From Peptostreptococcaceae bacterium pGA-8 (lineage in GTDB: Bacteria; Bacillota; Clostridia; Peptostreptococcales; Anaerovoracaceae): a stretch of DNA of 64,000 bases. Each line of letters starts with the position of its first letter. The first letter of the stretch is position 1. The stretch lies in the NCBI GenBank assembly GCA_900112915.1, contig FONK01000008.1, forward strand, positions 1 through 64,000. The letters run 5' to 3'. Shown here one piece after another: positions 1 to 64,000 of this stretch. Below the pieces are notes generated by a model. The model did not search any database and was not told the origin of the DNA. It saw nothing but the letters and a program-made list of their open reading frames with translations. The position numbers were made by a program, and so were the translations under genes.

Positions 1-131
1 CTTAGTATCGTTCCTATATCAATTTTTATTTTACCATAGATTTCTTGCCTTCTGTATTTTGCAGCAAAGACAATGTGATAGTGGCAGCGCCATTTTGAAT
101 GTGATAAACTATTTATATCTTTATTACTCAT
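1..131 (-). CDS. tnpA: IS200/IS605-family transposase TnpA, 5' part only (cut by window edge)
   Basis: Translating the minus strand from the ATG at 131 gives about 43 residues with the hallmark N-terminus of Y1 (HUH/REP) transposases: SKWRCHYHIVFAAKYRR followed by a short basic stretch. A GGAGGG ribosome binding site lies at 141-146, nine bases upstream. In this family TnpA excises and inserts single-stranded DNA; the HUH motif and catalytic tyrosine would lie beyond position 1. The frame stays open to the edge, so I cannot say whether the gene is intact. It is transcribed away from the neighbouring tRNA cluster. Confidence 0.85.
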   Translation of the reverse strand, partial: MSNKDINSLSHSKWRCHYHIVFAAKYRRQEIYGKIKIDIGTIL

Positions 132-250
132 TTGTATAAACCCTCCTTTGGTTTTATGTGCTTGGTTGGCGAACCTTTTACATTTTACCATAGGGGGTTT
201 ATTTACTTGTAGCTAAAGCTTTTTAACCTCACCAGCATAGCTGGTGGTTA
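1..250 (-). mobile_element. Edge of an IS200/IS605-like insertion sequence
   Basis: The element comprises the tnpA start plus about 120 bases of untranslated left end. At 231-245 there is a perfect 6-bp stem with a 3-base loop (ACCAGC-ATA-GCTGGT), extended by AACC/GGTT on the outside. IS200/IS605 elements carry such subterminal hairpins, recognised by TnpA, instead of terminal inverted repeats. The exact outer end cannot be fixed by eye; 250 is an estimate. No tnpB or omega RNA is visible because the rest lies outside the window. Confidence 0.6.
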
Positions 251-253
251 ATT

Positions 254-296
254 GAGACAGCTCTCTTTCGTTCACTGTCTCCTATGCTAAAGCATA
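254..296. repeat. Two adjacent perfect hairpins between the IS element and the tRNA terminator
   Basis: GAGACAG (254-260) pairs with CTGTCTC (275-281) around a 14-base loop. Directly next to it TATGCT-AA-AGCATA (283-296) is a perfect 14-bp palindrome. Neither is followed by a clear T-tract on either strand. They could be part of the IS left end or leftover structure at the insertion point. Nothing else is visible between 132 and 300. Confidence 0.5.
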
Positions 297-300
297 TACA

Positions 301-335
301 AAATAAAAAAGTCAAAGCATATTTCGCTTTGACTT
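301..335 (-). terminator. Rho-independent terminator of the minus-strand tRNA cluster
   Basis: A 10-bp perfect stem, AAGTCAAAGC (309-318) with GCTTTGACTT (326-335), is followed on the minus strand by a run of six T and further T-rich bases (310 down to 301). It lies just after the tRNA-Cys gene and separates the tRNA operon from the IS element. Confidence 0.9.
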
Positions 336-342
336 CTTGTGT

Positions 343-417
<75 letters not shown>

Positions 418-442
418 ACATCCGAGATTACTCGAATGTAAT

Positions 443-517
443 TGGCTAGGGTAGCAGGATTCGAACCTGCGCATGACGGAATCAGAATCCGTTGCCTTAC
501 CGCTTGGCGATACCCCA
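443..517 (-). tRNA. tRNA-Gln (CTG)
   Basis: Acceptor TGGGGTA/TACCCTA with the T1-A72 pair typical of glutamine tRNA, anticodon loop TTCTGAT (anticodon CTG), T-loop TTCGAAT, encoded CCA. The other Gln isoacceptor (TTG) is in the plus-strand array at 18816. Confidence 0.93.
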
Positions 518-524
518 ACGATTT

Positions 525-601
525 TGGGGTGGATAGTGGGATTCGAACCCACGTATACAGGAGCCACAACCCTGTGTCTTAACCACTTGACGATACCCAC
601 C
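525..601 (-). tRNA. tRNA-His (GTG)
   Basis: Anticodon loop TTGTGGC (anticodon GTG). An extra 5' G (position -1, from base 601) faces C73, as in histidine tRNAs. T-loop TTCGAAT and encoded CCA. Its GUN anticodon makes it a queuosine target; queA and queH lie in this window. Confidence 0.93.
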
Positions 602-664
602 ATGATAACTGATGAAGAGACAACTGATATGATAAAATTTATCCAAGTTATATCTTAAATAAAT

Positions 665-741
665 TGGCGACCTGGAACGGGCTCGAACCGTCGACCTCCA
701 GCGTGACAGGCTGGCATTCTAACCAACTGAACTACCAGGCC
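665..741 (-). tRNA. tRNA-Asp (GTC)
   Basis: Acceptor GGCCTGG/CCAGGTC, anticodon GTC, T-loop TTCGAGC, encoded CCA. Identical over its 77 bases to the tRNA-Asp at 18235-18311 on the plus strand. Confidence 0.95.
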
Positions 742-750
742 GCATAAAAA

Positions 751-826
751 TGGTGGGCGCAATAGGGCTCGAACCTATGACCCCCTGCTTGTAAGGCAGG
801 TGCTCTCCCAGCTGAGCTATGCGCCC
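751..826 (-). tRNA. tRNA-Val (TAC)
   Basis: Acceptor GGGCGCA/TGCGCCC, anticodon TAC, T-loop TTCGAGC, encoded CCA. Identical over 76 bases to the tRNA-Val at 18149-18224. Confidence 0.95.
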
Positions 827-831
827 ACAAT

Positions 832-908
832 TGGTAGCGGCGAGTGGAGTCGAACCACCGACCTTCCGGGTATGAACCGGACGCTCTAGCCAACTAAGCT
901 ACACCGCC
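832..908 (-). tRNA. tRNA-Met (CAT), elongator type
   Basis: Anticodon loop TTCATAC (anticodon CAT). The acceptor GGCGGTG/CGCCGCT has a G1-T72 wobble, as I recall for elongator Met tRNA of Bacillus and Clostridium. It lacks the three G-C pairs of initiator anticodon stems. CCA is encoded. First gene of the minus-strand cluster. Confidence 0.88.
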
Positions 909-938
909 ATATCAATTGCGCAAATCATTGCAAGGGAT

Positions 939-967
939 ATATTAACAAAATTGAATAATATTGTCAA
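939..967 (-). promoter_or_regulatory. Promoter of the minus-strand tRNA cluster
   Basis: On the minus strand TTGACA (967-962) and TAATAT (944-939) are separated by exactly 17 bases, about 30 bases upstream of tRNA-Met. A near-consensus sigma-A promoter. Confidence 0.8.
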
Positions 968-1036
968 GCACTTTTTATGCAAAAAATCATAGCTGATTAT
1001 GTTTTTATAAAAAAACATAGCAAAAAATATTTTTAG

Positions 1037-1045
1037 TGATATAAT
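1037..1045 (+). promoter_or_regulatory. Extended -10 promoter of nudF-xerD
   Basis: TG-A-TATAAT (TG at 1037-1038, TATAAT at 1040-1045) is an extended -10 element with no clear -35. It would start transcription near 1052, which rules out the TTG at 1051 as a start codon and supports the ATG at 1090. Confidence 0.65.
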
Positions 1046-1089
1046 ATTTATTGTCAACTTTAATACAGTTTCAGCAGAGGTGGATAAAT

Positions 1090-1632
1090 ATGATATTTGT
1101 TGAGAAAACCATTGAAAGTAAGCGTATTTACGAAGGTAGAATTTTAAATTTGAGAGTGGACACTGTAAAAACCATAGACGGTGAGTCTACCAGAGAAATC
1201 ATTGAACATAATGGAGGAGCGGTAATTGCTGCAATAACAGATGATTATGAAATGCTAATGGTAAAGCAGTTTAGAAAGCCTTTGGAGAGAGTTGTTCTTG
1301 AGGCTCCGGCGGGAAAGCTTGATAAAGGAGAAAAGCCGGAGACAACTGCTTTGAGGGAGCTGAAGGAAGAAACCGGTTATACTGCTGAAAATATAAAATT
1401 TATTACCAAAATTTATCCATCTGTAGGCTATTGTCAGGAGGCGCTTTATCTCTATGTATGCACTAATTTGAAGCCGGGAGAGCCAAGCTTTGATGAAGGT
1501 GAGGCCATAGAATTATGCAAATATCCAATAGATGAGCTGGCAGAAATGGTATTAGCAGGTAAGATAGAGGATGCAAAAACGCAAGTTACTGTTTTGATAG
1601 TAAAAAGTATGATGGATAGGAATGAGCTATGA
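1090..1632 (+). CDS. nudF: ADP-ribose pyrophosphatase, Nudix hydrolase (NudF-like)
   Basis: This 180-residue protein should hydrolyse ADP-ribose to AMP and ribose 5-phosphate in the cytoplasm. A complete Nudix box runs from G75 to Y97 (G-x5-E-x7-RE-L-K-EE-T-G-Y), giving the Mg-binding glutamates. The N-terminal half (EKTIESKRIYEGRILNLRVD) matches the NudF/YqkG type. I chose the ATG at 1090 because it follows AGAGGTGG at 1075-1082; the open frame extends upstream only to a TTG at the likely transcription start. It overlaps xerD by four bases, so the two are probably translationally coupled. Confidence 0.88.
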   Translation: MIFVEKTIESKRIYEGRILNLRVDTVKTIDGESTREIIEHNGGAVIAAITDDYEMLMVKQFRKPLERVVLEAPAGKLDKGEKPETTALRELKEETGYTAENIKFITKIYPSVGYCQEALYLYVCTNLKPGEPSFDEGEAIELCKYPIDELAEMVLAGKIEDAKTQVTVLIVKSMMDRNEL

Positions 1633-2534
1633 AGTCGGATATGTTAATTGAGGAATTTTTAAAATATTTTGCAGAACAAAAATCAACATCAAAAAACACT
1701 ATAGAAGCCTATAAGAGAGATATTAATGCATTTGAAAAGTTTCTTGATTCAAGGGGTATTGGAAGTTTAACAGATGTTAACAGCGCCCATGTTGCATCGT
1801 ATCTAATGGATATGACAAAAGAAGGAAAATCCAGTGCTACAATTAATCGAAAGCTTTCGTCTGTAAGGTCATTCTATAAATACCTTGTAAGAAAGGGACT
1901 TATTCCTGTAAATCCGGCCGAAGATATTAAGGCTCCAAAGCTTCAAAGAAAAGATATAGAGGTTTTATCCATAGATGAAGTAGACAAGCTTCTATCCATG
2001 CCTGATGACAGCATTATGGGCAAAAGGGACAAGGCGATTTTGGAGGTTATGTACGCAACAGGAATCAGAGTTACTGAAGTCATTGAACTTAAGCTTAAGG
2101 ATTTAAATATGAGGATGGGGTTTGTGACCTTAGATGGACGATATGGAAAGGCTAGAATTGTGCCTATGGGAACAATTGCAAGGAAGGCTATGGATAGGTT
2201 CCTTCTGGAAGCGAGAGATTTCCTACTGAAGAATGCTGATCCGGGCGACCCGGATTCTGTTTTGTTTCCAACCTCCAGGGGCGGGAAGTTTTCGAGGCAA
2301 AGTATTTGTAAGCTGGTTACTAAATATGGAAAAAAAGCCGGTCTCGGAGATGATTTAACTCCACACATATTAAGGAACTCTATTGCTGTTCACATGCTGG
2401 ATGATGATATGGACATCGGAGTACTTCAAGAATTGCTTGGCCACGAGGATTTTAAAGCCATGAAGGCATATCAAAGTGCCACGAAAAAGAACAGAATAAA
2501 GGACGAGTATGACCAACATCATCCACGAGCATAA
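1629..2534 (+). CDS. xerD: Tyrosine recombinase XerD
   Basis: 301-residue site-specific recombinase, expected to resolve chromosome dimers at dif. An N-terminal SAM-like core-binding domain (about 1-95) precedes the catalytic domain. All six catalytic residues are visible: R147 (ATGIR), K174 (YGKAR), H246 and R249 (PHILR), H272 (LGH) and Y281 nine residues later. The residue after R249 is N where many family members have H, which is not catalytic. It starts with ATGA overlapping nudF. XerC is not in the window, and a XerC identity cannot be fully excluded from motifs alone. Confidence 0.85.
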   Translation: MKSDMLIEEFLKYFAEQKSTSKNTIEAYKRDINAFEKFLDSRGIGSLTDVNSAHVASYLMDMTKEGKSSATINRKLSSVRSFYKYLVRKGLIPVNPAEDIKAPKLQRKDIEVLSIDEVDKLLSMPDDSIMGKRDKAILEVMYATGIRVTEVIELKLKDLNMRMGFVTLDGRYGKARIVPMGTIARKAMDRFLLEARDFLLKNADPGDPDSVLFPTSRGGKFSRQSICKLVTKYGKKAGLGDDLTPHILRNSIAVHMLDDDMDIGVLQELLGHEDFKAMKAYQSATKKNRIKDEYDQHHPRA

Positions 2535-2541
2535 TTTATGC

Positions 2542-2570
2542 TTGACATTGCGATGTAATATGGATATACT
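2542..2570 (+). promoter_or_regulatory. Promoter of the ileS leader
   Basis: TTGACA (2542-2547) and TATACT (2565-2570) with a 17-base spacer lie just upstream of the T-box stem I. Expected start is near 2577. Confidence 0.75.
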
Positions 2571-2593
2571 TACAGAATAATTGAAAATATTTT

Positions 2594-2810
2594 AGACTAT
2601 GACGGAACCAGTAGCCTGGTGTAATACCCTTACAGAGAGCAGATTCAATGGTGAGAGATCTGCGGTGAAACCAACGTGAATATCACTCCTGAGTCTGACA
2701 CTTTAATGAGAGGCGCCTTGATGGAGGTAGCAACTAGGGTGGTACCGCGGTTATTTGAATAATCGTCCCTAATCGACAATTGTAACTAATTGTAGGTTAG
2801 GGATTTTTTT
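2594..2810 (+). promoter_or_regulatory. T-box riboswitch, isoleucine specifier, upstream of ileS
   Basis: Stem I is closed by AGACT (2594-2598) pairing with AGTCT (2692-2696). The specifier loop carries ATC, an Ile codon, at 2682-2684 (GTGAATATCAC). The conserved T-box AGGGTGGTACCGCG is at 2736-2749. The terminator stem TCCCTAA (about 2766-2772) pairs with TTAGGGA (2797-2803) and is followed by seven T up to 2810. Uncharged tRNA-Ile should stabilise the antiterminator and switch on ileS (and probably rlmN). No tRNA-Ile(GAT) is in this window. Confidence 0.95.
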
Positions 2811-2825
2811 ATGAAGGAGAGAGAA

Positions 2826-5800
2826 ATGTTTGAAAAATTATCAGAAAAACCTGTAGCTGATGTGCAGAATGAACAAGTACAGCTTTGGAAAAATGAAGAT
2901 ATTCTGCACAAATGTGTAACTGCAAGAGAAGGAAAGCCTAAATATGTCTTTTATGAGGGGCCGCCGACTGCCAATGGAAAGCCGGGTATTCACCATGTTA
3001 TGGCAAGGACACTTAAGGATTCGGTATGTAGGTATAAGACAATGAAAGGCTTCCAGGTTAACAGAAAGGCCGGATGGGATACACACGGACTTCCTGTTGA
3101 AATTGAAGTTGAAAAGCAGCTTAATATGAGCGGTAAGCAAGATATTGAAAAATACGGAATCAAAGAATTCAATCAAAAATGTAAGGAATCAGTTTTCACA
3201 TACACAGGAATGTGGAGAGAAATGACTGAAAGAATGGGGTATATGGTAGATCTTGATAACCCGTATATCACTCTCGACAATGATTATATTGAAAGCGGAT
3301 GGTGGATTTTAAAAGAATTCTTTGATGCGGGTCTAATTTATGAAGGTCACAAAATCCTGCCATATTGTCCAAGATGCGGAACCGGTCTTGCGTCCCACGA
3401 AGTTGCACAAGGCTATAAAGAAATAAAAACAAACACAATTACTGCAAAGTTTAAGAGAAAAGACACTGAAAATGAGTATTTCCTAGCATGGACCACTACA
3501 CCGTGGACTCTTGCGTCTAATACTGTTTTGACAGTCGGACCCGATTTCACTTATGTGCGAGCACGCATGAATGAAGGTGATGAAGAGGGGAATGTTTTCT
3601 ATGTAGCAAAGGAGCTTGCCGATAAGGTTTTAGGAGCAGGAAAGTATGAAGTTCTGGAGGAGATGAAAGGTAGCCAGCTGGAGTACATAGAGTATGAGCA
3701 GCTGATGCCTTTTGTTAAAGCTGATAAGAAAGCGTTTTTTGTAACCATAATGGACTATGTAACCATTGAAGACGGTACAGGAATAGTACATAGTGCTCCG
3801 GCCTTCGGTGAGGACGACTATCAGTGCGGAAGAAAATATGACTTACCTATGCTACAACCTGTAGATGAGCAGGGATGCTATACGGAAACACCGTGGAAGG
3901 GCCGTTTTGTAATGGAGGATGGTCTTGATATCGATATAATCAAATGGCTTGCTGCAGAAAACAAAATATTTGCAAAGGCCAAGATAGAGCACAACTATCC
4001 ACATTGCTGGAGATGTGGAACCCCATTAGTGTATTATGCAAAGCCAAGCTGGTATATTGAAATGAGCAAGCTTAAGGATCAGCTGGTGGCAAATAACAAT
4101 ACTGTAAACTGGTATCCTTCTTATGTTGGCGAAAAAAGATTTGGGAACTGGCTGTCTGATGTAAAAGACTGGGCTATTTCAAGATCAAGATACTGGGGAA
4201 CACCAATTCCGGTATGGAGATGTGAATGTGGTCATATGGAATGTATCGGAAGCAGAGAAGAGCTTGTTAATAAAGCTGTGGAGAACATAGATGAGTCAAT
4301 AGAACTTCATAGACCATATGTAGACGATGTTCATATTAAATGCGAGCATTGCGGAAAAGAAATGACAAGAATTCCGGAAGTAATGGACTGTTGGTTTGAC
4401 TCCGGAGCTATGCCTTTCGCACAGTGGCATTATCCTTTTGAGAACAAAGAAATCTTTGAGGAAAAATTATTCCCGGCTGACTTTATTTGTGAAGGAATAG
4501 ATCAAACAAGAGGTTGGTTCTATTCTCTGATGGCAATTTCTACATTTATAAAGGGCACGGCACCATATAAAAATGTTTTAGTTAACGACCTGATTTTGGA
4601 TAAAGACGGCAAGAAAATGTCAAAATCAAAGGGTAATACGGTTTCACCTTTTGAATTATTTGATAAATATGGAGCAGATGCGACAAGATGGTACTTGCTC
4701 AGCGTTTCACCTGCTTGGACTCCGACTAAATTTGACGAGGAAGGACTTAAGGATGTTGTATCAAAGTTCTTCGGTACCATAAGAAACGTCTACAATTTCT
4801 TTGTACTATACGCCAATAATGATGAATTGGATCCAAAAGACTGCTTTGTAGATTATGCCGAAAGACCTGAACTGGACAGATGGATACTTTCAAAATACAA
4901 TAAGCTCGTGAAAGAGACAACTGAATTCATGGATGAATATGATCATATGAAAAGTGTGCGGGCTATGACAGAATTTGTATCTGAAGATTTATCAAATTGG
5001 TATATAAGAAGAGCAAGAAGAAGATTTTATGCTGAAGACTTAACGGCGGATAAGAAGAGTGTCTATGCAACTACATACGAAGTTCTGGTTGGTGTGGCAA
5101 AGCTGATTGCACCGTTTGCACCTTTTATCTCAGATGAAATCTTTACAAAGCTTACAGGTGAAGAAACTGTTCATGTCGCATATTTTCCGGAAGCTGACCT
5201 ATCATTAATTGATGAAAAGGTTGAGGAGAGAATGGATTTGGTTAGAAGCCTGGTTACCTTGGGAAGAGGAACCAGAGAAAAAGAGAGAATAAAGGTTAGA
5301 CAGCCTTTATCAGAAATCCTTGTAGACGGAAAATATGAGGAAACAATTTCAGATTTAACTCCACTTATCTTGGAAGAACTCAATGTCAAGGAAGTAGTTT
5401 TTGAAAAAGAGCTTGGCAAGTTTATGAACTTTAAGCTGAAGCCTAACTTTAAGGTTGCGGGTCCTGTATTAGGCAGCAAAATAAAGGCATTCGGAGCAGC
5501 TCTTGCTAAGGAGAATGCAGCTGAGGTTGCGGCTCAGCTGGAACAGAACAATACCTTTACATTAAATCTCGAGGGTGAAGATTTCCAAATTGAAAAGGAT
5601 TTTGTAGATGTTCAAATTCAGGCAAAGGATGGATTTGCTGTTGCTATGGAAAATAATGTATTTACCATTTTGGATACTACAATTACTCCGGAGCTGGAAA
5701 ATGAAGGCTTAGCAAGAGAATTGATTTCAAAAGTTCAGCAGCTGAGAAAGCAGCATGACTTCATGATGATGGATAACATTAAGATAAAAATTGAAGCAGA

Positions 5801-5942
5801 TGAGGCTGTTAAAAAGGCGGTATCAGAACATAGAAATTATATAATGTCAGAGACACTTGCCGTTGATATTATAGAAAAAGAAGTTTCAGATACTTATGAC
5901 TTAAACGGTCATAAGACAGGAATTGATGTAGAAAGAATTTAA
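2826..5942 (+). CDS. ileS: Isoleucyl-tRNA synthetase, type 2 (eukaryote-like)
   Basis: 1038-residue class I synthetase that charges tRNA-Ile and edits valine. The signature region is PPTANGKPGIHH, so the usual HxGH reads GIHH (about residues 54-57). KMSKS is intact (GKKMSKSKGN). The editing domain includes a TTPWTL block. The long C-terminus lacks the zinc-finger end of type 1 enzymes, which with the GxHH signature suggests IleRS2, the class often tolerant of mupirocin. I start at ATG 2826, preceded by AAGGAGA (2814-2820); the upstream in-frame ATG at 2811 abuts the T-box terminator and has no ribosome binding site. rlmN follows after one base. Confidence 0.93.
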   Translation: MFEKLSEKPVADVQNEQVQLWKNEDILHKCVTAREGKPKYVFYEGPPTANGKPGIHHVMARTLKDSVCRYKTMKGFQVNRKAGWDTHGLPVEIEVEKQLNMSGKQDIEKYGIKEFNQKCKESVFTYTGMWREMTERMGYMVDLDNPYITLDNDYIESGWWILKEFFDAGLIYEGHKILPYCPRCGTGLASHEVAQGYKEIKTNTITAKFKRKDTENEYFLAWTTTPWTLASNTVLTVGPDFTYVRARMNEGDEEGNVFYVAKELADKVLGAGKYEVLEEMKGSQLEYIEYEQLMPFVKADKKAFFVTIMDYVTIEDGTGIVHSAPAFGEDDYQCGRKYDLPMLQPVDEQGCYTETPWKGRFVMEDGLDIDIIKWLAAENKIFAKAKIEHNYPHCWRCGTPLVYYAKPSWYIEMSKLKDQLVANNNTVNWYPSYVGEKRFGNWLSDVKDWAISRSRYWGTPIPVWRCECGHMECIGSREELVNKAVENIDESIELHRPYVDDVHIKCEHCGKEMTRIPEVMDCWFDSGAMPFAQWHYPFENKEIFEEKLFPADFICEGIDQTRGWFYSLMAISTFIKGTAPYKNVLVNDLILDKDGKKMSKSKGNTVSPFELFDKYGADATRWYLLSVSPAWTPTKFDEEGLKDVVSKFFGTIRNVYNFFVLYANNDELDPKDCFVDYAERPELDRWILSKYNKLVKETTEFMDEYDHMKSVRAMTEFVSEDLSNWYIRRARRRFYAEDLTADKKSVYATTYEVLVGVAKLIAPFAPFISDEIFTKLTGEETVHVAYFPEADLSLIDEKVEERMDLVRSLVTLGRGTREKERIKVRQPLSEILVDGKYEETISDLTPLILEELNVKEVVFEKELGKFMNFKLKPNFKVAGPVLGSKIKAFGAALAKENAAEVAAQLEQNNTFTLNLEGEDFQIEKDFVDVQIQAKDGFAVAMENNVFTILDTTITPELENEGLARELISKVQQLRKQHDFMMMDNIKIKIEADEAVKKAVSEHRNYIMSETLAVDIIEKEVSDTYDLNGHKTGIDVERI

Positions 5943-5943
5943 A

Positions 5944-6969
5944 ATGATTGACCTTAGATCCGTAAATAAAGAAGAATTGGAATCCATGGTTGTAGAGCTG
6001 GGATTTCCTAAATTCAGAGCAGATCAAGTTATGAAATGGATTTTCAAGGGTAAAAACAGTTTCCGGGACATGACAAATGTTCCGGATTCTTTAAAATTAT
6101 CCCTTGAGAAAATAGCATATATAGAGCATTTAGAGCTTGTAAGGATGCAGGTTTCCGAGATAGACGGCACTAAGAAGGCGCTATTTAGACTTTCTGATGG
6201 AAATATGATAGAAAGCGTTTTTATGAAGTATAAATTTGGAAACACTATTTGCGTGTCTTCTCAAGCAGGATGCAGAATGGGCTGTGTTTTTTGTGCATCC
6301 GGTAAGCTGGGTCTAGCTCGAAATTTAACACCTGGTGAGATGATTTCTCAAATTTTAGACATGGAAAATGCTACAGGAGAAAAAATCAACCATATTGTTA
6401 TGATGGGAACCGGCGAACCTTTTGATAATTACGAAAATATGGCTAAGTTTATAAGGCTGGCAAACGCTAAAGATGGGCTTGGAATTGGAATGAGGAACAT
6501 TACCGTTTCAACATGCGGAATTGTGCCTAGAATTAAAGATTTTGCCGAGGAGTTTAATCAAGTTAATCTGGCAATATCTCTTCATGCTTTTGATAATGAT
6601 GCAAGAAGCAGTATTATGCCAATTAACAAAAAATATCCACTGGAAGAACTTGTAAGAGCATGTAAGGATTACAACAGGCTGACAGGACGAAGAATTACCT
6701 TTGAATATACCCTGATTAAAGATGTAAATGATGATATTAAAGCAGCTAAAAAATTGGTATCATTGCTGAAGGGTGTTCATTGTCATATCAATTTAATTCC
6801 ACTCAATCGAGTTGTTGAAAGCGGCCTTGATACTATTTCTAGAGACAGAGCAAAGGAATTTGCTGACAGCATTGAAAGCATGGGAATTCCGGCCACAGTT
6901 AGGCGTGAATTAGGCTCTGATATTGACGGTGCATGTGGACAGCTGAGGCTGTCAAAAAATATAAATTGA
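5944..6969 (+). CDS. rlmN: 23S rRNA (adenine-2503-C2)-methyltransferase RlmN
   Basis: 341-residue radical SAM enzyme that methylates A2503 of 23S rRNA and, in some bacteria, A37 of tRNAs. The radical SAM cluster motif CRMGCVFC gives C110, C114 and C117. The conserved C-terminal cysteine (DGACGQLR, C331) and the MGTGEPFDN segment are present. The N-terminal domain (LGFPKFRADQVMKWI) is typical. The ATG is one base after the ileS stop with only a weak AGAAAG upstream, suggesting coupling to ileS. In many Firmicutes rlmN sits between rsmB and prpC; here that position is empty. Confidence 0.95.
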   Translation: MIDLRSVNKEELESMVVELGFPKFRADQVMKWIFKGKNSFRDMTNVPDSLKLSLEKIAYIEHLELVRMQVSEIDGTKKALFRLSDGNMIESVFMKYKFGNTICVSSQAGCRMGCVFCASGKLGLARNLTPGEMISQILDMENATGEKINHIVMMGTGEPFDNYENMAKFIRLANAKDGLGIGMRNITVSTCGIVPRIKDFAEEFNQVNLAISLHAFDNDARSSIMPINKKYPLEELVRACKDYNRLTGRRITFEYTLIKDVNDDIKAAKKLVSLLKGVHCHINLIPLNRVVESGLDTISRDRAKEFADSIESMGIPATVRRELGSDIDGACGQLRLSKNIN

Positions 6970-6971
6970 TG

Positions 6972-7000
6972 TTGAAAGATTATAGAGTATAAGCTATAAT
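6972..7000 (+). promoter_or_regulatory. Promoter of the small P-loop gene
   Basis: TTGAAA (6972-6977) and TATAAT (6995-7000) separated by 17 bases, directly after rlmN and 31 bases before the start codon. Confidence 0.75.
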
Positions 7001-7031
7001 ATATTAAAATATAAATTTGGAGGACATGGCT

Positions 7032-7454
7032 ATGGTAAAATTATTAGTTGGACATAAAGGTTCAGGTAAAACTAAGCAAATGATCGATCTTGCCAATGAA
7101 AAGGTAGAGAGCAGCAAGGGTAGTGTCATATTCATTAATAAAAATTCAAGATTGATGTATGACCTTAAATATAGAATCCGTGTCGTGTGCATGGAAGATT
7201 ACGAGCATATAACTAACAGTGATGAATATATTGGTTTTATCTATGGTATCATAAGCTCGGATCACGATATTGAAACTATTTTTATTGACAGCATTCTAAA
7301 GCATGCGGACTTCACTTTAGGAGATCTTCCTGAATTCCTGACTAGACTTAAGAATATTTCTAAGAACTATGGCATGGACTTTGTAGTTAGCTTAAGTGCT
7401 GATTTGGAAGAGATGATTGGTGTAGATTTCGCAGATTACGAAGTTTTAAACTAA
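7032..7454 (+). CDS. Small P-loop NTP-binding protein, function unknown
   Basis: 140 residues beginning MVKLLVGHKGSGKTKQM. A Walker A motif (GHKGSGKT, about residues 7-14) is followed by a possible Walker B (ETIFIDSIL) and a late VVSLSAD strand, so the fold resembles a minimal RecA/thymidine-kinase-like ATPase core. There is no membrane segment. It has its own promoter (6972-7000) and terminator (7479-7505), so it is probably a single-gene unit. The ATG at 7032 has GGAGG (7019-7023) at good spacing; an ATG at 7026 is too close. Similar clostridial proteins are sometimes labelled PilT-like on weak grounds; I do not assign a function. Confidence 0.8.
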   Translation: MVKLLVGHKGSGKTKQMIDLANEKVESSKGSVIFINKNSRLMYDLKYRIRVVCMEDYEHITNSDEYIGFIYGIISSDHDIETIFIDSILKHADFTLGDLPEFLTRLKNISKNYGMDFVVSLSADLEEMIGVDFADYEVLN

Positions 7455-7478
7455 TAAAAAATATTTGATGGAATTTAG

Positions 7479-7505
7479 AGCCGGTTGCGTATAACCGGCT
7501 TTTTA
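7479..7505 (+). terminator. Rho-independent terminator
   Basis: AGCCGGTT (7479-7486) pairs with AACCGGCT (7493-7500) and is followed by TTTT. It ends the P-loop gene; the next gene starts 18 bases further on. Confidence 0.9.
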
Positions 7506-7522
7506 TGTAGGAGAATTTCAAT

Positions 7523-8149
7523 ATGGACATAAATACACTGAAAAAGGTCTTTGAAGAGCATACCCCAAAGCCCATAGGCACCCATAGATATTATTCGGTT
7601 CTGGTGCCATTTGTAGAAAGGGATGATAAGCTACATATTTTATATGAGGTGAGAGCAAAAAATATGAACAGCCAACCCGGTGAAATATGTTTTCCGGGCG
7701 GCATGATTGAGGCAAATGAGGGGCCTAAGGAGGCTGCTATAAGAGAGTCTTGTGAAGAGCTTGGCATCAATTGGGAAAAAATTGAAATAATTGGCTCCGG
7801 AGACATACTTTATGGATATGCCAACTATACAATTTTTACTTATATAGGAGTTATACGTGAAGAAGACTATTTAACTCTTAATCCGTCCCCAAATGAGGTT
7901 GAGGAGGTATTTTTGGTAGATGCTGAGAAGCTTTGCAAGAATCCGCCTGAAAGGCATGAAGAGAAGGTTGTGGCACTAATTGACGAGCATTTCCCATACT
8001 TTAAGTTAGGCGTTGATGAAAGCTACCCATGGAAAACCGGGAAATGGATAATACCAATTTATGAGGTTGATAATCGAGTGATATGGGGCTTGACCGCCAG
8101 AATAACCGATAATGTTCTTGGGTATCTAAACTGTGAATATAGGGAATAA
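7523..8149 (+). CDS. Nudix hydrolase, coenzyme A pyrophosphatase type
   Basis: 208 residues. The FPGG block (QPGEICFPGGMIEA) joined to the Nudix box (E-x7-RES-C-EE-LGI) is the arrangement seen in CoA diphosphatases such as YeaB/NUDT7, which split CoA into phosphopantetheine and 3',5'-ADP. The position usually hydrophobic after RE is S here, which is tolerated. The second Nudix protein of the window, different in type from NudF. A GGAG ribosome binding site (7509-7512) precedes the ATG. The upstream terminator means it needs read-through or an unrecognised promoter. The substrate is inferred from motif order only. Confidence 0.8.
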   Translation: MDINTLKKVFEEHTPKPIGTHRYYSVLVPFVERDDKLHILYEVRAKNMNSQPGEICFPGGMIEANEGPKEAAIRESCEELGINWEKIEIIGSGDILYGYANYTIFTYIGVIREEDYLTLNPSPNEVEEVFLVDAEKLCKNPPERHEEKVVALIDEHFPYFKLGVDESYPWKTGKWIIPIYEVDNRVIWGLTARITDNVLGYLNCEYRE

Positions 8150-8194
8150 AGAGGAGCTTTTGAAATCATATTGAAATTAAATTTTAATAGATAA

Positions 8195-8245
8195 ACTAAA
8201 AAACTTATGTATTAGCCGGCATTACTACTACATAAGTTTTTTAGT
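8195..8245. terminator. Bidirectional terminator between convergent genes
   Basis: A perfect 17-bp inverted repeat (8195-8211 with 8229-8245) around a 17-base loop carries A-runs on one arm and T-runs on the other. It can terminate both the Nudix gene from the left and the DUF134 gene from the right. Confidence 0.9.
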
Positions 8246-8258
8246 GCTTCAAAATACA

Positions 8259-9008
8259 TTAGTTATGACACTTGTGCTGGCTGTGACCACATCTATGCTC
8301 GCCATGCTCGTGACTGCCACAGCTGTGATTTCCTGAACCATGATGATTACATTCAACATTTGCATTGTATTCTAAGGTTCCATTGATGTAAGCGTTTACA
8401 GCGTCATCTGTAGAGCCATGAACACCACCGAGTAATTGGATTTCGGCTTCTGCAAGAGCTATTTTTGCACCCCCTCCGATGCCGCCGCAAATAAGAATAT
8501 CTACATCAGCCTTCTTTAGAAAACCGGCAAGAGCACCATGACCGCTTCCGGCTGCATCTAATACAACAGATTCTGTTACTGTTTTGTTTTCTACTGTGTA
8601 AACTTTAAATTCTTTACAATGTCCAAAATGCTGATATACTTGTCCATTTTCGTAGGTTACTGCTATTTTCATCTTTTTATTCTCCTCTAATTTTGCTAAA
8701 TTTCGTTGATCCTTTGAAAGCGTGAAATTGCCACCACCAATAAGTAGGGGTTTTTCATTTAACAGAGCATCTGCCAGCTTAAAGCGAGCAGCTTCATACA
8801 TAGCTGCAACGGTAGACCTGGATACATTCATAGATTCGGCACATTGCTCCTGAGTAAGCTTTTGATAATCTATGAGTCTAATTGTTTCAAATTCATCAAC
8901 GGTTAAAAATATCTCCTTATTGTTGTTTTCAGCACAATAGAAAGCAGGAATTAACCCGTCACTATTTGGCATAGAGTCAACTGTACGACTTTTTTGTGGC
9001 CTAGGCAC
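8259..9008 (-). CDS. DUF134 helix-turn-helix / NifX-NifB-like cofactor-binding fusion with His-rich tail
   Basis: 249 residues in three parts. Residues 1 to about 100 are a DUF134 domain with a sigma-70-region-4-like helix-turn-helix (KLTQEQCAESMNVSRSTVAAMYEAARFK is the helical region). Residues about 112-218 match dinitrogenase iron-molybdenum cofactor-binding proteins (NifX/NifB C-terminal): MKIAVTYENGQVYQHFGHCKEF, then GGIGGGA. The last 30 residues are a His/Cys-rich tail suited to metal binding. I start at GTG 9008, six bases after AGGAGG (9015-9020) and matching the family start PRPxK; the open frame runs on to an ATG at 9035 inside the operator. Likely a metal- or cluster-responsive regulator that may control itself; no nitrogenase genes are near. 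Confidence 0.85.
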   Translation of the reverse strand: MPRPQKSRTVDSMPNSDGLIPAFYCAENNNKEIFLTVDEFETIRLIDYQKLTQEQCAESMNVSRSTVAAMYEAARFKLADALLNEKPLLIGGGNFTLSKDQRNLAKLEENKKMKIAVTYENGQVYQHFGHCKEFKVYTVENKTVTESVVLDAAGSGHGALAGFLKKADVDILICGGIGGGAKIALAEAEIQLLGGVHGSTDDAVNAYINGTLEYNANVECNHHGSGNHSCGSHEHGEHRCGHSQHKCHN

Positions 9009-9024
9009 TTTCGTCCTCCTGATT

Positions 9025-9078
9025 GTTATTAACATATGTCAATAACAATTATAGAGCTATTATTAACATATGTCAATT
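9025..9078. repeat. Tandem near-palindromic boxes overlapping the DUF134 promoter (candidate operators)
   Basis: The same sequence TTATTAACATATGTCAAT occurs twice, with CATATG cores at 9033-9038 and 9067-9072, 34 bp apart. Each core is nearly palindromic (TTGACATATGTTAA). The downstream copy extends to a 22-bp palindrome (GTTATT...AATAAC, 9025-9046) with one mismatched pair. One box covers the -35 of the promoter, the other lies near the transcription start, a typical repressor layout. Confidence 0.6.
9048..9076 (-). promoter_or_regulatory. Consensus promoter of the DUF134-NifX gene
   Basis: On the minus strand a perfect TTGACA (9076-9071) and a perfect TATAAT (9053-9048) are separated by 17 bases. 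Such a strong promoter between two operator-like boxes suggests tight repression. Confidence 0.85.
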
Positions 9079-9100
9079 ACTTTATGGGGATTTATTTCAT

Positions 9101-9127
9101 TTGACAGGACAGAATACTTATTATAAA
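9101..9127 (+). promoter_or_regulatory. Possible promoter of yraN-comM-dprA
   Basis: TTGACA (9101-9106) and TATAAA (9122-9127) with a short 15-base spacer. Divergent from the DUF134 promoter, 25 bp beyond its -35. Confidence 0.5.
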
Positions 9128-9166
9128 ATTGGAAAAAATTACCAATTGAAAGGGTGTGTATGAAAA

Positions 9167-9499
9167 TTGAATAAAAGGAAACTGGGACATATGGGAGAGC
9201 TTCTGGCTAAAAATCTATTATTAGATGAAGGCTACGATATAATTGAAGAGAATTTTACCTGTAGGCTGGGTGAAATCGATTTGATTGCAACCAGAGGCGA
9301 TGAGCTAATTTTTACAGAAGTTAAAACAAGACTATCCGACTCTTTTGGACGACCGGCTGAGGCTGTGGACAGGAAAAAGAAATTACACCTTATAAATTCA
9401 GCTAATTACTACATTAAGACCAATCCTACCCTGGAGCAGATGAAGATAAGATTTACCGTTGTGGAAATTATGGTAAATCATATGACAGATGTGTTTTAA
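9167..9499 (+). CDS. yraN: YraN/UPF0102 family endonuclease-like protein
   Basis: 110 residues of the YraN family, which has a restriction-endonuclease-like fold (Holliday-junction-resolvase-like) and unknown function. The conserved core is visible: GHMGELLAKNLLLDEGYDIIEENF, then GEIDLIA with the catalytic-type D, and FTEVKTR with E and K. The TTG at 9167 follows AGGGTG at 9151-9156; an ATG just upstream (9160) runs into a stop after four codons, and a start at the ATG at 9191 would lose part of the conserved N-terminus. First gene of yraN-comM-dprA, a common arrangement. Confidence 0.87.
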   Translation: MNKRKLGHMGELLAKNLLLDEGYDIIEENFTCRLGEIDLIATRGDELIFTEVKTRLSDSFGRPAEAVDRKKKLHLINSANYYIKTNPTLEQMKIRFTVVEIMVNHMTDVF

Positions 9500-9510
9500 G
9501 CGGGGGATTT

Positions 9511-11037
9511 ATGATTTCAAAAATAAATACGGCTGCAATTAGAGGTATAGAAGGAGTTTCCGTGTCAATTGAGGTGGATATCGCCAATGGAATTCCCAAT
9601 TTTCTAATTGTAGGCATGGTAGATACTACGGTCAGAGAAGCTAGGGATAGAGTTAAGGCGGCAATAGGTAATTCTCAGTGTAAATATCCGAACAGCAGAG
9701 TTGTCGTGAGTCTGATGCCGGCAAATTTGAAGAAAAAGGGTGCTCATTTTGATTTGCCGATTGCTATGGGGATACTTGCAGCTTCAAAACAGGTGCTTAC
9801 ATCGCAGCTGGATGAATCCGGGTTTATTGGACAATTATCGCTGGATGGAGAGATTGGCAAGGTAAATGGGGTGCTGTCCATGGCAATAGAAATGAAAAAA
9901 AGTGGAATTAGGAGAATTTTTCTGCCGAAAGAAAATGCCTATGAAGCGGCGCTGGTCGATAATTTAGATGTAATTGCCGTTTCTCATATTAATGAAGTAA
10001 TAGATTATTTGAATTTAAAAGCAAAAATCCTGCCCACCACTCGAAGTATAAGAGGCGAAAGTAAATATAAACGCTACCCTAAAGACTTCTCTGATGTAAA
10101 AGGTCAGGATTATGTCAAAAGAGCCGTAGTTATTGCTATTGGCGGTGGCCATGGCATGTTGCTCAGAGGCAGTCCTTCATCTGGGAAAACTATGATTTCG
10201 GAAAGAATACCATCCATATTGCCTTCAATGAGCAATGAAGAAATTTTGGAATCCACAATAATTCATTCTGTAGCCGGTAATCTGTCAAATGAAATGGAAA
10301 TAATCAATGAACGTCCCTTCCGGCAACCCCATAGCAGTATTACAAAGGCCGGTCTCCTTGGTGGAGGAATTGTTCCTATGCCCGGAGAAATAACCTTGGC
10401 TCACAACGGTGTTTTGTTCCTCGATGAACTGGGAGAGTATGAAAAGCAAATTCTTGATTCATTAAGGATTCCCATTGAATCAAAAAGCATTACATTGACC
10501 AGAAATGGGGAAATATATAAATTCCCGGCAAGCTTTACATTTGTTGCAGCGACAAATCCATGTAAGTGTGGGTATTATGGCGATTCACGGATTCCATGTA
10601 GATGCAGTGCGGCGGAATTGGAAAGCTACAGAAATAAGCTGTCAGGACCCATTATGGACAGGATAGACATGCATGTCGATGTTACCCCCGTGAACTATAA
10701 GGAAATAACACAAGGAAGCGGAAAATCATCTATGGAAATGGCTAAGGAAGTAGAAAAAATAAGGATAATATCTGCTGATAGATTAAAGCACGAAGGAATA
10801 TCATTAAACGGGCAAATGGAGCCGTGTCACATAGATAAATACTGTAAAATTGACGGAGAAGGAGAGAAGCTGGTAAAGGCGGCATATGATAGGCACATGC
10901 TCAATCCTAGAACCTATTACAGGATAATAAAGGTAGCACGAACTATAGCGGATTTAAATAATTCAAAGGATATTAAGAGCAGTCACATAGGGGAGGCTTT
11001 GCAGTTTAGAGGAGATATTAATGATAGAAACAATTAG
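9511..11037 (+). CDS. comM: YifB/ComM family Mg-chelatase-like AAA+ ATPase
   Basis: 508 residues. ComM-type proteins are hexameric helicases that aid branch migration during integration of transformed DNA. An N-terminal Lon-substrate-like domain (about 1-180) precedes the AAA+ core with Walker A GSPSSGKTM (about residue 219), Walker B LFLDELGE (about residue 308) and a cysteine-rich CKCGYYGD...CRC segment typical of the family. It overlaps dprA by 17 bases. Together with dprA and comEC it suggests a DNA uptake and recombination capacity. Confidence 0.92.
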   Translation: MISKINTAAIRGIEGVSVSIEVDIANGIPNFLIVGMVDTTVREARDRVKAAIGNSQCKYPNSRVVVSLMPANLKKKGAHFDLPIAMGILAASKQVLTSQLDESGFIGQLSLDGEIGKVNGVLSMAIEMKKSGIRRIFLPKENAYEAALVDNLDVIAVSHINEVIDYLNLKAKILPTTRSIRGESKYKRYPKDFSDVKGQDYVKRAVVIAIGGGHGMLLRGSPSSGKTMISERIPSILPSMSNEEILESTIIHSVAGNLSNEMEIINERPFRQPHSSITKAGLLGGGIVPMPGEITLAHNGVLFLDELGEYEKQILDSLRIPIESKSITLTRNGEIYKFPASFTFVAATNPCKCGYYGDSRIPCRCSAAELESYRNKLSGPIMDRIDMHVDVTPVNYKEITQGSGKSSMEMAKEVEKIRIISADRLKHEGISLNGQMEPCHIDKYCKIDGEGEKLVKAAYDRHMLNPRTYYRIIKVARTIADLNNSKDIKSSHIGEALQFRGDINDRNN

Positions 11038-11875
11038 AAAAGGAGACTTAAACTATCCGAAGGCATTCTATGAACATTCATATATGCCGGAGGTGATATA
11101 TGCCATAGGTAATTCAAAATTTCTGAATTTTCCATGTATGTCTGTAGTCGGATCAAGAAAATGTACTGCATATGGACTTAAAGTTGCAGAAGAAATAGGT
11201 AGAGTTTTAGCGGAGAATGATATTGTATTGGTGAGCGGCATGGCAAGGGGAATAGATAGTGCCGCTCATGAAGGAGCTCTGAAGGCAGGTGGTAAGACAA
11301 TTGCCGTTATGGGAACCGGTATTGATAAATGCTATCCGGCTTCAAATTCGCACCTATATAATGAAATAAAGAAGCAAGGGCTTGTTATTTCTGAATATCC
11401 GGCCGGATTTCCCGGACAAAAATATACGTTTCCGATGCGAAACAGATTAATTAGCGCTTTGTCTATGGCAACTATTGTGGTAGAAGCACCTGTTAGAAGC
11501 GGAGCGCTTATAACTGCCGAGAACGCTTTGAATCAAGGCAAAGAGGTCTATGCAGTTCCCGGAAATATTAACAGCTTTTTCAGTTTCGGTACCAACTCGC
11601 TAATTAGAGAAGGAGCTAAGCCGCTTATTTGTATAGAAGACATAATTACAGACTTTGGCTTTAAATTGAAGGAAAAGAACACTATGAATGTCCAACTTTC
11701 AAAAAATGAAAGAAAAATTTATGAATTAATAAAATGTTCAGGAGAAATGACTATAGATGAGTTGGCAAAGGCTTGCAATATGAAGGATGGACTGCTGGTA
11801 GGTGTTTTGACTATTTTAGAAATAAAGGGTTTAATCAGCAATGCTATGGGTAAATTTTTTGTTGAAAAAAAATAA
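11021..11875 (+). CDS. dprA: DNA-processing protein DprA (Smf)
   Basis: 284 residues. DprA loads RecA onto incoming single-stranded DNA during transformation. The Rossmann-like DprA domain is clear: VVGSRKCTAYG, LVSGMARGIDSAAH, TIAVMGTGIDKCYP, PMRNRLISALS and AVPGNI. A C-terminal winged-helix (about 225-284) is present. There is no obvious N-terminal SAM domain, so it is slightly short for the family. The start ATG lies inside the end of comM with GGAG upstream, indicating coupling. Confidence 0.93.
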   Translation: MIETIRKGDLNYPKAFYEHSYMPEVIYAIGNSKFLNFPCMSVVGSRKCTAYGLKVAEEIGRVLAENDIVLVSGMARGIDSAAHEGALKAGGKTIAVMGTGIDKCYPASNSHLYNEIKKQGLVISEYPAGFPGQKYTFPMRNRLISALSMATIVVEAPVRSGALITAENALNQGKEVYAVPGNINSFFSFGTNSLIREGAKPLICIEDIITDFGFKLKEKNTMNVQLSKNERKIYELIKCSGEMTIDELAKACNMKDGLLVGVLTILEIKGLISNAMGKFFVEKK

Positions 11876-11931
11876 AAAGTGTGCATAATTAAGTGTTATA
11901 AGTGTAGTAAAGGAAACAGGGAGTTGAGGTC

Positions 11932-14007
11932 ATGGCGAAAAGTACGAGTAAAAAAGTTGAAAAAAAGAAGGAATTAGTAATTGTAGAGTCCCCTTCTAAA
12001 GCTAAAACTATTGGTAAATATTTGGGGAGTAAATATAAAGTAGTTGCATCTGTAGGCCATGTGAGGGATCTCCCTAAGAGCAAGCTTGGAATAGATATAG
12101 AAAATGATTTTGAGCCACAATATATTTCAATAAGAGGCAAAGGTGATTTAATAAAAGAGTTAAAAAAGGAAGGTAAAAAGGCTTCTAAAATTTACCTGGC
12201 GACTGACCCTGATAGAGAGGGTGAGGCTATTTCATGGCATTTATCAAATTTATTGGAGATGGATAAGGATGACCCTATTAGGATTGAGTTTAATGAAATT
12301 ACTAAAGATAAGGTTAAGAATGCTTTGAAGGCACCAAGAACTATTGACATGAATCTGGTTGACGCACAGCAAGCCCGCAGAGTCCTGGACAGGCTTGTAG
12401 GTTATCAAATAAGCCCGATTCTTTGGAGCAAGGTGCAGAAGGGGTTAAGTGCCGGCAGAGTACAATCTGCAGCTTTAAAGATAATCTGCGATAGAGAAAA
12501 TGCAATATTGAACTTTATTCCAGAAGAGTATTGGACAATTTTAGCCGATTTCAGACATGATAGACCTTTTACTGCCAAATTAGCTGAGTATAAAGATAAG
12601 AAGTTAAAAGTCGGCAGCAAAGCTGAGGCCGATGAAATCCTGGCACAATTGAAGGAAAAAGAATATTCCGTATCACGCATAGTTAGGAAGGAAAAGAAGC
12701 AGAAACCGTATGCACCGTTTACTACAAGTGCACTCCAGCAAGAGGCATCATCCAAGCTTGGATTTAATCCAAGGAAGACCATGATGATTGCTCAGCAGCT
12801 TTATGAAGGTGTCGATGTTAAAGGCCACGGCATTGTAGGTTTGATAACTTATTTAAGAACCGACTCTGTTAGAATATCTGCAGAGGCTAAGGAAGCTGCA
12901 AGACATTTCATAACGACGGCATTAGGTGAAAACTATTTTGGAAACAATTTTTATTCCAATAAGAAGAAGGATATTCAGGACGCTCATGAAGCCATTAGAC
13001 CGAGTAATGTGAATTTAGTCCCGGAGGAAATAGAGGGCTCACTGTCACAGGATCAGTTTAAATTATATAGATTAATTTGGAGAAGATTCTTAGCAAGCCA
13101 AATGACTCCTGCTGTTTTTGATTCTATGCAGGTAGAAATAAATAATGGGGATTATAAATTTAAAGCTAGCGGATCTAAGCTGATATTTGACGGTTATAAA
13201 AGAATTTACACCGGTACTGAAGAGGAAAAGGACAACTTGTTGCCGGAATTAAAGGAAGGCGAAATTTTAAATATAGAAAAAATCTATGGAGAGCAGAACT
13301 TTACTCAGCCACCTGCAAGATTTTCAGAAGCAGGCCTCATAAAAGAGCTTGAGGATAAAAATATAGGCAGACCAAGTACATATGCACCGATTGTTGCCAC
13401 ATTGACAGATAGGAAGTATGTGAAGAGAAGCAAAAAGATGTTAATACCTACACAGCTTGGCTTTACAGTTACAAATCTACTTACAGAGTATTTTAAAGAA
13501 ATAGTAGATGTTGATTTCACTGCTAATATGGAAGATAAACTGGACGATGTGGAAATCAACGGCTCTGATTGGAAAAATGTTATAAAGGATTTTTATGGAC
13601 CTTTTGAAAAGGAACTGAAAATTGCGGAAAAGGAAATTGAAAAAATTAGTCAAGAGCCGGTATTGACCGGCGAAATCTGTGAGATATGTGGTAAGCCAAT
13701 GGCATTAAAATCCGGCAGATATGGAGATTTTATTGCGTGCACAGGGTATCCGGAATGCAAGAATGCAAAGCCTATTGTGAAGAAAATAGATGTAAAATGC
13801 CCAACCTGTGGCGGAGATATAATACAGCGAAAGAGCAAAAGAGGTAAAAATTTCTACGGATGCAGCAATTATCCTAATTGCAATCAAGTATTTTGGTATA
13901 GACCAATTGAGAAGAAATGCCCTAAGTGTGGCAGCTTACTTGTAGAGAAAAAGGCGAAAACATTTAAATTCGCTTGTTCAAATTCAGAATGTGATCATAA
14001 GGAATAG
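11932..14007 (+). CDS. topA: DNA topoisomerase I (type IA)
   Basis: 691 residues; relaxes negative supercoils. The Toprim domain (IVESPSKAKTIGKYL, then ATDPDREGEAISWH) comes first. The active-site tyrosine is in TYLRTDSVRIS (about residue 309). SAGRVQSAALK and the IGRPSTYAPIVATL segment complete the core. Three C-terminal four-cysteine zinc ribbons follow (about 585-690: CEICGKPM, CPTCGGDI, CPKCGSLL). RBS CAGGGAG precedes the ATG. Order dprA-topA is common in Firmicutes; trmFO, xerC and codY, often around topA-hslVU, are absent here. Confidence 0.97.
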   Translation: MAKSTSKKVEKKKELVIVESPSKAKTIGKYLGSKYKVVASVGHVRDLPKSKLGIDIENDFEPQYISIRGKGDLIKELKKEGKKASKIYLATDPDREGEAISWHLSNLLEMDKDDPIRIEFNEITKDKVKNALKAPRTIDMNLVDAQQARRVLDRLVGYQISPILWSKVQKGLSAGRVQSAALKIICDRENAILNFIPEEYWTILADFRHDRPFTAKLAEYKDKKLKVGSKAEADEILAQLKEKEYSVSRIVRKEKKQKPYAPFTTSALQQEASSKLGFNPRKTMMIAQQLYEGVDVKGHGIVGLITYLRTDSVRISAEAKEAARHFITTALGENYFGNNFYSNKKKDIQDAHEAIRPSNVNLVPEEIEGSLSQDQFKLYRLIWRRFLASQMTPAVFDSMQVEINNGDYKFKASGSKLIFDGYKRIYTGTEEEKDNLLPELKEGEILNIEKIYGEQNFTQPPARFSEAGLIKELEDKNIGRPSTYAPIVATLTDRKYVKRSKKMLIPTQLGFTVTNLLTEYFKEIVDVDFTANMEDKLDDVEINGSDWKNVIKDFYGPFEKELKIAEKEIEKISQEPVLTGEICEICGKPMALKSGRYGDFIACTGYPECKNAKPIVKKIDVKCPTCGGDIIQRKSKRGKNFYGCSNYPNCNQVFWYRPIEKKCPKCGSLLVEKKAKTFKFACSNSECDHKE

Positions 14008-14038
14008 AATAATATAAGAGTTGATGAAGGAGGTAGCT

Positions 14039-14578
14039 ATGATAGAATTTCATGCAACTACTATTTGTGCAGTAAGAAGAGGACCGGAGGATATCGCTAT
14101 CGGTGGTGATGGTCAAGTTACAATGGGACAAACCGCTATAATGAAAAATAATGCCAAAAAGGTAAAAAAGATATATAACGGACAAGTTTTAACCGGCTTT
14201 GCAGGCTCTGTTGCCGATGCTTTTTCTTTAACCGAAAAGTTTGAAAAAAAGTTAGAAGAGCATGGCGGCAATTTAAAAAGAGCTGCTGTGGACTTGGCTC
14301 AGCTGTGGAGATCCGATAAAGGAATGAGAAACCTGGAGGCCCTTATGATAGTTGCAAGTAAAACAGACTTACTTGTCATATCAGGTAACGGCGAAGTAAT
14401 TGTTCCTGATCAGGACTTTGTTGCAATTGGCTCAGGTGGCAACTTTGCATATTCAGCGGCTAACGCTCTGTTTAATCATACAGATATGAATGCAGCCTCC
14501 ATAGTGGAGGAATCCCTTAAAATCGCATCATCAATATGCGTATATACCAACGATAATATTTCAGTTGAGACCCTTTAG
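14039..14578 (+). CDS. hslV: ATP-dependent protease subunit HslV (ClpQ)
   Basis: 179-residue proteasome-like peptidase that partners HslU. The start is [14 protein letters not shown]; family knowledge places the nucleophile at the N-terminal Thr (T7) after removal of a short propeptide. [20 protein letters not shown] and [11 protein letters not shown] are family blocks. ATG 14039 is preceded by AAGGAGG (14026-14032). Upstream in-frame codons lie in or before that ribosome binding site. hslU follows after 12 bases. Confidence 0.95.
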
Positions 14579-14590
14579 GAGGTGAATTAT

Positions 14591-16012
14591 ATGGAAAAAA
14601 TTCAGAATATGACACCAAGAGAGATTGTTGAACAGCTTGACAAATACATTGTAGGGCAGAATGAAGCAAAGAAATCAGTTGCCATTGCTTTGCGTAACAG
14701 ATATAGAAGGAGTCTTCTTTCTGATGAAATGCGAGAAGAAATAACTCCTAAAAATATACTTATGATGGGGCCCACCGGTGTAGGTAAAACCGAGATTGCA
14801 AGAAGATTGGCACGACTTATGGATGCTCCATTTGTTAAGGTGGAAGCTACAAAATTTACAGAGGTAGGGTATGTCGGCAGAGATGTAGATTCTATGGTTA
14901 GGGACCTTGTAGAGGCATCAATTAGAATTGTTAAGCAACAGTGCCTAAAAGAAAAATATGACTTAGCGGATAAGATGGCGGAAGATAAAATTGTTGAAGC
15001 AATAATTCCTTCTAAAAAGAAAGAAAAAAGCAAGAGCTCTAATCCTTTTGAATTTCTCTTGAATAATGGTGGATATACCAGCCAAAAAGAAGAATATGAA
15101 GCAAGTCTGAAAAAAGAAGAAGAAAAGACCGAAGATGTTTTGATGGCTAGAGACCAGGTTAGAGCACAGTTAAGAGACGGTCTTTTGGAAGCTCAGTTAA
15201 TCGAGATTACCGTTGAAGATACACCAAAGGGAAATCAACTTGATATGAGCAATGAAGGAATGAGTATTGCTATTGGAAATATCTTTGGCGACATGATGCC
15301 GAAAAAAACAAAAACTAGAAAAGTTAAGGTGAAGGATGCTCGTAAAATATTGAGAGAGCAGGAAGCACAGAATTTGATCGATATGGACCAAGTTACTGAG
15401 GATGCCCTGGAACTTGCAGAACAAAACGGCATAATTTTTATCGACGAAATCGATAAAATAGCTTCCGGCAGCAGCTTTAGACAAGGTGCCGATGTGTCTA
15501 GAGAAGGTGTGCAGAGAGATATTCTTCCTATCGTTGAAGGAAGCGTTATTAACACAAAATATGGACCGGTAAAAACAGATCATATTCTTTTCATCGGTGC
15601 AGGAGCCTTTCACATTTCAAAGCCAACTGACTTAATCCCGGAGTTGCAGGGTAGATTTCCGATAAGGGTTGAATTAGAAAATCTGGATAAGGAAGCCTTT
15701 ATAAGAATTCTTACAGTGCCTGAAAATGCTATTTTAAAGCAGCATAAGGCATTGCTCGAAACAGAGGGAATGGAATTGGAGTTTACCGATGACGCTATTG
15801 ATGAAATCGCAAGCATGGCATTCTTAGTTAATGAACAAAAAGAAAATATTGGCGCAAGAAGACTTCACACTATTTTAGAAAAACTTCTTGAAGATATTTC
15901 ATTTAATATTCCCGATTCAAAAGAAGAAAAAATTGTCATTGACAGGGATTATGTTAAAAGTAAATTTGAAAACACAGTTCATGAGGATGATATAGATCAG
16001 TATATATTGTAG
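14591..16012 (+). CDS. hslU: ATP-dependent protease ATPase subunit HslU (ClpY)
   Basis: 473-residue AAA+ unfoldase. Contains Walker A GPTGVGKTEIA (about 60-70), the family LDKYIVGQNEAKKSVAIALRNR start, a variable I-domain rich in K and E (about 115-235), Walker B IIFIDEID, sensor regions, and the C-terminal tail (DIDQYIL) that docks into HslV. ATG 14591 follows AGGAGG (14577-14582). The open frame reaches a GTG inside the ribosome binding site, which I reject. Confidence 0.96.
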   Translation: MEKIQNMTPREIVEQLDKYIVGQNEAKKSVAIALRNRYRRSLLSDEMREEITPKNILMMGPTGVGKTEIARRLARLMDAPFVKVEATKFTEVGYVGRDVDSMVRDLVEASIRIVKQQCLKEKYDLADKMAEDKIVEAIIPSKKKEKSKSSNPFEFLLNNGGYTSQKEEYEASLKKEEEKTEDVLMARDQVRAQLRDGLLEAQLIEITVEDTPKGNQLDMSNEGMSIAIGNIFGDMMPKKTKTRKVKVKDARKILREQEAQNLIDMDQVTEDALELAEQNGIIFIDEIDKIASGSSFRQGADVSREGVQRDILPIVEGSVINTKYGPVKTDHILFIGAGAFHISKPTDLIPELQGRFPIRVELENLDKEAFIRILTVPENAILKQHKALLETEGMELEFTDDAIDEIASMAFLVNEQKENIGARRLHTILEKLLEDISFNIPDSKEEKIVIDRDYVKSKFENTVHEDDIDQYIL

Positions 16013-16030
16013 AATTACTTAGGAGAAAAA

Positions 16031-17323
16031 ATGGTTAAATTTGACGAAAACAATAATGTAATAGTGGATGAAAGTTTTTTCGCAATTATTGTTGGCGTTG
16101 AAAAAAGCAATGATAAGAGTGGGGATATCGAATATTCAGTTTCAGAACTTAAGGGGCTTGTTGAAGCTGCGGGCGGAGAGACAATAGGTATTATGACTCA
16201 AAGGCTTGAGCGACCCAATACAGCTACATACATTGGCAGCGGCAAGGTAGGCGAGCTTGCTGAGATGGCTGACAATATGGAGGCTGATACAATTATATTC
16301 AACAACGAACTTTCCGGCATGCAAATCAGAAACCTGGAAGACATCACCGGGAAAAAGGTCATTGATAGAACCATTCTCATATTAGATATATTTGCAAGAA
16401 GAGCCATATCTAAAGAGGGCAAGCTTCAGGTTGAATTAGCTCAGCTGAAATATAGATTGCCCAGGTTGACCGGATTTGGTAAATCTTTGTCAAGGCTTGG
16501 TGGAGGTGTTGGTACCAGGGGACCAGGAGAAAAGAAAATTGAGCTGGATAGAAGACATATTGAACGTAGACTTCAGGATATAAGAAATGAGCTTAATGAA
16601 ATTGACAGAACCAGAAAACTGCAGCGGGAAAGCAGAGAAAATCGAGAAATTCCGATAGTTGCTTTGGTCGGATACACCAATGTAGGTAAATCAGCAATTA
16701 TGAACCACATTCTTTGTAAATTTGAAAAGGATGATAAAAATGTAGTTGAAAAGGATATGCTTTTTGCCACATTAGATGCTAAGCATAGAGGAATTGAGCT
16801 GGATAAGCAGCATAAGTTTGTTCTAGTGGATACTGTAGGATTCGTCAGTAGGCTCCCTCACAGTCTTGTTTCTGCATTTAAATCAACTCTTGAAGAGGCG
16901 GCTTTTTCTGATTTGATTATAAATGTGGTTGATTATTCCAACAAAGATAATGAATTTCAACAAGAAATCACAAAAGATGTTCTCGCAGATATAGGCGCAT
17001 CTGATATTCCTATGATAACTGTCTACAACAAAGTAGATTTGGCAGATAACAAAAACTCATTAAGCCATGATGAAAATATTGTATTCACATCGGCTAAAAC
17101 AGGTGAGAATATGGATCTGCTTCTTGAAACAATCAAAAAGAAAATATTCGACATTCCGATTACAGCAAACTTTATAATCCCTTATGATAAGGGAAGTGTT
17201 TCCTCAGAAATTTGCAGAGTGGGCAATGTAATATCCATGGAATACAAGGATGATGGGGTTCATATAGCTGCGGAACTAAAAGAGAAAGACTTCGGAAGGG
17301 TTAAGAATTATGCCATTATATAA
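16031..17323 (+). CDS. hflX: GTPase HflX
   Basis: 430-residue ribosome-associated GTPase implicated in splitting stalled 70S ribosomes. An N-terminal HflX domain (TATYIGSGKVGELA, then FARRAISKEGKLQVELAQLKYRLPRL) and a glycine-rich linker (GGGVGTRGPGEKKIE) precede the G domain: G1 GYTNVGKSA, G3 DTVGF, G4 NKVD, G5 SAK. A C-terminal domain is present. RBS AGGAG precedes the ATG. It overlaps yigZ by 14 bases. Confidence 0.95.
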   Translation: MVKFDENNNVIVDESFFAIIVGVEKSNDKSGDIEYSVSELKGLVEAAGGETIGIMTQRLERPNTATYIGSGKVGELAEMADNMEADTIIFNNELSGMQIRNLEDITGKKVIDRTILILDIFARRAISKEGKLQVELAQLKYRLPRLTGFGKSLSRLGGGVGTRGPGEKKIELDRRHIERRLQDIRNELNEIDRTRKLQRESRENREIPIVALVGYTNVGKSAIMNHILCKFEKDDKNVVEKDMLFATLDAKHRGIELDKQHKFVLVDTVGFVSRLPHSLVSAFKSTLEEAAFSDLIINVVDYSNKDNEFQQEITKDVLADIGASDIPMITVYNKVDLADNKNSLSHDENIVFTSAKTGENMDLLLETIKKKIFDIPITANFIIPYDKGSVSSEICRVGNVISMEYKDDGVHIAAELKEKDFGRVKNYAII

Positions 17324-17945
17324 ATCTGTACTTAAAGGTGCCATTGTAGAAATGGAAGTAGAAAGATCACGTTTTATTGGGCATGTCAGACCGGTTGATT
17401 CTAAAGAAGAGGCAGATCTATTTATTGCAGATGTGAAGCATAATCATAAAACTGCTACTCATAACGTACCGGCTTTTGTTATTGGGGATAATTTTCAGCT
17501 GCAATGGGCAAGTGACGACGGTGAACCACAGGGTACCTCGGGAGCACCGATTGTAAATATGCTTGTAAAAGAAGGCATAACAAATGTGGCTGTAGTTATT
17601 ACGAGATATTTTGGTGGAATTAAACTTGGCACCGGCGGTCTTGTTAGAGCATATACAGGATGTGCTAAAATGGCCCTTGAAAGGGCCGGAATATGCTTTG
17701 TAGATGAAGTAATCATCTCTGATATAAAAATCGGATATAGCGAATTTAACAGGCTGGAAAGCCTAATGGATAAAGATGATACTTTTAGAATAATAAATAA
17801 GGAATATGCCGAGATTGTAAAAATGACCATTGAGTATACTCAAGAAAACGCTGAAAAGGCAAAAGAGATGATTTCTAACTATTCTAAAGGAGCTTATACC
17901 ATGGAAAATACAAGGATAGAGCTTAGAAATATACCGATTTTATGA
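17310..17945 (+). CDS. yigZ: YigZ/IMPACT family protein (UPF0029)
   Basis: 211 residues with the IMPACT N-terminal domain: RSRFIGHV, ASDDGEPQGTSGAP and VVITRYFGGIKLGTGGLVRAY are conserved blocks. The remainder resembles an EF-G domain V-like fold (DUF1949). The eukaryotic relative regulates GCN2; the bacterial role is unclear, possibly translation-related. It begins inside the end of hflX, so it is co-translated. No terminator follows, only the promoters of the tRNA array. Confidence 0.92.
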   Translation: MPLYKSVLKGAIVEMEVERSRFIGHVRPVDSKEEADLFIADVKHNHKTATHNVPAFVIGDNFQLQWASDDGEPQGTSGAPIVNMLVKEGITNVAVVITRYFGGIKLGTGGLVRAYTGCAKMALERAGICFVDEVIISDIKIGYSEFNRLESLMDKDDTFRIINKEYAEIVKMTIEYTQENAEKAKEMISNYSKGAYTMENTRIELRNIPIL

Positions 17946-17966
17946 TTATATTCCGCAATTTTTTTG

Positions 17967-17995
17967 TTGACAGAAAATTGAGAATATGGTAACAT
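17967..17995 (+). promoter_or_regulatory. Upstream promoter (P1) of the tRNA array
   Basis: TTGACA (17967-17972) and TAACAT (17990-17995) with a 17-base spacer, about 150 bases before the first tRNA. The stretch 17946-18148 holds only these promoters. Confidence 0.65.
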
Positions 17996-18096
17996 ACAAA
18001 ACAGCTCAAAAAATTTTAGTCAGTATTTTCTCAGAAGTTGCTGGCGTAGATTATGCAAATAACGTAAAAAAAATGTCAAACTTTTAAAGAAAGGTA

Positions 18097-18125
18097 TTGA
18101 CAAAGTTATTACAGAGCTGTATAAT
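18097..18125 (+). promoter_or_regulatory. Main promoter (P2) of the tRNA array
   Basis: A perfect TTGACA (18097-18102) and a perfect TATAAT (18120-18125) with a 17-base spacer, 23 bases before tRNA-Val. Consensus quality fits a stable-RNA operon. Confidence 0.9.
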
Positions 18126-18148
18126 GCATAAATGTGTCAAACACATTG

Positions 18149-18224
18149 GGGCGCATAGCTCAGCTGGGAGAGCACCTGCCTTACAAGCAGGGGGTCATAG
18201 GTTCGAGCCCTATTGCGCCCACCA
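18149..18224 (+). tRNA. tRNA-Val (TAC)
   Basis: Acceptor GGGCGCA/TGCGCCC, anticodon TAC, encoded CCA. First gene of the fifteen-tRNA array. Same 76 bases as the copy at 751-826. Confidence 0.95.
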
Positions 18225-18234
18225 TAATCAGGAT

Positions 18235-18311
18235 GGCCTGGTAGTTCAGTTGGTTAGAATGCCAGCCTGTCACGCTGGAGGTCGACGGTTCGAGCCCGTT
18301 CCAGGTCGCCA
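18235..18311 (+). tRNA. tRNA-Asp (GTC)
   Basis: Acceptor GGCCTGG/CCAGGTC, anticodon GTC, encoded CCA. Same 77 bases as the copy at 665-741; the spacers around the two copies differ. Confidence 0.95.
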
Positions 18312-18331
18312 TTTTAATTTAATAGCAATAT

Positions 18332-18406
18332 GCTGGCGTGGCTCAACGGTAGAGCAGCTGATTTGTAATCAGCAGGTTGGGGGTTCGATTCCCTCCGCCA
18401 GCTCCA
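18332..18406 (+). tRNA. tRNA-Thr (TGT)
   Basis: Acceptor GCTGGCG/CGCCAGC, anticodon loop TTTGTAA (TGT), T-loop TTCGATT, encoded CCA. Confidence 0.95.
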
Positions 18407-18451
18407 AAACTCCAATTATCATAATAATAAGTCAGTAATTTGGAAATATTT

Positions 18452-18536
18452 CGAGGGATTCCCGAGTGGCCAAAGGGGGCGGACTGTAAATCCGTTAGCT
18501 GAGCTTTCGATGGTTCGAATCCATCTCCCTCGACCA
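18452..18536 (+). tRNA. tRNA-Tyr (GTA)
   Basis: 85 bases with the long variable arm of bacterial tyrosine tRNA. Acceptor CGAGGGA/TCCCTCG, anticodon loop CTGTAAA (GTA), encoded CCA. A queuosine-type anticodon. Confidence 0.94.
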
Positions 18537-18550
18537 ATTTAATATAGTGT

Positions 18551-18625
18551 GCGGAAGTGGCTCAGGGGTAGAGCATCGCCTTGCCAAGGCGAGGGTCGCG
18601 AGTTCGAATCTCGTCTTCCGCTCCA
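18551..18625 (+). tRNA. tRNA-Gly (GCC)
   Basis: Acceptor GCGGAAG/CTTCCGC, anticodon GCC, T-loop TTCGAAT, encoded CCA. Confidence 0.95.
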
Positions 18626-18630
18626 AGTAT

Positions 18631-18704
18631 GCGGATGTCGTATAATGGTAATACCTCAGCCTTCCAAGCTGATGCCGCGGGTTCGATTCCCGCCATCCGC
18701 TCCA
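18631..18704 (+). tRNA. tRNA-Gly (TCC)
   Basis: Acceptor GCGGATG/CATCCGC, anticodon TCC, T-loop TTCGATT, encoded CCA. Only five bases separate it from the preceding tRNA-Gly. Confidence 0.95.
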
Positions 18705-18722
18705 TTTTTCCAAATTAGGTGT

Positions 18723-18799
18723 GGGCTCATAGCTCAGTTGGATAGAGCAACGGCCTTCTAAGCCGTGTGTCCGGGGTTCGAATCCCTGTGGGCTCACCA
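18723..18799 (+). tRNA. tRNA-Arg (TCT)
   Basis: Anticodon loop CTTCTAA (TCT). The acceptor GGGCTCA pairs with TGGGCTC using two G-T wobbles. T-loop TTCGAAT, encoded CCA. Confidence 0.92.
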
Positions 18800-18815
18800 T
18801 TTTATTTGAGGATAA

Positions 18816-18890
18816 TGGGGTATAGCCAAGTGGTAAGGCAACGGACTTTGACTCCGTCATTCGTAGGTTCGAGTCCTGCTACCCCAGCCA
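18816..18890 (+). tRNA. tRNA-Gln (TTG)
   Basis: Acceptor TGGGGTA/TACCCCA, anticodon loop CTTTGAC (TTG), T-loop TTCGAGT, encoded CCA. Confidence 0.95.
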
Positions 18891-18893
18891 TTT

Positions 18894-18969
18894 GACCCAT
18901 TAGCTCAGGCGGTAGAGCACTTGACTTTTAATCAAGGTGTCCGGAGTTCGAGTCTCCGATGGGTCACCA
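18894..18969 (+). tRNA. tRNA-Lys (TTT)
   Basis: Acceptor GACCCAT/ATGGGTC, anticodon loop CTTTTAA (TTT), T-loop TTCGAGT, encoded CCA. Three bases after tRNA-Gln. Confidence 0.95.
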
Positions 18970-18993
18970 TTCATTTTTAGGATGACTCCATTC

Positions 18994-19082
18994 GGAGAGG
19001 TATCGAAGTGGTCATAACGAGGCGGTCTTGAAAACCGTTTGGGTGCAAGCCCACGTGGGTTCGAATCCCACCCTCTCCGCCA
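18994..19082 (+). tRNA. tRNA-Ser (TGA)
   Basis: Class II tRNA of 89 bases with a long variable arm. Acceptor GGAGAGG/CCTCTCC, anticodon loop CTTGAAA (TGA), encoded CCA. Confidence 0.95.
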
Positions 19083-19120
19083 ATATATAATTGAATAATA
19101 AGAGTATTTATTGATAGCCT

Positions 19121-19216
<96 letters not shown>

Positions 19217-19218
19217 TT

Positions 19219-19294
19219 AGGGGTATAGCTCAGTTGGTAGAGCAGTGGTCTCCAAAACCACGTGCCGTGGGTTCGAATCCTACTGCCCCTGCCA
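19219..19294 (+). tRNA. tRNA-Trp (CCA)
   Basis: Acceptor AGGGGTA/TGCCCCT, anticodon loop CTCCAAA (CCA), discriminator G, encoded 3' CCA. Confidence 0.95.
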
Positions 19295-19316
19295 ATAATC
19301 TTAAATACATCACTAT

Positions 19317-19393
19317 CGGGGTGTAGCGCAGTTTGGTAGCGCAACTGGTTTGGGACCAGTGGGCCGCGGGTTCAAATCCTGCCACCCCGACCA
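19317..19393 (+). tRNA. tRNA-Pro (TGG)
   Basis: Acceptor CGGGGTG/CACCCCG, anticodon loop TTTGGGA (TGG), T-loop TTCAAAT, encoded CCA. Confidence 0.95.
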
Positions 19394-19406
19394 ATTTTTG
19401 TCACGA

Positions 19407-19483
19407 GGGCCATTAGCTCAGTTGGTCAGAGCGTCCGGCTCATAACCGGCAGGTCCTGGGTTCAAGTCCCCGATGGCCCACCA
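19407..19483 (+). tRNA. tRNA with CAT anticodon: Met or lysidine-modified Ile2
   Basis: Acceptor GGGCCAT/ATGGCCC, anticodon loop CTCATAA, encoded CCA. It differs from the elongator Met at 832-908 and lacks the G-C-rich initiator anticodon stem. Its loop and TTCAAGT T-loop resemble tRNA-Ile2, whose C34 is modified by TilS to read AUA, but Met tRNAs can share this loop. Identity is undecided from sequence alone. Confidence 0.85.
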
Positions 19484-19488
19484 TTCGT

Positions 19489-19564
19489 GCCCAGATAGCT
19501 CAGTAGGTAGAGCAGAGGACTGAAAATCCTCGTGTCCTTGGTTCGATTCCGAGTCTGGGCACCA
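19489..19564 (+). tRNA. tRNA-Phe (GAA)
   Basis: Acceptor GCCCAGA/TCTGGGC, anticodon loop CTGAAAA (GAA), encoded CCA. Last gene of the array; the terminator starts six bases later. Confidence 0.95.
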
Positions 19565-19570
19565 GAAATT

Positions 19571-19602
19571 AGACATTGGTTTTTCTGATGTCTTTTTTTT
19601 TA
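19571..19602 (+). terminator. Terminator of the fifteen-tRNA array
   Basis: AGACAT (19571-19576) pairs with ATGTCT (19588-19593), followed by a run of eight more T. The outer bases CAGAAA/TTTCTG allow an alternative pairing. Confidence 0.85.
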
Positions 19603-19624
19603 CTTATGTTTGTTGGAGGTTGAA

Positions 19625-20209
19625 ATGGCACAGCTATATTACAGATACAGCACTATGAATGCTGGAAAATCAATTGAACTCATAAAGGTAGCATATAATT
19701 ACGAAGAACGAGGGAAACGTGTGCTCACTTTAGTTCCGTCATTGGACAATAGGTATGGTACAGGTGTTATAACCTCCAGAATCGGAATTCAGCGAGAAGG
19801 CATTATAATTAGTCCTGAGACAAATATTTTAGATATATTCATGGATGAGGATGCTAAAGCAAAGGTTGACTGTGTTTTAATTGATGAATGCCAATTTTTG
19901 AGAAAGCATCATGTTCAGGAGTTGGTAGAAGTAGTAGATAGCTTTGGAGTGCCTGTACTTGCCTATGGACTTAAAAATGACTTTAGAAATGAACTCTTTG
20001 AAGGGTCTTACTACATGCTCGTATACGCAGACAAAATTGAAGAAATCAAGACTATATGCTGGTGTGGCAGAAAGGCGACTATGGTAGCTCGAGTTGTTGA
20101 CGGTCAATTTGTAAAAAGAGGCGAACAGGTTGTCATAGGCGGCAATGATATGTATGTTTCTCTTTGCAGGAAGCATTACAATGACGGCAGATTGGGACCT
20201 GATAAATAG
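19625..20209 (+). CDS. tdk: Thymidine kinase, E. coli type
   Basis: 194 residues; phosphorylates thymidine to dTMP with ATP. The P-loop reads YSTMNAGKSIEL and the catalytic segment LIDECQFL. ICWCGRKATMVARVVDG and VVIGGNDMYVSLCRKHY carry the zinc-binding cysteines. Along its whole length it resembles the gammaproteobacterial enzyme (YSAMNAGKST..., NYQERG) more than the usual Bacillus type with a GPMFSGKSEEL P-loop. ATG 19625 follows GGAGGT (19615-19620); the open frame starts at an unsupported TTG. It stands alone behind the tRNA terminator. Confidence 0.95.
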   Translation: MAQLYYRYSTMNAGKSIELIKVAYNYEERGKRVLTLVPSLDNRYGTGVITSRIGIQREGIIISPETNILDIFMDEDAKAKVDCVLIDECQFLRKHHVQELVEVVDSFGVPVLAYGLKNDFRNELFEGSYYMLVYADKIEEIKTICWCGRKATMVARVVDGQFVKRGEQVVIGGNDMYVSLCRKHYNDGRLGPDK

Positions 20210-20230
20210 CCCCTGCTGCCATAAGGAGCT

Positions 20231-21121
20231 TTAAATCCGTTTATAACGACAGCCTTGGTATGAATCACGCTTTCTCATCTCTTGGTTTATGCCGTTTAAG
20301 ATAGATCTTTTTCGATAGCTCCATGGTGGAGAAATCAGTATAGGGCGCGGAGCATCAGCCGTTAACCGATGGATTATAATGTCATCGGGAATGTACTCGA
20401 GTATATCGCATACTAAATTTACATATTCATCAAGAGTTTCAAAAGGCTTGTAGCAAGGGTGAGTTTTAGCCAGCTGCGAGCCTTTTATTATATTTAAAAG
20501 ATGCAATTTGATGCCCCATGTGCCGGACTCGCACACGTATTTAACGGAATCAAGCATTTGAGCTTTTGATTCACTGGGCAAACCTAAAATAAGATGGGTA
20601 ACAAATCTAATATTGCGCTTCTTTAAATTTCTGCAAGCTGAATCATAGACTTCAAGCGGATAACAACGATTGATGAAGTCTGCGGAGTCCTCATGAATGG
20701 TTTGAAGACCCAGCTCCACCCAAAGAAATGTTTTTTCATTTAATTCAGATAGTAAGTCCAATACATCTTCAGGAAGACAATCAGGTCTGGTACCTATTAC
20801 GAGTCCCGAAATAGATTCGTCTTCAATGACAGCTTCAAATTTTTCTCTTAAAATTGATACAGGGGCATAGGTGTTGGTGAAGTTTTGAAAATATGCCAAA
20901 TATTTGGCTTTAGGCCATTTTTTAGACAAAAGCTTTTTTTGTTCTTCTATGGTTGAAGCGGTATCTCCAGAACCGGCTTCCGAACAAAAAACACAGCCGC
21001 CGAAGCCTTTACTGCCGTCACGATTCGGACAGGTAAAGCCGCCATCTATGGATAATTTTACTGTTTTCTCACCAAATTCCTTTTTTAAATATGAACTTAT
21101 TGAATTAATTCTTTCTATCAT
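20231..21121 (-). CDS. TIGR01212-family radical SAM protein (YhcC-like)
   Basis: 296 residues. The first third has an iron-sulfur motif with unusual spacing, CPNRDGSKGFGGCVFC, typical of the YhcC/TIGR01212 family and distinct from classic CxxxCxxC. SIDGGFTCPN and WVELGLQTIHEDSA are other family blocks, and HLILGLPSES follows. The substrate is unknown; relatives are grouped with Elp3-like proteins. The start ATG (21121) follows AGAGGA. The gene is convergent with tdk and divergent from queH. A short C-terminus (MRKRDSYQGCRYKRI) is basic. Confidence 0.88.
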   Translation of the reverse strand: MIERINSISSYLKKEFGEKTVKLSIDGGFTCPNRDGSKGFGGCVFCSEAGSGDTASTIEEQKKLLSKKWPKAKYLAYFQNFTNTYAPVSILREKFEAVIEDESISGLVIGTRPDCLPEDVLDLLSELNEKTFLWVELGLQTIHEDSADFINRCYPLEVYDSACRNLKKRNIRFVTHLILGLPSESKAQMLDSVKYVCESGTWGIKLHLLNIIKGSQLAKTHPCYKPFETLDEYVNLVCDILEYIPDDIIIHRLTADAPRPILISPPWSYRKRSILNGINQEMRKRDSYQGCRYKRI

Positions 21122-21151
21122 ATTAATCCTCTTTTTATAAACTACGAAATA

Positions 21152-21160
21152 TGATATAAT
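21152..21160 (+). promoter_or_regulatory. Extended -10 promoter of the queH operon
   Basis: TG-A-TATAAT (21152-21160) with no convincing -35. It could drive queH-asnA-priA and perhaps the long downstream run of genes. Confidence 0.55.
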
Positions 21161-21234
21161 GAAAAGCTGGAAAAATAAAGTTTTTCTTTGAAATTTTTGG
21201 ATTATTATTTTATAAATCCTTTCAGGAGGAATTT

Positions 21235-21882
21235 ATGGCTGAAGATAAAAAACTTAATACCATATGGACCGGAGACTTTCAGGAGGCTATCCTGGAAAAC
21301 TGCATTTTATCAGAGGTCGGCCTCGACAGCAACAAAAAAAGCGTGCTTCTTCATTCCTGCTGTGGGCCATGCAGCACGTCAGTCATTGAGAGGCTTTCTG
21401 ATGATTTTAATATAACTGTTTATTTCTATAATCCCAATATAACTGATGAAAGGGAATATAGGCTAAGAAGAGATACGCAGGTTGAATTTATAGAAAAGTT
21501 TAATATGGCTACAGGTAAGAAGGTCGGATTTATTGAAGGTCCTTATGACAAAATGACATTTTTAGATAGAAGTTCAGGTATGGAGGGTGAGCCTGAAGGT
21601 GGGCTTAGATGTACCGGATGCTTTGAACTGCGATTGAGAAAAACCGGGGAAGAAGCTAAAAGTTTAGAGTTTGACTATTTTGCAACTACCTTAACCGTAA
21701 GCCCTCATAAAAATTATAAGATAATATCTGCAATAGGCAATAATCTTGGAGCAGAGCTGGAGATAGATTATCTGGATATGGACTTCAAGAAGAAGGACGG
21801 CTTTAAAAGAAGCATTGAGCTATCAAAAAAATATGGACTTTACAGACAAAACTTTTGTGGGTGTCTGTTCTCCGAAAGATAA
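21235..21882 (+). CDS. queH: Epoxyqueuosine reductase QueH
   Basis: 215 residues of the DUF208/QueH family, which reduces epoxyqueuosine to queuosine in tRNA and replaces the unrelated QueG. Conserved cysteine pairs are visible: HSCCGPCS (about residues 42-49), CTGCFELRLRKT, and the terminal YRQNFCGCLFS; a DFKKKDGF block precedes it. These cysteines should hold an iron-sulfur cluster. AGGAGG (21224-21229) precedes the ATG. Its tRNA targets Asp, His and Tyr lie elsewhere in this window and queA is at 55362. Confidence 0.93.
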   Translation: MAEDKKLNTIWTGDFQEAILENCILSEVGLDSNKKSVLLHSCCGPCSTSVIERLSDDFNITVYFYNPNITDEREYRLRRDTQVEFIEKFNMATGKKVGFIEGPYDKMTFLDRSSGMEGEPEGGLRCTGCFELRLRKTGEEAKSLEFDYFATTLTVSPHKNYKIISAIGNNLGAELEIDYLDMDFKKKDGFKRSIELSKKYGLYRQNFCGCLFSER

Positions 21883-21902
21883 ATTGAAAAGAGGTATATG
21901 AT

Positions 21903-22913
21903 ATGGCAGAATTAATAATTCCAAAGGGATATAGGCCTGTTTTGGAGCCGATAGAAACTCAAAGGGCTATTAAGAAAATAAAAGACTATTTTCAACAGGA
22001 AATAGCTTACGGATTGAATCTGCGAAGGGTTTCAGCACCCTTATTTGTAGCACCGGAAACCGGACTTAACGATAATTTAAATGGTGTGGAAAGAAGGGTG
22101 AATTTCACCTTAAAGGGAATAAACGAGCAAGAGGTTGAAGTTGTACAATCCTTAGCTAAATGGAAAAGAATGGCTCTAGGTAAATATGGCATTGCTCCCG
22201 GACATGGGATTTATACGGATATGAATGCAATTAGACGAGATGAGGATTTAGATAACCTTCATTCCGTATATGTTGACCAGTGGGACTGGGAAAAGGTTAT
22301 AACCTGTGAGCAGAGAACTACTGAATATCTTCACGAGACCGTTTCTATAATTTATAACTCCATAAAGAATTTAGGTGACTATGTTAATAGGCTTTATAGA
22401 AATATAAAGACAGATATTCCCAATGAGATTTTTTTCATTACATCACAGGAGCTGGCTGACCTTTATCCGGGAAAGACTGCAAAAGAAAGAGAAGACTTGA
22501 TTTGCAGAGAAAAGGGGGCTGTATTTATAGAAAAAATAGGTGGAAATCTAAATTCAGGAGAGCCTCACGATGGCAGATCTCCCGACTATGATGATTGGGA
22601 ATTGAACGGTGACATCATCCTATGGAACGATATTTTAGGCAGAGCCTTTGAACTGTCATCTATGGGAATAAGAGTTGATGAAGAAGCCATGGACAGGCAG
22701 CTGAGGCTTTCGGGAAAAGACAATAGAAGGGATCACAGCTTTCACAAGGCAGTCTTGGCCGGCGAGCTTCCATATTCCATCGGTGGCGGTATCGGGCAGA
22801 GTAGACTTTGTATGTTTTTCTTGAGAAAAGCACATATAGGAGAGGTTCAAGTTTCCGTTTGGCCGGATGATATGATAGAGGTCTGTAACGAAAACAACAT
22901 TTTCCTACTGTAA
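21903..22913 (+). CDS. asnA: Aspartate-ammonia ligase (asparagine synthetase A)
   Basis: 336 residues; makes asparagine from aspartate, ammonia and ATP. It has the class II synthetase-like AsnA fold: the N-terminal ETQRAIKKIKDYFQ, RVSAPLFV and VERRVNF blocks, LAKWKR, YTDMNAIRRDE, and the C-terminal GGGIGQSRLCMFFL motif. RBS AGAGG precedes the ATG. Short gaps to queH (20 bp) and priA (10 bp) suggest one transcript. Confidence 0.97.
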   Translation: MAELIIPKGYRPVLEPIETQRAIKKIKDYFQQEIAYGLNLRRVSAPLFVAPETGLNDNLNGVERRVNFTLKGINEQEVEVVQSLAKWKRMALGKYGIAPGHGIYTDMNAIRRDEDLDNLHSVYVDQWDWEKVITCEQRTTEYLHETVSIIYNSIKNLGDYVNRLYRNIKTDIPNEIFFITSQELADLYPGKTAKEREDLICREKGAVFIEKIGGNLNSGEPHDGRSPDYDDWELNGDIILWNDILGRAFELSSMGIRVDEEAMDRQLRLSGKDNRRDHSFHKAVLAGELPYSIGGGIGQSRLCMFFLRKAHIGEVQVSVWPDDMIEVCNENNIFLL

Positions 22914-22923
22914 GGAAGTTAAA

Positions 22924-24915
22924 ATGAACTATGTTAATCTTGTAATAGATAACAAAAATAGAAATACTGACAGGTTTTATACCTATGGGACAAAAGAGTC
23001 GCTGGATGTGGGTGATGTTGTCGATGTCGAATTTGGCAAGGGAAAAACTCTGAAGCGAGCATGGGTAGTTGAAACGGATGTTTTGCCTGACATTGAAGCT
23101 CCGCTGATTAAAGAAGTTCAGAGCAAAAATAATTCTTGGAGGCTGAGCAAGGAAGCTGTTGAAACATCTCTTTGGATGAAAAAAAGGTACGGCATAAGAT
23201 ATGTCGATGCCCTGAGACTTTTTTCTCCCCATGGAACTGAGCCTAAGCGAAAATTGAAGGCTAACCCCGATGAGCATGTGGCTGAATTGCCAAAGCTTAA
23301 TTTGAATAGAGAGCAGGAGGCTGCTCTTGAGGCAATTTTAAGACCCATGAGAGAGTCATGCAGTAAGGCTTTTTTGTTGCATGGAGTCACCGGCAGCGGG
23401 AAAACGGAAGTATACATGCAGGCTATGGAAGAAGCCTTAGAGGCCGGTAAAAATATCATTTATATGGTTCCTGAAATTTCTTTAATTCAACAGACCTATG
23501 ATAGACTGGCAGGGAGATTTGGAAAGAATAATATAGCTGTCCTTCATAGCAAAATATCACCGGCTAATTTGTATAATCAGTGGAGTGAGGTTTTTTGCGG
23601 AAGTGCTAAAATAGTACTGGGCACCAGGATGGCTGTTTTTGCCCCCATATCGAAGCTTGGTCTGATTATTATGGATGAAGAGCATGAAGGCAGTTATAAA
23701 TCAGATATGACACCAAAGTTTGAAACTTTAGATGTAGCGTATAAGCGCTGTTTCGCCTTAAATGGAGTTTTAATTCTCGGAAGTGCCACACCATCGATTT
23801 CCAATTTTAAACTGGCCAAAGATGGGGTTTTCGACCTTATTAGCCTAAGGGAAAGATACAATAAGGTGCCGCTTCCCCAAATTGAGCTTGTGGATATGAA
23901 AAATGAGCTTAGGGAAGGTAATAGCGGTATTATAAGCGGTCGCTTGTATCAAGCTCTTACGGGAACAATATCAAAAAATAAGCAGGCAATTCTATTTATA
24001 AATAGAAGAGGCTATTCAAGCTATATTGGCTGTAGGGAATGTGGGCATAGCCTGAGCTGTCCTAAATGTGGAATTGCTCTTACATATCATAAATCGGACA
24101 ATAGTGCAGTTTGTCACTATTGCGGAAGAAGGTTTAATGTTCCGCAGCATTGTCCGAATTGTAACAGTGAAAAGCTAAGAAAATTTGGCTTCGGTACTGA
24201 AAAACTTGCGGAAGAAATAGGCAGGCTTTTCCCCAATGCCAATATTGACAGATTGGATTTGGATACTGCCGTCAATACTTCAGAAATCAAGGGAATTTTG
24301 AAGAAATTCAGAGAGGGTGCTACGGATATTCTCATAGGAACCCAACTGGTTGCCAAGAGCTTGGATTTTAAAAATGTTGATTTAGTCGGAGTATTAAATA
24401 GCGATATAAGCCTTAACATAGCTGATTACAGGGCTGCAGAACGAACGTTTCAGCTTATTACTCAAGTGGCGGGAAGAGCAGGTAGAGGGGATTATCAAGG
24501 CCATGTAATCGTTCAAAGCGGCAATCCGGAGAATTTCGCAATTAAAGAGGCTGCAAAGGGAGACTATGAGGAGTTTTTTAACAGAGAAATAAGGGTAAGA
24601 AAGTTACTAAGCTACCCACCCTATACGGATTTAGTAAAAATATCAATTTCCGGAAAGGACAAGGAGAAGGTAGTAAGCAAGATCAGATTGTGTGCGGACA
24701 ATTTAAAAACGGCGACGGGAGTTGACAAAAGCTTGGTTTTTGAACCAAGAGAAGATTTCATATCAAAAGGAAGAGACACCTGTAGATATGAATTTATAGT
24801 AAAATGTCCTAAGGCATTGCGAATGAAGCTTATTGATTTTGCAGAGAGCTTCAGCTTTAAGTTAGCAGCAGAAAGAGAAGGACTAAGTCTTTTTATAGAT
24901 GTAAATCCATATTAA
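22924..24915 (+). CDS. priA: Primosomal protein N' (replication restart helicase PriA), short form
   Basis: 663 residues; restarts replication at stalled forks. Walker A GVTGSGKTEVY is at about 154-164, DEEH follows, and an eight-cysteine double zinc-binding region is clear (CRECGHSLSCPKC ... CHYCGRRF ... CPNC). Helicase motifs LGTRMAVF, GSATPS, GTQLVAKSLDF and QVAGRAGR are intact. Family members usually have 730-830 residues with Walker A past residue 220, so about 70 residues are missing upstream, probably most of the winged-helix domain; the 3'-DNA-binding start (NLVIDN...RFYTY) remains. Confidence 0.94.
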   Translation: MNYVNLVIDNKNRNTDRFYTYGTKESLDVGDVVDVEFGKGKTLKRAWVVETDVLPDIEAPLIKEVQSKNNSWRLSKEAVETSLWMKKRYGIRYVDALRLFSPHGTEPKRKLKANPDEHVAELPKLNLNREQEAALEAILRPMRESCSKAFLLHGVTGSGKTEVYMQAMEEALEAGKNIIYMVPEISLIQQTYDRLAGRFGKNNIAVLHSKISPANLYNQWSEVFCGSAKIVLGTRMAVFAPISKLGLIIMDEEHEGSYKSDMTPKFETLDVAYKRCFALNGVLILGSATPSISNFKLAKDGVFDLISLRERYNKVPLPQIELVDMKNELREGNSGIISGRLYQALTGTISKNKQAILFINRRGYSSYIGCRECGHSLSCPKCGIALTYHKSDNSAVCHYCGRRFNVPQHCPNCNSEKLRKFGFGTEKLAEEIGRLFPNANIDRLDLDTAVNTSEIKGILKKFREGATDILIGTQLVAKSLDFKNVDLVGVLNSDISLNIADYRAAERTFQLITQVAGRAGRGDYQGHVIVQSGNPENFAIKEAAKGDYEEFFNREIRVRKLLSYPPYTDLVKISISGKDKEKVVSKIRLCADNLKTATGVDKSLVFEPREDFISKGRDTCRYEFIVKCPKALRMKLIDFAESFSFKLAAEREGLSLFIDVNPY

Positions 24916-24968
24916 AATATTGAATTTGAATGAGGATGATTATAGATTATGAAGCTTAGGAGGGGGAA

Positions 24969-25460
24969 ATGGCACTTAGAAACGTAGTTGTTGAGGGCGA
25001 TGATATACTTAGAAAGAAATGTCGAGAAGTTGGTGTTGTAACTAATAGAATACGAGAAACTCTTCAAGATATGGTTGAAACAATGAGGGCAGAAATGGGA
25101 GTAGGAATAGCAGCTCCTCAGGTAGGTATAATGCGAAGGATGTTCATTGCAGAGCCTGAGCCTGAAAAACTGTATTACATGATAGATCCTGTAATAATAT
25201 CACAGGAGGGAAGCCAAACCGGCGATGAGGGATGTCTTAGTGTGCCGGGAATGATAGGTACGGTAACCAGACCCGAAAAAGTTATAATTGAGGCTACAGA
25301 CCTTGAGGGTAATCGAAAAACCTATGAGTTCCAAGGCTTTGATGCAAGAGTTATGTGCCATGAAAATGATCATTTAAACGGGGTTCTTTATACGGATATT
25401 GCTACAAATATCAGACCGGCACCGGAACCTGATGAATTAGATGAGGATTTTATTGATTAA
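24969..25460 (+). CDS. def: Peptide deformylase
   Basis: 163 residues; removes formyl from N-terminal Met. All three motifs are present: GVGIAAPQVG, EGCLSVP (metal-binding Cys) and HENDHLNG (HExxH). AGGAGGGG precedes the ATG. fmt follows after 16 bases, pairing formylation with deformylation. Confidence 0.97.
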   Translation: MALRNVVVEGDDILRKKCREVGVVTNRIRETLQDMVETMRAEMGVGIAAPQVGIMRRMFIAEPEPEKLYYMIDPVIISQEGSQTGDEGCLSVPGMIGTVTRPEKVIIEATDLEGNRKTYEFQGFDARVMCHENDHLNGVLYTDIATNIRPAPEPDELDEDFID

Positions 25461-25476
25461 TGACGAGGTGGTCTGA

Positions 25477-26430
25477 TTGAAGATAATATTTATGGGGACT
25501 CCTGACTTTGCAGTTCCTTCCCTTAAGGCTATAATAGAGGCGGGACACGATGTCGGCATGGTCATAACGCAGCCGGACCGACAAAAAAATCGTGGTAAGA
25601 AATTGATTTTTTCTCCGGTTAAAGAGGTTGCTATGGAAAACGGTATACCGGTTTTTCAACCTGAACGGCTAAGAGATGATCCGCAAACCATTGCGGCGAT
25701 GAGGGCGTTTTCTCCTGACATAGTTGTAGTAGCAGCATATGGACAGATTTTATCAAAAGAGCTTTTAGATATGGCAAAGCATGGGGCTATTAATGTTCAC
25801 GGATCATTACTTCCTAAGCTAAGAGGGGCCTCTCCAATACAAAGGTCAATTCTGCTGGGATATGATAAAACCGGTGTTACTATTATGAAAATGGCAGAAG
25901 GTTTGGATACCGGCGATATGATATCAAAGGTTGAAGTTGAAATAGGAAATATGACCTATGGTGAACTTTCTGAGGTTTTAGCTGATAGAGGGAGTAAATT
26001 ATTAATTTCAACTATTGATGACATAGCGGCAGGTAAGTTTACATTAGAAAAACAAGATGATAATTTGTCATCCTATGCACCAATTATAAAAAAAGAAGAT
26101 GGAAGAGTTGATTTTAATAAGTCCGCATTTGAAATTCAGTGTCAAATAAGGGCGTACGACCCTTGGCCCGGTACATATACAGCATACGGCGGGCAAAGCA
26201 TTAAGCTGTGGAGGGCAGATGTTTTGTCTGAAGATGAAGCCTCATCGTACGATGCAGCGGTGCCGGGTACAATTGTAGATGTCAACAAAGAAAATATTGT
26301 TGTCGCCTGTGGAAAGGGATATCTCAGGTTATTGGAAATTCAGCCACAGGGTAAGAAGAGAATGACTGTAAAAGCATACCTGTTGGGGAACTCTTTTGAG
26401 CCTTTGCAGGTTCTTGGCGAGGAGGTGTAG
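25477..26430 (+). CDS. fmt: Methionyl-tRNA formyltransferase
   Basis: 317 residues; formylates Met-tRNA-fMet with 10-formyl-THF. MKIIFMGTPDFAVPSL is the family N-terminus and begins at a TTG codon after GAGGTGGT. The next ATG (25492) would remove five conserved residues. NVHGSLLPKLRGASPIQRSI contains the catalytic N and H, and GVTIMKMAEGLDTGDM follows. The C-terminal OB-fold domain is complete. Confidence 0.96.
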   Translation: MKIIFMGTPDFAVPSLKAIIEAGHDVGMVITQPDRQKNRGKKLIFSPVKEVAMENGIPVFQPERLRDDPQTIAAMRAFSPDIVVVAAYGQILSKELLDMAKHGAINVHGSLLPKLRGASPIQRSILLGYDKTGVTIMKMAEGLDTGDMISKVEVEIGNMTYGELSEVLADRGSKLLISTIDDIAAGKFTLEKQDDNLSSYAPIIKKEDGRVDFNKSAFEIQCQIRAYDPWPGTYTAYGGQSIKLWRADVLSEDEASSYDAAVPGTIVDVNKENIVVACGKGYLRLLEIQPQGKKRMTVKAYLLGNSFEPLQVLGEEV

Positions 26431-26436
26431 ACAAAA

Positions 26437-27126
26437 ATGGGATTATCATATTTGTTGCTTTTTGCAGCTATGATTTTAGCGATTTATGCACAGGGTAAGG
26501 TTAAAGCTAATTTCGGTAAATATTCAAGGATTGCTAATTCAAGGCAATTGACCGGATTCGAGGCAGCCAGGATGGTTCTCGACAGCAACGGTCTTAGAGA
26601 TGTAGAGATAGAACCTATTGCAGGAAGTATGACTGACCATTATGATCCGAGAGATAGGGTTCTTAGGCTGTCGGAAACTGTATATGCTGTGAAATCTATA
26701 AGTGCTGTAAGTGTAGCCTGTCATGAAGCAGGACATGCAATTCAGCATGAGGTTAATTATATTCCTCTCAAGATTAGAAATGGTATTGTTCCGATGGTTA
26801 ATTTGGTTTCAAAATTATCCTGGCCAATGATTATAATAGGGATAATACTTTTGTCAAGCGGCAGCTGGCAATTGGGTAATACATTGTTCACCGTAGGCAT
26901 AGTTGCCTTTTTTGGAGTTGTGATTTTTCATTTGATTACATTACCTGTAGAGTTTAATGCAAGCAGCAGAGCTATCGATCAGATGATGGAAATCGGAATT
27001 GTCACTAATCATGAGGTCTATGGTGCAAAGAAGGTTTTAAACGCAGCGGCTTTGACATATGTTGCGGCCCTTGCTGTGGCAGTGGCAAACCTGATAAGAT
27101 TATTGGCCATACGAGGTAGAAACTAA
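26437..27126 (+). CDS. YugP-family membrane zinc metallopeptidase
   Basis: 229 residues. One hydrophobic segment sits at the N-terminus and two or three after residue 105. The zinc motif CHEAGHAIQH (about residues 92-101) lies on the side of the first segment. SARAIDQM-like and EFNASSRAI blocks match the YugP (DUF2268-unrelated) family found in the fmt-rsmB interval of Firmicutes. Substrate unknown. Six bases after fmt; its stop is directly followed by the rsmB ATG. Confidence 0.85.
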   Translation: MGLSYLLLFAAMILAIYAQGKVKANFGKYSRIANSRQLTGFEAARMVLDSNGLRDVEIEPIAGSMTDHYDPRDRVLRLSETVYAVKSISAVSVACHEAGHAIQHEVNYIPLKIRNGIVPMVNLVSKLSWPMIIIGIILLSSGSWQLGNTLFTVGIVAFFGVVIFHLITLPVEFNASSRAIDQMMEIGIVTNHEVYGAKKVLNAAALTYVAALAVAVANLIRLLAIRGRN

Positions 27127-28404
27127 ATGGATAATAATAGATTGGCAGCATACTATACTTTATATAATGTTGAGCATGATGATGCCTATTCTAATTTAGC
27201 TATTAACAAAGAATTAAAGTGTCACAACGTGACGAATTCCGCCTTTGTAAAGGAACTTGTTTATGGGGTTCTGGAGAGAAAGTATACTCTCGATTACTAT
27301 ATTTCACAGCTGATAGACAGACCCATTAAGAAAAAGAAGGCTGTCTTGATGACTCTTTTGAGAATGGGCATTTATCAGATGAAGTATATGGATAAGGTAC
27401 CCGGCTACAGTGCTTGTAATGAAACTGTGCAGATAGCCAATAAGGTGGCCGGCAGCTTTTATAAAAAATTTGTAAATGGGGTGCTGCGGGAATTTTCCAG
27501 AAAAATAGATGCGATGAAGCTTCCCGAGGGGAATTCTGTTGAAGCTTTATCCATAAGGTTTTCTTATGAACCATGGATTATAAGGCTCTGGATTGAACAG
27601 TTCGGGCTGGAAGCTGCAATTGACATTATGAAGGCATCTAATGAAAGAGCGGAGCTTTCTTTTAGGGCTAACACCTTGAAAACTACAAGGGAAGCTTTAG
27701 TTTATAATTTAACAAAAGCCGGTTATGATATTAATGTAAGTGATTTAAGCTCAAGAGCCTTTCATGGAAATGGTGAGCTCTTAAAAACCGATTTTTTTAA
27801 AGAAGGATATTTTTCTGTTCAGGATGAAGCGTCTATAATAGCTGTTGAAGGCTTAAATCCGAAAGCTGATGATAAACTTCTGGATATGTGCGCAGCTCCG
27901 GGGGGCAAATCATTTGCAGCGGCAGAGATTATGGATAACAAAGGCAGTATAACAGCCTCAGATATTTATCCTCATAAGCTTCAGTTAATAGAAAATGGCG
28001 CCAAACACCTGGGAGTATCTATAATTACTCCTAAATTGCAAAATGGTCTTGAGCTTGTTGAAGAGTATATCGAAAAGTTTGACAAAATAATTGTAGACGG
28101 ACCTTGCTCAGGGCTTGGAGTAATAAGACGCAGACCTGAGATAAAGTATAAGAGCATTCAGGATAATGGTAAGGAATTGTCTGAAATACAAGGAAGGCTT
28201 CTTGACAATGCAGCTGCATATGTAGTTCCCGGAGGGGAAATACTATATTCCACATGTACCATTAACAAGATAGAGAATCATTTCCAAATTGAAAATTTTA
28301 TAAAACATAATAATAACTTTAAAGTCATTTTCGAAAAACAGCTTTTACCAAATGTAGATAGCACCGACGGGTTTTATTTATGTGTTTTACAAAAAAAGGA
28401 GTAG
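27127..28404 (+). CDS. rsmB: 16S rRNA (cytosine-967-C5)-methyltransferase RsmB
   Basis: 425 residues. An N-terminal NusB-like domain (about 1-140) is followed by a SAM-dependent RNA methyltransferase domain with LDMCAAPGGKSF (SAM site, about residue 255), catalytic DGPCSGLGVIRRRPEIK and the second cysteine motif STCTINKIEN. The ATG immediately follows the upstream stop codon, so translation is probably coupled. Confidence 0.95.
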   Translation: MDNNRLAAYYTLYNVEHDDAYSNLAINKELKCHNVTNSAFVKELVYGVLERKYTLDYYISQLIDRPIKKKKAVLMTLLRMGIYQMKYMDKVPGYSACNETVQIANKVAGSFYKKFVNGVLREFSRKIDAMKLPEGNSVEALSIRFSYEPWIIRLWIEQFGLEAAIDIMKASNERAELSFRANTLKTTREALVYNLTKAGYDINVSDLSSRAFHGNGELLKTDFFKEGYFSVQDEASIIAVEGLNPKADDKLLDMCAAPGGKSFAAAEIMDNKGSITASDIYPHKLQLIENGAKHLGVSIITPKLQNGLELVEEYIEKFDKIIVDGPCSGLGVIRRRPEIKYKSIQDNGKELSEIQGRLLDNAAAYVVPGGEILYSTCTINKIENHFQIENFIKHNNNFKVIFEKQLLPNVDSTDGFYLCVLQKKE

Positions 28405-28407
28405 CAT

Positions 28408-29157
28408 ATGGATGTAGGTTTCAAAACAGACAAAGGCATAGCTAGATATAATAACGAAGACGCCTGTTTTGTAATGGTGGATGAAAACGTTTTTATAATA
28501 GCTGATGGAGTAGGGGGAAATCGTTCAGGAGAAATTGCCAGCAGAACTGCTACACGGTTGGTTTCACAGTACATTTCCTCTAAGCCTATAGAGAAGAACA
28601 AAGGGGAAGAATACATAAAGGATTATTTCAATGGGTGCATCGCCGAAACGAACCTCGGGGTTTTTCAGCTGGGGCAGAAATTCGATGAGAACTTCGGTAT
28701 GGCGACGACCATTGTTATAGGTTACATTGAAGGCAGTAAGCTCTATATTTTTAATATTGGTGACAGTAGGGCATATCTTTATAGAGATGGAGTAATAAGA
28801 CAAATTACTGAGGACCATACATATGTTAATACCTTAGTGAAGGCGGGTGTTATATCTAAGGAAGCAGCTCTCGTTCATGAAAAGAAAAATGTAATAACCA
28901 GAGCTCTAGGTGCAGAAGCCATAACAAATGCAGATGCATTTATAGAGTCGCTTCAAGAGGATGATATCATCATAATGTGTACGGATGGCCTTTATGGAGA
29001 GGTTTCCGAAAGGGAAATGGTCGAGGTTTTTAAAAAGGGATATAATATGTCGCAAACTTGCTCAAACCTGGTAGAATTGGCCAATTTGAACGGTGGTGGC
29101 GATAATATAACAATAATTTGCTTAAAATTTACCAAGGAGGATAGCCATGAGCAATAA
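28408..29157 (+). CDS. prpC: PP2C-type Ser/Thr protein phosphatase (PrpC/Stp1)
   Basis: 249 residues; removes phosphate groups placed by PrkC. The PPM metal-binding residues are present: RYNNEDA near the N-terminus, ADGVGGNRSGE, GDSRAYLYRDG, MCTDGLYGEV and GGGDNITII near the C-terminus. AAGGAG precedes the ATG. It overlaps the kinase gene by 11 bases, as usual for the pair. Confidence 0.96.
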   Translation: MDVGFKTDKGIARYNNEDACFVMVDENVFIIADGVGGNRSGEIASRTATRLVSQYISSKPIEKNKGEEYIKDYFNGCIAETNLGVFQLGQKFDENFGMATTIVIGYIEGSKLYIFNIGDSRAYLYRDGVIRQITEDHTYVNTLVKAGVISKEAALVHEKKNVITRALGAEAITNADAFIESLQEDDIIIMCTDGLYGEVSEREMVEVFKKGYNMSQTCSNLVELANLNGGGDNITIICLKFTKEDSHEQ

Positions 29158-30910
29158 GATGTTAGCGGGAAGATACGAATTAATAGAAAAAATTGGCGAT
29201 GGGGGAATGGCAGTTGTATATAAGGCAAAGGACAGACTGCTGAATCGCTATGTTGCTATAAAGATTTTAAGACCTGAATTAACCAGCGATGAACAGTTTA
29301 TAACCAGCTTTAGAAAAGAGAGTCAGGCGGCAGCCGGGCTGCAGCATCCAAATATAGTAGGGGTTTATGATGTTGGAAGAGAAGGAAGCATTCACTACAT
29401 CGTAATGGAGTTAATTGACGGAAGGCCTCTAAGCGATATTATTGAAGAGCAGGCACCGCTAGACTATAAGCAGGTTGTCGAAATCGGTAAACAGGTTGCA
29501 TCTGCTTTAAGCCTGGCTCATAAAAATCACATAGTTCATAGAGATGTAAAGCCTCACAACATTATGATAACGAAAGATGGAACTGCAAAATTAGCAGACT
29601 TTGGTATTGCAAAGGCTGTAAGCAATTCTACAATCGTCAATACTTCAGAGGGAAATAGAATAATGGGCTCTGTTCATTACTTTTCACCGGAACAGGCCAG
29701 AGGAAAATATGTAGATGAAAAGTCTGATGTATATTCGTTGGGTATTGTCCTTTATGAAATGCTGACCGGTAAAGTTCCCTTTGATGGGGAGAATGCAGTC
29801 CAAATTGCCCTTATGCATATGAATGATGAAATTGTACCGCCTTCAAACCTTGTTTCAGGAGTTCCGCCGGCCCTTGAAAAGATTATAATGAAGGCTACAG
29901 ATAAATATCAGAACAATAGATATAACAATGCAGAGGAGCTTTTTGAAGAGCTTGGAGGGGTAGATTTTCTATCAAGAAAGGTTGGAGATGCAGTGCTTAT
30001 CGGAGGCAAAAGAGCAGCGCAGAAGATAGATGATGAGGATGAGGCTGTTTTGCAGGAGCTTGTCAATCAGAAATCCAAGAAGAAGTCAGGAAAGAAAAAG
30101 AACAATCAGGAAGGCGGCAAGAAAAAGTGGATAATTGCAATATGTGTAGTAGCAATTTTAGCAATTGCCGGCAGCGCCTATCTTCTTCTTACATCAAAAA
30201 GCGGACAAGAGGGCAAGGATGTAAAGGTTCCGGATGTTACCGGTAAGACCTATGAAGAGGCAGAGAAGATATTAGCTGAGAAGAAGCTGAAAATTAAAAA
30301 AGGCGATGTCAGACCTAGCGCTGATGTTGAAAAGGATAAGATAATTTCACAGACACCTTTGGCTGATAAAATCGTGAAGGAAGGAACCGTTGTTAAGGTA
30401 AATATCAGTAAAGGAAAGGAATCCGGAGTTGTTCCTAGCCTTGTCGGAAAGAAGTATGACTATGATCAGATTAAGGCATTGCTTGAACAATACGGCTTTA
30501 AACTGGGAGAGGTTGTAAAAGAAGAGAGTGACGACTATGATGCAGATGTGATTTCATCACAGGATCCTAAGGAAGGTGCAACTGCAAAAGAAGGTAGTAC
30601 CGTTAATATTGTTGTAAGCACCGGAAGTAAGAAGGCTAAGGTACCTACCCTCATCGGAAGCAGTCTGGAGGATGCTCAAAAAGCAATTGAAGCGGCAGGC
30701 TTTACTCTTGGAAATGTTTCCATAGAGGAAAGTAATATTTATGCCGGTGGATATGTTTTCTGGCAAGAATATCAGCCAGGTGAAATGCTTAAGAAGGGAA
30801 CCAAAATTTCCATTAAGGTTAGCAAGGTTAAGGGTCAGGAGAACCCTCCAAATTCAGATAGCAGTGGAGACAATGGTGGCGGCCAAGGGGAGAATGGCCC
30901 ATCACAATAG
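29147..30910 (+). CDS. prkC: Ser/Thr protein kinase with PASTA domains (PrkC/StkP)
   Basis: 587 residues. A cytoplasmic kinase domain (about 10-275) with glycine loop IGDGGMAVVYKA, catalytic VHRDVKPHNIM, ADFGIAKA and SPEQARG is followed by a basic juxtamembrane stretch, one transmembrane helix (about 328-350) and three extracellular PASTA repeats, starting VKVPDVTGKTYEEA, SGVVPSLVGKKYDY and AKVPTLIGSSLEDA. The tail is rich in S, G, N and P. PASTA domains bind muropeptides or lipid II, so the kinase links wall state to growth. Confidence 0.96.
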   Translation: MSNKMLAGRYELIEKIGDGGMAVVYKAKDRLLNRYVAIKILRPELTSDEQFITSFRKESQAAAGLQHPNIVGVYDVGREGSIHYIVMELIDGRPLSDIIEEQAPLDYKQVVEIGKQVASALSLAHKNHIVHRDVKPHNIMITKDGTAKLADFGIAKAVSNSTIVNTSEGNRIMGSVHYFSPEQARGKYVDEKSDVYSLGIVLYEMLTGKVPFDGENAVQIALMHMNDEIVPPSNLVSGVPPALEKIIMKATDKYQNNRYNNAEELFEELGGVDFLSRKVGDAVLIGGKRAAQKIDDEDEAVLQELVNQKSKKKSGKKKNNQEGGKKKWIIAICVVAILAIAGSAYLLLTSKSGQEGKDVKVPDVTGKTYEEAEKILAEKKLKIKKGDVRPSADVEKDKIISQTPLADKIVKEGTVVKVNISKGKESGVVPSLVGKKYDYDQIKALLEQYGFKLGEVVKEESDDYDADVISSQDPKEGATAKEGSTVNIVVSTGSKKAKVPTLIGSSLEDAQKAIEAAGFTLGNVSIEESNIYAGGYVFWQEYQPGEMLKKGTKISIKVSKVKGQENPPNSDSSGDNGGGQGENGPSQ

Positions 30911-30918
30911 GGTTTCGT

Positions 30919-31812
30919 ATGAACAGCAAATTAATTACAGGGACGATAATTAAAGGCATAGGTGGCTTTTACTATGTAAAGACGGAAAATGGAATCATTG
31001 CCACCAGAGGAAGAGGAAATCTTAAGAGAGATGGAAACAGCTTGCTGGTAGGTGATGAGGTAAAACTTAGTCTTTTAGAGTCTTCAGAAGAAAGCTTTCA
31101 AGGAATTATAGAAGATGTTTTCCCGAGGAAGAATTCACTTATCAGGCCGCCCATTGCCAATGTGGATAAGCTTGTTTTGGTTGTTTCAGCTACCAAGCCA
31201 AGAGTCAATTATGAGCTTTTGGATAGATTTTTAGTTGTGGCTGAAGAAAAGCATATACCGGTTTTAATACTCATGAATAAAGCAGATACAGGTTTGGAAG
31301 ATGAGATATCAAGGCTAATGCATAGGTATGGTAACTTCTATGACTGCCTTCCTGTCAGCGTAATATCAAAACACAATATCAGCAGGCTTTCTGAAATGCT
31401 GGCTGACAAAAAAGTAGCTTTTGCAGGACCTTCAGGTGTAGGAAAATCATCTATAATAAATCTTTTGTCTGATGACGGCGAGATGGAAACGGGAGAAATC
31501 AGCTGGAAAAATCAAAGAGGAAGGCACACTACACGACATGTAGAGATACTTAATGGAAGGCACGGTTCTTTGATCTTCGATACTCCCGGATTTACATCTA
31601 TAGATTTACCGGATATTGATAACAGTGAGCTGAAGGAGTATTTTCCAGAATTTTTATCCTTTAATGGAAAATGCAAATTTCAAAACTGCAATCACATTAA
31701 GGAGCCGGGGTGCAGGGTGATGGAAGCAATTGAACAAGGGAGTATCAATAATGAGCGGCATGAATCATACATTAGACTGTTTAATGAGATTCATGAAAAC
31801 AGTAAGTATTAG
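30919..31812 (+). CDS. rsgA: Ribosome small-subunit-dependent GTPase A (RsgA)
   Basis: 297 residues; late maturation of the 30S subunit. An N-terminal OB-fold (about 1-70) precedes a circularly permuted G domain (NKAD before GPSGVGKSSIINLL, then DTPGF). A zinc-binding CKFQNCNHIKEPGC motif sits in the C-terminal third. Upstream ribosome binding is weak (AGGG), suggesting coupling to prkC eight bases away. Confidence 0.96.
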   Translation: MNSKLITGTIIKGIGGFYYVKTENGIIATRGRGNLKRDGNSLLVGDEVKLSLLESSEESFQGIIEDVFPRKNSLIRPPIANVDKLVLVVSATKPRVNYELLDRFLVVAEEKHIPVLILMNKADTGLEDEISRLMHRYGNFYDCLPVSVISKHNISRLSEMLADKKVAFAGPSGVGKSSIINLLSDDGEMETGEISWKNQRGRHTTRHVEILNGRHGSLIFDTPGFTSIDLPDIDNSELKEYFPEFLSFNGKCKFQNCNHIKEPGCRVMEAIEQGSINNERHESYIRLFNEIHENSKY

Positions 31813-31862
31813 AATTATATCTAAATAACAGAATATAATGTAAATGTTATACAGGAGGAGCT

Positions 31863-32537
31863 ATGAAACTATTATCACCATCCATACTTTCGGCAGACTT
31901 TTCTGCCTTAGGACATCAAGCTAAAATTGCAACTGAAGCAGGAGCAGATTTTTTACATATTGATGTTATGGATGGGCATTTTGTGCCTAATATCAGCTTT
32001 GGATCAGCCGTGATGAAAAGCTTGAATTCTCATAATACAGCACCATACGATGTCCATTTGATGATTGAAAATCCGGAGCAGTATATATCTGAATTTGTTA
32101 CTGATAAGACTGAATACATTGTGGTACATCAGGAAGCTACTATTCATTTAAACAGGCTGATAAGCCAGATTAAGTCAACCGGTGTTAAGGCCGGAGTGTC
32201 TATTAATCCGGCAACACCGGTGTATACATTGAAGCATGTGCTTAATATGGTAGATTTGGTGTTGGTTATGTCAGTTAACCCGGGCTTTGGCGGACAGAGC
32301 TTTATAGAAGACTCTGTCAACAAGGTTAGAGAATTGGCAAGAATTAGAGAGGAACGGGAAGATTGTAATTTCTTAATCGAAATTGATGGAGGAATTAACA
32401 GGAAAAATGCAAAGATGGTTTTAGACGCAGGTGTTGATATAATTGTAGCCGGCTCAGCTGTTTTTAAGGGTGATGAAGAGACGATTACTGAGAATATTAA
32501 TGAATTTATGAAGGTAATGGGTCGTCGTAACCCCTAA
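31863..32537 (+). CDS. rpe: Ribulose-phosphate 3-epimerase
   Basis: 224-residue TIM barrel that interconverts ribulose 5-phosphate and xylulose 5-phosphate. SPSILSADF, LHIDVMDGHFVPNISFG, VHLMIENP, VMSVNPGFGGQSF and IEIDGGIN are the family blocks with the metal-binding H and D. AGGAGGAG precedes the ATG. Last gene of the priA-def-fmt operon; the thiN gene that often follows is absent. Confidence 0.97.
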   Translation: MKLLSPSILSADFSALGHQAKIATEAGADFLHIDVMDGHFVPNISFGSAVMKSLNSHNTAPYDVHLMIENPEQYISEFVTDKTEYIVVHQEATIHLNRLISQIKSTGVKAGVSINPATPVYTLKHVLNMVDLVLVMSVNPGFGGQSFIEDSVNKVRELARIREEREDCNFLIEIDGGINRKNAKMVLDAGVDIIVAGSAVFKGDEETITENINEFMKVMGRRNP

Positions 32538-32563
32538 AATCTAAGGAGCTTAACAGTTAGGGT

Positions 32564-32596
32564 AAGGAACTTGAATTTTTCAGGTTCCTTATTTTT
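32564..32596 (+). terminator. Terminator after rpe
   Basis: AAGGAACTTGAA pairs with TTCAGGTTCCTT (one G-T pair; 32564-32590), followed by ATTTTT. Confidence 0.85.
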
Positions 32597-32614
32597 GTGT
32601 ATGCCTACAGGGCT

Positions 32615-32650
32615 ATAAAAACAGCGCAGCAATTTTGTTAATTGCTGCGC
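32615..32650 (-). terminator. Terminator of the penicillin-binding protein gene
   Basis: On the minus strand GCGCAGCAATT (32650-32640) pairs with AATTGCTGCGC (32634-32624), followed by TGTTTTTA. A strong G-C-rich stem just after the stop codon. Confidence 0.88.
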
Positions 32651-32657
32651 CTGAAGC

Positions 32658-35564
32658 TTAAATATTTCTGCTTATTGCAAGCCTAATTTCATTGCCTATA
32701 AGGTTTAACCATGGCTTTAAATGCGACCTTGGAGTCGGGGCAGGATCCGGTTTATTATCAGGATCTTCATCAGGCTTCTCCGGTGTTTCCAGCTTCATCT
32801 CAGGATCAATAGGGAATTGCTTAGGATCAGGATTATGCTTATGACAGTAGTATGTTGGAATTTTCTTAGCTTCTTCTTCATCATCCTCATCAAATTCCTT
32901 TTCGATTTGGTTAGGACAATCCGGAGTAGCTAAAAAGCCCGTATCTTCGCAAATCATGACTTTCTTTAGCTTACCGCTGTATTTCCCAAGATTTTTTTCT
33001 GTACCGACTATATAGTATTCACCGTTTACACTTGTTACATTGCTCGGTGCAGAAGGGTAGCTTCCCTGTAAAGCCTTTGGAATCTGATTCATTATTACAC
33101 CCCAGAGGTCGGTCGCCCTATTGCCATATCCGGACATTGCCAAATTGACATCATTACCCATCCACAGTGAAGCTGTGTACTTAGGTGTAAATCCGACAAA
33201 CCAGCTGTCAAACTTATTAGTTGTAGTACCGGACTTACCGCCGGCTGCCACTCCCCGTGTAGCAGCTGTTGGACATATACCATGAGATACGACTGATTTT
33301 AGCATGCTTGTCATAATGAAAGCTGTACCCGGATCAATTACCTTGTGTGCCTCGCTTTCCTTTGAGGTAAGTATTTCTTTTCCATTTCTGTCCAGAACAT
33401 TTGAGTAAGATGATACATCTTTTCTTACTCCGCCATTAGGGAATGCTGTGTAGGCACTGGCAATTTCTAATGGGCTTATGCCGGTATTCATACCGCCAAG
33501 GGCAATTGCTGCAGGGTTCATATCATTACTTGCACCTTCTCGAACAAGGGTGGTAATTCCAAACTTTTCCAGCATATCGGCTCCGTAGTTTTGTCCGATT
33601 TGGAGCAATACCTTAACGGCACAGGTGTTTAATGACTGTTCCATAGCAGTTCTAAGGGTCTGCTTGCCACTGTAAGTATTAGTTGCATTGGTAGGCCATA
33701 CTCTTCCATCGATAGTTGTTTTTTCGTCAATTACCGGTGAAGAAGCGGTTATATAGTCACCCCAGTATTTATCGCCCTGCTTATCGATATTAAAATTGCT
33801 GTATGTATGCCTCTTTCCGGCTGCAACTTCCTCAACACTTTGCTGGATTGCAGCTCCATAAACTGTAAGAGGCTTTATTGCGGAACCCGGTTGACGAGGG
33901 GAGGTGGCTCTGTTATGAAGCTTCTGTCCGACCGTATTTCTTCCACCTACCATAGCCTTAAGCTCGCCTGTTGAGTTGTCAATAATTGTCATTGCCGCCT
34001 GAGGCTGAATAATTTGTTGCTCAAGCTTATATGATGTCGGATTTATATTGATGGTACCATCATCATTAAATGTGAAAAAGTCAGGATAGTTTTTTATAAA
34101 TTCCTTTGAAATTACCAGATTACCATCATTATCCTTTTTCTTGAAATTTTGAGGTATATTGATAAATCCACCATTAATGGCATAAAGCTGACCGTCTATA
34201 TATGTGTACATAGGCTTCATTTCCACACTCACATCGTTCTTGCCATGTACCTTGGTATCATAAAGGTTAATTCTCTTATCAGCATATATTATTATGCTGC
34301 CGTCGTTGTTTTTAACAGCTTCATCGGCAGATAATGTCATGATGCCGTTTTCGTCGATCATATTGTCTACATTGTAGAGCATGATTTTGCCTGATGATGT
34401 CATGATGTTTTTATTTCTGTCAAAAGCAATATCGACAGCATCAGGAAAGTTATTGTCGTTAGCAAATTCTTTTTCAATTACGCCTTGGGCTTGAGCATCC
34501 ATTGTGGAATAAATCTTTAATCCGCCTTTGTAAACTTGATCCCAGGCAGTCTGGTAATCCAGATTTTCTTTTGCCATTAGATCTTTGATTACATTTTCAA
34601 TTGCATAATCAGTAAAGTAGGTTCCGTTTGAATGATCAGTTTCATAGCTCGGATTAATAAAGCTCCTCAGGGGTATTGCCTTAGCTTCATCATACTGCTT
34701 TTTTGTAATATAATTCTGCTCCTTCATCAGCTTTAAACATGTTTCACGACGATTTTTCGTTATGTCGTTTATAACATATATCCCTTGAGGCGTTTTCTTA
34801 AGAACATTCTCACTGTTGGGATCTACAGCACCTTGTTCAACTAACTGAACAAGAGCATAGGTGGAAGGCGACTGGGGTATAGTCGCCAGGGCCGCACATT
34901 CGACCAAATTGAGTTCAGAAACATCCTTTGAGAAATATGCTTGAGCAGCGGCTTGTACACCACTTGCGTTGTTTCCTAAATAAATCGTATTAAGGTATGT
35001 AGTAAGAATTTCTTTTTTACTTAGCTTTCGTTCCAAAATCACAGTATAGTATGCTTCAACGATTTTTCTGCGAAGAGTGCGCTTTGACATATCCTCCTTC
35101 AGAAAAAGGTTACGAGCCAGCTGCTGTGTAATGGTACTGGTTCCGCTTACTCTGGAATTATTGAAAAGGGAGTCCTTTATAGCTCCGAACATTCTGATAA
35201 GGTTAAATCCATGGTGATTCCAGAAAGTTTTATCCTCCAGAGCTACGAATGCATTTTTTAAGTCATCAGGAAGATCCTCATATTTTACACTTGTACGGGA
35301 TGCGCCTTCGTAAATCCTATCGATTTCATTTCCTTCATCGTCATACAATACAGTGCTTTCTGACAAAATCTTATAAATATCATCTGTATTTATTTTAGGA
35401 GCTTGGTGTATTACAATGGCTGTATAAGCAACTGCCGCCAAAACTAAAGCAAAAATTAAGCTTAAAACTGATAATAATACTTTCTTTTTTAAACTCATAG
35501 CTTTAATAGAGGAGCCCGCCTTAGTTTTAGGTGGTGCTCCTTTTTGTTTCTTAATGCTTTTCAT
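32658..35564 (-). CDS. Class A penicillin-binding protein (bifunctional transglycosylase/transpeptidase)
   Basis: 968 residues; polymerises and crosslinks peptidoglycan outside the membrane. A basic cytoplasmic tail and one anchor helix (about 27-52) lead into a GT51 domain with the catalytic ALEDKTFWNHHG and GTSTITQQLARN blocks. The transpeptidase has SAIK (about residue 563), SLN and KSGTT motifs. Some 150 residues between the two domains form an inserted segment. After a cysteine pair (CEDTGFLATPDC) the tail is acidic and proline-rich (PDEDPDNKPDPAP). Close to PBP1A/PonA. It is divergent from comEC. Confidence 0.95.
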   Translation of the reverse strand: MKSIKKQKGAPPKTKAGSSIKAMSLKKKVLLSVLSLIFALVLAAVAYTAIVIHQAPKINTDDIYKILSESTVLYDDEGNEIDRIYEGASRTSVKYEDLPDDLKNAFVALEDKTFWNHHGFNLIRMFGAIKDSLFNNSRVSGTSTITQQLARNLFLKEDMSKRTLRRKIVEAYYTVILERKLSKKEILTTYLNTIYLGNNASGVQAAAQAYFSKDVSELNLVECAALATIPQSPSTYALVQLVEQGAVDPNSENVLKKTPQGIYVINDITKNRRETCLKLMKEQNYITKKQYDEAKAIPLRSFINPSYETDHSNGTYFTDYAIENVIKDLMAKENLDYQTAWDQVYKGGLKIYSTMDAQAQGVIEKEFANDNNFPDAVDIAFDRNKNIMTSSGKIMLYNVDNMIDENGIMTLSADEAVKNNDGSIIIYADKRINLYDTKVHGKNDVSVEMKPMYTYIDGQLYAINGGFINIPQNFKKKDNDGNLVISKEFIKNYPDFFTFNDDGTININPTSYKLEQQIIQPQAAMTIIDNSTGELKAMVGGRNTVGQKLHNRATSPRQPGSAIKPLTVYGAAIQQSVEEVAAGKRHTYSNFNIDKQGDKYWGDYITASSPVIDEKTTIDGRVWPTNATNTYSGKQTLRTAMEQSLNTCAVKVLLQIGQNYGADMLEKFGITTLVREGASNDMNPAAIALGGMNTGISPLEIASAYTAFPNGGVRKDVSSYSNVLDRNGKEILTSKESEAHKVIDPGTAFIMTSMLKSVVSHGICPTAATRGVAAGGKSGTTTNKFDSWFVGFTPKYTASLWMGNDVNLAMSGYGNRATDLWGVIMNQIPKALQGSYPSAPSNVTSVNGEYYIVGTEKNLGKYSGKLKKVMICEDTGFLATPDCPNQIEKEFDEDDEEEAKKIPTYYCHKHNPDPKQFPIDPEMKLETPEKPDEDPDNKPDPAPTPRSHLKPWLNLIGNEIRLAISRNI

Positions 35565-35596
35565 AATAAGTCCTTTACATACTAATTTTTTAACTT

Positions 35597-35625
35597 ATTA
35601 TACCATATCAGACGGCTCTAAACAA
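35597..35625 (-). promoter_or_regulatory. Promoter of the penicillin-binding protein gene
   Basis: On the minus strand TTGTTT (35625-35620) and TATAAT (35602-35597) with a 17-base spacer, 33 bases before the start codon. Confidence 0.75.
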
Positions 35626-35638
35626 GAATTTTAAGGGC

Positions 35639-35668
35639 TTGTAAGTGAGAAAACAAAAATGGTATAAT
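35639..35668 (+). promoter_or_regulatory. Promoter of comEC
   Basis: TTGTAA (35639-35644) and TATAAT (35663-35668) with an 18-base spacer. Divergent from the promoter at 35597-35625. Confidence 0.65.
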
Positions 35669-35701
35669 ATGGTAAATGAGTTGGTTTCAATGTTTTAAAC
35701 A

Positions 35702-37969
35702 ATGCGAAGGAAGCTGTTTTTCTGTGGAGTAAGCCAATGGGCTTCGATAATGCTCATAGACACCTTTGGACTTCCAATAAGCCTGCTGACAATGACTTTT
35801 TTGTTAATTTCGGCAAAATTTTCTAATAGTATTAGCAATATTATGGATGACAGCACAAAAAAGTTGATTGTTCTTGGAGCTGTTGTCGGGCTGAGTGCAG
35901 GCTTTTTTAGGGGCTTTGAGTTCGATAAAATTCAGCAATCGGTAAATCTAAAGGAGGAAGCTGATTTTTTTACCGGTTATGTTGAACAGTCATATATAGG
36001 TGAGGATTGCCACTATTTAATTAATCTTAATAATTACAATGGATACAATGCAAAGGTTATAGTTAAAGAATATGATAAAAATAAAAAGCGCCACGATGTT
36101 AAAAACAAACATAATGCTCATATAAAAACGAACTTTCTGCCGGGAGATTTAGTTAGGCTTCAAGGTAAACCGGAGCTGCCGAAGGATGCAGGAAATCCGA
36201 GATGCTTTGACTATAGAAAGTATTTAAGAGCCAAAGAGATTCACTTTACCATGACGGCAAGCAGCATGAAGAAAATTGGGCAGGAGCAAGGGGCTGTTGT
36301 AAAGCTAAAGCGAAAGCTGCATGTTGCAAAACTTCGGTTTATCAACAATATAGATAGCAGTGAAGCCGTAAGAGGAGTAATTGCCGGAATTTTATTTGGC
36401 AGTAAGGAACTGCTGGATGAAGATTTGTATGATGCATTTAGAAAAAATTCTACAGCACATATCTTGGCGGTTTCAGGTCTACATGTGGGAATCATATATT
36501 TGCTTTACAGAAAAATATTCAGAAAATTCCCCAATAAAGGTATTTCAGCGGTATTTATCATTATCCTGCTTATATATGGACAGATGACCATGTGGACTCC
36601 ATCTGTGACCAGGGCAATTATACTTACCTTATTGGCAATAGCCGGTAATTTTTTAAATCGGGCTTATGATTTTGTTACGGCTATAAGTGCCACATCGTTT
36701 ATAATGCTTATTATTAATCCCCTGCAGGCACAGCTGCCATCTTACCAAATGTCATTTCTTGCAGTGCTGGGAATAGGATTTTTATTACCAATTTTAGAAT
36801 ATGTTATGCCATCCTGGTTGGCTGTAATGACATCTGTTCAGCTTCCCATGTCAATATATGGAGCCTATATGTTCAATTATTTGTCCTTCGGCGGATTTGT
36901 TTTTAATTTACCGACCATAGCGCTGACAGCATTAATAGTTCCCGTTGGAATGGCTCAATATATCATATGTTTCATGGGAGTAGAATTTCATTTGCTGAAT
37001 AAGATTATTTGGGGGCTTGGATTTTTGGTTTCTAAAATTAATCTAAAGGGAGATGAAATTATTAATCTGGGAAGAGATGTCATATCACCACCTCTTTACA
37101 TCGTAGTTTCATCTATCCTGCTTATTTTCTTTTTCTCTTCTGAATGTGCATATATTCACCGGAAAAGAGCCTTGAAAAAAGAAGTTTTGCTGGCAGCCGC
37201 TGCTATTTTTATATTAGCATTGCCATTTGTCAAGGCGGATATTACAGACTTTGACAAGGCAGGCTTTGTATTTGTCGATGTTGGGCAGGGAGATTGTTTG
37301 CATGTGAAAAGCCCTCAGGGTAAAGCTATGTTAATTGATGGAGGAGGCAGTAGAGACTATAATTTAGGAGAGAAAACCTTGAAACCATATCTTCTTAAAA
37401 ATAGATTTGGAAGTCTTGATTTGGCGGCAATTACACACTGGGATATGGACCACTCTAAAGGGATTGAAGAACTATCGAGGTGCTATGAAATAAGGGGATT
37501 TTTCGATGGAAAGCATGAATTATTGCTAAAAAATTTAGAAGAGGAAGAATTTAAGATTACTGTTCTGTGGCCACTGGATAAAAGAGTTGCAGCTGTCGAT
37601 AATGATAGATCCAACGTATTCATGGTGGAAAACAAGGGCATCAGGGTTCTGGTTACAGGTGATATAAGCAGTGCTGTTGAAGATACCTTAGTTAATTTAT
37701 ATGGTAATCAACTGAAAGCCCATGTTTTAAAGGTTTCGCACCATGGAAGCAGATATAGCAGTTCTCCTAAATTTTTAGACACAGTTAAGCCTAAGGCAGC
37801 TGTAATCGGTGTAGGAAAAAATTATTATGGTCATCCTGCAGATTCGGTATTGAAGCTTCTTGAAGAAAGAAAAATCGAAATATATCGTACGGATTTAGAT
37901 GGAGCGGTGGGGATTTGCGGAAACGAGAAGGAGTGGAAGGTAGTGACCAATCGTTCCCGTAGAAATTAG
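35702..37969 (+). CDS. comEC: ComEC/Rec2 DNA-uptake channel protein
   Basis: 755 residues. N-terminal hydrophobic helices and a soluble OB-like region (about 75-190) precede the competence domain with the signature HILAVSGLHVGIIYLLY (about residues 256-272) and several membrane helices. The C-terminal metallo-beta-lactamase-like domain has VDVGQGDCL, THWDMDHSKG and SHHGSRYSSS. ComEC passes single-stranded DNA through the membrane. The start is uncertain: no ribosome binding site precedes 35702, and an in-frame ATG at 35750 is an alternative. comEA is not adjacent. Confidence 0.92.
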   Translation: MRRKLFFCGVSQWASIMLIDTFGLPISLLTMTFLLISAKFSNSISNIMDDSTKKLIVLGAVVGLSAGFFRGFEFDKIQQSVNLKEEADFFTGYVEQSYIGEDCHYLINLNNYNGYNAKVIVKEYDKNKKRHDVKNKHNAHIKTNFLPGDLVRLQGKPELPKDAGNPRCFDYRKYLRAKEIHFTMTASSMKKIGQEQGAVVKLKRKLHVAKLRFINNIDSSEAVRGVIAGILFGSKELLDEDLYDAFRKNSTAHILAVSGLHVGIIYLLYRKIFRKFPNKGISAVFIIILLIYGQMTMWTPSVTRAIILTLLAIAGNFLNRAYDFVTAISATSFIMLIINPLQAQLPSYQMSFLAVLGIGFLLPILEYVMPSWLAVMTSVQLPMSIYGAYMFNYLSFGGFVFNLPTIALTALIVPVGMAQYIICFMGVEFHLLNKIIWGLGFLVSKINLKGDEIINLGRDVISPPLYIVVSSILLIFFFSSECAYIHRKRALKKEVLLAAAAIFILALPFVKADITDFDKAGFVFVDVGQGDCLHVKSPQGKAMLIDGGGSRDYNLGEKTLKPYLLKNRFGSLDLAAITHWDMDHSKGIEELSRCYEIRGFFDGKHELLLKNLEEEEFKITVLWPLDKRVAAVDNDRSNVFMVENKGIRVLVTGDISSAVEDTLVNLYGNQLKAHVLKVSHHGSRYSSSPKFLDTVKPKAAVIGVGKNYYGHPADSVLKLLEERKIEIYRTDLDGAVGICGNEKEWKVVTNRSRRN

Positions 37970-38057
37970 ATGCTGTTGCAGTGACCATGATGCCGCAGTT
38001 GTTAGCATTAGCATACAGAATTGCGAAAAAATATTTGGAATTATAGCCTTAATTAAA

Positions 38058-38085
38058 TTGATATATTAAGAAAAAATGATATAAT
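38058..38085 (+). promoter_or_regulatory. Promoter of holA
   Basis: TTGATA (38058-38063) and TATAAT (38080-38085), 16-base spacer, with an upstream TG (38077-38078) making an extended -10. Confidence 0.75.
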
Positions 38086-38147
38086 CATACTATGTATTAA
38101 AATAAATTTTTTTATTAAATATTGAATATGAATCAGGGAAGCAATTA

Positions 38148-39161
38148 ATGGCTTATAATAATAAAAAATCGAAGGGCTTAGGTTTTGAGGCTTTCACAAA
38201 AAACATAAAAAAAGGCATAGAAAAGGGCATTATTATCTTGTGGGGTGAGGAAGACTATCTGATTAACTGGGCTGTGTCCAGAATTATTTCGAGATATATA
38301 AATCCGGCAACCAAAGAAATGGATTTAATGGAGTTTTCTGATGAGAATTATTCAATTGACAGCCTTATGGAAGCAGCCGAGACTATGGCTTTTTTGTCTG
38401 AGAAAAGAGTAATAATTATCAAGGGAGTTTTTCCTGAAAACTTTGAAGAAATTGAGAATTTATATATTAATGACAGCAATACCCTTGTGGTTTTTGTTTA
38501 TCATAAGGAAAAGCTTGAGAAAGCAGAGAAAATTAAACATAAATGTGATGGATACTACTTTGGCAAGCTTGAGTTTAAGGAACTGGCCTCTTTTATTACA
38601 AAGAGAATGAGCAAATGGCAATGGAAAATTGAGCATGCTCAGCTCAGGCATCTGATAGATGCTACAGGATATAACCATAGGGACAGTGATTACAGTCTAT
38701 TTGACCTGGTAAATGATATTGATAAGCTCAGGGCTTATTGCAAAGACGGCATTGTGACCAATGAAGATATAGATGAGATTATAGTAGGCGATAAGGAAAC
38801 CTTCATCTTTGAATTCCTTGATGCTTTATCAGCGGATAAAAAAGCTACAGCTCTTGAAATGTTCAAGAATATGGATGCAAAGGATATGAATGTATTTCAG
38901 TTATTGGCAAGTATAATTTCTCAGTTTGAAATCGCTCTATCGCTTAGACAATTATTAAATGACGGCGTTAATTATAAGGACGGAGCAAGGTTTTTGCGGA
39001 TCAATGAGTATAGAGCTAAAAGAATTTTGGGTTTAGCCAATCGATTGACGATGGAAAGGCTGAAGGAAGGACTTTTGAAGGCCTATAACGTGGAAAAGGA
39101 CATAAAGAGCGGACTGCTTTCAGAATCACTGGCGGTAGAACTGTTCATTATGGGGATATAA
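38148..39161 (+). CDS. holA: DNA polymerase III delta subunit
   Basis: 337 residues; clamp-loader subunit that opens the sliding clamp. The family blocks are loosely conserved: ILWGEEDYLINWAVSRI near residue 25, an AAA+-like middle without a Walker A lysine motif, and a C-terminal LFELLDALS/LLASIISQFEIALSLRQL collar region. The order comEC-holA is common in Firmicutes. rpsT, which often follows, is missing. Confidence 0.88.
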   Translation: MAYNNKKSKGLGFEAFTKNIKKGIEKGIIILWGEEDYLINWAVSRIISRYINPATKEMDLMEFSDENYSIDSLMEAAETMAFLSEKRVIIIKGVFPENFEEIENLYINDSNTLVVFVYHKEKLEKAEKIKHKCDGYYFGKLEFKELASFITKRMSKWQWKIEHAQLRHLIDATGYNHRDSDYSLFDLVNDIDKLRAYCKDGIVTNEDIDEIIVGDKETFIFEFLDALSADKKATALEMFKNMDAKDMNVFQLLASIISQFEIALSLRQLLNDGVNYKDGARFLRINEYRAKRILGLANRLTMERLKEGLLKAYNVEKDIKSGLLSESLAVELFIMGI

Positions 39162-39173
39162 AGGAATTAATGA

Positions 39174-40085
39174 ATGAAAAAGCAAACTATGGCTGATTTA
39201 AGCCTGATCTTAGTCACATTTTTCTGGGGAGCATCCTACTATTTAGTAGACTTGGCTATGAAGGAGATGGGACCATTAACATTAAATGCATACAGATTTT
39301 TAATAGCCTTCATAGTTGCCGGTGTAATTGCATTTAAGTATCTGAAGGATGTAAACAAGACGACTTTGAAGTATAGTGCTTTGGTTGGCAGCGCACTGTT
39401 TCTGGTTTATGTATGTGTAAATTTAGGAGTTCAGAGGACGACTCTTTCCAATGCAGGTTTTTTGTGTGCATTAACGGTTATTATTACACCTTTGTTGGAG
39501 ATTATATTTTTAAAAAGAAAGCTGACTGCAAAGATCGAAATTTCCGTAGCGATGAGCTTGCTGGGAATTGTTCTTTTGACTTTGAAGGAAAACTTCTCAA
39601 TTAACTATGCTAATCTCTTGGGGGATATTCTCTGCATGGGTTGCGGATTTTTCTATGCTATAGATTTACTTCTTACAGAAAGAGCTGTGTCAAGTGAAAA
39701 AGTAAATCCATTTCAGCTGGGAGTTTTTCAATTGCTTTTTGCCGGATTGCTGAACTTGATTGCGGCCTTTGCCTTTGAAAAGCCCGGTCTTCCGGTGGAT
39801 AATAAGGTTACAATATCAGTTCTGTTTCTAGCGATTTTTTGTACAGGAGCAGCTTTTATAATTCAGGCTGTGGCACAGAAATATACAAAGGCCAACAGAG
39901 TTGGTATTATATTCACATTAGAGCCTGTATTTTCAGCCGTTGTAGCCTATCTTCTTGCCGGAGAAGTATTGGGAGCACAGGGTTATGTGGGAGCAGCATT
40001 AATGGTTGCAGCTCTTTTGTTCATGGAGAGCAACTTTAAGTTTTTGGAGAGTAAAAAGTCCAAGGCAAAAAAGACTAAAATATAG
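39174..40085 (+). CDS. DMT-superfamily transporter (EamA domains)
   Basis: 303 residues with about ten hydrophobic helices in two EamA repeats (about 8-140 and 155-290). WGASYYLVDLAMKEMGPLTLNAYRF and the second-half EPVFSAVVAYLLAGE block are typical. It ends with a lysine-rich tail, inside-facing by the positive-inside rule. Substrates of this family vary (amino acids, nucleotide precursors) and cannot be deduced. AAGGAA precedes the ATG. Confidence 0.88.
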   Translation: MKKQTMADLSLILVTFFWGASYYLVDLAMKEMGPLTLNAYRFLIAFIVAGVIAFKYLKDVNKTTLKYSALVGSALFLVYVCVNLGVQRTTLSNAGFLCALTVIITPLLEIIFLKRKLTAKIEISVAMSLLGIVLLTLKENFSINYANLLGDILCMGCGFFYAIDLLLTERAVSSEKVNPFQLGVFQLLFAGLLNLIAAFAFEKPGLPVDNKVTISVLFLAIFCTGAAFIIQAVAQKYTKANRVGIIFTLEPVFSAVVAYLLAGEVLGAQGYVGAALMVAALLFMESNFKFLESKKSKAKKTKI

Positions 40086-40090
40086 ATTTT

Positions 40091-40107
40091 TATAGCAATT
40101 TGCTATA
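40091..40107. promoter_or_regulatory. Perfect 17-bp palindrome overlapping the -35 of the redox operon (candidate operator)
   Basis: TATAGCAA-T-TTGCTATA is a perfect inverted repeat with one central base, too tight for a hairpin loop, and not followed by a T-tract. Its right arm contains the -35 element. It does not match the Rex consensus (TTGTGAA-n4-TTCACAA) as I know it. Confidence 0.45.
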
Positions 40108-40128
40108 GATATAAGTTTATATTACGAT
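40100..40128 (+). promoter_or_regulatory. Putative promoter of the redox operon
   Basis: TTGCTA (40100-40105) and TACGAT (40123-40128) with a 17-base spacer. A small CCTGA/TCAGG hairpin (40133-40149) lies in the leader before AGGAGG (40175-40180). Confidence 0.5.
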
Positions 40129-40188
40129 AAAACCTGACCTTTAATCAGGGGAAGCAGTAATAGTAAATTCACATAGGAGGATGTACGA

Positions 40189-40698
40189 ATGAGTGAAAAA
40201 TGTTGTTGTTGCGGAAATTCAGGGAATCAGTTCAAGGAGCTTGAACCTACTCTGGAAAAATACGCAAGGGTACCGGGAAGTCTTATTACTATCCTGCAGA
40301 AGGCTCAAGAAATATATGGATATTTGTCTATAGACGTAATTCATCATATTTCCAAGGCGACAGGCATAAAACCGGCTAAAATTTATGGAGTGGCGACTTT
40401 TTATGCACAATTTAGGCTACAGCCTATAGGCAAAAACCTTATTATGCTATGTCAGGGAACTGCATGTCATGTAAACGGTTCTCAGATGATAGAGGAAGCT
40501 GTCTGTGAATATCTTGGCATTTCCGATGGAGAAACCACTGAGGACGGAATTTTTACTCTAAATAATGTTGCCTGTCTCGGATGCTGTTCACTGGCACCTG
40601 TAATGATGGTGCAAAGTGCTGACGGTGATGAAACTTATGGAAATCTAACTAAGGATAAGGTTAGAGAAATTCTGGCTGAAATTAGAGAAAGAGCATAG
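40189..40698 (+). CDS. HydC/NuoE-like [2Fe-2S] thioredoxin-fold subunit
   Basis: 169 residues of the 24-kDa complex I subunit family. The [2Fe-2S] ligands are in CQGTACH (about 88-93) and CLGCC (about 127-131). KIYGVATFYAQFRLQP is the conserved helical block. An unusual CCCC run sits at residues 5-8. Partner of the NuoF-like protein 12 bases downstream; together they would pass electrons from NAD(P)H. AGGAGG lies upstream. Confidence 0.93.
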   Translation: MSEKCCCCGNSGNQFKELEPTLEKYARVPGSLITILQKAQEIYGYLSIDVIHHISKATGIKPAKIYGVATFYAQFRLQPIGKNLIMLCQGTACHVNGSQMIEEAVCEYLGISDGETTEDGIFTLNNVACLGCCSLAPVMMVQSADGDETYGNLTKDKVREILAEIRERA

Positions 40699-40709
40699 GA
40701 GGTAGCAGG

Positions 40710-42458
40710 ATGAAGGTAATAATTGGACAAGGAAGCTGTGGTATTGCTACCGGAGCAAAGAAAACACAGGCTGAATTTGAAAAGCAAATTACTGCACAGA
40801 AGGCGAAGGCGGAAGTAGGATTTACCGGTTGTGTAGGAACCTGCTATCTGGAACCTATTGTGGATGTTTACGATGACAACGGCGCTTTCACAAGATATGT
40901 AAAGGTGCAGCCTGAAAAGGTTGAAAGAATTGTGGCGGAGCATATCAAGGGTGGCAGGATTGTTGAAGAATATGCAATTTCAAAGGAAGATGAGCAATTT
41001 ATCGAAAAACAGAAAAGAGTTGTTTTGAGACATTGTGGAATGATAAATCCTGAGGATATTGAAGAGTATCTTGCTGTAGGCGGATATGAAGCAACTAAAA
41101 AGGTTGTTACATCAATGACACAGAATGAGGTTATTGAAGAAATCAAAGTTTCAGGTCTTAGAGGCAGAGGCGGTGCAGGGTTCCCAACTTGGTTTAAATG
41201 GAATGCCGCAAAGGGAAATCCGGGCAAGGAGAAGTATATTGTCTGTAACGCAGACGAGGGAGACCCGGGAGCATTCATGGACAGATCCGTACTTGAAGGA
41301 GACCCCCATGCTCTTATTGAGGGTATGATAATAGGCGGCTTTGCAATGGGAGCAACAGAGGGTGTGATCTACTGCAGAGCTGAATATCCATTGGCAATTA
41401 AGCGTTTAGAAAAGGCTATGGAGCAGGCGAGAGAAAAGGGTTATTTAGGAAAGAACATATTCGGTAGTGGATATGATTTTGACCTTAGAATAAAGGCCGG
41501 AGCAGGAGCCTTCGTATGTGGAGAGGAAACTGCTTTAATTGCATCTCTTGAAGGCGAAAGAGGAATGCCAAGGCTTAAACCGCCATTCCCTGCACAGAAG
41601 GGATATTGGCAGCAGCCAACTAATATTAACAATGTTGAAACCTTTGCCAATGTTCCATGGATTATTGCCAACGGCGGTGCAGCCTTTGGAGCAATGGGTA
41701 CAGAAAAGTCCAAAGGCACCAAGGTCTTCGCCCTTGCCGGAAAGATTAAGAAGGGTGGACTTGTAGAGGTTCCAATGGGACTTCCTTTGAAGGATGTTAT
41801 CTTTGGAATTGGTGGAGGAATCAAGCAGGATAAAGAATTTAAAGCTGTACAGATGGGTGGACCGTCAGGCGGATGTATTCCTAAAGAATTAATTGATACT
41901 CCGGTAACCTATGAGGATATTAACAAAACAGGAGCAATCGTAGGCTCCGGAGGAATGATTGTAATGGATGAGAATACTTGTATGGTTGACATGGCGAGAT
42001 ATTTCTTAGACTTTACAAGAAAAGAATCATGCGGAAAATGTAACTACTGTAGAATTGGTACAAAGAGAATGTTGGAAATTCTCGAAAGAATTACCAAGGG
42101 AGAGGGAAGAGATGGAGACATTGAGCTTCTCGAAGAATTGGCAGTTAAAATTAAGGACGGCTCCATGTGCGGCCTTGGGCAGACCGCTCCAAATCCGGTA
42201 CTTACAACAATCAGATACTTTAGAAATGAATATGAAGACCATATTTACAAGAAAAAGTGTACCGCTAAATCCTGCAAGGATTTAATAAGCTTCCATATTA
42301 AGGATTCCTGTGTCGGATGTACTGCGTGTGCAAGAAAATGTCCGGTCAATGCGATTTCCGGTGAAGTAAAGAAAAAGCATGAAATAGATCAGAATCTATG
42401 TATTAAATGTGGTAAATGTGAAGAAACTTGTAAGTTTGCTTCAATAGAAAGACTGTAG
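40710..42458 (+). CDS. HydB/NuoF-like FMN- and NAD-binding iron-sulfur subunit
   Basis: 582 residues. An N-terminal thioredoxin-like domain (1 to about 85) has three visible cysteines (C10, C41, C45). The NuoF core has GLRGRGGAGFPTWFKW (FMN/NAD loop, about 149-164), CNADEGDPGAFMDR, and the [4Fe-4S] site SCGKCNYCRIG with a later C. Two ferredoxin [4Fe-4S] sites follow at the C-terminus (CVGCTACARKCPVNAI and CIKCGKCEETCKF). This domain order matches HydB of bifurcating hydrogenases and related enzymes. No hydrogenase H-cluster motif exists in the operon, so the third subunit defines the reaction. Confidence 0.94.
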   Translation: MKVIIGQGSCGIATGAKKTQAEFEKQITAQKAKAEVGFTGCVGTCYLEPIVDVYDDNGAFTRYVKVQPEKVERIVAEHIKGGRIVEEYAISKEDEQFIEKQKRVVLRHCGMINPEDIEEYLAVGGYEATKKVVTSMTQNEVIEEIKVSGLRGRGGAGFPTWFKWNAAKGNPGKEKYIVCNADEGDPGAFMDRSVLEGDPHALIEGMIIGGFAMGATEGVIYCRAEYPLAIKRLEKAMEQAREKGYLGKNIFGSGYDFDLRIKAGAGAFVCGEETALIASLEGERGMPRLKPPFPAQKGYWQQPTNINNVETFANVPWIIANGGAAFGAMGTEKSKGTKVFALAGKIKKGGLVEVPMGLPLKDVIFGIGGGIKQDKEFKAVQMGGPSGGCIPKELIDTPVTYEDINKTGAIVGSGGMIVMDENTCMVDMARYFLDFTRKESCGKCNYCRIGTKRMLEILERITKGEGRDGDIELLEELAVKIKDGSMCGLGQTAPNPVLTTIRYFRNEYEDHIYKKKCTAKSCKDLISFHIKDSCVGCTACARKCPVNAISGEVKKKHEIDQNLCIKCGKCEETCKFASIERL

Positions 42459-42475
42459 GAAGGAGATAGAATAAT

Positions 42476-45400
42476 ATGAAGAAATTTAGAATGAACATAA
42501 ACGGCAAAGAAGTTCTTGGACTTCCGGGTCAGACTATTCTTGAGGTTGCAAGAGAAAATGATATCTTTATTCCTACCCTATGTTTTGATGAGCGAACTGA
42601 AATATATGGTTCTTGCGGAATCTGTGTCGTAGAGGTTGAGGGAAACCCTAAACTTTGCAAGGCTTGTGCAACTGAAGTTTCCCCGGGCATGATCGTAATG
42701 ACTGATACTGAAAGAGTTATAGAATCAAGAAAAACAAATCTGGAGCTGCTTCTTTCAAATCATAGAGGAGATTGCCAGGCACCATGCTCACTGGCATGTC
42801 CGGCAGGAACTGATTGTCAGGGATATGTCGGATTAGTTGCCAACGGTGAGTTTGAAAAGGCAAATGAGTTGATCAAGGACAAGATTCCTCTACCGGCATG
42901 TATCGGAAGGGTATGTCCACATCCATGTGAGGATAATTGCAGGAGAGGCTTAGTTGAAGAGCCTATTAGCATTATGGCCATTAAGCGTTTTGCAGCAGAG
43001 CAGAACTTAATGGCTGAGGAACAATATTTACCGGAAATTGCACACCTAACCGGGAAATCGGTTGCAATTATCGGTGGTGGTCCGCTAGGATTATCAGCTG
43101 CATACTTCTTAAGACAGAAGGGGCATGATGTTACTATTTTTGAAGCGATGCCTAAGCTTGGCGGTATGCTGAGATACGGAATTCCGGAGTACAGGTTACC
43201 TAAAGAAGTTTTAGATATGGAAATTGCTCTGATTGAAAAAATGGGTGTTGAAATGATTCCTAATACAAAGATTGGTGAGGACATTTCTTTTGAGACCATA
43301 AGAAAAGACTTTGATGCTGTACTTCTTGGGATTGGAGCATGGGTATCAACAGGAGTCGGATGTAAAGGCGAAGATGCTGACGGCGTTTGGGGAGGAATTG
43401 ATTTTCTAAGGCGTGTTGTTAGAAATCAGCCTATCAAGCTGGGCAAAAAAGTCGCAATCGTAGGTGGCGGCAATACTGCAATGGATGCATGCAGAACTGC
43501 AGTGAGACTCGGAGCCGATGAGGTATACAATATTTACAGGAGAACGAAGGATGAGATGCCTGCTGATATGCTTGAAATCGAAGAAGCTGAAGAAGAAGGT
43601 GTAATCTTTAAGAACCTAACAAATCCTATTGAAATAATAAAGGATAAGAAGGGTCATGTTAAGAAGATGGTCCTACAGATTATGGAATTAGGAGAACCGG
43701 ATGCGTCCGGTAGAAGAAAGCCGATACCGGTGGAAGGTAAGACAGAAACCATAGATGTAGACAACGTAATTTTGGCCATTGGACAGGCTGTTGATGCCGA
43801 TGCTTTCGACGTTGAAAAAACAAAGCGAAATGCTGTTGCCTACACTCCGGATAAGTTTACAACAAGTGTTGAAGGTGTATTTGCCGGCGGTGACTGTGGT
43901 AATGATAAGATTTCCATTGCCATTGAAGCAATCGCAGATGCAAGAAAGGTTGCCGGCGTCATAGATGGCTATTTAGACGGGGAAGAGCTTGAATACAAGA
44001 AGCCATATTTCGTTGAGCGTGATGATATAACTGAAGCTACTTTCGAAGATAGAGAAAGAATGTTCAGAGAAAAGGCTGCTCAGCTGTCACCGGAAGAAAG
44101 AAAGGATAACTTCACGGAAGTTGTATATGATGGACTTCTTGAGGAACAGGCTGTTAGAGAAGCAAATAGATGTCTACAGTGTGGATGCCACGACTACTTT
44201 GAATGTAAGCTGATTGATTATGCTCATCAGTACGATGTGAACCCTGATAGAATTGCAGGAGAGAAGAGCATTGTCGAGTTTGTTGACGAGCACCCATTCA
44301 TTGAGAGAGATCCGAATAAGTGTATTCTTTGCGGACTATGTGTTAGAGTTTGCGATGAGGTAATGGGAATTGGTGCTTTAGGTCTTGTAAATAGAGGCTT
44401 TGACACTGTTGTTAAACCAATGCTTGAAGGACCTTTATGTGAATCCGGCTGTGATTCTTGTGGTCAGTGCGTAAGCGTTTGCCCAACAGGTGCAATTCAG
44501 GAAAAGCTTTCAATTAGAAAAGAGACCCCACTTCAAAATGATTATGTAGAAACTACATGCTCATTCTGCTCAGTGGGTTGTACTTTAGATTTAGAATACC
44601 ATGGTGACATGCTAATAAAAGCAAATCCGACTAAGACCGGCGTAGTAAACCGGGGACTTTGCTGTGCTAAGGGCAAATGGGGCTTCGATGGTGCGCTCCT
44701 TGAAGAAAAAATCGTCGATCCACTTATTAAGGATGGTAAAGATTTCAGAATGAGTGATTACCATGAAGCAATTATGCTTGTAGCGAAGAAGATGGAGAGC
44801 ATCAAGGCAAGATATGGAGAAGGCTCTGTTGCAGTTGCAATATCAGACAGATATACCAATGAAGAAGCCTATGCTATGAAGAAAATGGCTCAGGTTATGG
44901 GAGCGAAAGTTTTCTCATTTAACAATAGGCACAATGGACTTGCCGATGTAATTGGTCACGATGCATCCCCTAATACAATTGATGAACTGCTTTCAACAGA
45001 TGTAATTTTAACATTTGGATTTATTAAGTCTAAGAATCCTGTTATTTGGAACAAGATGAAGCAGGCTGCCAAGGCAGGAGCACAGGTTATCGTTATAAAT
45101 ACAGAAGAGGCAAGCTCAAGTTTTGAATTTGCATCTAAGGTTATCAATGTTGAAAACGATGTAAACTGCTTAAAGGCTGTAGCAAAGGCTTTAATCGATT
45201 CAGGTAAATCATCTGAAATTGAAGGCTTCGATGCATTTAAAAAATCACTTAAAAATGTAAGAGTAAGTGAAGAAATTGCTGAAATTGCAGCAATATATGC
45301 CGGTGCAAAAAAAGCAATGATAGTATATCAGCAGAACACCTTATCTGTTGAAGCCGGAGCCCTAATTGGAGATATTGCTCTCCTATCAGGACATATCGGA

Positions 45401-45976
45401 ACACCGAGAGACGGTGTGCTTATGGTTAAGGCAAAGAATAATTCGCAGGGTATTGTAGATCTGGGAATTAGAGCAGGGGCAGAAGCTCTTAAAGGCGTTA
45501 AAGGATTAATCATATTTGGCGAAGATCCATCAATCAGACTTCCTAAGATGGAATTCTTAGCAGTATCGGATACACATATGACTAAGACCGGAAAGAAAGC
45601 CGATGTGTTCTTACCGGGAACAGGCTTTGCCAGTGCGGATGGTACATTCACAAATACAGAGAGAAGATTACTTCCTGTTGAAGAAGCTATTTGCGAAGAA
45701 GTTGATTTGAATAACTGGGAATTGGCTGCAGAAATTGCTCATGTATATGAAGTTGATTTCAGATTTGAAGATAGCTATGATATTTCAGAGGAGATGGATG
45801 ATGAAATTGCACTTTACAAGTATGCAGAGCTTAACGAAGTATTCGGTGGAGTCTTATATCCAGCAGACCCTAAGTTTGTGACGATTGATGAGGCTAAACT
45901 GGTTGATGTTCTTGATACTGCAGATGCTTTGATGAAATCAATTATGGAAAGACTTCCGGCAGTAAAGTCGGTATAG
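42476..45976 (+). CDS. NuoG-like / GltD-NfnB-like / molybdopterin-oxidoreductase-like fusion (iron-sulfur flavoprotein)
   Basis: 1166 residues in modules. Residues 1-80: [2Fe-2S] ferredoxin (YGSCGICVVEVEG). About 98-170: H-x3-C-type cysteines merging into a GltD N-terminal cluster (CSLACPAGTDCQGY, CIGRVCPHPCEDNC). About 195-515: FAD site IIGGGPLGLSAA, NAD(P) site VGGGNTAMDA (about 325) and FAGGDC. About 563: CLQCGCHDYFECK. About 612-680: two ferredoxin clusters. From about 695: CSFCSVGC...CCAKG and an FdhF/NuoG-like domain. No Cys or Sec is seen at the expected catalytic place (NGLADVIGHDASPN, about 818) and no C-terminal cofactor-binding domain. Likely reaction unknown; a bifurcating or NAD(P)H-ferredoxin complex is an inference. 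Confidence 0.85.
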   Translation: MKKFRMNINGKEVLGLPGQTILEVARENDIFIPTLCFDERTEIYGSCGICVVEVEGNPKLCKACATEVSPGMIVMTDTERVIESRKTNLELLLSNHRGDCQAPCSLACPAGTDCQGYVGLVANGEFEKANELIKDKIPLPACIGRVCPHPCEDNCRRGLVEEPISIMAIKRFAAEQNLMAEEQYLPEIAHLTGKSVAIIGGGPLGLSAAYFLRQKGHDVTIFEAMPKLGGMLRYGIPEYRLPKEVLDMEIALIEKMGVEMIPNTKIGEDISFETIRKDFDAVLLGIGAWVSTGVGCKGEDADGVWGGIDFLRRVVRNQPIKLGKKVAIVGGGNTAMDACRTAVRLGADEVYNIYRRTKDEMPADMLEIEEAEEEGVIFKNLTNPIEIIKDKKGHVKKMVLQIMELGEPDASGRRKPIPVEGKTETIDVDNVILAIGQAVDADAFDVEKTKRNAVAYTPDKFTTSVEGVFAGGDCGNDKISIAIEAIADARKVAGVIDGYLDGEELEYKKPYFVERDDITEATFEDRERMFREKAAQLSPEERKDNFTEVVYDGLLEEQAVREANRCLQCGCHDYFECKLIDYAHQYDVNPDRIAGEKSIVEFVDEHPFIERDPNKCILCGLCVRVCDEVMGIGALGLVNRGFDTVVKPMLEGPLCESGCDSCGQCVSVCPTGAIQEKLSIRKETPLQNDYVETTCSFCSVGCTLDLEYHGDMLIKANPTKTGVVNRGLCCAKGKWGFDGALLEEKIVDPLIKDGKDFRMSDYHEAIMLVAKKMESIKARYGEGSVAVAISDRYTNEEAYAMKKMAQVMGAKVFSFNNRHNGLADVIGHDASPNTIDELLSTDVILTFGFIKSKNPVIWNKMKQAAKAGAQVIVINTEEASSSFEFASKVINVENDVNCLKAVAKALIDSGKSSEIEGFDAFKKSLKNVRVSEEIAEIAAIYAGAKKAMIVYQQNTLSVEAGALIGDIALLSGHIGTPRDGVLMVKAKNNSQGIVDLGIRAGAEALKGVKGLIIFGEDPSIRLPKMEFLAVSDTHMTKTGKKADVFLPGTGFASADGTFTNTERRLLPVEEAICEEVDLNNWELAAEIAHVYEVDFRFEDSYDISEEMDDEIALYKYAELNEVFGGVLYPADPKFVTIDEAKLVDVLDTADALMKSIMERLPAVKSV

Positions 45977-46032
45977 CGGTTGTTTCCCAATTTGAGTTCC
46001 ATAGATTCAACGGGAAAAAGCGGATAATTTTA

Positions 46033-46075
46033 AACGGCAGATTTTTCTAATATTTCAGAAGGTCTGCCGTTTTTT
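46033..46075 (+). terminator. Terminator of the redox operon
   Basis: AACGGCAGA (46033-46041) pairs with TCTGCCGTT (46063-46071), followed by a run of T to 46075. Confidence 0.88.
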
Positions 46076-46087
46076 AAAAGGTGAGAC

Positions 46088-46771
46088 ATGAATATAGAAG
46101 AAAAATTGCTTCGGCTGCAAGACCTTAAATATAGAGACTTTAATAGTAAACTGGTTCCTAATATAGATAAGGACTTAATAATTGGAGTTAGGGTGCCTGA
46201 GCTTAGAAAGCTGGCGAGAGAGCTGATTAAAACCGATAGTTTTGAAGGCTTCTTGGATGATTTGCCACATAAATATTACGATGAAAATGTGCTTCATAGC
46301 TTGATAATTTCCTTGATAAAGGATTATAATGAATGTGTAAGGCGTATTGATGACTTTTTACCATATGTGGATAACTGGGCCGTATGTGACATTTTGTCAC
46401 CGGTAATTTTCAGAAAATGCAGGACTGAGCTTTTAACCAAGGTTTTAGAATGGTCAGAAAGTAAATATTGCTACACATGCAGATTTGGAGTAGGCATGTT
46501 GATGAGTCATTACTTAGATGATGACTTCAAAGCTTGTTATTTGGATATACCGGCAAAAATTCAGTCAGATGAGTACTATGTGAATATGATGATCGCCTGG
46601 TTTTTTGCAACGGCGCTGGCAAAACAGTGGGATGCAACAATTCCATATATAGAAAATAGAATAATGAGTCCGTGGGTGCAGAATAAAATAATACAAAAAT
46701 CACGAGAAAGCTATAGAGTAACTGAAAAACAAAAAGAATATCTAAAGTCGTTAAAAGTTAAGGTTAAGTAA
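46088..46771 (+). CDS. AlkD-like DNA alkylation repair glycosylase
   Basis: 227 residues, alpha-helical HEAT-like repeats throughout. IIGVRVPELRKLARE near the N-terminus, VDNWAVCDILSP (W and D of the active site) and CRFGVGMLMSHYL (R) match AlkD, which removes N3- and N7-alkylpurines without base flipping. It is compact and lacks membrane segments. GGTGAGA precedes the ATG. Confidence 0.88.
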   Translation: MNIEEKLLRLQDLKYRDFNSKLVPNIDKDLIIGVRVPELRKLARELIKTDSFEGFLDDLPHKYYDENVLHSLIISLIKDYNECVRRIDDFLPYVDNWAVCDILSPVIFRKCRTELLTKVLEWSESKYCYTCRFGVGMLMSHYLDDDFKACYLDIPAKIQSDEYYVNMMIAWFFATALAKQWDATIPYIENRIMSPWVQNKIIQKSRESYRVTEKQKEYLKSLKVKVK

Positions 46772-46808
46772 AGGTTTTGCATTCAAAGGAAGAGAAAAGA
46801 GGTGTGTA

Positions 46809-47369
46809 ATGAAGGGTTTTGATTATGGCACGGTAAATGAAGGTGAAAAATTTATAGTTCATCGCTATAACGAAGAGTACGCTGTTAAAAGCAAAGCTGT
46901 AGCTTCAAGAGAAATGATTAAATCCGCTATTTGTATTACGCTTTGTATAATTTCAGCAATTCTGTTTTTATATTTCAATGCCAACCAGTACAGTTTTATT
47001 GTGTTGATTTTGGCTTTACTTGCCCATATAATTCAGAGTTTAAGGTTAAGTACAGTTTATATCAATGCTGCCGTGAGTTGCTTAATTGAGCATGGAGAAG
47101 AGCTGTTTTATCTGACCATGAAAAAGGGCCATTCATTACCGAAAAATGATGAATCCCTTCGTAAATTATTTTTGGAACATAGAAGAAAAGCAGCTAATGG
47201 CACTGAAGATGAAAATAGTGAGCTTAAGATATTCAAAGTTATAACTAAGAACTCAGGTGCATATAGAAAAAAATTTACAGTAGTGGGAGCAATAAGTGAA
47301 GTCGGCAAGGAAAGGGACATTATAATTCCACAATCATTCCCCGGCTTCTATGAAAAGGAGACAGCCTAA
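46809..47369 (+). CDS. Unknown membrane protein
   Basis: 186 residues; I do not recognise a family. About 45 mostly polar residues are followed by two hydrophobic helices (about 40-60 and 63-80: ICITLCIISAILFLYF and FIVLILALLAHII) and a cytoplasmic-looking charged domain of about 100 residues (HRRKAANGTEDENSELKIF). GAGGTG precedes the ATG. It ends four bases before aroC, which suggests cotranscription but says nothing about function. Confidence 0.7.
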   Translation: MKGFDYGTVNEGEKFIVHRYNEEYAVKSKAVASREMIKSAICITLCIISAILFLYFNANQYSFIVLILALLAHIIQSLRLSTVYINAAVSCLIEHGEELFYLTMKKGHSLPKNDESLRKLFLEHRRKAANGTEDENSELKIFKVITKNSGAYRKKFTVVGAISEVGKERDIIIPQSFPGFYEKETA

Positions 47370-47372
47370 TAA

Positions 47373-48413
47373 ATGTCATATATAATTGGAAATACAGTTA
47401 AACTTTCAATATTTGGCGAATCTCATGGAAAGGCTGTGGGAGTCACAATTGACGGGATCCCTTCAGGCAAGGAAGTTAATCTGACTGCTTTGCAAGGTTT
47501 TTTGAATCGCCGTGCTCCGGGCAGCTCATCAATTACCACAGGGCGAAAGGAAAAAGATGTGCCGGAGCTCTTATCAGGAATAAAACTAGTTGAGGCTGCC
47601 GATGAAGGAGTAGATATTAGGGCTGTAACCACAGGCGCACCTATAGCTGCATTGATATATAACGAGAATCAAGAGAAAGCAGATTACCGGGATATAAAAT
47701 ATAAACCTAGACCCGGTCACGCTGATTATACTGCTTATGTAAAATATAAAGGCTTTAACGATGAAGCAGGCGGAGGACATTTTTCCGGACGACTGACGGC
47801 TCCACTTTGTATAGCCGGTGGAATTTGTAAGCAGCTGCTGGAGGAAAGGGGTGTGACCATAGAAGGAAGGATTTGTTCAGTACAAAATTCTGATAAAAAC
47901 CCTGAAAATATCAAGAAGGTTATTGAAACAGCCAAGGATAAAGGTGATTCAGTAGGGGGGATTATTGAAGTTATTATAAATGGAGTTCCGCCGGGACTTG
48001 GAGAGCCTATGTTTGGAGGAATTGAAAGCAGAATTTCGCAGGCAGCTTTTGGAATCCCCGCAGTTAAGGGAATCGAGTTTGGACTGGGCTTTCAGGCTGC
48101 AAGGCTTTTAGGCTCAGAAAACAATGACAGCTTTAATGTAGAGAATGGAAGAGTTATTACTGAAAGCAACAACTGTGGCGGCATACTGGGAGGTATTTCA
48201 ACGGGTATGCCAATTGTATTCAGAGCTGCCCTTAAACCAACTCCGTCCATTGGTATATCTCAGAAAACAGTGGATCTAACAACTATGCAGCCTTGTGTGA
48301 TAAAAATAGATGGAAGACATGATCCGTCAATTGTACCAAGAGCCGTAGCACCGTTGGAAGCGGCCGCAGCTATAGTAATCTATGATATGATGCTCAGTGA
48401 GGCCATGCTATGA
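47373..48413 (+). CDS. aroC: Chorismate synthase
   Basis: 346 residues; converts EPSP to chorismate using reduced FMN. IFGESHGKAVGVTIDGIPSG, the RRAPGSSSITTGRKEKD block, GRLTAPLCIAGGI and the C-terminal DGRHDPSIVPRAVAP motif are all present. It overlaps aroK by four bases (ATGA). Confidence 0.97.
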   Translation: MSYIIGNTVKLSIFGESHGKAVGVTIDGIPSGKEVNLTALQGFLNRRAPGSSSITTGRKEKDVPELLSGIKLVEAADEGVDIRAVTTGAPIAALIYNENQEKADYRDIKYKPRPGHADYTAYVKYKGFNDEAGGGHFSGRLTAPLCIAGGICKQLLEERGVTIEGRICSVQNSDKNPENIKKVIETAKDKGDSVGGIIEVIINGVPPGLGEPMFGGIESRISQAAFGIPAVKGIEFGLGFQAARLLGSENNDSFNVENGRVITESNNCGGILGGISTGMPIVFRAALKPTPSIGISQKTVDLTTMQPCVIKIDGRHDPSIVPRAVAPLEAAAAIVIYDMMLSEAML

Positions 48414-48913
48414 AGATATGGCTTATAGGCATGCCGGGAGCCGGTAAGACAACTGTAGGCAAACACTTAAGCCAAATAATGTCAGCAGATTTTTTTGATC
48501 TTGATGCGGAATTTGAAGTTTTATTTGGAATTAGTCCTGAAAAATGTATAATCAATGAAGGTGAAGACAGATTTAGGGAGTTGGAAACTGAGGCCCTGAA
48601 GCACGTGGCAAGAAAAATTATCCCTGAGAACACGACTGTTTTGTCCACCGGTGGAGGCATAGTCACCAGAGAAAAAAATAAAGCTTTTATGAATGAAGAT
48701 TCTATGATAATATACATAAAGCGTCCTCTAAAGGAGTTGACAACCGATAATAGACCTTTTTCCGGGATAAATAATTTGGAAGCCATTTATAATGAGCGCT
48801 ACAAAGCCTATGAAGGATGGTCTGATATTCAGGTGGAAAACATAGGCAATCCTGAAGCTGTGGCTGCCGAGATTTGTACATTAATTGAGCAAAGGCTTAA
48901 AAGAAACAGCTGA
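48410..48913 (+). CDS. aroK: Shikimate kinase
   Basis: 167 residues; phosphorylates shikimate two steps before chorismate. Walker A GMPGAGKTTVGK, DLDAEFE (shikimate-binding D), FRELETEAL, TGGGIV and DNRPF are conserved. Begins within the aroC stop. Confidence 0.95.
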   Translation: MKIWLIGMPGAGKTTVGKHLSQIMSADFFDLDAEFEVLFGISPEKCIINEGEDRFRELETEALKHVARKIIPENTTVLSTGGGIVTREKNKAFMNEDSMIIYIKRPLKELTTDNRPFSGINNLEAIYNERYKAYEGWSDIQVENIGNPEAVAAEICTLIEQRLKRNS

Positions 48914-48946
48914 AATACAAACTAATTTAATCGGAGATGTAGTAGT

Positions 48947-49648
48947 ATGAATAGAGATAAGAAAAGAGTTAAGAATAATGCCATCAGAAAGCTGATAGCC
49001 ATCATATTCTGCCTAGCTGTAATGGGGCTGATGTACTGGCTTGGAAACATAGGCATCAGTCTACTGTATAGAGCTGTGATATTCATAGGGATAGCTATCA
49101 TTACTATCGTTGGACTGAATGTTATAGGAAATAGCAGAAAGCTTAGGATAGTAGATGGAAGAAAGGCTATAAGTCCCATCCTATACGAAGAAGGCAATGG
49201 AGAAAAGTTTATTGAAGAGACGAAAAGGCTATCTGAATTTGCTGAAGATCCCAGCTTATTCGGTGCTTTGCAGGTGGACTTGGGGATTGCTCATATGTTT
49301 ATTGGTGAATACGGTAGGGCAGCGGAGTATTTTGGAAGAATAAGCTCTGAAGGTATGGATCCGATAAATAACAATGTTTTCATGACTAACAAGCTAATAA
49401 ATCAATTTTTATCAGGAGATGGGGTTACTGCAGTGAAGGTAATGGATAACAATAGAGAGGCCTTCGAGCAGCTTCATGACCCTGAATTTGATTATATTAA
49501 GGCTCCTATTCTTTTGTTAGATGCCCTTAGACAGAAATACCTAGGCAATAGGGAAGAGGCTGAAAAAATTATTACAGCTTTTAAAGAGAAATTCACTGAT
49601 AAGTATAATCAAGTTCTTATAGAAAAAGTAGAGGACTATGGCAGGTAG
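48947..49648 (+). CDS. Unknown membrane-anchored protein, possibly with TPR-like helices
   Basis: 233 residues; no family recognised. A lysine- and arginine-rich start is followed by two hydrophobic helices (about 16-33 and 36-57). The remaining 170 residues look like paired helices: FGALQVDLGIAHMFIGEYGRAAEYFGRI resembles a tetratricopeptide repeat and LDALRQKYLGNREEAEKIITAFKEKF a second. It lies 33 bases after aroK and converges on recN. Confidence 0.65.
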   Translation: MNRDKKRVKNNAIRKLIAIIFCLAVMGLMYWLGNIGISLLYRAVIFIGIAIITIVGLNVIGNSRKLRIVDGRKAISPILYEEGNGEKFIEETKRLSEFAEDPSLFGALQVDLGIAHMFIGEYGRAAEYFGRISSEGMDPINNNVFMTNKLINQFLSGDGVTAVKVMDNNREAFEQLHDPEFDYIKAPILLLDALRQKYLGNREEAEKIITAFKEKFTDKYNQVLIEKVEDYGR

Positions 49649-49650
49649 CC

Positions 49651-51264
49651 TTAGTCCTCAATTAAATCTTTTGCGTTATCAATAGTAGCCTCGGTGATTT
49701 TGGTTCCGGCAAGGAGTCTTGCAATTTCTGAGACCTTTGCTTCGTAGTCAAGCTCTTCTACAAAGGTATAGGTAGAGGTATCATCGGACTCTTTGTAGAT
49801 CCTGAAATTGTAATCACCCTTTGCTGCAATTTGCGGGAGGTGGGTAATAGATATTACTTGCTTTTCTCGTCCCAAACTTTTTAGTTTATTTCCTACAACA
49901 CTGGCGGTAATACCACTTATTCCCGTGTCAATTTCATCAAAAATAAGTGTAGGTATTTGCTCGAAAGAAGAGGTTATGGACTTAATTGCAAGCATTATTC
50001 TGGAAACCTCACCACCGGATGCAGTCTTTACAAGAGGTTTAAGCGGCTCACCTTTGTTGGTTGTTATATAAATCTCCACAATGTCTTTGCCATTTGTAAG
50101 CGGACGCTCAGCTTCTTCAAATCGAATTTCTATAGTGCCATCTGCAAAATTAAGAGAGGCGAGCTCAGCGGATATTGCTTCGGAAAGCTTTGCAGCGGCT
50201 GCCTTTCTAAGCTTGGTAAGCTCTTTTCCCGACATATCTAAGATAGCAGAGGCTTCATCCAGCTTTTCTTTAGCTTCATTTTTTCTACTATCAAAATTTT
50301 CTATATTATCAAGGCTTACGGAAATCTCTTCACAGTAGGAGAGTATTTCTTCAACGCTATGACCGTACTTTTTCTTTAAAGCATCAATTAGACTCAGTCT
50401 TTCAATGGTCTCATCAAGCTCATTAGGTGAAAATGAAAGGCTGTCCTTGACTTTCAGTATATCACTTGTTAAATCGTCAAGATCATAAGAAATACTTTGC
50501 AATCTTTCAGCAAAGCCGGCAATTTCACTAGAGTATTCGTCAATAGCTCTAAGATTAGCAAGTCCTCGACCAATGAGATTTTCAGCAGAAAACTCAGCTT
50601 CACTTAGAACTTCACAGGCTTCCAAAATTCCGGCGGAGATTTTCTCGCTGTTTTGAAGAATAGAAAGTCTTTCCTCCAGTTCATCATCCTCACCAACTCT
50701 TAGGCCGGCTTTTTCAATCTCATCAATACTGAATCTATAGAAGTCTTCCTTTTTCCTGCCATCTGCTTCAGCCGCTAAAAGCTTATCATAGGCAGCCTTG
50801 CTATGGACAAAGGAGTCGTAGGCATGTCTGTATCTATCAAGAGCAGGATAGATTTCAGCCATGGCAAATCTGTCCACCAGGTCTATATGAGTTTCCGGAT
50901 TTAAAAGGGCCTGATTGTCAAATTGACCGTGGATATGGGCAAGATTTCTGCAAAACACAGATAAGGCAGCTAGAGTTACTGTTTCTCCATTTAGCTTACA
51001 TGTATTTTTTCCATTAAAAGTAATCTCACGAGAGATTGAGTATTCCTCTCCCTTGAGATTACCTGAAATTTCCACTATGGCCTTATCTGCTCCATGTCTG
51101 ACATAAGCGGAATCAGCCCTTGCACCGAGAGCAAGGCTTATGGCGGTTGCAACGACACTTTTGCCGGCGCCGGTTTCTCCTGTAATTATGTTAAGGCCTT
51201 CATGAAGCTGAAATTTAGTATCCTTGATTATTGCAAAATTGCTGATTGCAATGGTTTTAATCAT
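49651..51264 (-). CDS. recN: DNA repair protein RecN
   Basis: 537 residues, SMC-like ATPase acting in double-strand break repair. Walker A GETGAGKSVVATAISLALG (about 29-47), a central coiled coil rich in E, K and L (about 160-365), the ABC signature TASGGEVSRIMLAIK and Walker B LIFDEIDTGISG are visible. It begins four bases before the end of argR (ATGA overlap), the usual Firmicutes order. Confidence 0.96.
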   Translation of the reverse strand: MIKTIAISNFAIIKDTKFQLHEGLNIITGETGAGKSVVATAISLALGARADSAYVRHGADKAIVEISGNLKGEEYSISREITFNGKNTCKLNGETVTLAALSVFCRNLAHIHGQFDNQALLNPETHIDLVDRFAMAEIYPALDRYRHAYDSFVHSKAAYDKLLAAEADGRKKEDFYRFSIDEIEKAGLRVGEDDELEERLSILQNSEKISAGILEACEVLSEAEFSAENLIGRGLANLRAIDEYSSEIAGFAERLQSISYDLDDLTSDILKVKDSLSFSPNELDETIERLSLIDALKKKYGHSVEEILSYCEEISVSLDNIENFDSRKNEAKEKLDEASAILDMSGKELTKLRKAAAAKLSEAISAELASLNFADGTIEIRFEEAERPLTNGKDIVEIYITTNKGEPLKPLVKTASGGEVSRIMLAIKSITSSFEQIPTLIFDEIDTGISGITASVVGNKLKSLGREKQVISITHLPQIAAKGDYNFRIYKESDDTSTYTFVEELDYEAKVSEIARLLAGTKITEATIDNAKDLIED

Positions 51265-51728
51265 TGATTCTTAGCTCTGGTAATTAACATATCGTTGAAA
51301 ATTGCCAGAACTTCGTCAACATTTTTCTCATGATCAACGATAAGAAGTAGGGTATTATCTCCGGCAATGCTTCCAACTACATGTGGAAGGGTTAGACAGT
51401 CAATTGCTTCACCGGCAGCTGCACCGCAGCCTGAAAGAGTTTTTATAATAACAAGATTCTGAGCAGATGCAAAGGACTTGATGGTTTCTCTAAAAATCTT
51501 GCTGAATCTATCTGAAATAGGTCCATCATGACTTGCACTTACTGCATACTTGTACTTCCCTGTAGAAGACAGCACCTTTATGAGCTGTAATTCCTTAATA
51601 TCTCGAGAAATCGTCGCCTGAGTAACATCGAAGCCTTCATTCTTTAACATTGCAGCCAACTTCTCCTGCGTTTCGATTTCTTGATTTGAAATAAGTTCTA
51701 AAATTTTATTCTGTCTTGGGTAACGCAT
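51261..51728 (-). CDS. argR: Arginine repressor ArgR/AhrC
   Basis: 155 residues. An N-terminal winged helix (QATISRDIKELQLIKV, about 40-55) binds ARG boxes and the C-terminal domain (GCGAAAGEAID, SIAGDNTLLLIV) binds arginine and oligomerises. I use the ATG at 51728, spaced correctly from GGAGGAG; the ATG at 51743 lies upstream of that site. No arginine genes are in the window. Confidence 0.94.
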   Translation of the reverse strand: MRYPRQNKILELISNQEIETQEKLAAMLKNEGFDVTQATISRDIKELQLIKVLSSTGKYKYAVSASHDGPISDRFSKIFRETIKSFASAQNLVIIKTLSGCGAAAGEAIDCLTLPHVVGSIAGDNTLLLIVDHEKNVDEVLAIFNDMLITRAKNQ

Positions 51729-51766
51729 AACATTCTCCTCCATAGTTAATATCTTTTCATAAGAAT

Positions 51767-51795
51767 ATTATAATTATTCAAGTACATTATAGCAA
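51767..51795 (-). promoter_or_regulatory. Promoter of argR-recN with a possible ARG box
   Basis: On the minus strand TTGCTA (51795-51790) and TATAAT (51772-51767) are 17 bases apart. The -10 lies in a near-palindrome (GAATAATTATAATATTC) that loosely resembles an ARG box, so autoregulation is possible. Confidence 0.6.
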
Positions 51796-51882
51796 CATTT
51801 ATGCATTTAATCAAGAAGTGAATTGTGAAATTTATTCCCATTGTGCATATATTTTGACAAAAATAAAGAGTATTTTATTGTG

Positions 51883-51891
51883 TGCTATGAT
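51883..51891 (+). promoter_or_regulatory. Extended -10 promoter of the capA-like gene
   Basis: TG-C-TATGAT (51883-51891), about 50 bases before the start codon. A TTGACA at 51854-51859 is too far upstream to be its -35. Confidence 0.45.
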
Positions 51892-51941
51892 ATACTATAA
51901 AAAGATGCTTTGCCTCAGTAGAAAACTTATGGAGAGTTGAA

Positions 51942-53141
51942 ATGTCAAAGAAAAATAAAAAATTTAATCTTGTCATTATAATTGCGGTAACAGCTTTGGT
52001 TATATTTGCTGTATCAGCAGGCGTTAAAGCTGTTAAAAATGCAAATACCGAAGAAAACACCGGAGAAAGTAACAACTCACGGGGGCCGGCAGGTGAAGTG
52101 ACTATTATGGCCAGTGGAGACATGCTCTATCACGATCAGATATACTGGAGCGGTATGAAGGAAGATTCCTATGATTTTTCGAATAATTATGAAAAAATAA
52201 AGCCGCTTATTTCTTCTGCCGATTTAGCTCTGGGCGATTTTGAAGGAACAATTGCTCCGGACTTACCTTTATCAGGATATCCGATTTTTAATGCGCCTAA
52301 GGAGGTTATTCCTGCTATTAAGGCTGCGGGCTATGATGTAATAGATTTGGCTCATAATCACATTCTGGACTCATATTTAACCGGAGCTTTAGGGACAAAA
52401 AAACTCTTCGAGGATGCCGGTCTTGATGTTATAGGCGTTAAGACGACGGCAGATGAAAAAATACTGGTAAGGGAAGTAAAGGGAATAAAAATTGCCATTT
52501 TAGGCTTTGCCTACGGATACAATGGGCTGGAGTCGAATTTAACTGCGGAAGAATACGATGCTCATTTACAGGATTTAAATCCCGAGAAGGTGAAGGCTAC
52601 CTTGGCAGAGGCTGAGAAAATAGCCGATATCACTGTGGTTATGCCGCAAATTGGTGTTGAATACAGCTTGGCGCCTACAGAAGAGCAGGTTAATCTGTAT
52701 CATAACATGATAGATTGGGGAGCAGATATAATTTTTGGCGGACATCCACATGTTATAGAGCCTACAGAAATAGTGAATAAAGATGGTAACAAGAAGTTTA
52801 TAATCTATTCCATGGGAAATCTCTTATCTAATCAGAGATATGAAACTTTGGAAAATTATTGGACCGAACGAGGTGTAATAATGGAGGTTTCTATTAAAAA
52901 AATGTCCGACAAAAAAGGAGCTTGCCGTATTACCGGCATAAAAGCGCACCCGACATGGGTATTAAGGGAGCCCAACAACAAGACTCATAATGGCTTCCCG
53001 CTATATAACTATCAGACCCTGCTCTGTGAAGATTATATAGAGGGTGGAAAGCACTATGGAGAATTGAGCAAGGAAAACACGGAAAGAATAACCAAGGCCT
53101 ATGCTGAGGTCATGGAGCTTTTGAAACTGGAGAAAATATAG
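51942..53141 (+). CDS. CapA/PgsA-family metallophosphatase-like protein
   Basis: 399 residues. A short basic start and one hydrophobic helix (about 8-27) form an N-terminal anchor, so the domain is probably extracellular. The CapA domain has [30 protein letters not shown] (N-H), and GGHPHVIEP (H-x-H) plus SMGNLL, the set of metal-binding residues of the PGA_cap family. Some members take part in polyglutamate capsule synthesis; without capB/capC nearby the role is unknown. ruvC follows after two bases. Confidence 0.88.
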
Positions 53142-53143
53142 TA

Positions 53144-53650
53144 ATGAGAATAATGGGAATTGACCCGGGATATGCAATTATGGGCTGGGGGATACTGGAC
53201 TTAAAGGGAAATCATTTTTCTGTTGTAGACTATGGTTCTATAACTACTGACGCACACACTCCTATGGAGGACAGATTGGAGCATCTTTACAATATGCTGG
53301 AATCAATAATACATGAATATAAGCCTGAAGAGGTTGCGATTGAAGAATTATTTTTCAATAACAACGCAAAAACAGCTTTGATGGTTGGACAGGCAAGAGG
53401 CGTGGCTATTTTGGCGGCGGTAAAGGGCGGGCTGAAAATCAGCGAATACACACCGCTTCAAATAAAACAGGCTTTAGTCGGCTATGGAAGAGCTGACAAG
53501 AAACAGATGCAAACCATGGTTAAGACAATACTTAATTTGAAGGAGGTTCCTAAGCCTGATGACACAGCCGATGCCGTTGCAGCAGCCATTTGTCATGGAC
53601 ATTGTTTAGGCAACAGGAATACTATGGCAAGGAGAAAGGCAGGAATTTAA
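53144..53650 (+). CDS. ruvC: Holliday junction resolvase RuvC
   Basis: 168 residues. [18 protein letters not shown] carries the first catalytic Asp, [11 protein letters not shown] the first Glu, and [14 protein letters not shown] the C-terminal Asp pair. First of ruvC-ruvA-ruvB; ruvA follows after three bases. Confidence 0.97.
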
Positions 53651-53653
53651 TAG

Positions 53654-54256
53654 ATGAGTATGATTAGATTTTTAAAGGGGAAATTTCACCCATCTATAAA
53701 CGGAAGTGCAATTATAGAGACCGTATCCGGAATAGGCTTCGAGGTTTTCATTGCGGATAATTCTCCCCTATATAAAACCATAGAAGGAGAAGATGTTAAA
53801 ATCCATACCTCTATGATAGTAAAAGAGGACAGTATGACCCTATATGGATTTCATGACAGAGACAGCCTTGAAATGTTTGAAATGTTGATAACTGTTAATG
53901 GAGTGGGTCCTAAGGCGGCAATGTCCATAATGTCCGCTTTTCCGTTGTTTGAGCTGAAAAATGCCATTGCAGGCGGTGATTCAAAAGCGATTGCGAAGGC
54001 TAACGGTATAGGAAAGAAAACCTCAGAAAGAATAATAATAGATTTAAAGGATAAGATTTCAGGCAGCCAGGATGGAGCTATTGATATATCATATGATGTA
54101 TCAATCAGTCCGGGCAGTGAAAGACATGAGGCAGTCGCAGCTCTTCTTGCTCTCGGATATAACAAAACAGAGGCGGATCTGGCTGTCGGCAAGATCCCTG
54201 AGGATAATCTATCCGCTGAGGAATACATTAAAAAGGCACTTAAGAATTTATTTTAA
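53654..54256 (+). CDS. ruvA: Holliday junction branch-migration protein RuvA
   Basis: 200 residues. An N-terminal OB-fold (1-62), helix-hairpin-helix motifs (VNGVGPKAAMSIMSAF and AKANGIGKKTSERIIIDLK, about 75-130) and a C-terminal RuvB-binding domain (about 150-200). Either Met1 or Met3 could start it. A 102-base gap separates it from ruvB. Confidence 0.96.
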   Translation: MSMIRFLKGKFHPSINGSAIIETVSGIGFEVFIADNSPLYKTIEGEDVKIHTSMIVKEDSMTLYGFHDRDSLEMFEMLITVNGVGPKAAMSIMSAFPLFELKNAIAGGDSKAIAKANGIGKKTSERIIIDLKDKISGSQDGAIDISYDVSISPGSERHEAVAALLALGYNKTEADLAVGKIPEDNLSAEEYIKKALKNLF

Positions 54257-54358
54257 TAAAGCCTATGCTTATATATTCAGCGAATGCATTTAATTGATAA
54301 ATTTTAAAATACATTTAATTAGTATGACAGAGAATAAAATTTTGAAAGGAATTCTATA

Positions 54359-55375
54359 ATGGATGAGAGAATAACTCAAAGCGGAGCTTTCTCAAATGAA
54401 GAAAAACAGGAAATAACATTGAGACCTCAGCATCTTGAAGATTTCATAGGACAGAAAAATGCTAAGGAGAATTTGAAAATCTTCATAGAGGCGGCTAAGC
54501 TTCGTGGTGACCAGCTGGATCATGTTTTGTTCTATGGTCCTCCCGGACTTGGAAAAACTACCCTTGCCGGAATTATTGCCAATGAACTCGGTGTTGACAT
54601 CAAGATTACTTCGGGACCCGCCATTGAGCGGGCGGGAGATTTAGCTGCAATTTTGACAAATCTTGGCGAGAATGATGTTTTGTTTATAGATGAAATTCAT
54701 AGACTTAACAGATCTGTTGAAGAGGTTCTTTACTCAGCCATGGAGGACTATGCTCTTGACATCATCATCGGTAAGGGACCATCTGCCAGGTCAATTAGAC
54801 TTGATTTATCCAGATTTACTTTAATCGGTGCAACTACACGAGCAGGCAGCCTCTCTGCGCCGCTTAGAGATAGGTTTGGTGTTATAAGCAAGTTTGAAAT
54901 GTATACCAATGATGAGTTAGCGGAGATAATTAGCCGTTCTGCTGAACTTCTGGGGGTTGAAACCGATGAGGAATCCTTGACTGAGATGGCAAGATGTTCC
55001 AGAGGGACACCAAGAGTTGCCAATAGACTGTTAAAACGAGTAAGGGACTTCTCGCAAGTAAGAGGTGATGGCAGAATTACAAGGGATATAACGGTAAAGG
55101 CTCTTAAGGCTCTCGGTATTGATGCCTTAGGGCTTGAACGCCTGGATCGAGAAATTCTTAATGCGATAATCGACAGGTTTAACGGGGGACCTGTAGGAAT
55201 TGACACCATTGCCGCATCAATTGGGGAGGAAAGGGTTACAATTGAGGATGCCTATGAGCCGTATCTGATTCAAACGGGGCTGTTGTATAGGACACAGAAG
55301 GGTAGAATGGTGTCTGAATTGGGATATAAACATATGGGAAAGGAATATCAAATAGAAATTGATGAGACTAGATGA
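54359..55375 (+). CDS. ruvB: Holliday junction helicase RuvB
   Basis: 338-residue AAA+ motor. [19 protein letters not shown], Walker [14 protein letters not shown], Walker [10 protein letters not shown], sensor 1 GATTRAG and the arginine finger region RDRFG are conserved, followed by the RuvB winged helix. RBS GAAAGGAAT. It overlaps queA by 14 bases. Confidence 0.97.
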
Positions 55376-56411
55376 CTTTGATTACAACCTGCCTGAGAAT
55401 TTAATTGCTCAGCACCCAACGAAAGAAAGAGATAAATGCAGACTTATGGTTCTCAACAGAGCAAGCCATACAGTTGATAATAAAAAATTTTGTGACATTA
55501 TAGACCACATTAATCCGGGAGATTGTTTGGTGATGAACAACTCTAAAGTTTTACCTGCCAGACTTTATGGCATAAAAGAGGGAACCGGGGCAAAAATTGA
55601 ATTTCTTCTAATCAAGCGTATAGAGGGAGACCTTTGGGAAACCATGGTTAAGCCGGGAAAGCGACTTAAACCGGGGGACAGTGTTTTGTTTGGAGAAGAA
55701 AATCAACTTAAAGCTGTAGTAAAGGACTACGGAGAGGATGGAACCAGATTGGTTGAATTTTTTTATGATGGGATTTTTATAGAGCAGTTAGAAAAAATTG
55801 GGACCATGCCTCTTCCTCCTTATATTGACAGAAAAAGTGACGATGATGACAGAAAAATGTATCAGACTGTTTATTGCAAGGAGGAAGGCTCAGTGGCTAG
55901 CCCTACAGCAGGACTCCATTTTACAAAAGAGCTGCTATCCAAGCTAAGTGACAAGGGTGTAGACCTTGTCTATGTTACACTTCATGTGGGAATTGGCACC
56001 TTCAGACCTGTTAAGTGTGAAAATGTAGAAGATCATCATATGCATTTTGAAGAATACTATATTGATAGGGAAAATGCTGATATTATAAACAAGGCTGTCA
56101 GAGAAGGAAGAAGAATAGTTTCAGTAGGTACTACATCTACCAGAACTCTTGAAAGTGCGGCGTTCTACAGTGAAGAAGATGGCAAATATCTTGTAAAAGC
56201 CGGGGAAGATTCTACAGACATATTTATATATCCAGGATATAAATTTAAAATCATAAATTCCTTGATTACAAACTTCCACTTACCAAAGTCGACACTTCTA
56301 ATGCTGATATCAGCCCTCTATGACAGAGAACACATTCTCACGGCTTATAACAGAGCCGTTGCAGACGGGTATAGATTCTTCAGCTATGGAGATGCAATGT
56401 TTATCGAATAG
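55362..56411 (+). CDS. queA: tRNA preQ1(34) S-adenosylmethionine ribosyltransferase-isomerase QueA
   Basis: 349 residues; builds epoxyqueuosine on t[63 protein letters not shown] and [13 protein letters not shown] are the family blocks. ATG 55362 lies within the ruvB end; the open frame includes one extra TTG codon. QueH (21235) does the next step. tgt, usually next to queA, is absent. Confidence 0.96.
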
Positions 56412-56425
56412 GTGAGGTGTTATTT

Positions 56426-56938
56426 GTGAAAGAAATTTATAAAAGTCCGATAGGAAATCTTATTATTGTGGCAGAAAAAGGAGCCTTACTGGAAGTCAAT
56501 TATATGCGGGGAAATGAGGAATTTCGCAATGAAAATACCGAGTCCACAGCTTCCTCTTATGAGGATGGAGAAGTGATTGAAAAAACAAAAAAGTGGCTGG
56601 GCAGATATTTTCAAGGTGAACCCGTAGGCATTGATGCAATAGATGTTAAATTTAACCTTAAGGGAAGTGAATTCGCTAAAAGTGTATGGGGAATGTTAAT
56701 GGAAATACCCTATGGAGAGACCACAACCTATGGTGATATAGCTGCTGAAATAGGGAATAAAAGAGGCATAAAGAAAATGTCTGCCCAAGCTGTAGGGGGT
56801 GCTGTCGGGAAAAATCCAATATCAATTATAATACCTTGCCATAGAGTTATTGGAAAAGATGGCAGTATGACGGGCTATGGCGGTGGTCTTGACAGGAAAA
56901 TATTTTTGTTAGAATTGGAATCCGGAGCTGCCGGATAA
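56426..56938 (+). CDS. ogt: Methylated-DNA--protein-cysteine methyltransferase (Ogt/MGMT)
   Basis: 170 residues; suicide repair of O6-methylguanine. The acceptor motif is IIPCHRVIG, with VWGMLMEIPYGETTTYGDIA and MTGYGGGLDRKIFLLELE in the conserved C-terminal domain. GTG 56426 follows GGTGAGGTG; an in-frame GTG at 56417 lies inside that site. The second alkylation-repair gene of the window, after the AlkD-like gene. Confidence 0.95.
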   Translation: MKEIYKSPIGNLIIVAEKGALLEVNYMRGNEEFRNENTESTASSYEDGEVIEKTKKWLGRYFQGEPVGIDAIDVKFNLKGSEFAKSVWGMLMEIPYGETTTYGDIAAEIGNKRGIKKMSAQAVGGAVGKNPISIIIPCHRVIGKDGSMTGYGGGLDRKIFLLELESGAAG

Positions 56939-57004
56939 TAAGCAAGGATCTTAGCGTTGATTTATTGTTGTGAATTCAGGGATTGCTTAGTTGGGATACA
57001 TAAG

Positions 57005-57036
57005 GACGGTAGATAATAAAAAACTATCGTCTTTTT
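57005..57036 (+). terminator. Terminator after ogt
   Basis: GACGGTAG (57005-57012) pairs with CTATCGTC (57024-57031) through one G-T pair, followed by TTTTT. Confidence 0.8.
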
Positions 57037-57142
57037 CAATTCAAAAAATTGAATTTTAAAATATAAATGAGCCGCTTGAATTTAACGTTGAAATAACCTT
57101 TACAATTCATCTGTATCCATTGGAATTACTGATAATGGATTA

Positions 57143-57171
57143 TTGCAAAAAAAGCGTCTTTATGGTAGAAT
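57143..57171 (+). promoter_or_regulatory. Promoter of plsX-rnc-smc-ftsY-der
   Basis: TTGCAA (57143-57148) and TAGAAT (57166-57171) with a 17-base spacer, 38 bases before the plsX ATG. No FapR-type palindrome is visible. The interval 57037-57142 shows nothing else. Confidence 0.65.
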
Positions 57172-57208
57172 ATATCCTGAATTACTATGTTACTTGGAGG
57201 TAGCACTA

Positions 57209-58210
57209 ATGAAAATTTTATTAGACGGAATGGGAGGTGACCATGCACCGGAAGTTATTGTTGAAGGTGCTGTGGCTGCCACCAAGGAGCTTGAAAAAGA
57301 TGTAAAAATTGCCATTATAGGGCAAGAAGAAATAATTGCTAAGGAGCTTAAGAAAACCGGATATACAGGTGATGCCATTGAAATTATTCATGCAGATGAG
57401 GTTATTACAAACCATGAATCACCTGTAAAGGCAATACGAACAAAGAAAGAATCAACCATCGTTAAGGGAATCAACCTGCTTAAGGAAGGTGAGGTGGATG
57501 TATTTATATCTGCAGGAAGCACAGGAGCTGTTTTGGCAGGAGGACTTCTTATCTTGGGAAGAATCAAAGGTGTTGACAGGCCGGCCTTGGCGACTATCTA
57601 CCCCGTAATTGGAAAGGAGCCTGCACTTCTTCTGGATGCCGGTGCCAATGCTGAATGCAAGCCGAAACATCTTTTGGAGTTTGGCATAATGGGGTCTTTA
57701 TATATGGAGAAGGTTCTTGGAAGAACCGACCCTAGAGTGGGACTTGTTAATAATGGGGCGGAAGAAGGAAAGGGAAACGCTCTTACTAAGGAAACCTATG
57801 GTCTTTTGAAGGAAAGTAATCTTAACTTTGTCGGTAATGTTGAGGCGAGAGATATTCCGACAGGAGCAGCAGATGTCATTGTAACGGACGGATTTACCGG
57901 AAATGTAATTATTAAGCTGTCAGAAGGTTTAGGTCTTACTATTTTAAGAGAAATAAAACGAAAATTCACTGCTGGTGGAGTTGCAAAGCTTGGTGCAGCC
58001 CTCTTAAAAGGCAAGCTGTACGAACTGAAGCAGGATTTTGACTATACTGAATACGGCGGAGCACCTATTCTCGGTGTAAGAGGGGCTATATTAAAGATGC
58101 ACGGCTCTTCAGACTTTTATGCTGTAAAGCAAACCATACTTAAGGCAGTTCCTTATGTTAAAGAAAACGTAGTGGAGAAAATTGCCGGTTCCATAGGAGA
58201 AGACAATTGA
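57209..58210 (+). CDS. plsX: Phosphate acyltransferase PlsX
   Basis: 333 residues; makes acyl-phosphate from acyl-ACP for phospholipid synthesis. ILLDGMGGDHAPEVIVEGA, SAGSTGAVLAGG and VTDGFTGNVIIKLSEG are conserved. ATG 57209 follows GGAGG (57196-57200); the frame extends upstream to an ATG without a ribosome binding site before the promoter. acpP, commonly between plsX and rnc, is absent. Confidence 0.96.
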   Translation: MKILLDGMGGDHAPEVIVEGAVAATKELEKDVKIAIIGQEEIIAKELKKTGYTGDAIEIIHADEVITNHESPVKAIRTKKESTIVKGINLLKEGEVDVFISAGSTGAVLAGGLLILGRIKGVDRPALATIYPVIGKEPALLLDAGANAECKPKHLLEFGIMGSLYMEKVLGRTDPRVGLVNNGAEEGKGNALTKETYGLLKESNLNFVGNVEARDIPTGAADVIVTDGFTGNVIIKLSEGLGLTILREIKRKFTAGGVAKLGAALLKGKLYELKQDFDYTEYGGAPILGVRGAILKMHGSSDFYAVKQTILKAVPYVKENVVEKIAGSIGEDN

Positions 58211-58905
58211 AGCCGGGTATTTTAGAAGAAAAAATCGGATATAGCTTTGAAAACAAAGAACTGCTGGAAATTGCTTTGACTCACAGCTCTTTTGTCAGAG
58301 AAAACAGAGATGGTTCAAAGGACAATGAACGACTGGAGTTTCTTGGAGATGCTTATCTTGATGCAATAATAGGCAAGGAGCTTTTTTATCGTCTCGGCAG
58401 CAAGAAGGAAGGCGATTTAACCAAGCTTAGAGCGAAAATTGTATGTGAAAATTCCCTTGCCATGCTGGCTAAAGATATCAATCTAGGCGATGCAATGCGG
58501 TTTGGAAAAGGTGAAAGCAAGGGTGGAGGCAAAAAAAAGAAATCCATTTTAGCTGATGCTGTGGAGGCTGTTCTGGGTGCCATCGTACTTGATGGGGGAT
58601 ATGAGCAGGCAGAGCAGGTTGTTAGGAAGTTATTTGCCGAGACCATAGAGAAGGCTATGGAAGGCGACTTTTTTGTGGATTATAAGAGCAAGGTCCAGGA
58701 AAGGCTTCAGGTAAAGGGAAAAATTACAAAGATTCATTATGTTTCGGATAAAGAAGAAGGTCCGCCGCATAGCAAGACCTTCTATGTACATCTTGAATGT
58801 GATGGCGTTGTCATGGGTCATGGTGTAGGAAAGAGCAAGAAGGAAGCAGAACAGATGGCTGCAAAAGATACTTTAGAAATGGAGAATGAAAAGTATGTAT
58901 TTTAA
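58207..58905 (+). CDS. rnc: Ribonuclease III
   Basis: 232 residues; processes rRNA and other double-stranded RNA. The catalytic motif is NERLEFLGDAYLD with a second acidic patch (DAVEAVLGAI), followed by a double-stranded-RNA-binding domain (about 155-230). It starts at a TTG overlapping the plsX stop, preceded by AGGAGA. Confidence 0.95.
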   Translation: MKPGILEEKIGYSFENKELLEIALTHSSFVRENRDGSKDNERLEFLGDAYLDAIIGKELFYRLGSKKEGDLTKLRAKIVCENSLAMLAKDINLGDAMRFGKGESKGGGKKKKSILADAVEAVLGAIVLDGGYEQAEQVVRKLFAETIEKAMEGDFFVDYKSKVQERLQVKGKITKIHYVSDKEEGPPHSKTFYVHLECDGVVMGHGVGKSKKEAEQMAAKDTLEMENEKYVF

Positions 58906-61900
58906 AAGATTGGAAATGCACGGATTTAAGTCATTTGCAGAACCGGTTGTAATAGAATTTCATGAAGGCGTGACCTGTGTTGTAGGACCTAATGGAAGTG
59001 GAAAGAGCAATATTAGTGATGCTATCAGATGGGTGCTGGGTGAGCAGAGTCCAAAGACCTTGCGCGGCGGAAAGATGGAGGAGGTTATCTTTGCCGGAAC
59101 TGCCAATAGAAAAATGCGTGGAATGGCGGAGGTTAACCTGGTAATAGATAATTCATCCGGGATTTTGGACATAGATTACAACGAGGTGGCAATCACCAGA
59201 AGAATGTTTAGGTCAGGGGACAGCGAATATTTGATTAACAATGTTCCGTGTAGACTAAAGGACATTAGAAAATTGATAATGGATACCGGTATCGGAGTAG
59301 ATGGATATTCTATTATCGGTCAGGGAAAGATTGCCGATATTGTAAGTAATAAGCCGGAAAGCAGACGAGAAATCTTTGAAGAAGCAGCCGGTGTGGTAGC
59401 CTATAAGACCAGAAAAGGTGAGGCTGAAAGAAAGCTTGAAATTACCAAGGCTAATCTTGAGAGAGCCAATGATATTATTGGCGAGTTGGAGAGCCGTATT
59501 CCCGGCCTAAAGGAAGAGGCTGCCAAGGCGGAAGAATTTTTAAGGCTTAGAAAGGAATACGAGGAGCTTGAAGTAAATATAATCCTAAATAATTTGGAGA
59601 GTATCAAGAAAAAGCAAGATATATTTGCGGCTGATATTGAGGATTTAACTCATAAAATTTCCGTCGGAGAAGAAGAGGCCTATGAGGCTAACCGGATTTT
59701 ATCCAATGCCCAAAAGGATAATGAAGAGCTTGAAGAAAGAGGCAACGAAGCGCAAAACAGGCTTTTGTCCGTAATTGATAAGTATAATCATATTTCCAAT
59801 AGAGACAAGGTTAAGGAAGAGAAGTTGGCGGCTCTGGAAAGAGATGAGCAGAGACTGAGGGCGGAGGCTGAGTCTTTAAAGGTTAGATTAACCGAGGAGA
59901 TGTACAGCGCTAATAAGGCTGATTCCATGGAAGCTCAGTTTGCAGAAGAAATCAGCAAGGTCTCCGAGAAATTAAATTTAAAGCTTGAGGAATACAGCGC
60001 CGTTCTTGAGCAGAAAAATCAGGCAGATGAAGCCTTGAATTCCGACAGAGAGCAGGTCTTTAACCTACACAAGACCGTTTCAGAAAAGGTCAGCGAGCTT
60101 AAGAGCCTGGAGACCCTACGAGAAACTTTAATTAACAGAAACAAAGAGCTTATTGCAGAATGGGATAAGGAAAAGGATGATAATCTTTCATCAAGAAATA
60201 ATTTGGCAGATGCTGAAGCGAAACATGATGAATGGTCAAGGAAGATAGATTATCTGAAAGACAGTTACAATAGGGCTGTTGATGCGCTGGATAAGCTGGG
60301 AAAGGATAAGCAGGCTGCATCAGAGGCTCTTAGACAGTTAACTGTAAAAGAGGGACAGATTTCTTCAAGAAAAAAGACGATAGAAGAGATGGAAGCTAAC
60401 TATGAAGGCTACAATTATGGTGTAAGATTTATTATGAAATCACAAGCCAAAGGAATAGACGGTGTTGTAGCTGAGCTTATTAAGGTTCCTGAAGGCTATG
60501 AAACTGCCATTGAAACAGCCTTAGGCGGGAGTCTGCAGAACATAGTTTGTCAAAAAGAAGATGATGCAAAGGCAGCTATTGAAATTTTAAAGGCGAACAA
60601 TGCCGGTCGTCTGACATTTTTGCCTATAAATCGAATCAGTGGACAGGTAGCCGCTGTGGAAGCTGCTATTTCAGAAGATAAGGATTTCATTGGCATTGGA
60701 TCCGAGCTTTGTAATTACCACAAAGAGTATAAAGGAATTTTTGATTTTCTGTTGGGCAAAACAGTTGTCGTAAAAACCATCGATAGTGCCATTAGGCTGT
60801 CAAAAAAGTCGAAGGGTCTTAGATTTGTTACTCTAAGCGGAGAAATTATCAATCCTACAGGTTCAATTTCAGGTGGAAGATATAAGAATAAAACGGCCAG
60901 CTTAATTGAAAGAAGGGCAGAAATTGCAAAATTGGAAAATGAATTAAGCTATATTTCCAATGAAATTGCCATAAATGAGGAAGCTCTGCTAAAAATTGAA
61001 GAGGATATCATTCATAATAAGGAAACCGAAAAGGAAGACGGCAAACTTATTAAAGAAGCAGAAGCAGCAGTTATTTCCCTTGAAGAAAGGCTTAGCTATC
61101 TCAGGAGCCATCTAAATCAAAGTGATGAAAGCAACCTGAAGTATGAAAGTCAGATTTCTTCAATTAAGGACGACTTGAAGGGATCCGAAGAAATCACCGA
61201 AAGATTAAGGAGAGAAATTTCCGATGGTAAGAATTTGATAGAGAGCATATCACGAAACAACAGCAGCAAAACAGCTGACGGCGAGCAGCTTAACGCCAGG
61301 CTGAAGGAATTGTCCGCCATCGTAACTGAGCTTAAGGTTGAAAAGAGTCAAAAGGATGCTCAGCTTGAAAATGCTGTTATGAATAAGGCAAGGATAACAA
61401 AAGCCATAGACGCCTTAAGGGAAGCTAAGGATGATAATGAGAAGAATCTGAGTGATATAGAAGCTGCCAGAGCAGAGCTTCTAAATGATTCAGGAGAAGA
61501 TGCTTCCAACCTCGGACTTTTGAAAACCGAAAGAGAGGCTCTTGAAGAATCAATTAGGAATATCAAAAATGAGAAGAGCATCTTAGCTGAAAATCTTGGA
61601 AAGGCAACCAAGAAATTAAGCGATATAAATCATAGAAACTCCGGTTTAAAGGAGCAAAAATATCAGCTGGAGATTAAATCAGCAAAAAATGATACCCAAG
61701 AAGAGGTGCTGAATGCCAGACTTTGGGATGAGTTTGAGATGTCATATGCTCAGGCCTTGGACAAGAAAAATCCTAACTTCGTCATGTCATCATCTGTTAA
61801 GCTAAATAGAGAAATTAAAAACAGAATGAGGGAAATTGGAGATGTAAATGTCGGCTCTATTAAAGAGTATGAAGAGCTTGGTAAACGTTATGACTTCCTT

Positions 61901-62440
61901 GTAGAACAGAGGAAAGATATTATATTCGCCTCTGATGAGCTTAATAGAATAATCAAGGAAATGAGCGATACAATTAAGGAAAAATTCAAGGAAAATTTTG
62001 ATAAGGTTGTAACAAATTTTGGAGAAATTTTCACTGAGCTCTTTGGCGGAGGCAGTGCTCAGCTTACTATGGAAGATGAGAGCAATCCATTGGAGTCCGG
62101 CATTGATATTGTAGCTCAACCACCGGGAAAGAAGCTTCAGAACATCAATTTAATGAGTGGCGGAGAAAAAACAATGACCGCCATTGCACTAATGTTTGCC
62201 GTACTCAAGGCTAAACCGACGCCTTTCTGCATTTTAGACGAGGTTGAAGCAGCTCTTGATGATGCTAATATTGACAGGTTTTCCAATTACCTGAGGAACT
62301 TTGAGGATGTGCAGTTTGTCCTGGTTACTCACCAGAAAGCTACAATGGAGCATGCGGATGTTTTGTACGGAGTTACAATGGCTGAACAGGGTGTATCCAA
62401 GCTTCTATCGTTAAAGCTTGGAGATGATATCCGGCTATAA
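58895..62440 (+). CDS. smc: Chromosome segregation protein SMC
   Basis: 1181 residues. The N-terminal ATPase half has Walker A GPNGSGKSNISDAIRWVLGE (about 32-51). Long heptad-rich coiled coils (about 165-500 and 670-1010) flank a hinge (about 510-660, containing GRLTFLPINR and GGRYKN). The C-terminus has LMSGGEKTMTAIALMFA and ILDEVEAALDDANI. I start at ATG 58895 (MYFKRLEMHGFKSF); ATG 58886 is too close to GGAG. It overlaps rnc by 11 bases. Confidence 0.97.
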   Translation: MYFKRLEMHGFKSFAEPVVIEFHEGVTCVVGPNGSGKSNISDAIRWVLGEQSPKTLRGGKMEEVIFAGTANRKMRGMAEVNLVIDNSSGILDIDYNEVAITRRMFRSGDSEYLINNVPCRLKDIRKLIMDTGIGVDGYSIIGQGKIADIVSNKPESRREIFEEAAGVVAYKTRKGEAERKLEITKANLERANDIIGELESRIPGLKEEAAKAEEFLRLRKEYEELEVNIILNNLESIKKKQDIFAADIEDLTHKISVGEEEAYEANRILSNAQKDNEELEERGNEAQNRLLSVIDKYNHISNRDKVKEEKLAALERDEQRLRAEAESLKVRLTEEMYSANKADSMEAQFAEEISKVSEKLNLKLEEYSAVLEQKNQADEALNSDREQVFNLHKTVSEKVSELKSLETLRETLINRNKELIAEWDKEKDDNLSSRNNLADAEAKHDEWSRKIDYLKDSYNRAVDALDKLGKDKQAASEALRQLTVKEGQISSRKKTIEEMEANYEGYNYGVRFIMKSQAKGIDGVVAELIKVPEGYETAIETALGGSLQNIVCQKEDDAKAAIEILKANNAGRLTFLPINRISGQVAAVEAAISEDKDFIGIGSELCNYHKEYKGIFDFLLGKTVVVKTIDSAIRLSKKSKGLRFVTLSGEIINPTGSISGGRYKNKTASLIERRAEIAKLENELSYISNEIAINEEALLKIEEDIIHNKETEKEDGKLIKEAEAAVISLEERLSYLRSHLNQSDESNLKYESQISSIKDDLKGSEEITERLRREISDGKNLIESISRNNSSKTADGEQLNARLKELSAIVTELKVEKSQKDAQLENAVMNKARITKAIDALREAKDDNEKNLSDIEAARAELLNDSGEDASNLGLLKTEREALEESIRNIKNEKSILAENLGKATKKLSDINHRNSGLKEQKYQLEIKSAKNDTQEEVLNARLWDEFEMSYAQALDKKNPNFVMSSSVKLNREIKNRMREIGDVNVGSIKEYEELGKRYDFLVEQRKDIIFASDELNRIIKEMSDTIKEKFKENFDKVVTNFGEIFTELFGGGSAQLTMEDESNPLESGIDIVAQPPGKKLQNINLMSGGEKTMTAIALMFAVLKAKPTPFCILDEVEAALDDANIDRFSNYLRNFEDVQFVLVTHQKATMEHADVLYGVTMAEQGVSKLLSLKLGDDIRL

Positions 62441-62481
62441 CCTACGGTTGTGTAAATATAATTAATTTGACAGGAGAAATA

Positions 62482-63378
62482 ATGGCTTTATTTGGAGAAA
62501 AAAAGAGTTTTTTCGGCAGAATGTCGGAAAGAATAACAGATGTGCTGATGGCAAGAGTAAAGGTGGATGAGGAACTGATGGAGGAGCTTGAAGAGATTCT
62601 AATTACATCTGACATTGGCATGGGAACTACAATGAAGATAATGGAGCTTCTCAGGAAGGAAATCAAGGATAACTCCATAAGCAATTCGGAGGACGTGAAA
62701 GAGGCCCTCACAAGGGTTGTAGCGGAAATCTGTGATAAAGGAGAAAGACAGAAGCTATCCTCTGAAACACCATTGGTAATTCTTGTAGTAGGCATAAATG
62801 GAGGAGGAAAAACCACGTCCATTGCAAAGCTCGGACATATGTTTAAATCCCAAGGCAAGACTGTTTTGTTTGCAGCAGCTGATACCTTTAGAGCGGCAGC
62901 AGCTGAGCAGCTTGATATGTGGGGCAAACGCATTGGAGTCAATACTGTAATGCATAATGCAGGGGCAGATCCGTCGGCTGTAATTTTTGACAGCATTCAG
63001 TCTGTGAAGGCTAAAGGGATTGATGTTTTGATTTGCGATACGGCAGGAAGGCTTCAGACTAAGAAAAACCTGATGGCTGAGCTTGAGAAGATGAACAAGG
63101 TAATTGACAAAGAGTTTCCTGAAGCAAAGCGTGAAACCCTGTTAGTTTTAGATGCAACAACAGGGAAAAACGCTGTTTCTCAGGCTGAGGAGTTTGGCAA
63201 TGTAACAGATGTAAGCGGCATTATTTTGACAAAGCTTGACGGTAGTGCCAAGGGAGGCATTGCCATTACTGTTGCCGATGAGTTTGATCTTCCAATTAAA
63301 TTCATCGGTGTTGGAGAGAAAATGGAGGATCTTCAGGTCTTCGACGGTATGAAATTTGCGGGAGGTATATTCCAGTGA
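62482..63378 (+). CDS. ftsY: Signal recognition particle receptor FtsY
   Basis: 298 residues; SRP receptor GTPase at the membrane. A short basic amphipathic start ([18 protein letters not shown]) replaces the acidic A domain of proteobacteria. Then come an N domain and a G domain with [45 protein letters not shown] and [12 protein letters not shown] 62482 follows AGGAG; an upstream TTG lies before that site. Confidence 0.96.
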
Positions 63379-64000
63379 GTAAGCCTATAGTTGCAGTGGT
63401 CGGAAGACCCAATGTCGGAAAATCAACATTTTTTAATAGAATAGTTGGAAGAAGAGTTTCAATCGTTGAAGATACTCCGGGTGTTACAAGAGACAGAATT
63501 TATGCAGAAGCCCAGTGGAACGGAATAGATTTTGCTCTTATAGATACAGGTGGAATAGAGGCTTCCACTGATGATGTTATTCTTTCTCAAATGAGGGAAC
63601 AGGCTCAGACGGCAATGGACATGGCTGATGTTATCCTTTTTATTGTAGATGGAAAGGAAGGACTTACCATTGCCGATGAAGAAGTGGGGCAAATGTTGAG
63701 ACGCACAGGGAAGAAGGTTGTTCTTGTAGTGAATAAGATTGATAACCCAAGAAAGCTTCCCGATAACTTCTATGATTTTTACGAGCTTGGAATCGGAGAG
63801 CCTATAGCTATTTCCGCTGCCAATATGTTGAATTTGGGTGATGTTCTGGATTTAATTGTAGATAGCTTCCCTGAAGATACCTATGATGAGGATGAGGATA
63901 GTATCAAGGTAGCTGTTATCGGTAAGCCGAACGTCGGTAAGTCGTCCCTTATAAATGCTCTTTTAAATGAAAATAGGGTTATCGTATCTCCTATAGCCGG
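63375..64000 (+). CDS. der: Ribosome-associated GTPase Der (EngA), 3' end beyond the window
   Basis: The frame opens at GTG 63375, overlapping the ftsY stop, with GGGAGG nearby, and stays open to the edge: 208 codons. The first G domain is complete ([33 protein letters not shown]) and the second begins ([15 protein letters not shown]). The double G domain identifies Der, which acts in 50S assembly. The C-terminal KH-like domain is not in view. Confidence 0.95.

Follow-up and report, generated by a model that had tools for sequence, protein, structure and literature searches.

The DUF134-NifX locus and its promoter

The window, that is the whole analysed stretch of 64,000 nucleotides, carries on its minus strand a gene in which a DUF134 domain is fused to a NifX-type domain. 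The gene, its promoter and two identical boxes are arranged as follows.

8259..9008, minus strand: DUF134-NifX fusion gene, 249 aa, GTG start (Pfam PF02001 and PF02579)
9015-9020, minus strand: ribosome-binding site AGGAGG, 6 bases upstream of the GTG
9029-9042, minus strand: box 2, TTGACATATGTTAA, starting 5 bp past the -10 element and covering the expected transcription start
9048-9076, minus strand: promoter TTGACA-17-TATAAT, 12/12 match to the consensus
9053-9048, minus strand: -10 element TATAAT
9076-9071, minus strand: -35 element TTGACA
9063-9076, minus strand: box 1, TTGACATATGTTAA, which opens with the six bases of the -35 element

Read along the minus strand, box 1 is followed by TATAAT, box 2, AGGAGG, six bases and GTG CCT AGG. 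The first-pass annotation described two boxes 34 bp apart, one over the -35 element and one near the start of a perfect consensus promoter. This description holds: TTGACATATGTTAA is present without mismatch in both boxes, which lie on the minus strand with centres 34 bp apart, 9063-9076 contains the -35 element, 9029-9042 lies just past the -10 element, and TTGACA-17-TATAAT scores 12/12. The same annotation mentioned a 22-bp near-palindrome with one mismatched pair. The single mismatch was found as claimed, but the structure is longer, namely 28 bp (ATTGTTATTGACATATGTTAATAACAAT, 9022-9049) with box 2 as its core. The near-palindrome around box 1 is 16 bp long (9062-9077) and also has one mismatched pair. 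The gene's promoter thus has operator-like sites that overlap its core elements, as is expected of a one-component autorepressor.

GTG 9008 is the most likely translation start, in preference to ATG 9035 of the mechanical open reading frame, since AGGAGG (9020-9015) precedes the GTG by six bases and the alignment to relatives agrees with it. ATG 9035 falls within box 2. A divergent promoter-like site, TTGACA-17-TAAAAT (9101-9129, plus strand, 11/12 consensus), faces yraN (UPF0102), and its -35 element begins 25 bp from box 1.

A genome-wide search for the 14-bp motif, proposed in the first-pass annotation, gave exactly two matches to TTGACATATGTTAA in the 1.78-Mb genome, both at the minus-strand promoter (9029-9076). 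The third-closest site, the single match with one mismatch, is located inside a coding ORF that looks like a phage tape-measure gene. Looser matching gave 22 strand-matches at ≤3 mismatches in the window vs 11.6 expected (about twice chance). At ≤2 mismatches the genome held 31 strand-matches vs 21 with a reversed control pattern, a palindromic site being counted on both strands. These numbers do not suggest that the own genome contains a large regulon.

The encoded protein

The protein consists of an N-terminal DUF134 helix-turn-helix, a C-terminal Nitro_FeMo-Co (NifX/ORP-like) domain and a His/Cys-rich tail, which is present in most of the 13 aligned relatives. According to the curated scores it belongs to DUF134/UPF0251 (PF02001, 69.7 bits, cut-off 27) and to Nitro_FeMo-Co (PF02579, 72.9 bits, cut-off 26.3); the query scored was one residue longer than the 249-aa form. 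The score for Sigma70_r4 (PF04545) was 21.3 bits, under the curated cut-off of 24.1, and the comparison of DUF134 with sigma-70 region 4 is therefore limited to "works like". Within its own genome the protein is the sole PF02001 match and, in a separate profile search, the single PF02579 match.

The AlphaFold2 model has a confident helix-turn-helix (block pLDDT 96-98, residues 41-80) and a confident NifX domain, with an overall pTM of 0.58. Foldseek neighbours of the C-terminal part include PH0822, TM1816, ORP, NafY and NifX. The DUF134 part alone matches numerous sigma region 4 domains as well as the DNA-binding domain of DeoR; no row has E <0.001, yet several have rmsd <1 Å. VIA-align lists mostly sigma region 4 for this part, with a best Z of 7.3, and values of Z <8 (here 6 to 7) could reflect a mere common arrangement. 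The helix-turn-helix is thus predicted to resemble both sigma region 4 and the DNA-binding domain of DeoR.

The DeoR (SorC family) domain 7bhy is the best solved-structure sequence match of the helix-turn-helix (E 4e-4) and the first Foldseek row for the DUF134 part (rmsd 0.6 over 40, E 0.065). DeoR has a deoxyribonucleoside effector domain and an operator different from the box. Sigma region 4 bound to -35 DNA is represented by sigma-E 2h27 (Foldseek, rmsd 0.9 over 48 columns, E 0.19) and Taq sigma-A 1ku7 (Z 5.8), and TTGACA is the half-site of the box. The differences are that the box is palindromic, that DUF134 has no known polymerase contacts and that the PF04545 score stays below the cut-off.

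The window protein also matches the model of MrpORP (Desulfovibrio vulgaris) over its dinitrogenase-cofactor (Di-Nase) domain, below the cut-off. In MrpORP this domain is joined to an ATPase and not to a DNA-binding domain. Passages of one study describe MrpORP/orp systems, in which the Di-Nase domain occurs with Mrp-type P-loop ATPases; the MrpORP Di-Nase domain was isolated mainly as a dimer, with spectra that fit a [3Fe-4S] cluster (PMC6345978). The orp operons of D. vulgaris are described, in passages of another, as sigma-54-transcribed and IHF-dependent (PMC3897727). Among the titles listed from open-licence published papers, none pointed to a binding site or regulon for DUF134, UPF0251, COG1342 or the core motif.

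Boxes in front of related genes

Two sets of loci were compared. The named set, which is biased to the fused type, was drawn from 555 relatives of the fused protein by taking the best 80. The family set comprises 31 DUF134 loci, namely the window and 30 others, one per genome, best first. A matrix, trained on the same sequences it scored, found a TTGACATAWGTCRGAAA-like box upstream of 77 of the 80 loci in the named set and 25 of the 30 family relatives (26/31 with the window), altogether 102/110, or 103/111 with the window, vs 7/2220 shuffles. According to the first-pass annotation, absence of the boxes from orthologous promoters would speak against the idea; the opposite was found. Its suggestion that an autoregulatory layout defines a candidate DUF134 site likewise gains support from the boxes before these 102 relatives.

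The window's own, untrained 14-mer occurs within 200 bp upstream of 13, 41 and 77 of the 110 relatives at ≤1, 2 and 3 mismatches, vs 0, 5 and 68 of 2200 shuffles. For the core TGACATATGTCA, the named loci (best 80 of 555) gave 50/80 at ≤1 and 63/80 at ≤2 mismatches vs 0/1271 and 12/1271 control windows. When the core was permuted into 199 other palindromes, none matched more than 1/80 of the named loci (best 80 of 555) at ≤1 mismatch.

The consensus reads aTTGACATAWGTCRgAAA, with G, the centre ACATAxG and C as the most conserved letters. The named loci (best 80 of 555) belong, by NCBI ranks, to Clostridia, Erysipelotrichia, Negativicutes, one Spirochaetota and one Actinomycetota, so that the box accompanies the DUF134 gene in three phyla (Bacillota, Spirochaetota, Actinomycetota). 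Two TGACAAATGTCAGAAA boxes are located ahead of the DUF134 gene of Treponema saccharophilum. Selenomonas ruminantium has a pair of boxes, 34 bp apart, ahead of DUF134 and a further one ahead of the adjoining Mrp gene; the box is also found with a DUF134 gene in Roseburia.

Within the family set the box was present for all 17 proteins of ≥200 aa and for 9 of the other 14, whose length does not suffice for both domains. The eight relatives missed by the matrix are short in five cases (L028, L031, L032, L037, L042) and full length in three (L123, L143, L172). In L028, L031, L037 and L042 the matrix finds no box for a short type of DUF134, which is 157-162 aa long and has a MARPTKWRKIEN-like start. 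Two further members of this type, L022 and L023, have sites that pass the matrix, 118-139 bp upstream.

About half of the loci (54/111) have two boxes. The -35 element is supplied by the box itself in 56 of the 103 box-bearing loci, the commonest spacer being 17. Box spacings of 28 (19 loci), 34 (10), 33 (7), 22 (5) and others were recorded; helical phasing of the two boxes as a general rule was rejected, as these spacings have no common phase. In an Eggerthellaceae locus (L173, ~488-531) a perfect palindrome of ~44 bp is centred on the DUF134-NifX box.

A search for extra boxes around the named loci (best 80 of 555) covered 4 kb or the distance to the contig end, allowed ≤1 mismatch to TTGACATATGTCA and required an A/T-rich flank; it found one. 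The fused DUF134-NifX form therefore looks mostly like a single-promoter autoregulator.

Association of the box with DUF134 among genomes

Among 148 family genomes, the exact 12-mer was present in 51 and its reversed control in 9. DUF134 was over the cut-off in 72 of these genomes, and 39 of the 51 with the 12-mer also had DUF134 (p = 9e-7). The own genome is counted among the 39 solely via a 12-mer inside coding sequence, because the window's boxes differ from the 12-mer by one base. Within 700 bp of a DUF134 match lay 29 of 71 box places, vs 0.03 expected. DUF134 was below the cut-off in 12 of the 51 box-bearing genomes. Two of these have boxes near a contig end (L210, L212), and in two others the boxes stand ahead of genes resembling DUF5320 or NifX (L215, L216); no link was seen in the remaining eight.

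In the class-level sample of 391 genomes, TTGACATAWGTCRRAAA was present in 23 and its reversed control in 2. DUF134 (E ≤0.001) was present in 19 of these 23 vs 167 of all 391 (p = 1e-4), with 150/391 over the cut-off. The site lay within 1 kb of a DUF134 match in 14 of the 23. Of the four without DUF134, one has its box 45 bp away from the start of a contig (L197), and the other three are genomes of one family in which the box has unrelated neighbours (L205-L207).

The regulon search in the own genome found none: its only exact 12-mer (G000, contig 5) lies within coding sequence, and its only PF02579 match is the DUF134-NifX protein itself. The class-level pattern TTGACATAWGTCRRAAA has no match in the own genome, as the window's boxes do not conform to it. 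DUF134 and the exact 12-mer are both absent from two genomes of the same genus (G083, G136), which is a weak comparison, as the window's boxes also deviate from the 12-mer. The genes yraN, comM and dprA are present in G083, and no DUF134 gene was found beside yraN in the stretch examined. In G136 comM was not found.

Which protein could bind the boxes

Since the same box recurs before relatives in other bacteria, it is very probably the binding site of the DUF134-NifX protein itself, as judged from sequence. At position 69, in the recognition helix, the window protein has Ala, and 23 of 103 loci have Glu. The best box has C..G as outer bases in 21 of the 23 loci with Glu69 vs 1 of the 80 without Glu. 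The tree supports about one independent change; this is too few for the covariation to be claimed as proof of contact.

The chief rival is a regulator of the Crp/Fnr family that binds the boxes, with DUF134 merely one of its targets. Sites of this family follow TTGA-N6-TCAA or a PrfA-like geometry, and the centre of Crp sites is variable. The rival owes its rank to the near ubiquity of such regulators and to the E. coli CRP consensus, which contains TGACATATGTCA as given in a passage of PMC4655474. The core palindrome alone is thus not diagnostic. PF13545 (E ≤0.001) was found in 145/148 family genomes (124 over the cut-off), with 7 matches in the own genome. Two loci have such a site at a Crp/Fnr gene. 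In L080 (G071; 2279-3025, minus strand; PF00027, PF13545) the exact TGACATATGTCA stands at 3001, the 5' end of the gene, with different flanks (ATGACATATGTCAT). In L223 the -35 element of the gene comes from a box with one mismatch.

Nevertheless, this rival is given a probability well below that of DUF134-NifX itself and is regarded as improbable. The core at ≤1 mismatch was found, in ~3.2 kb, at 1 of 30 Crp/Fnr loci (L223) vs 19 of 31 DUF134 loci, so that the site was not associated with Crp/Fnr genes; the single case is itself an intergenic region shared with DUF134. The divergent DUF134 gene there is on the other strand, its match ending ~90 bp from the box, and the box fits either regulator because the region is common to both genes. 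Furthermore, the centre ACATAxG is conserved in the boxes, unlike that of Crp sites, the box goes with DUF134 in three phyla, and the own genome has no exact box besides the two at the DUF134-NifX promoter.

Several sites in this context were recorded as such. At ~900-1050 of L223 (G032), where the Crp/Fnr and DUF134 genes diverge, DUF134 might control both; upstream sequences in L156 and L159 are very similar. The same palindrome at 3001 of L097 (G130) is followed by a gene that is Crp/Fnr-like by appearance. Exact TGACATATGTCA sites at ~1501 of L055, L056, L067 and L068 lie near NiaR-type regulators and/or vitamin transporters (by eye), and could represent another use of the palindrome or chance. 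NiaR as the binder was rejected on half-site order, since the boxes read ACA-N2-TGT and not TGT...ACA; the type I NiaR consensus is TGT-N4-ACA in a passage of PMC7713382.

Proposed mechanism

The two boxes could serve as the operator of their own gene, to which DUF134-NifX would bind and thereby repress itself; the probability of this reading is put at roughly 80%. A dimer would bind each box via the helix-turn-helix. Occupation of the -35 element (box 1) and of the start region (box 2) would then block RNA polymerase, so that the gene would repress its own expression. The NifX/ORP-like domain and the His/Cys tail probably bind a metal or an Fe-S cluster, which would set the affinity for DNA.

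Sigma region 4 reads TTGACA in promoters. The operator can be read as two inverted copies of this half-site. Given also the predicted likeness of the DUF134 helix-turn-helix to sigma region 4, the operator may amount to a -35 element in duplicate, and the repressor probably competes with sigma region 4 for the same bases.

Activation by DUF134, or action in both directions depending on the cluster state, appears slightly less probable even than binding by a Crp/Fnr regulator. Relatives with one box only, or with boxes further upstream, could accommodate it. The window's 12/12 promoter argues against it, as its boxes lie over the -35 element and just past the -10 element, the usual layout of repression.

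That the palindrome acts as RNA, the leader hairpin of box 2 shielding the ribosome-binding site or stabilising the mRNA, is the least probable reading, very unlikely in spite of folding z ≤-2 in 4 of 5 stretches (window -3.0 at -14.8 kcal/mol, L118 -2.1, L126 -4.3, L165 -3.2) and of palindrome arms that reach 28 bp in the window: any palindrome folds likewise, the stems in L126 and L165 take in a box that, as the source of the -35 element, is located ahead of the transcribed region, the two-box stretch of L108 has z -0.5, the long arms are not conserved among relatives, and no Rfam family reached its gathering score, only sub-threshold microRNA models appearing.

Genes behind further boxes and a possible wider role

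Elsewhere boxes precede DUF5320-DUF134-NifX-MinD/Mrp operons, and the genes behind further boxes encode DUF5320, NifX and 4Fe-4S MinD-type or Mrp ATPases. Seven box-preceded proteins were confirmed by Pfam (L078, L085, L086, L190, L194 and two of L204), and further contexts were assigned by eye. Boxes in L186, L187 and L188 stand before genes of no evident link.

Self-repression by DUF134-NifX builds on the observed boxes and promoter, on their conservation with the gene and on the genes behind further boxes in relatives. A broader proposal, held tentatively and considered doubtful, is that DUF134-NifX proteins are widespread cluster-sensing repressors, whose sigma-region-4-like domain would read an inverted -35 element and which would control the NifX, MinD, Mrp and DUF5320 metal-cluster genes of anaerobes according to the supply of Fe-S or metal clusters. 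If so, promoter element and operator would be the same bases. The NifX/ORP-type domain, which in other settings is known for carrying a cofactor, is here predicted to be the sensor of a transcription factor. DUF134, a domain of unknown function, would gain a candidate DNA site and candidate target genes.

Small Gly/Arg-rich DUF5320 genes lead boxed DUF134 operons in L085 and L204 (by Pfam; PF17253 was scored for these two only) and in L185 and L189 (by eye). In L186 and L187 (G385 and G345, one genus, both with DUF134), an exact TTGACATATGTCAGAAA at 1501 lies at the junction of two large genes, which are of the radical-SAM/B12 type by appearance.
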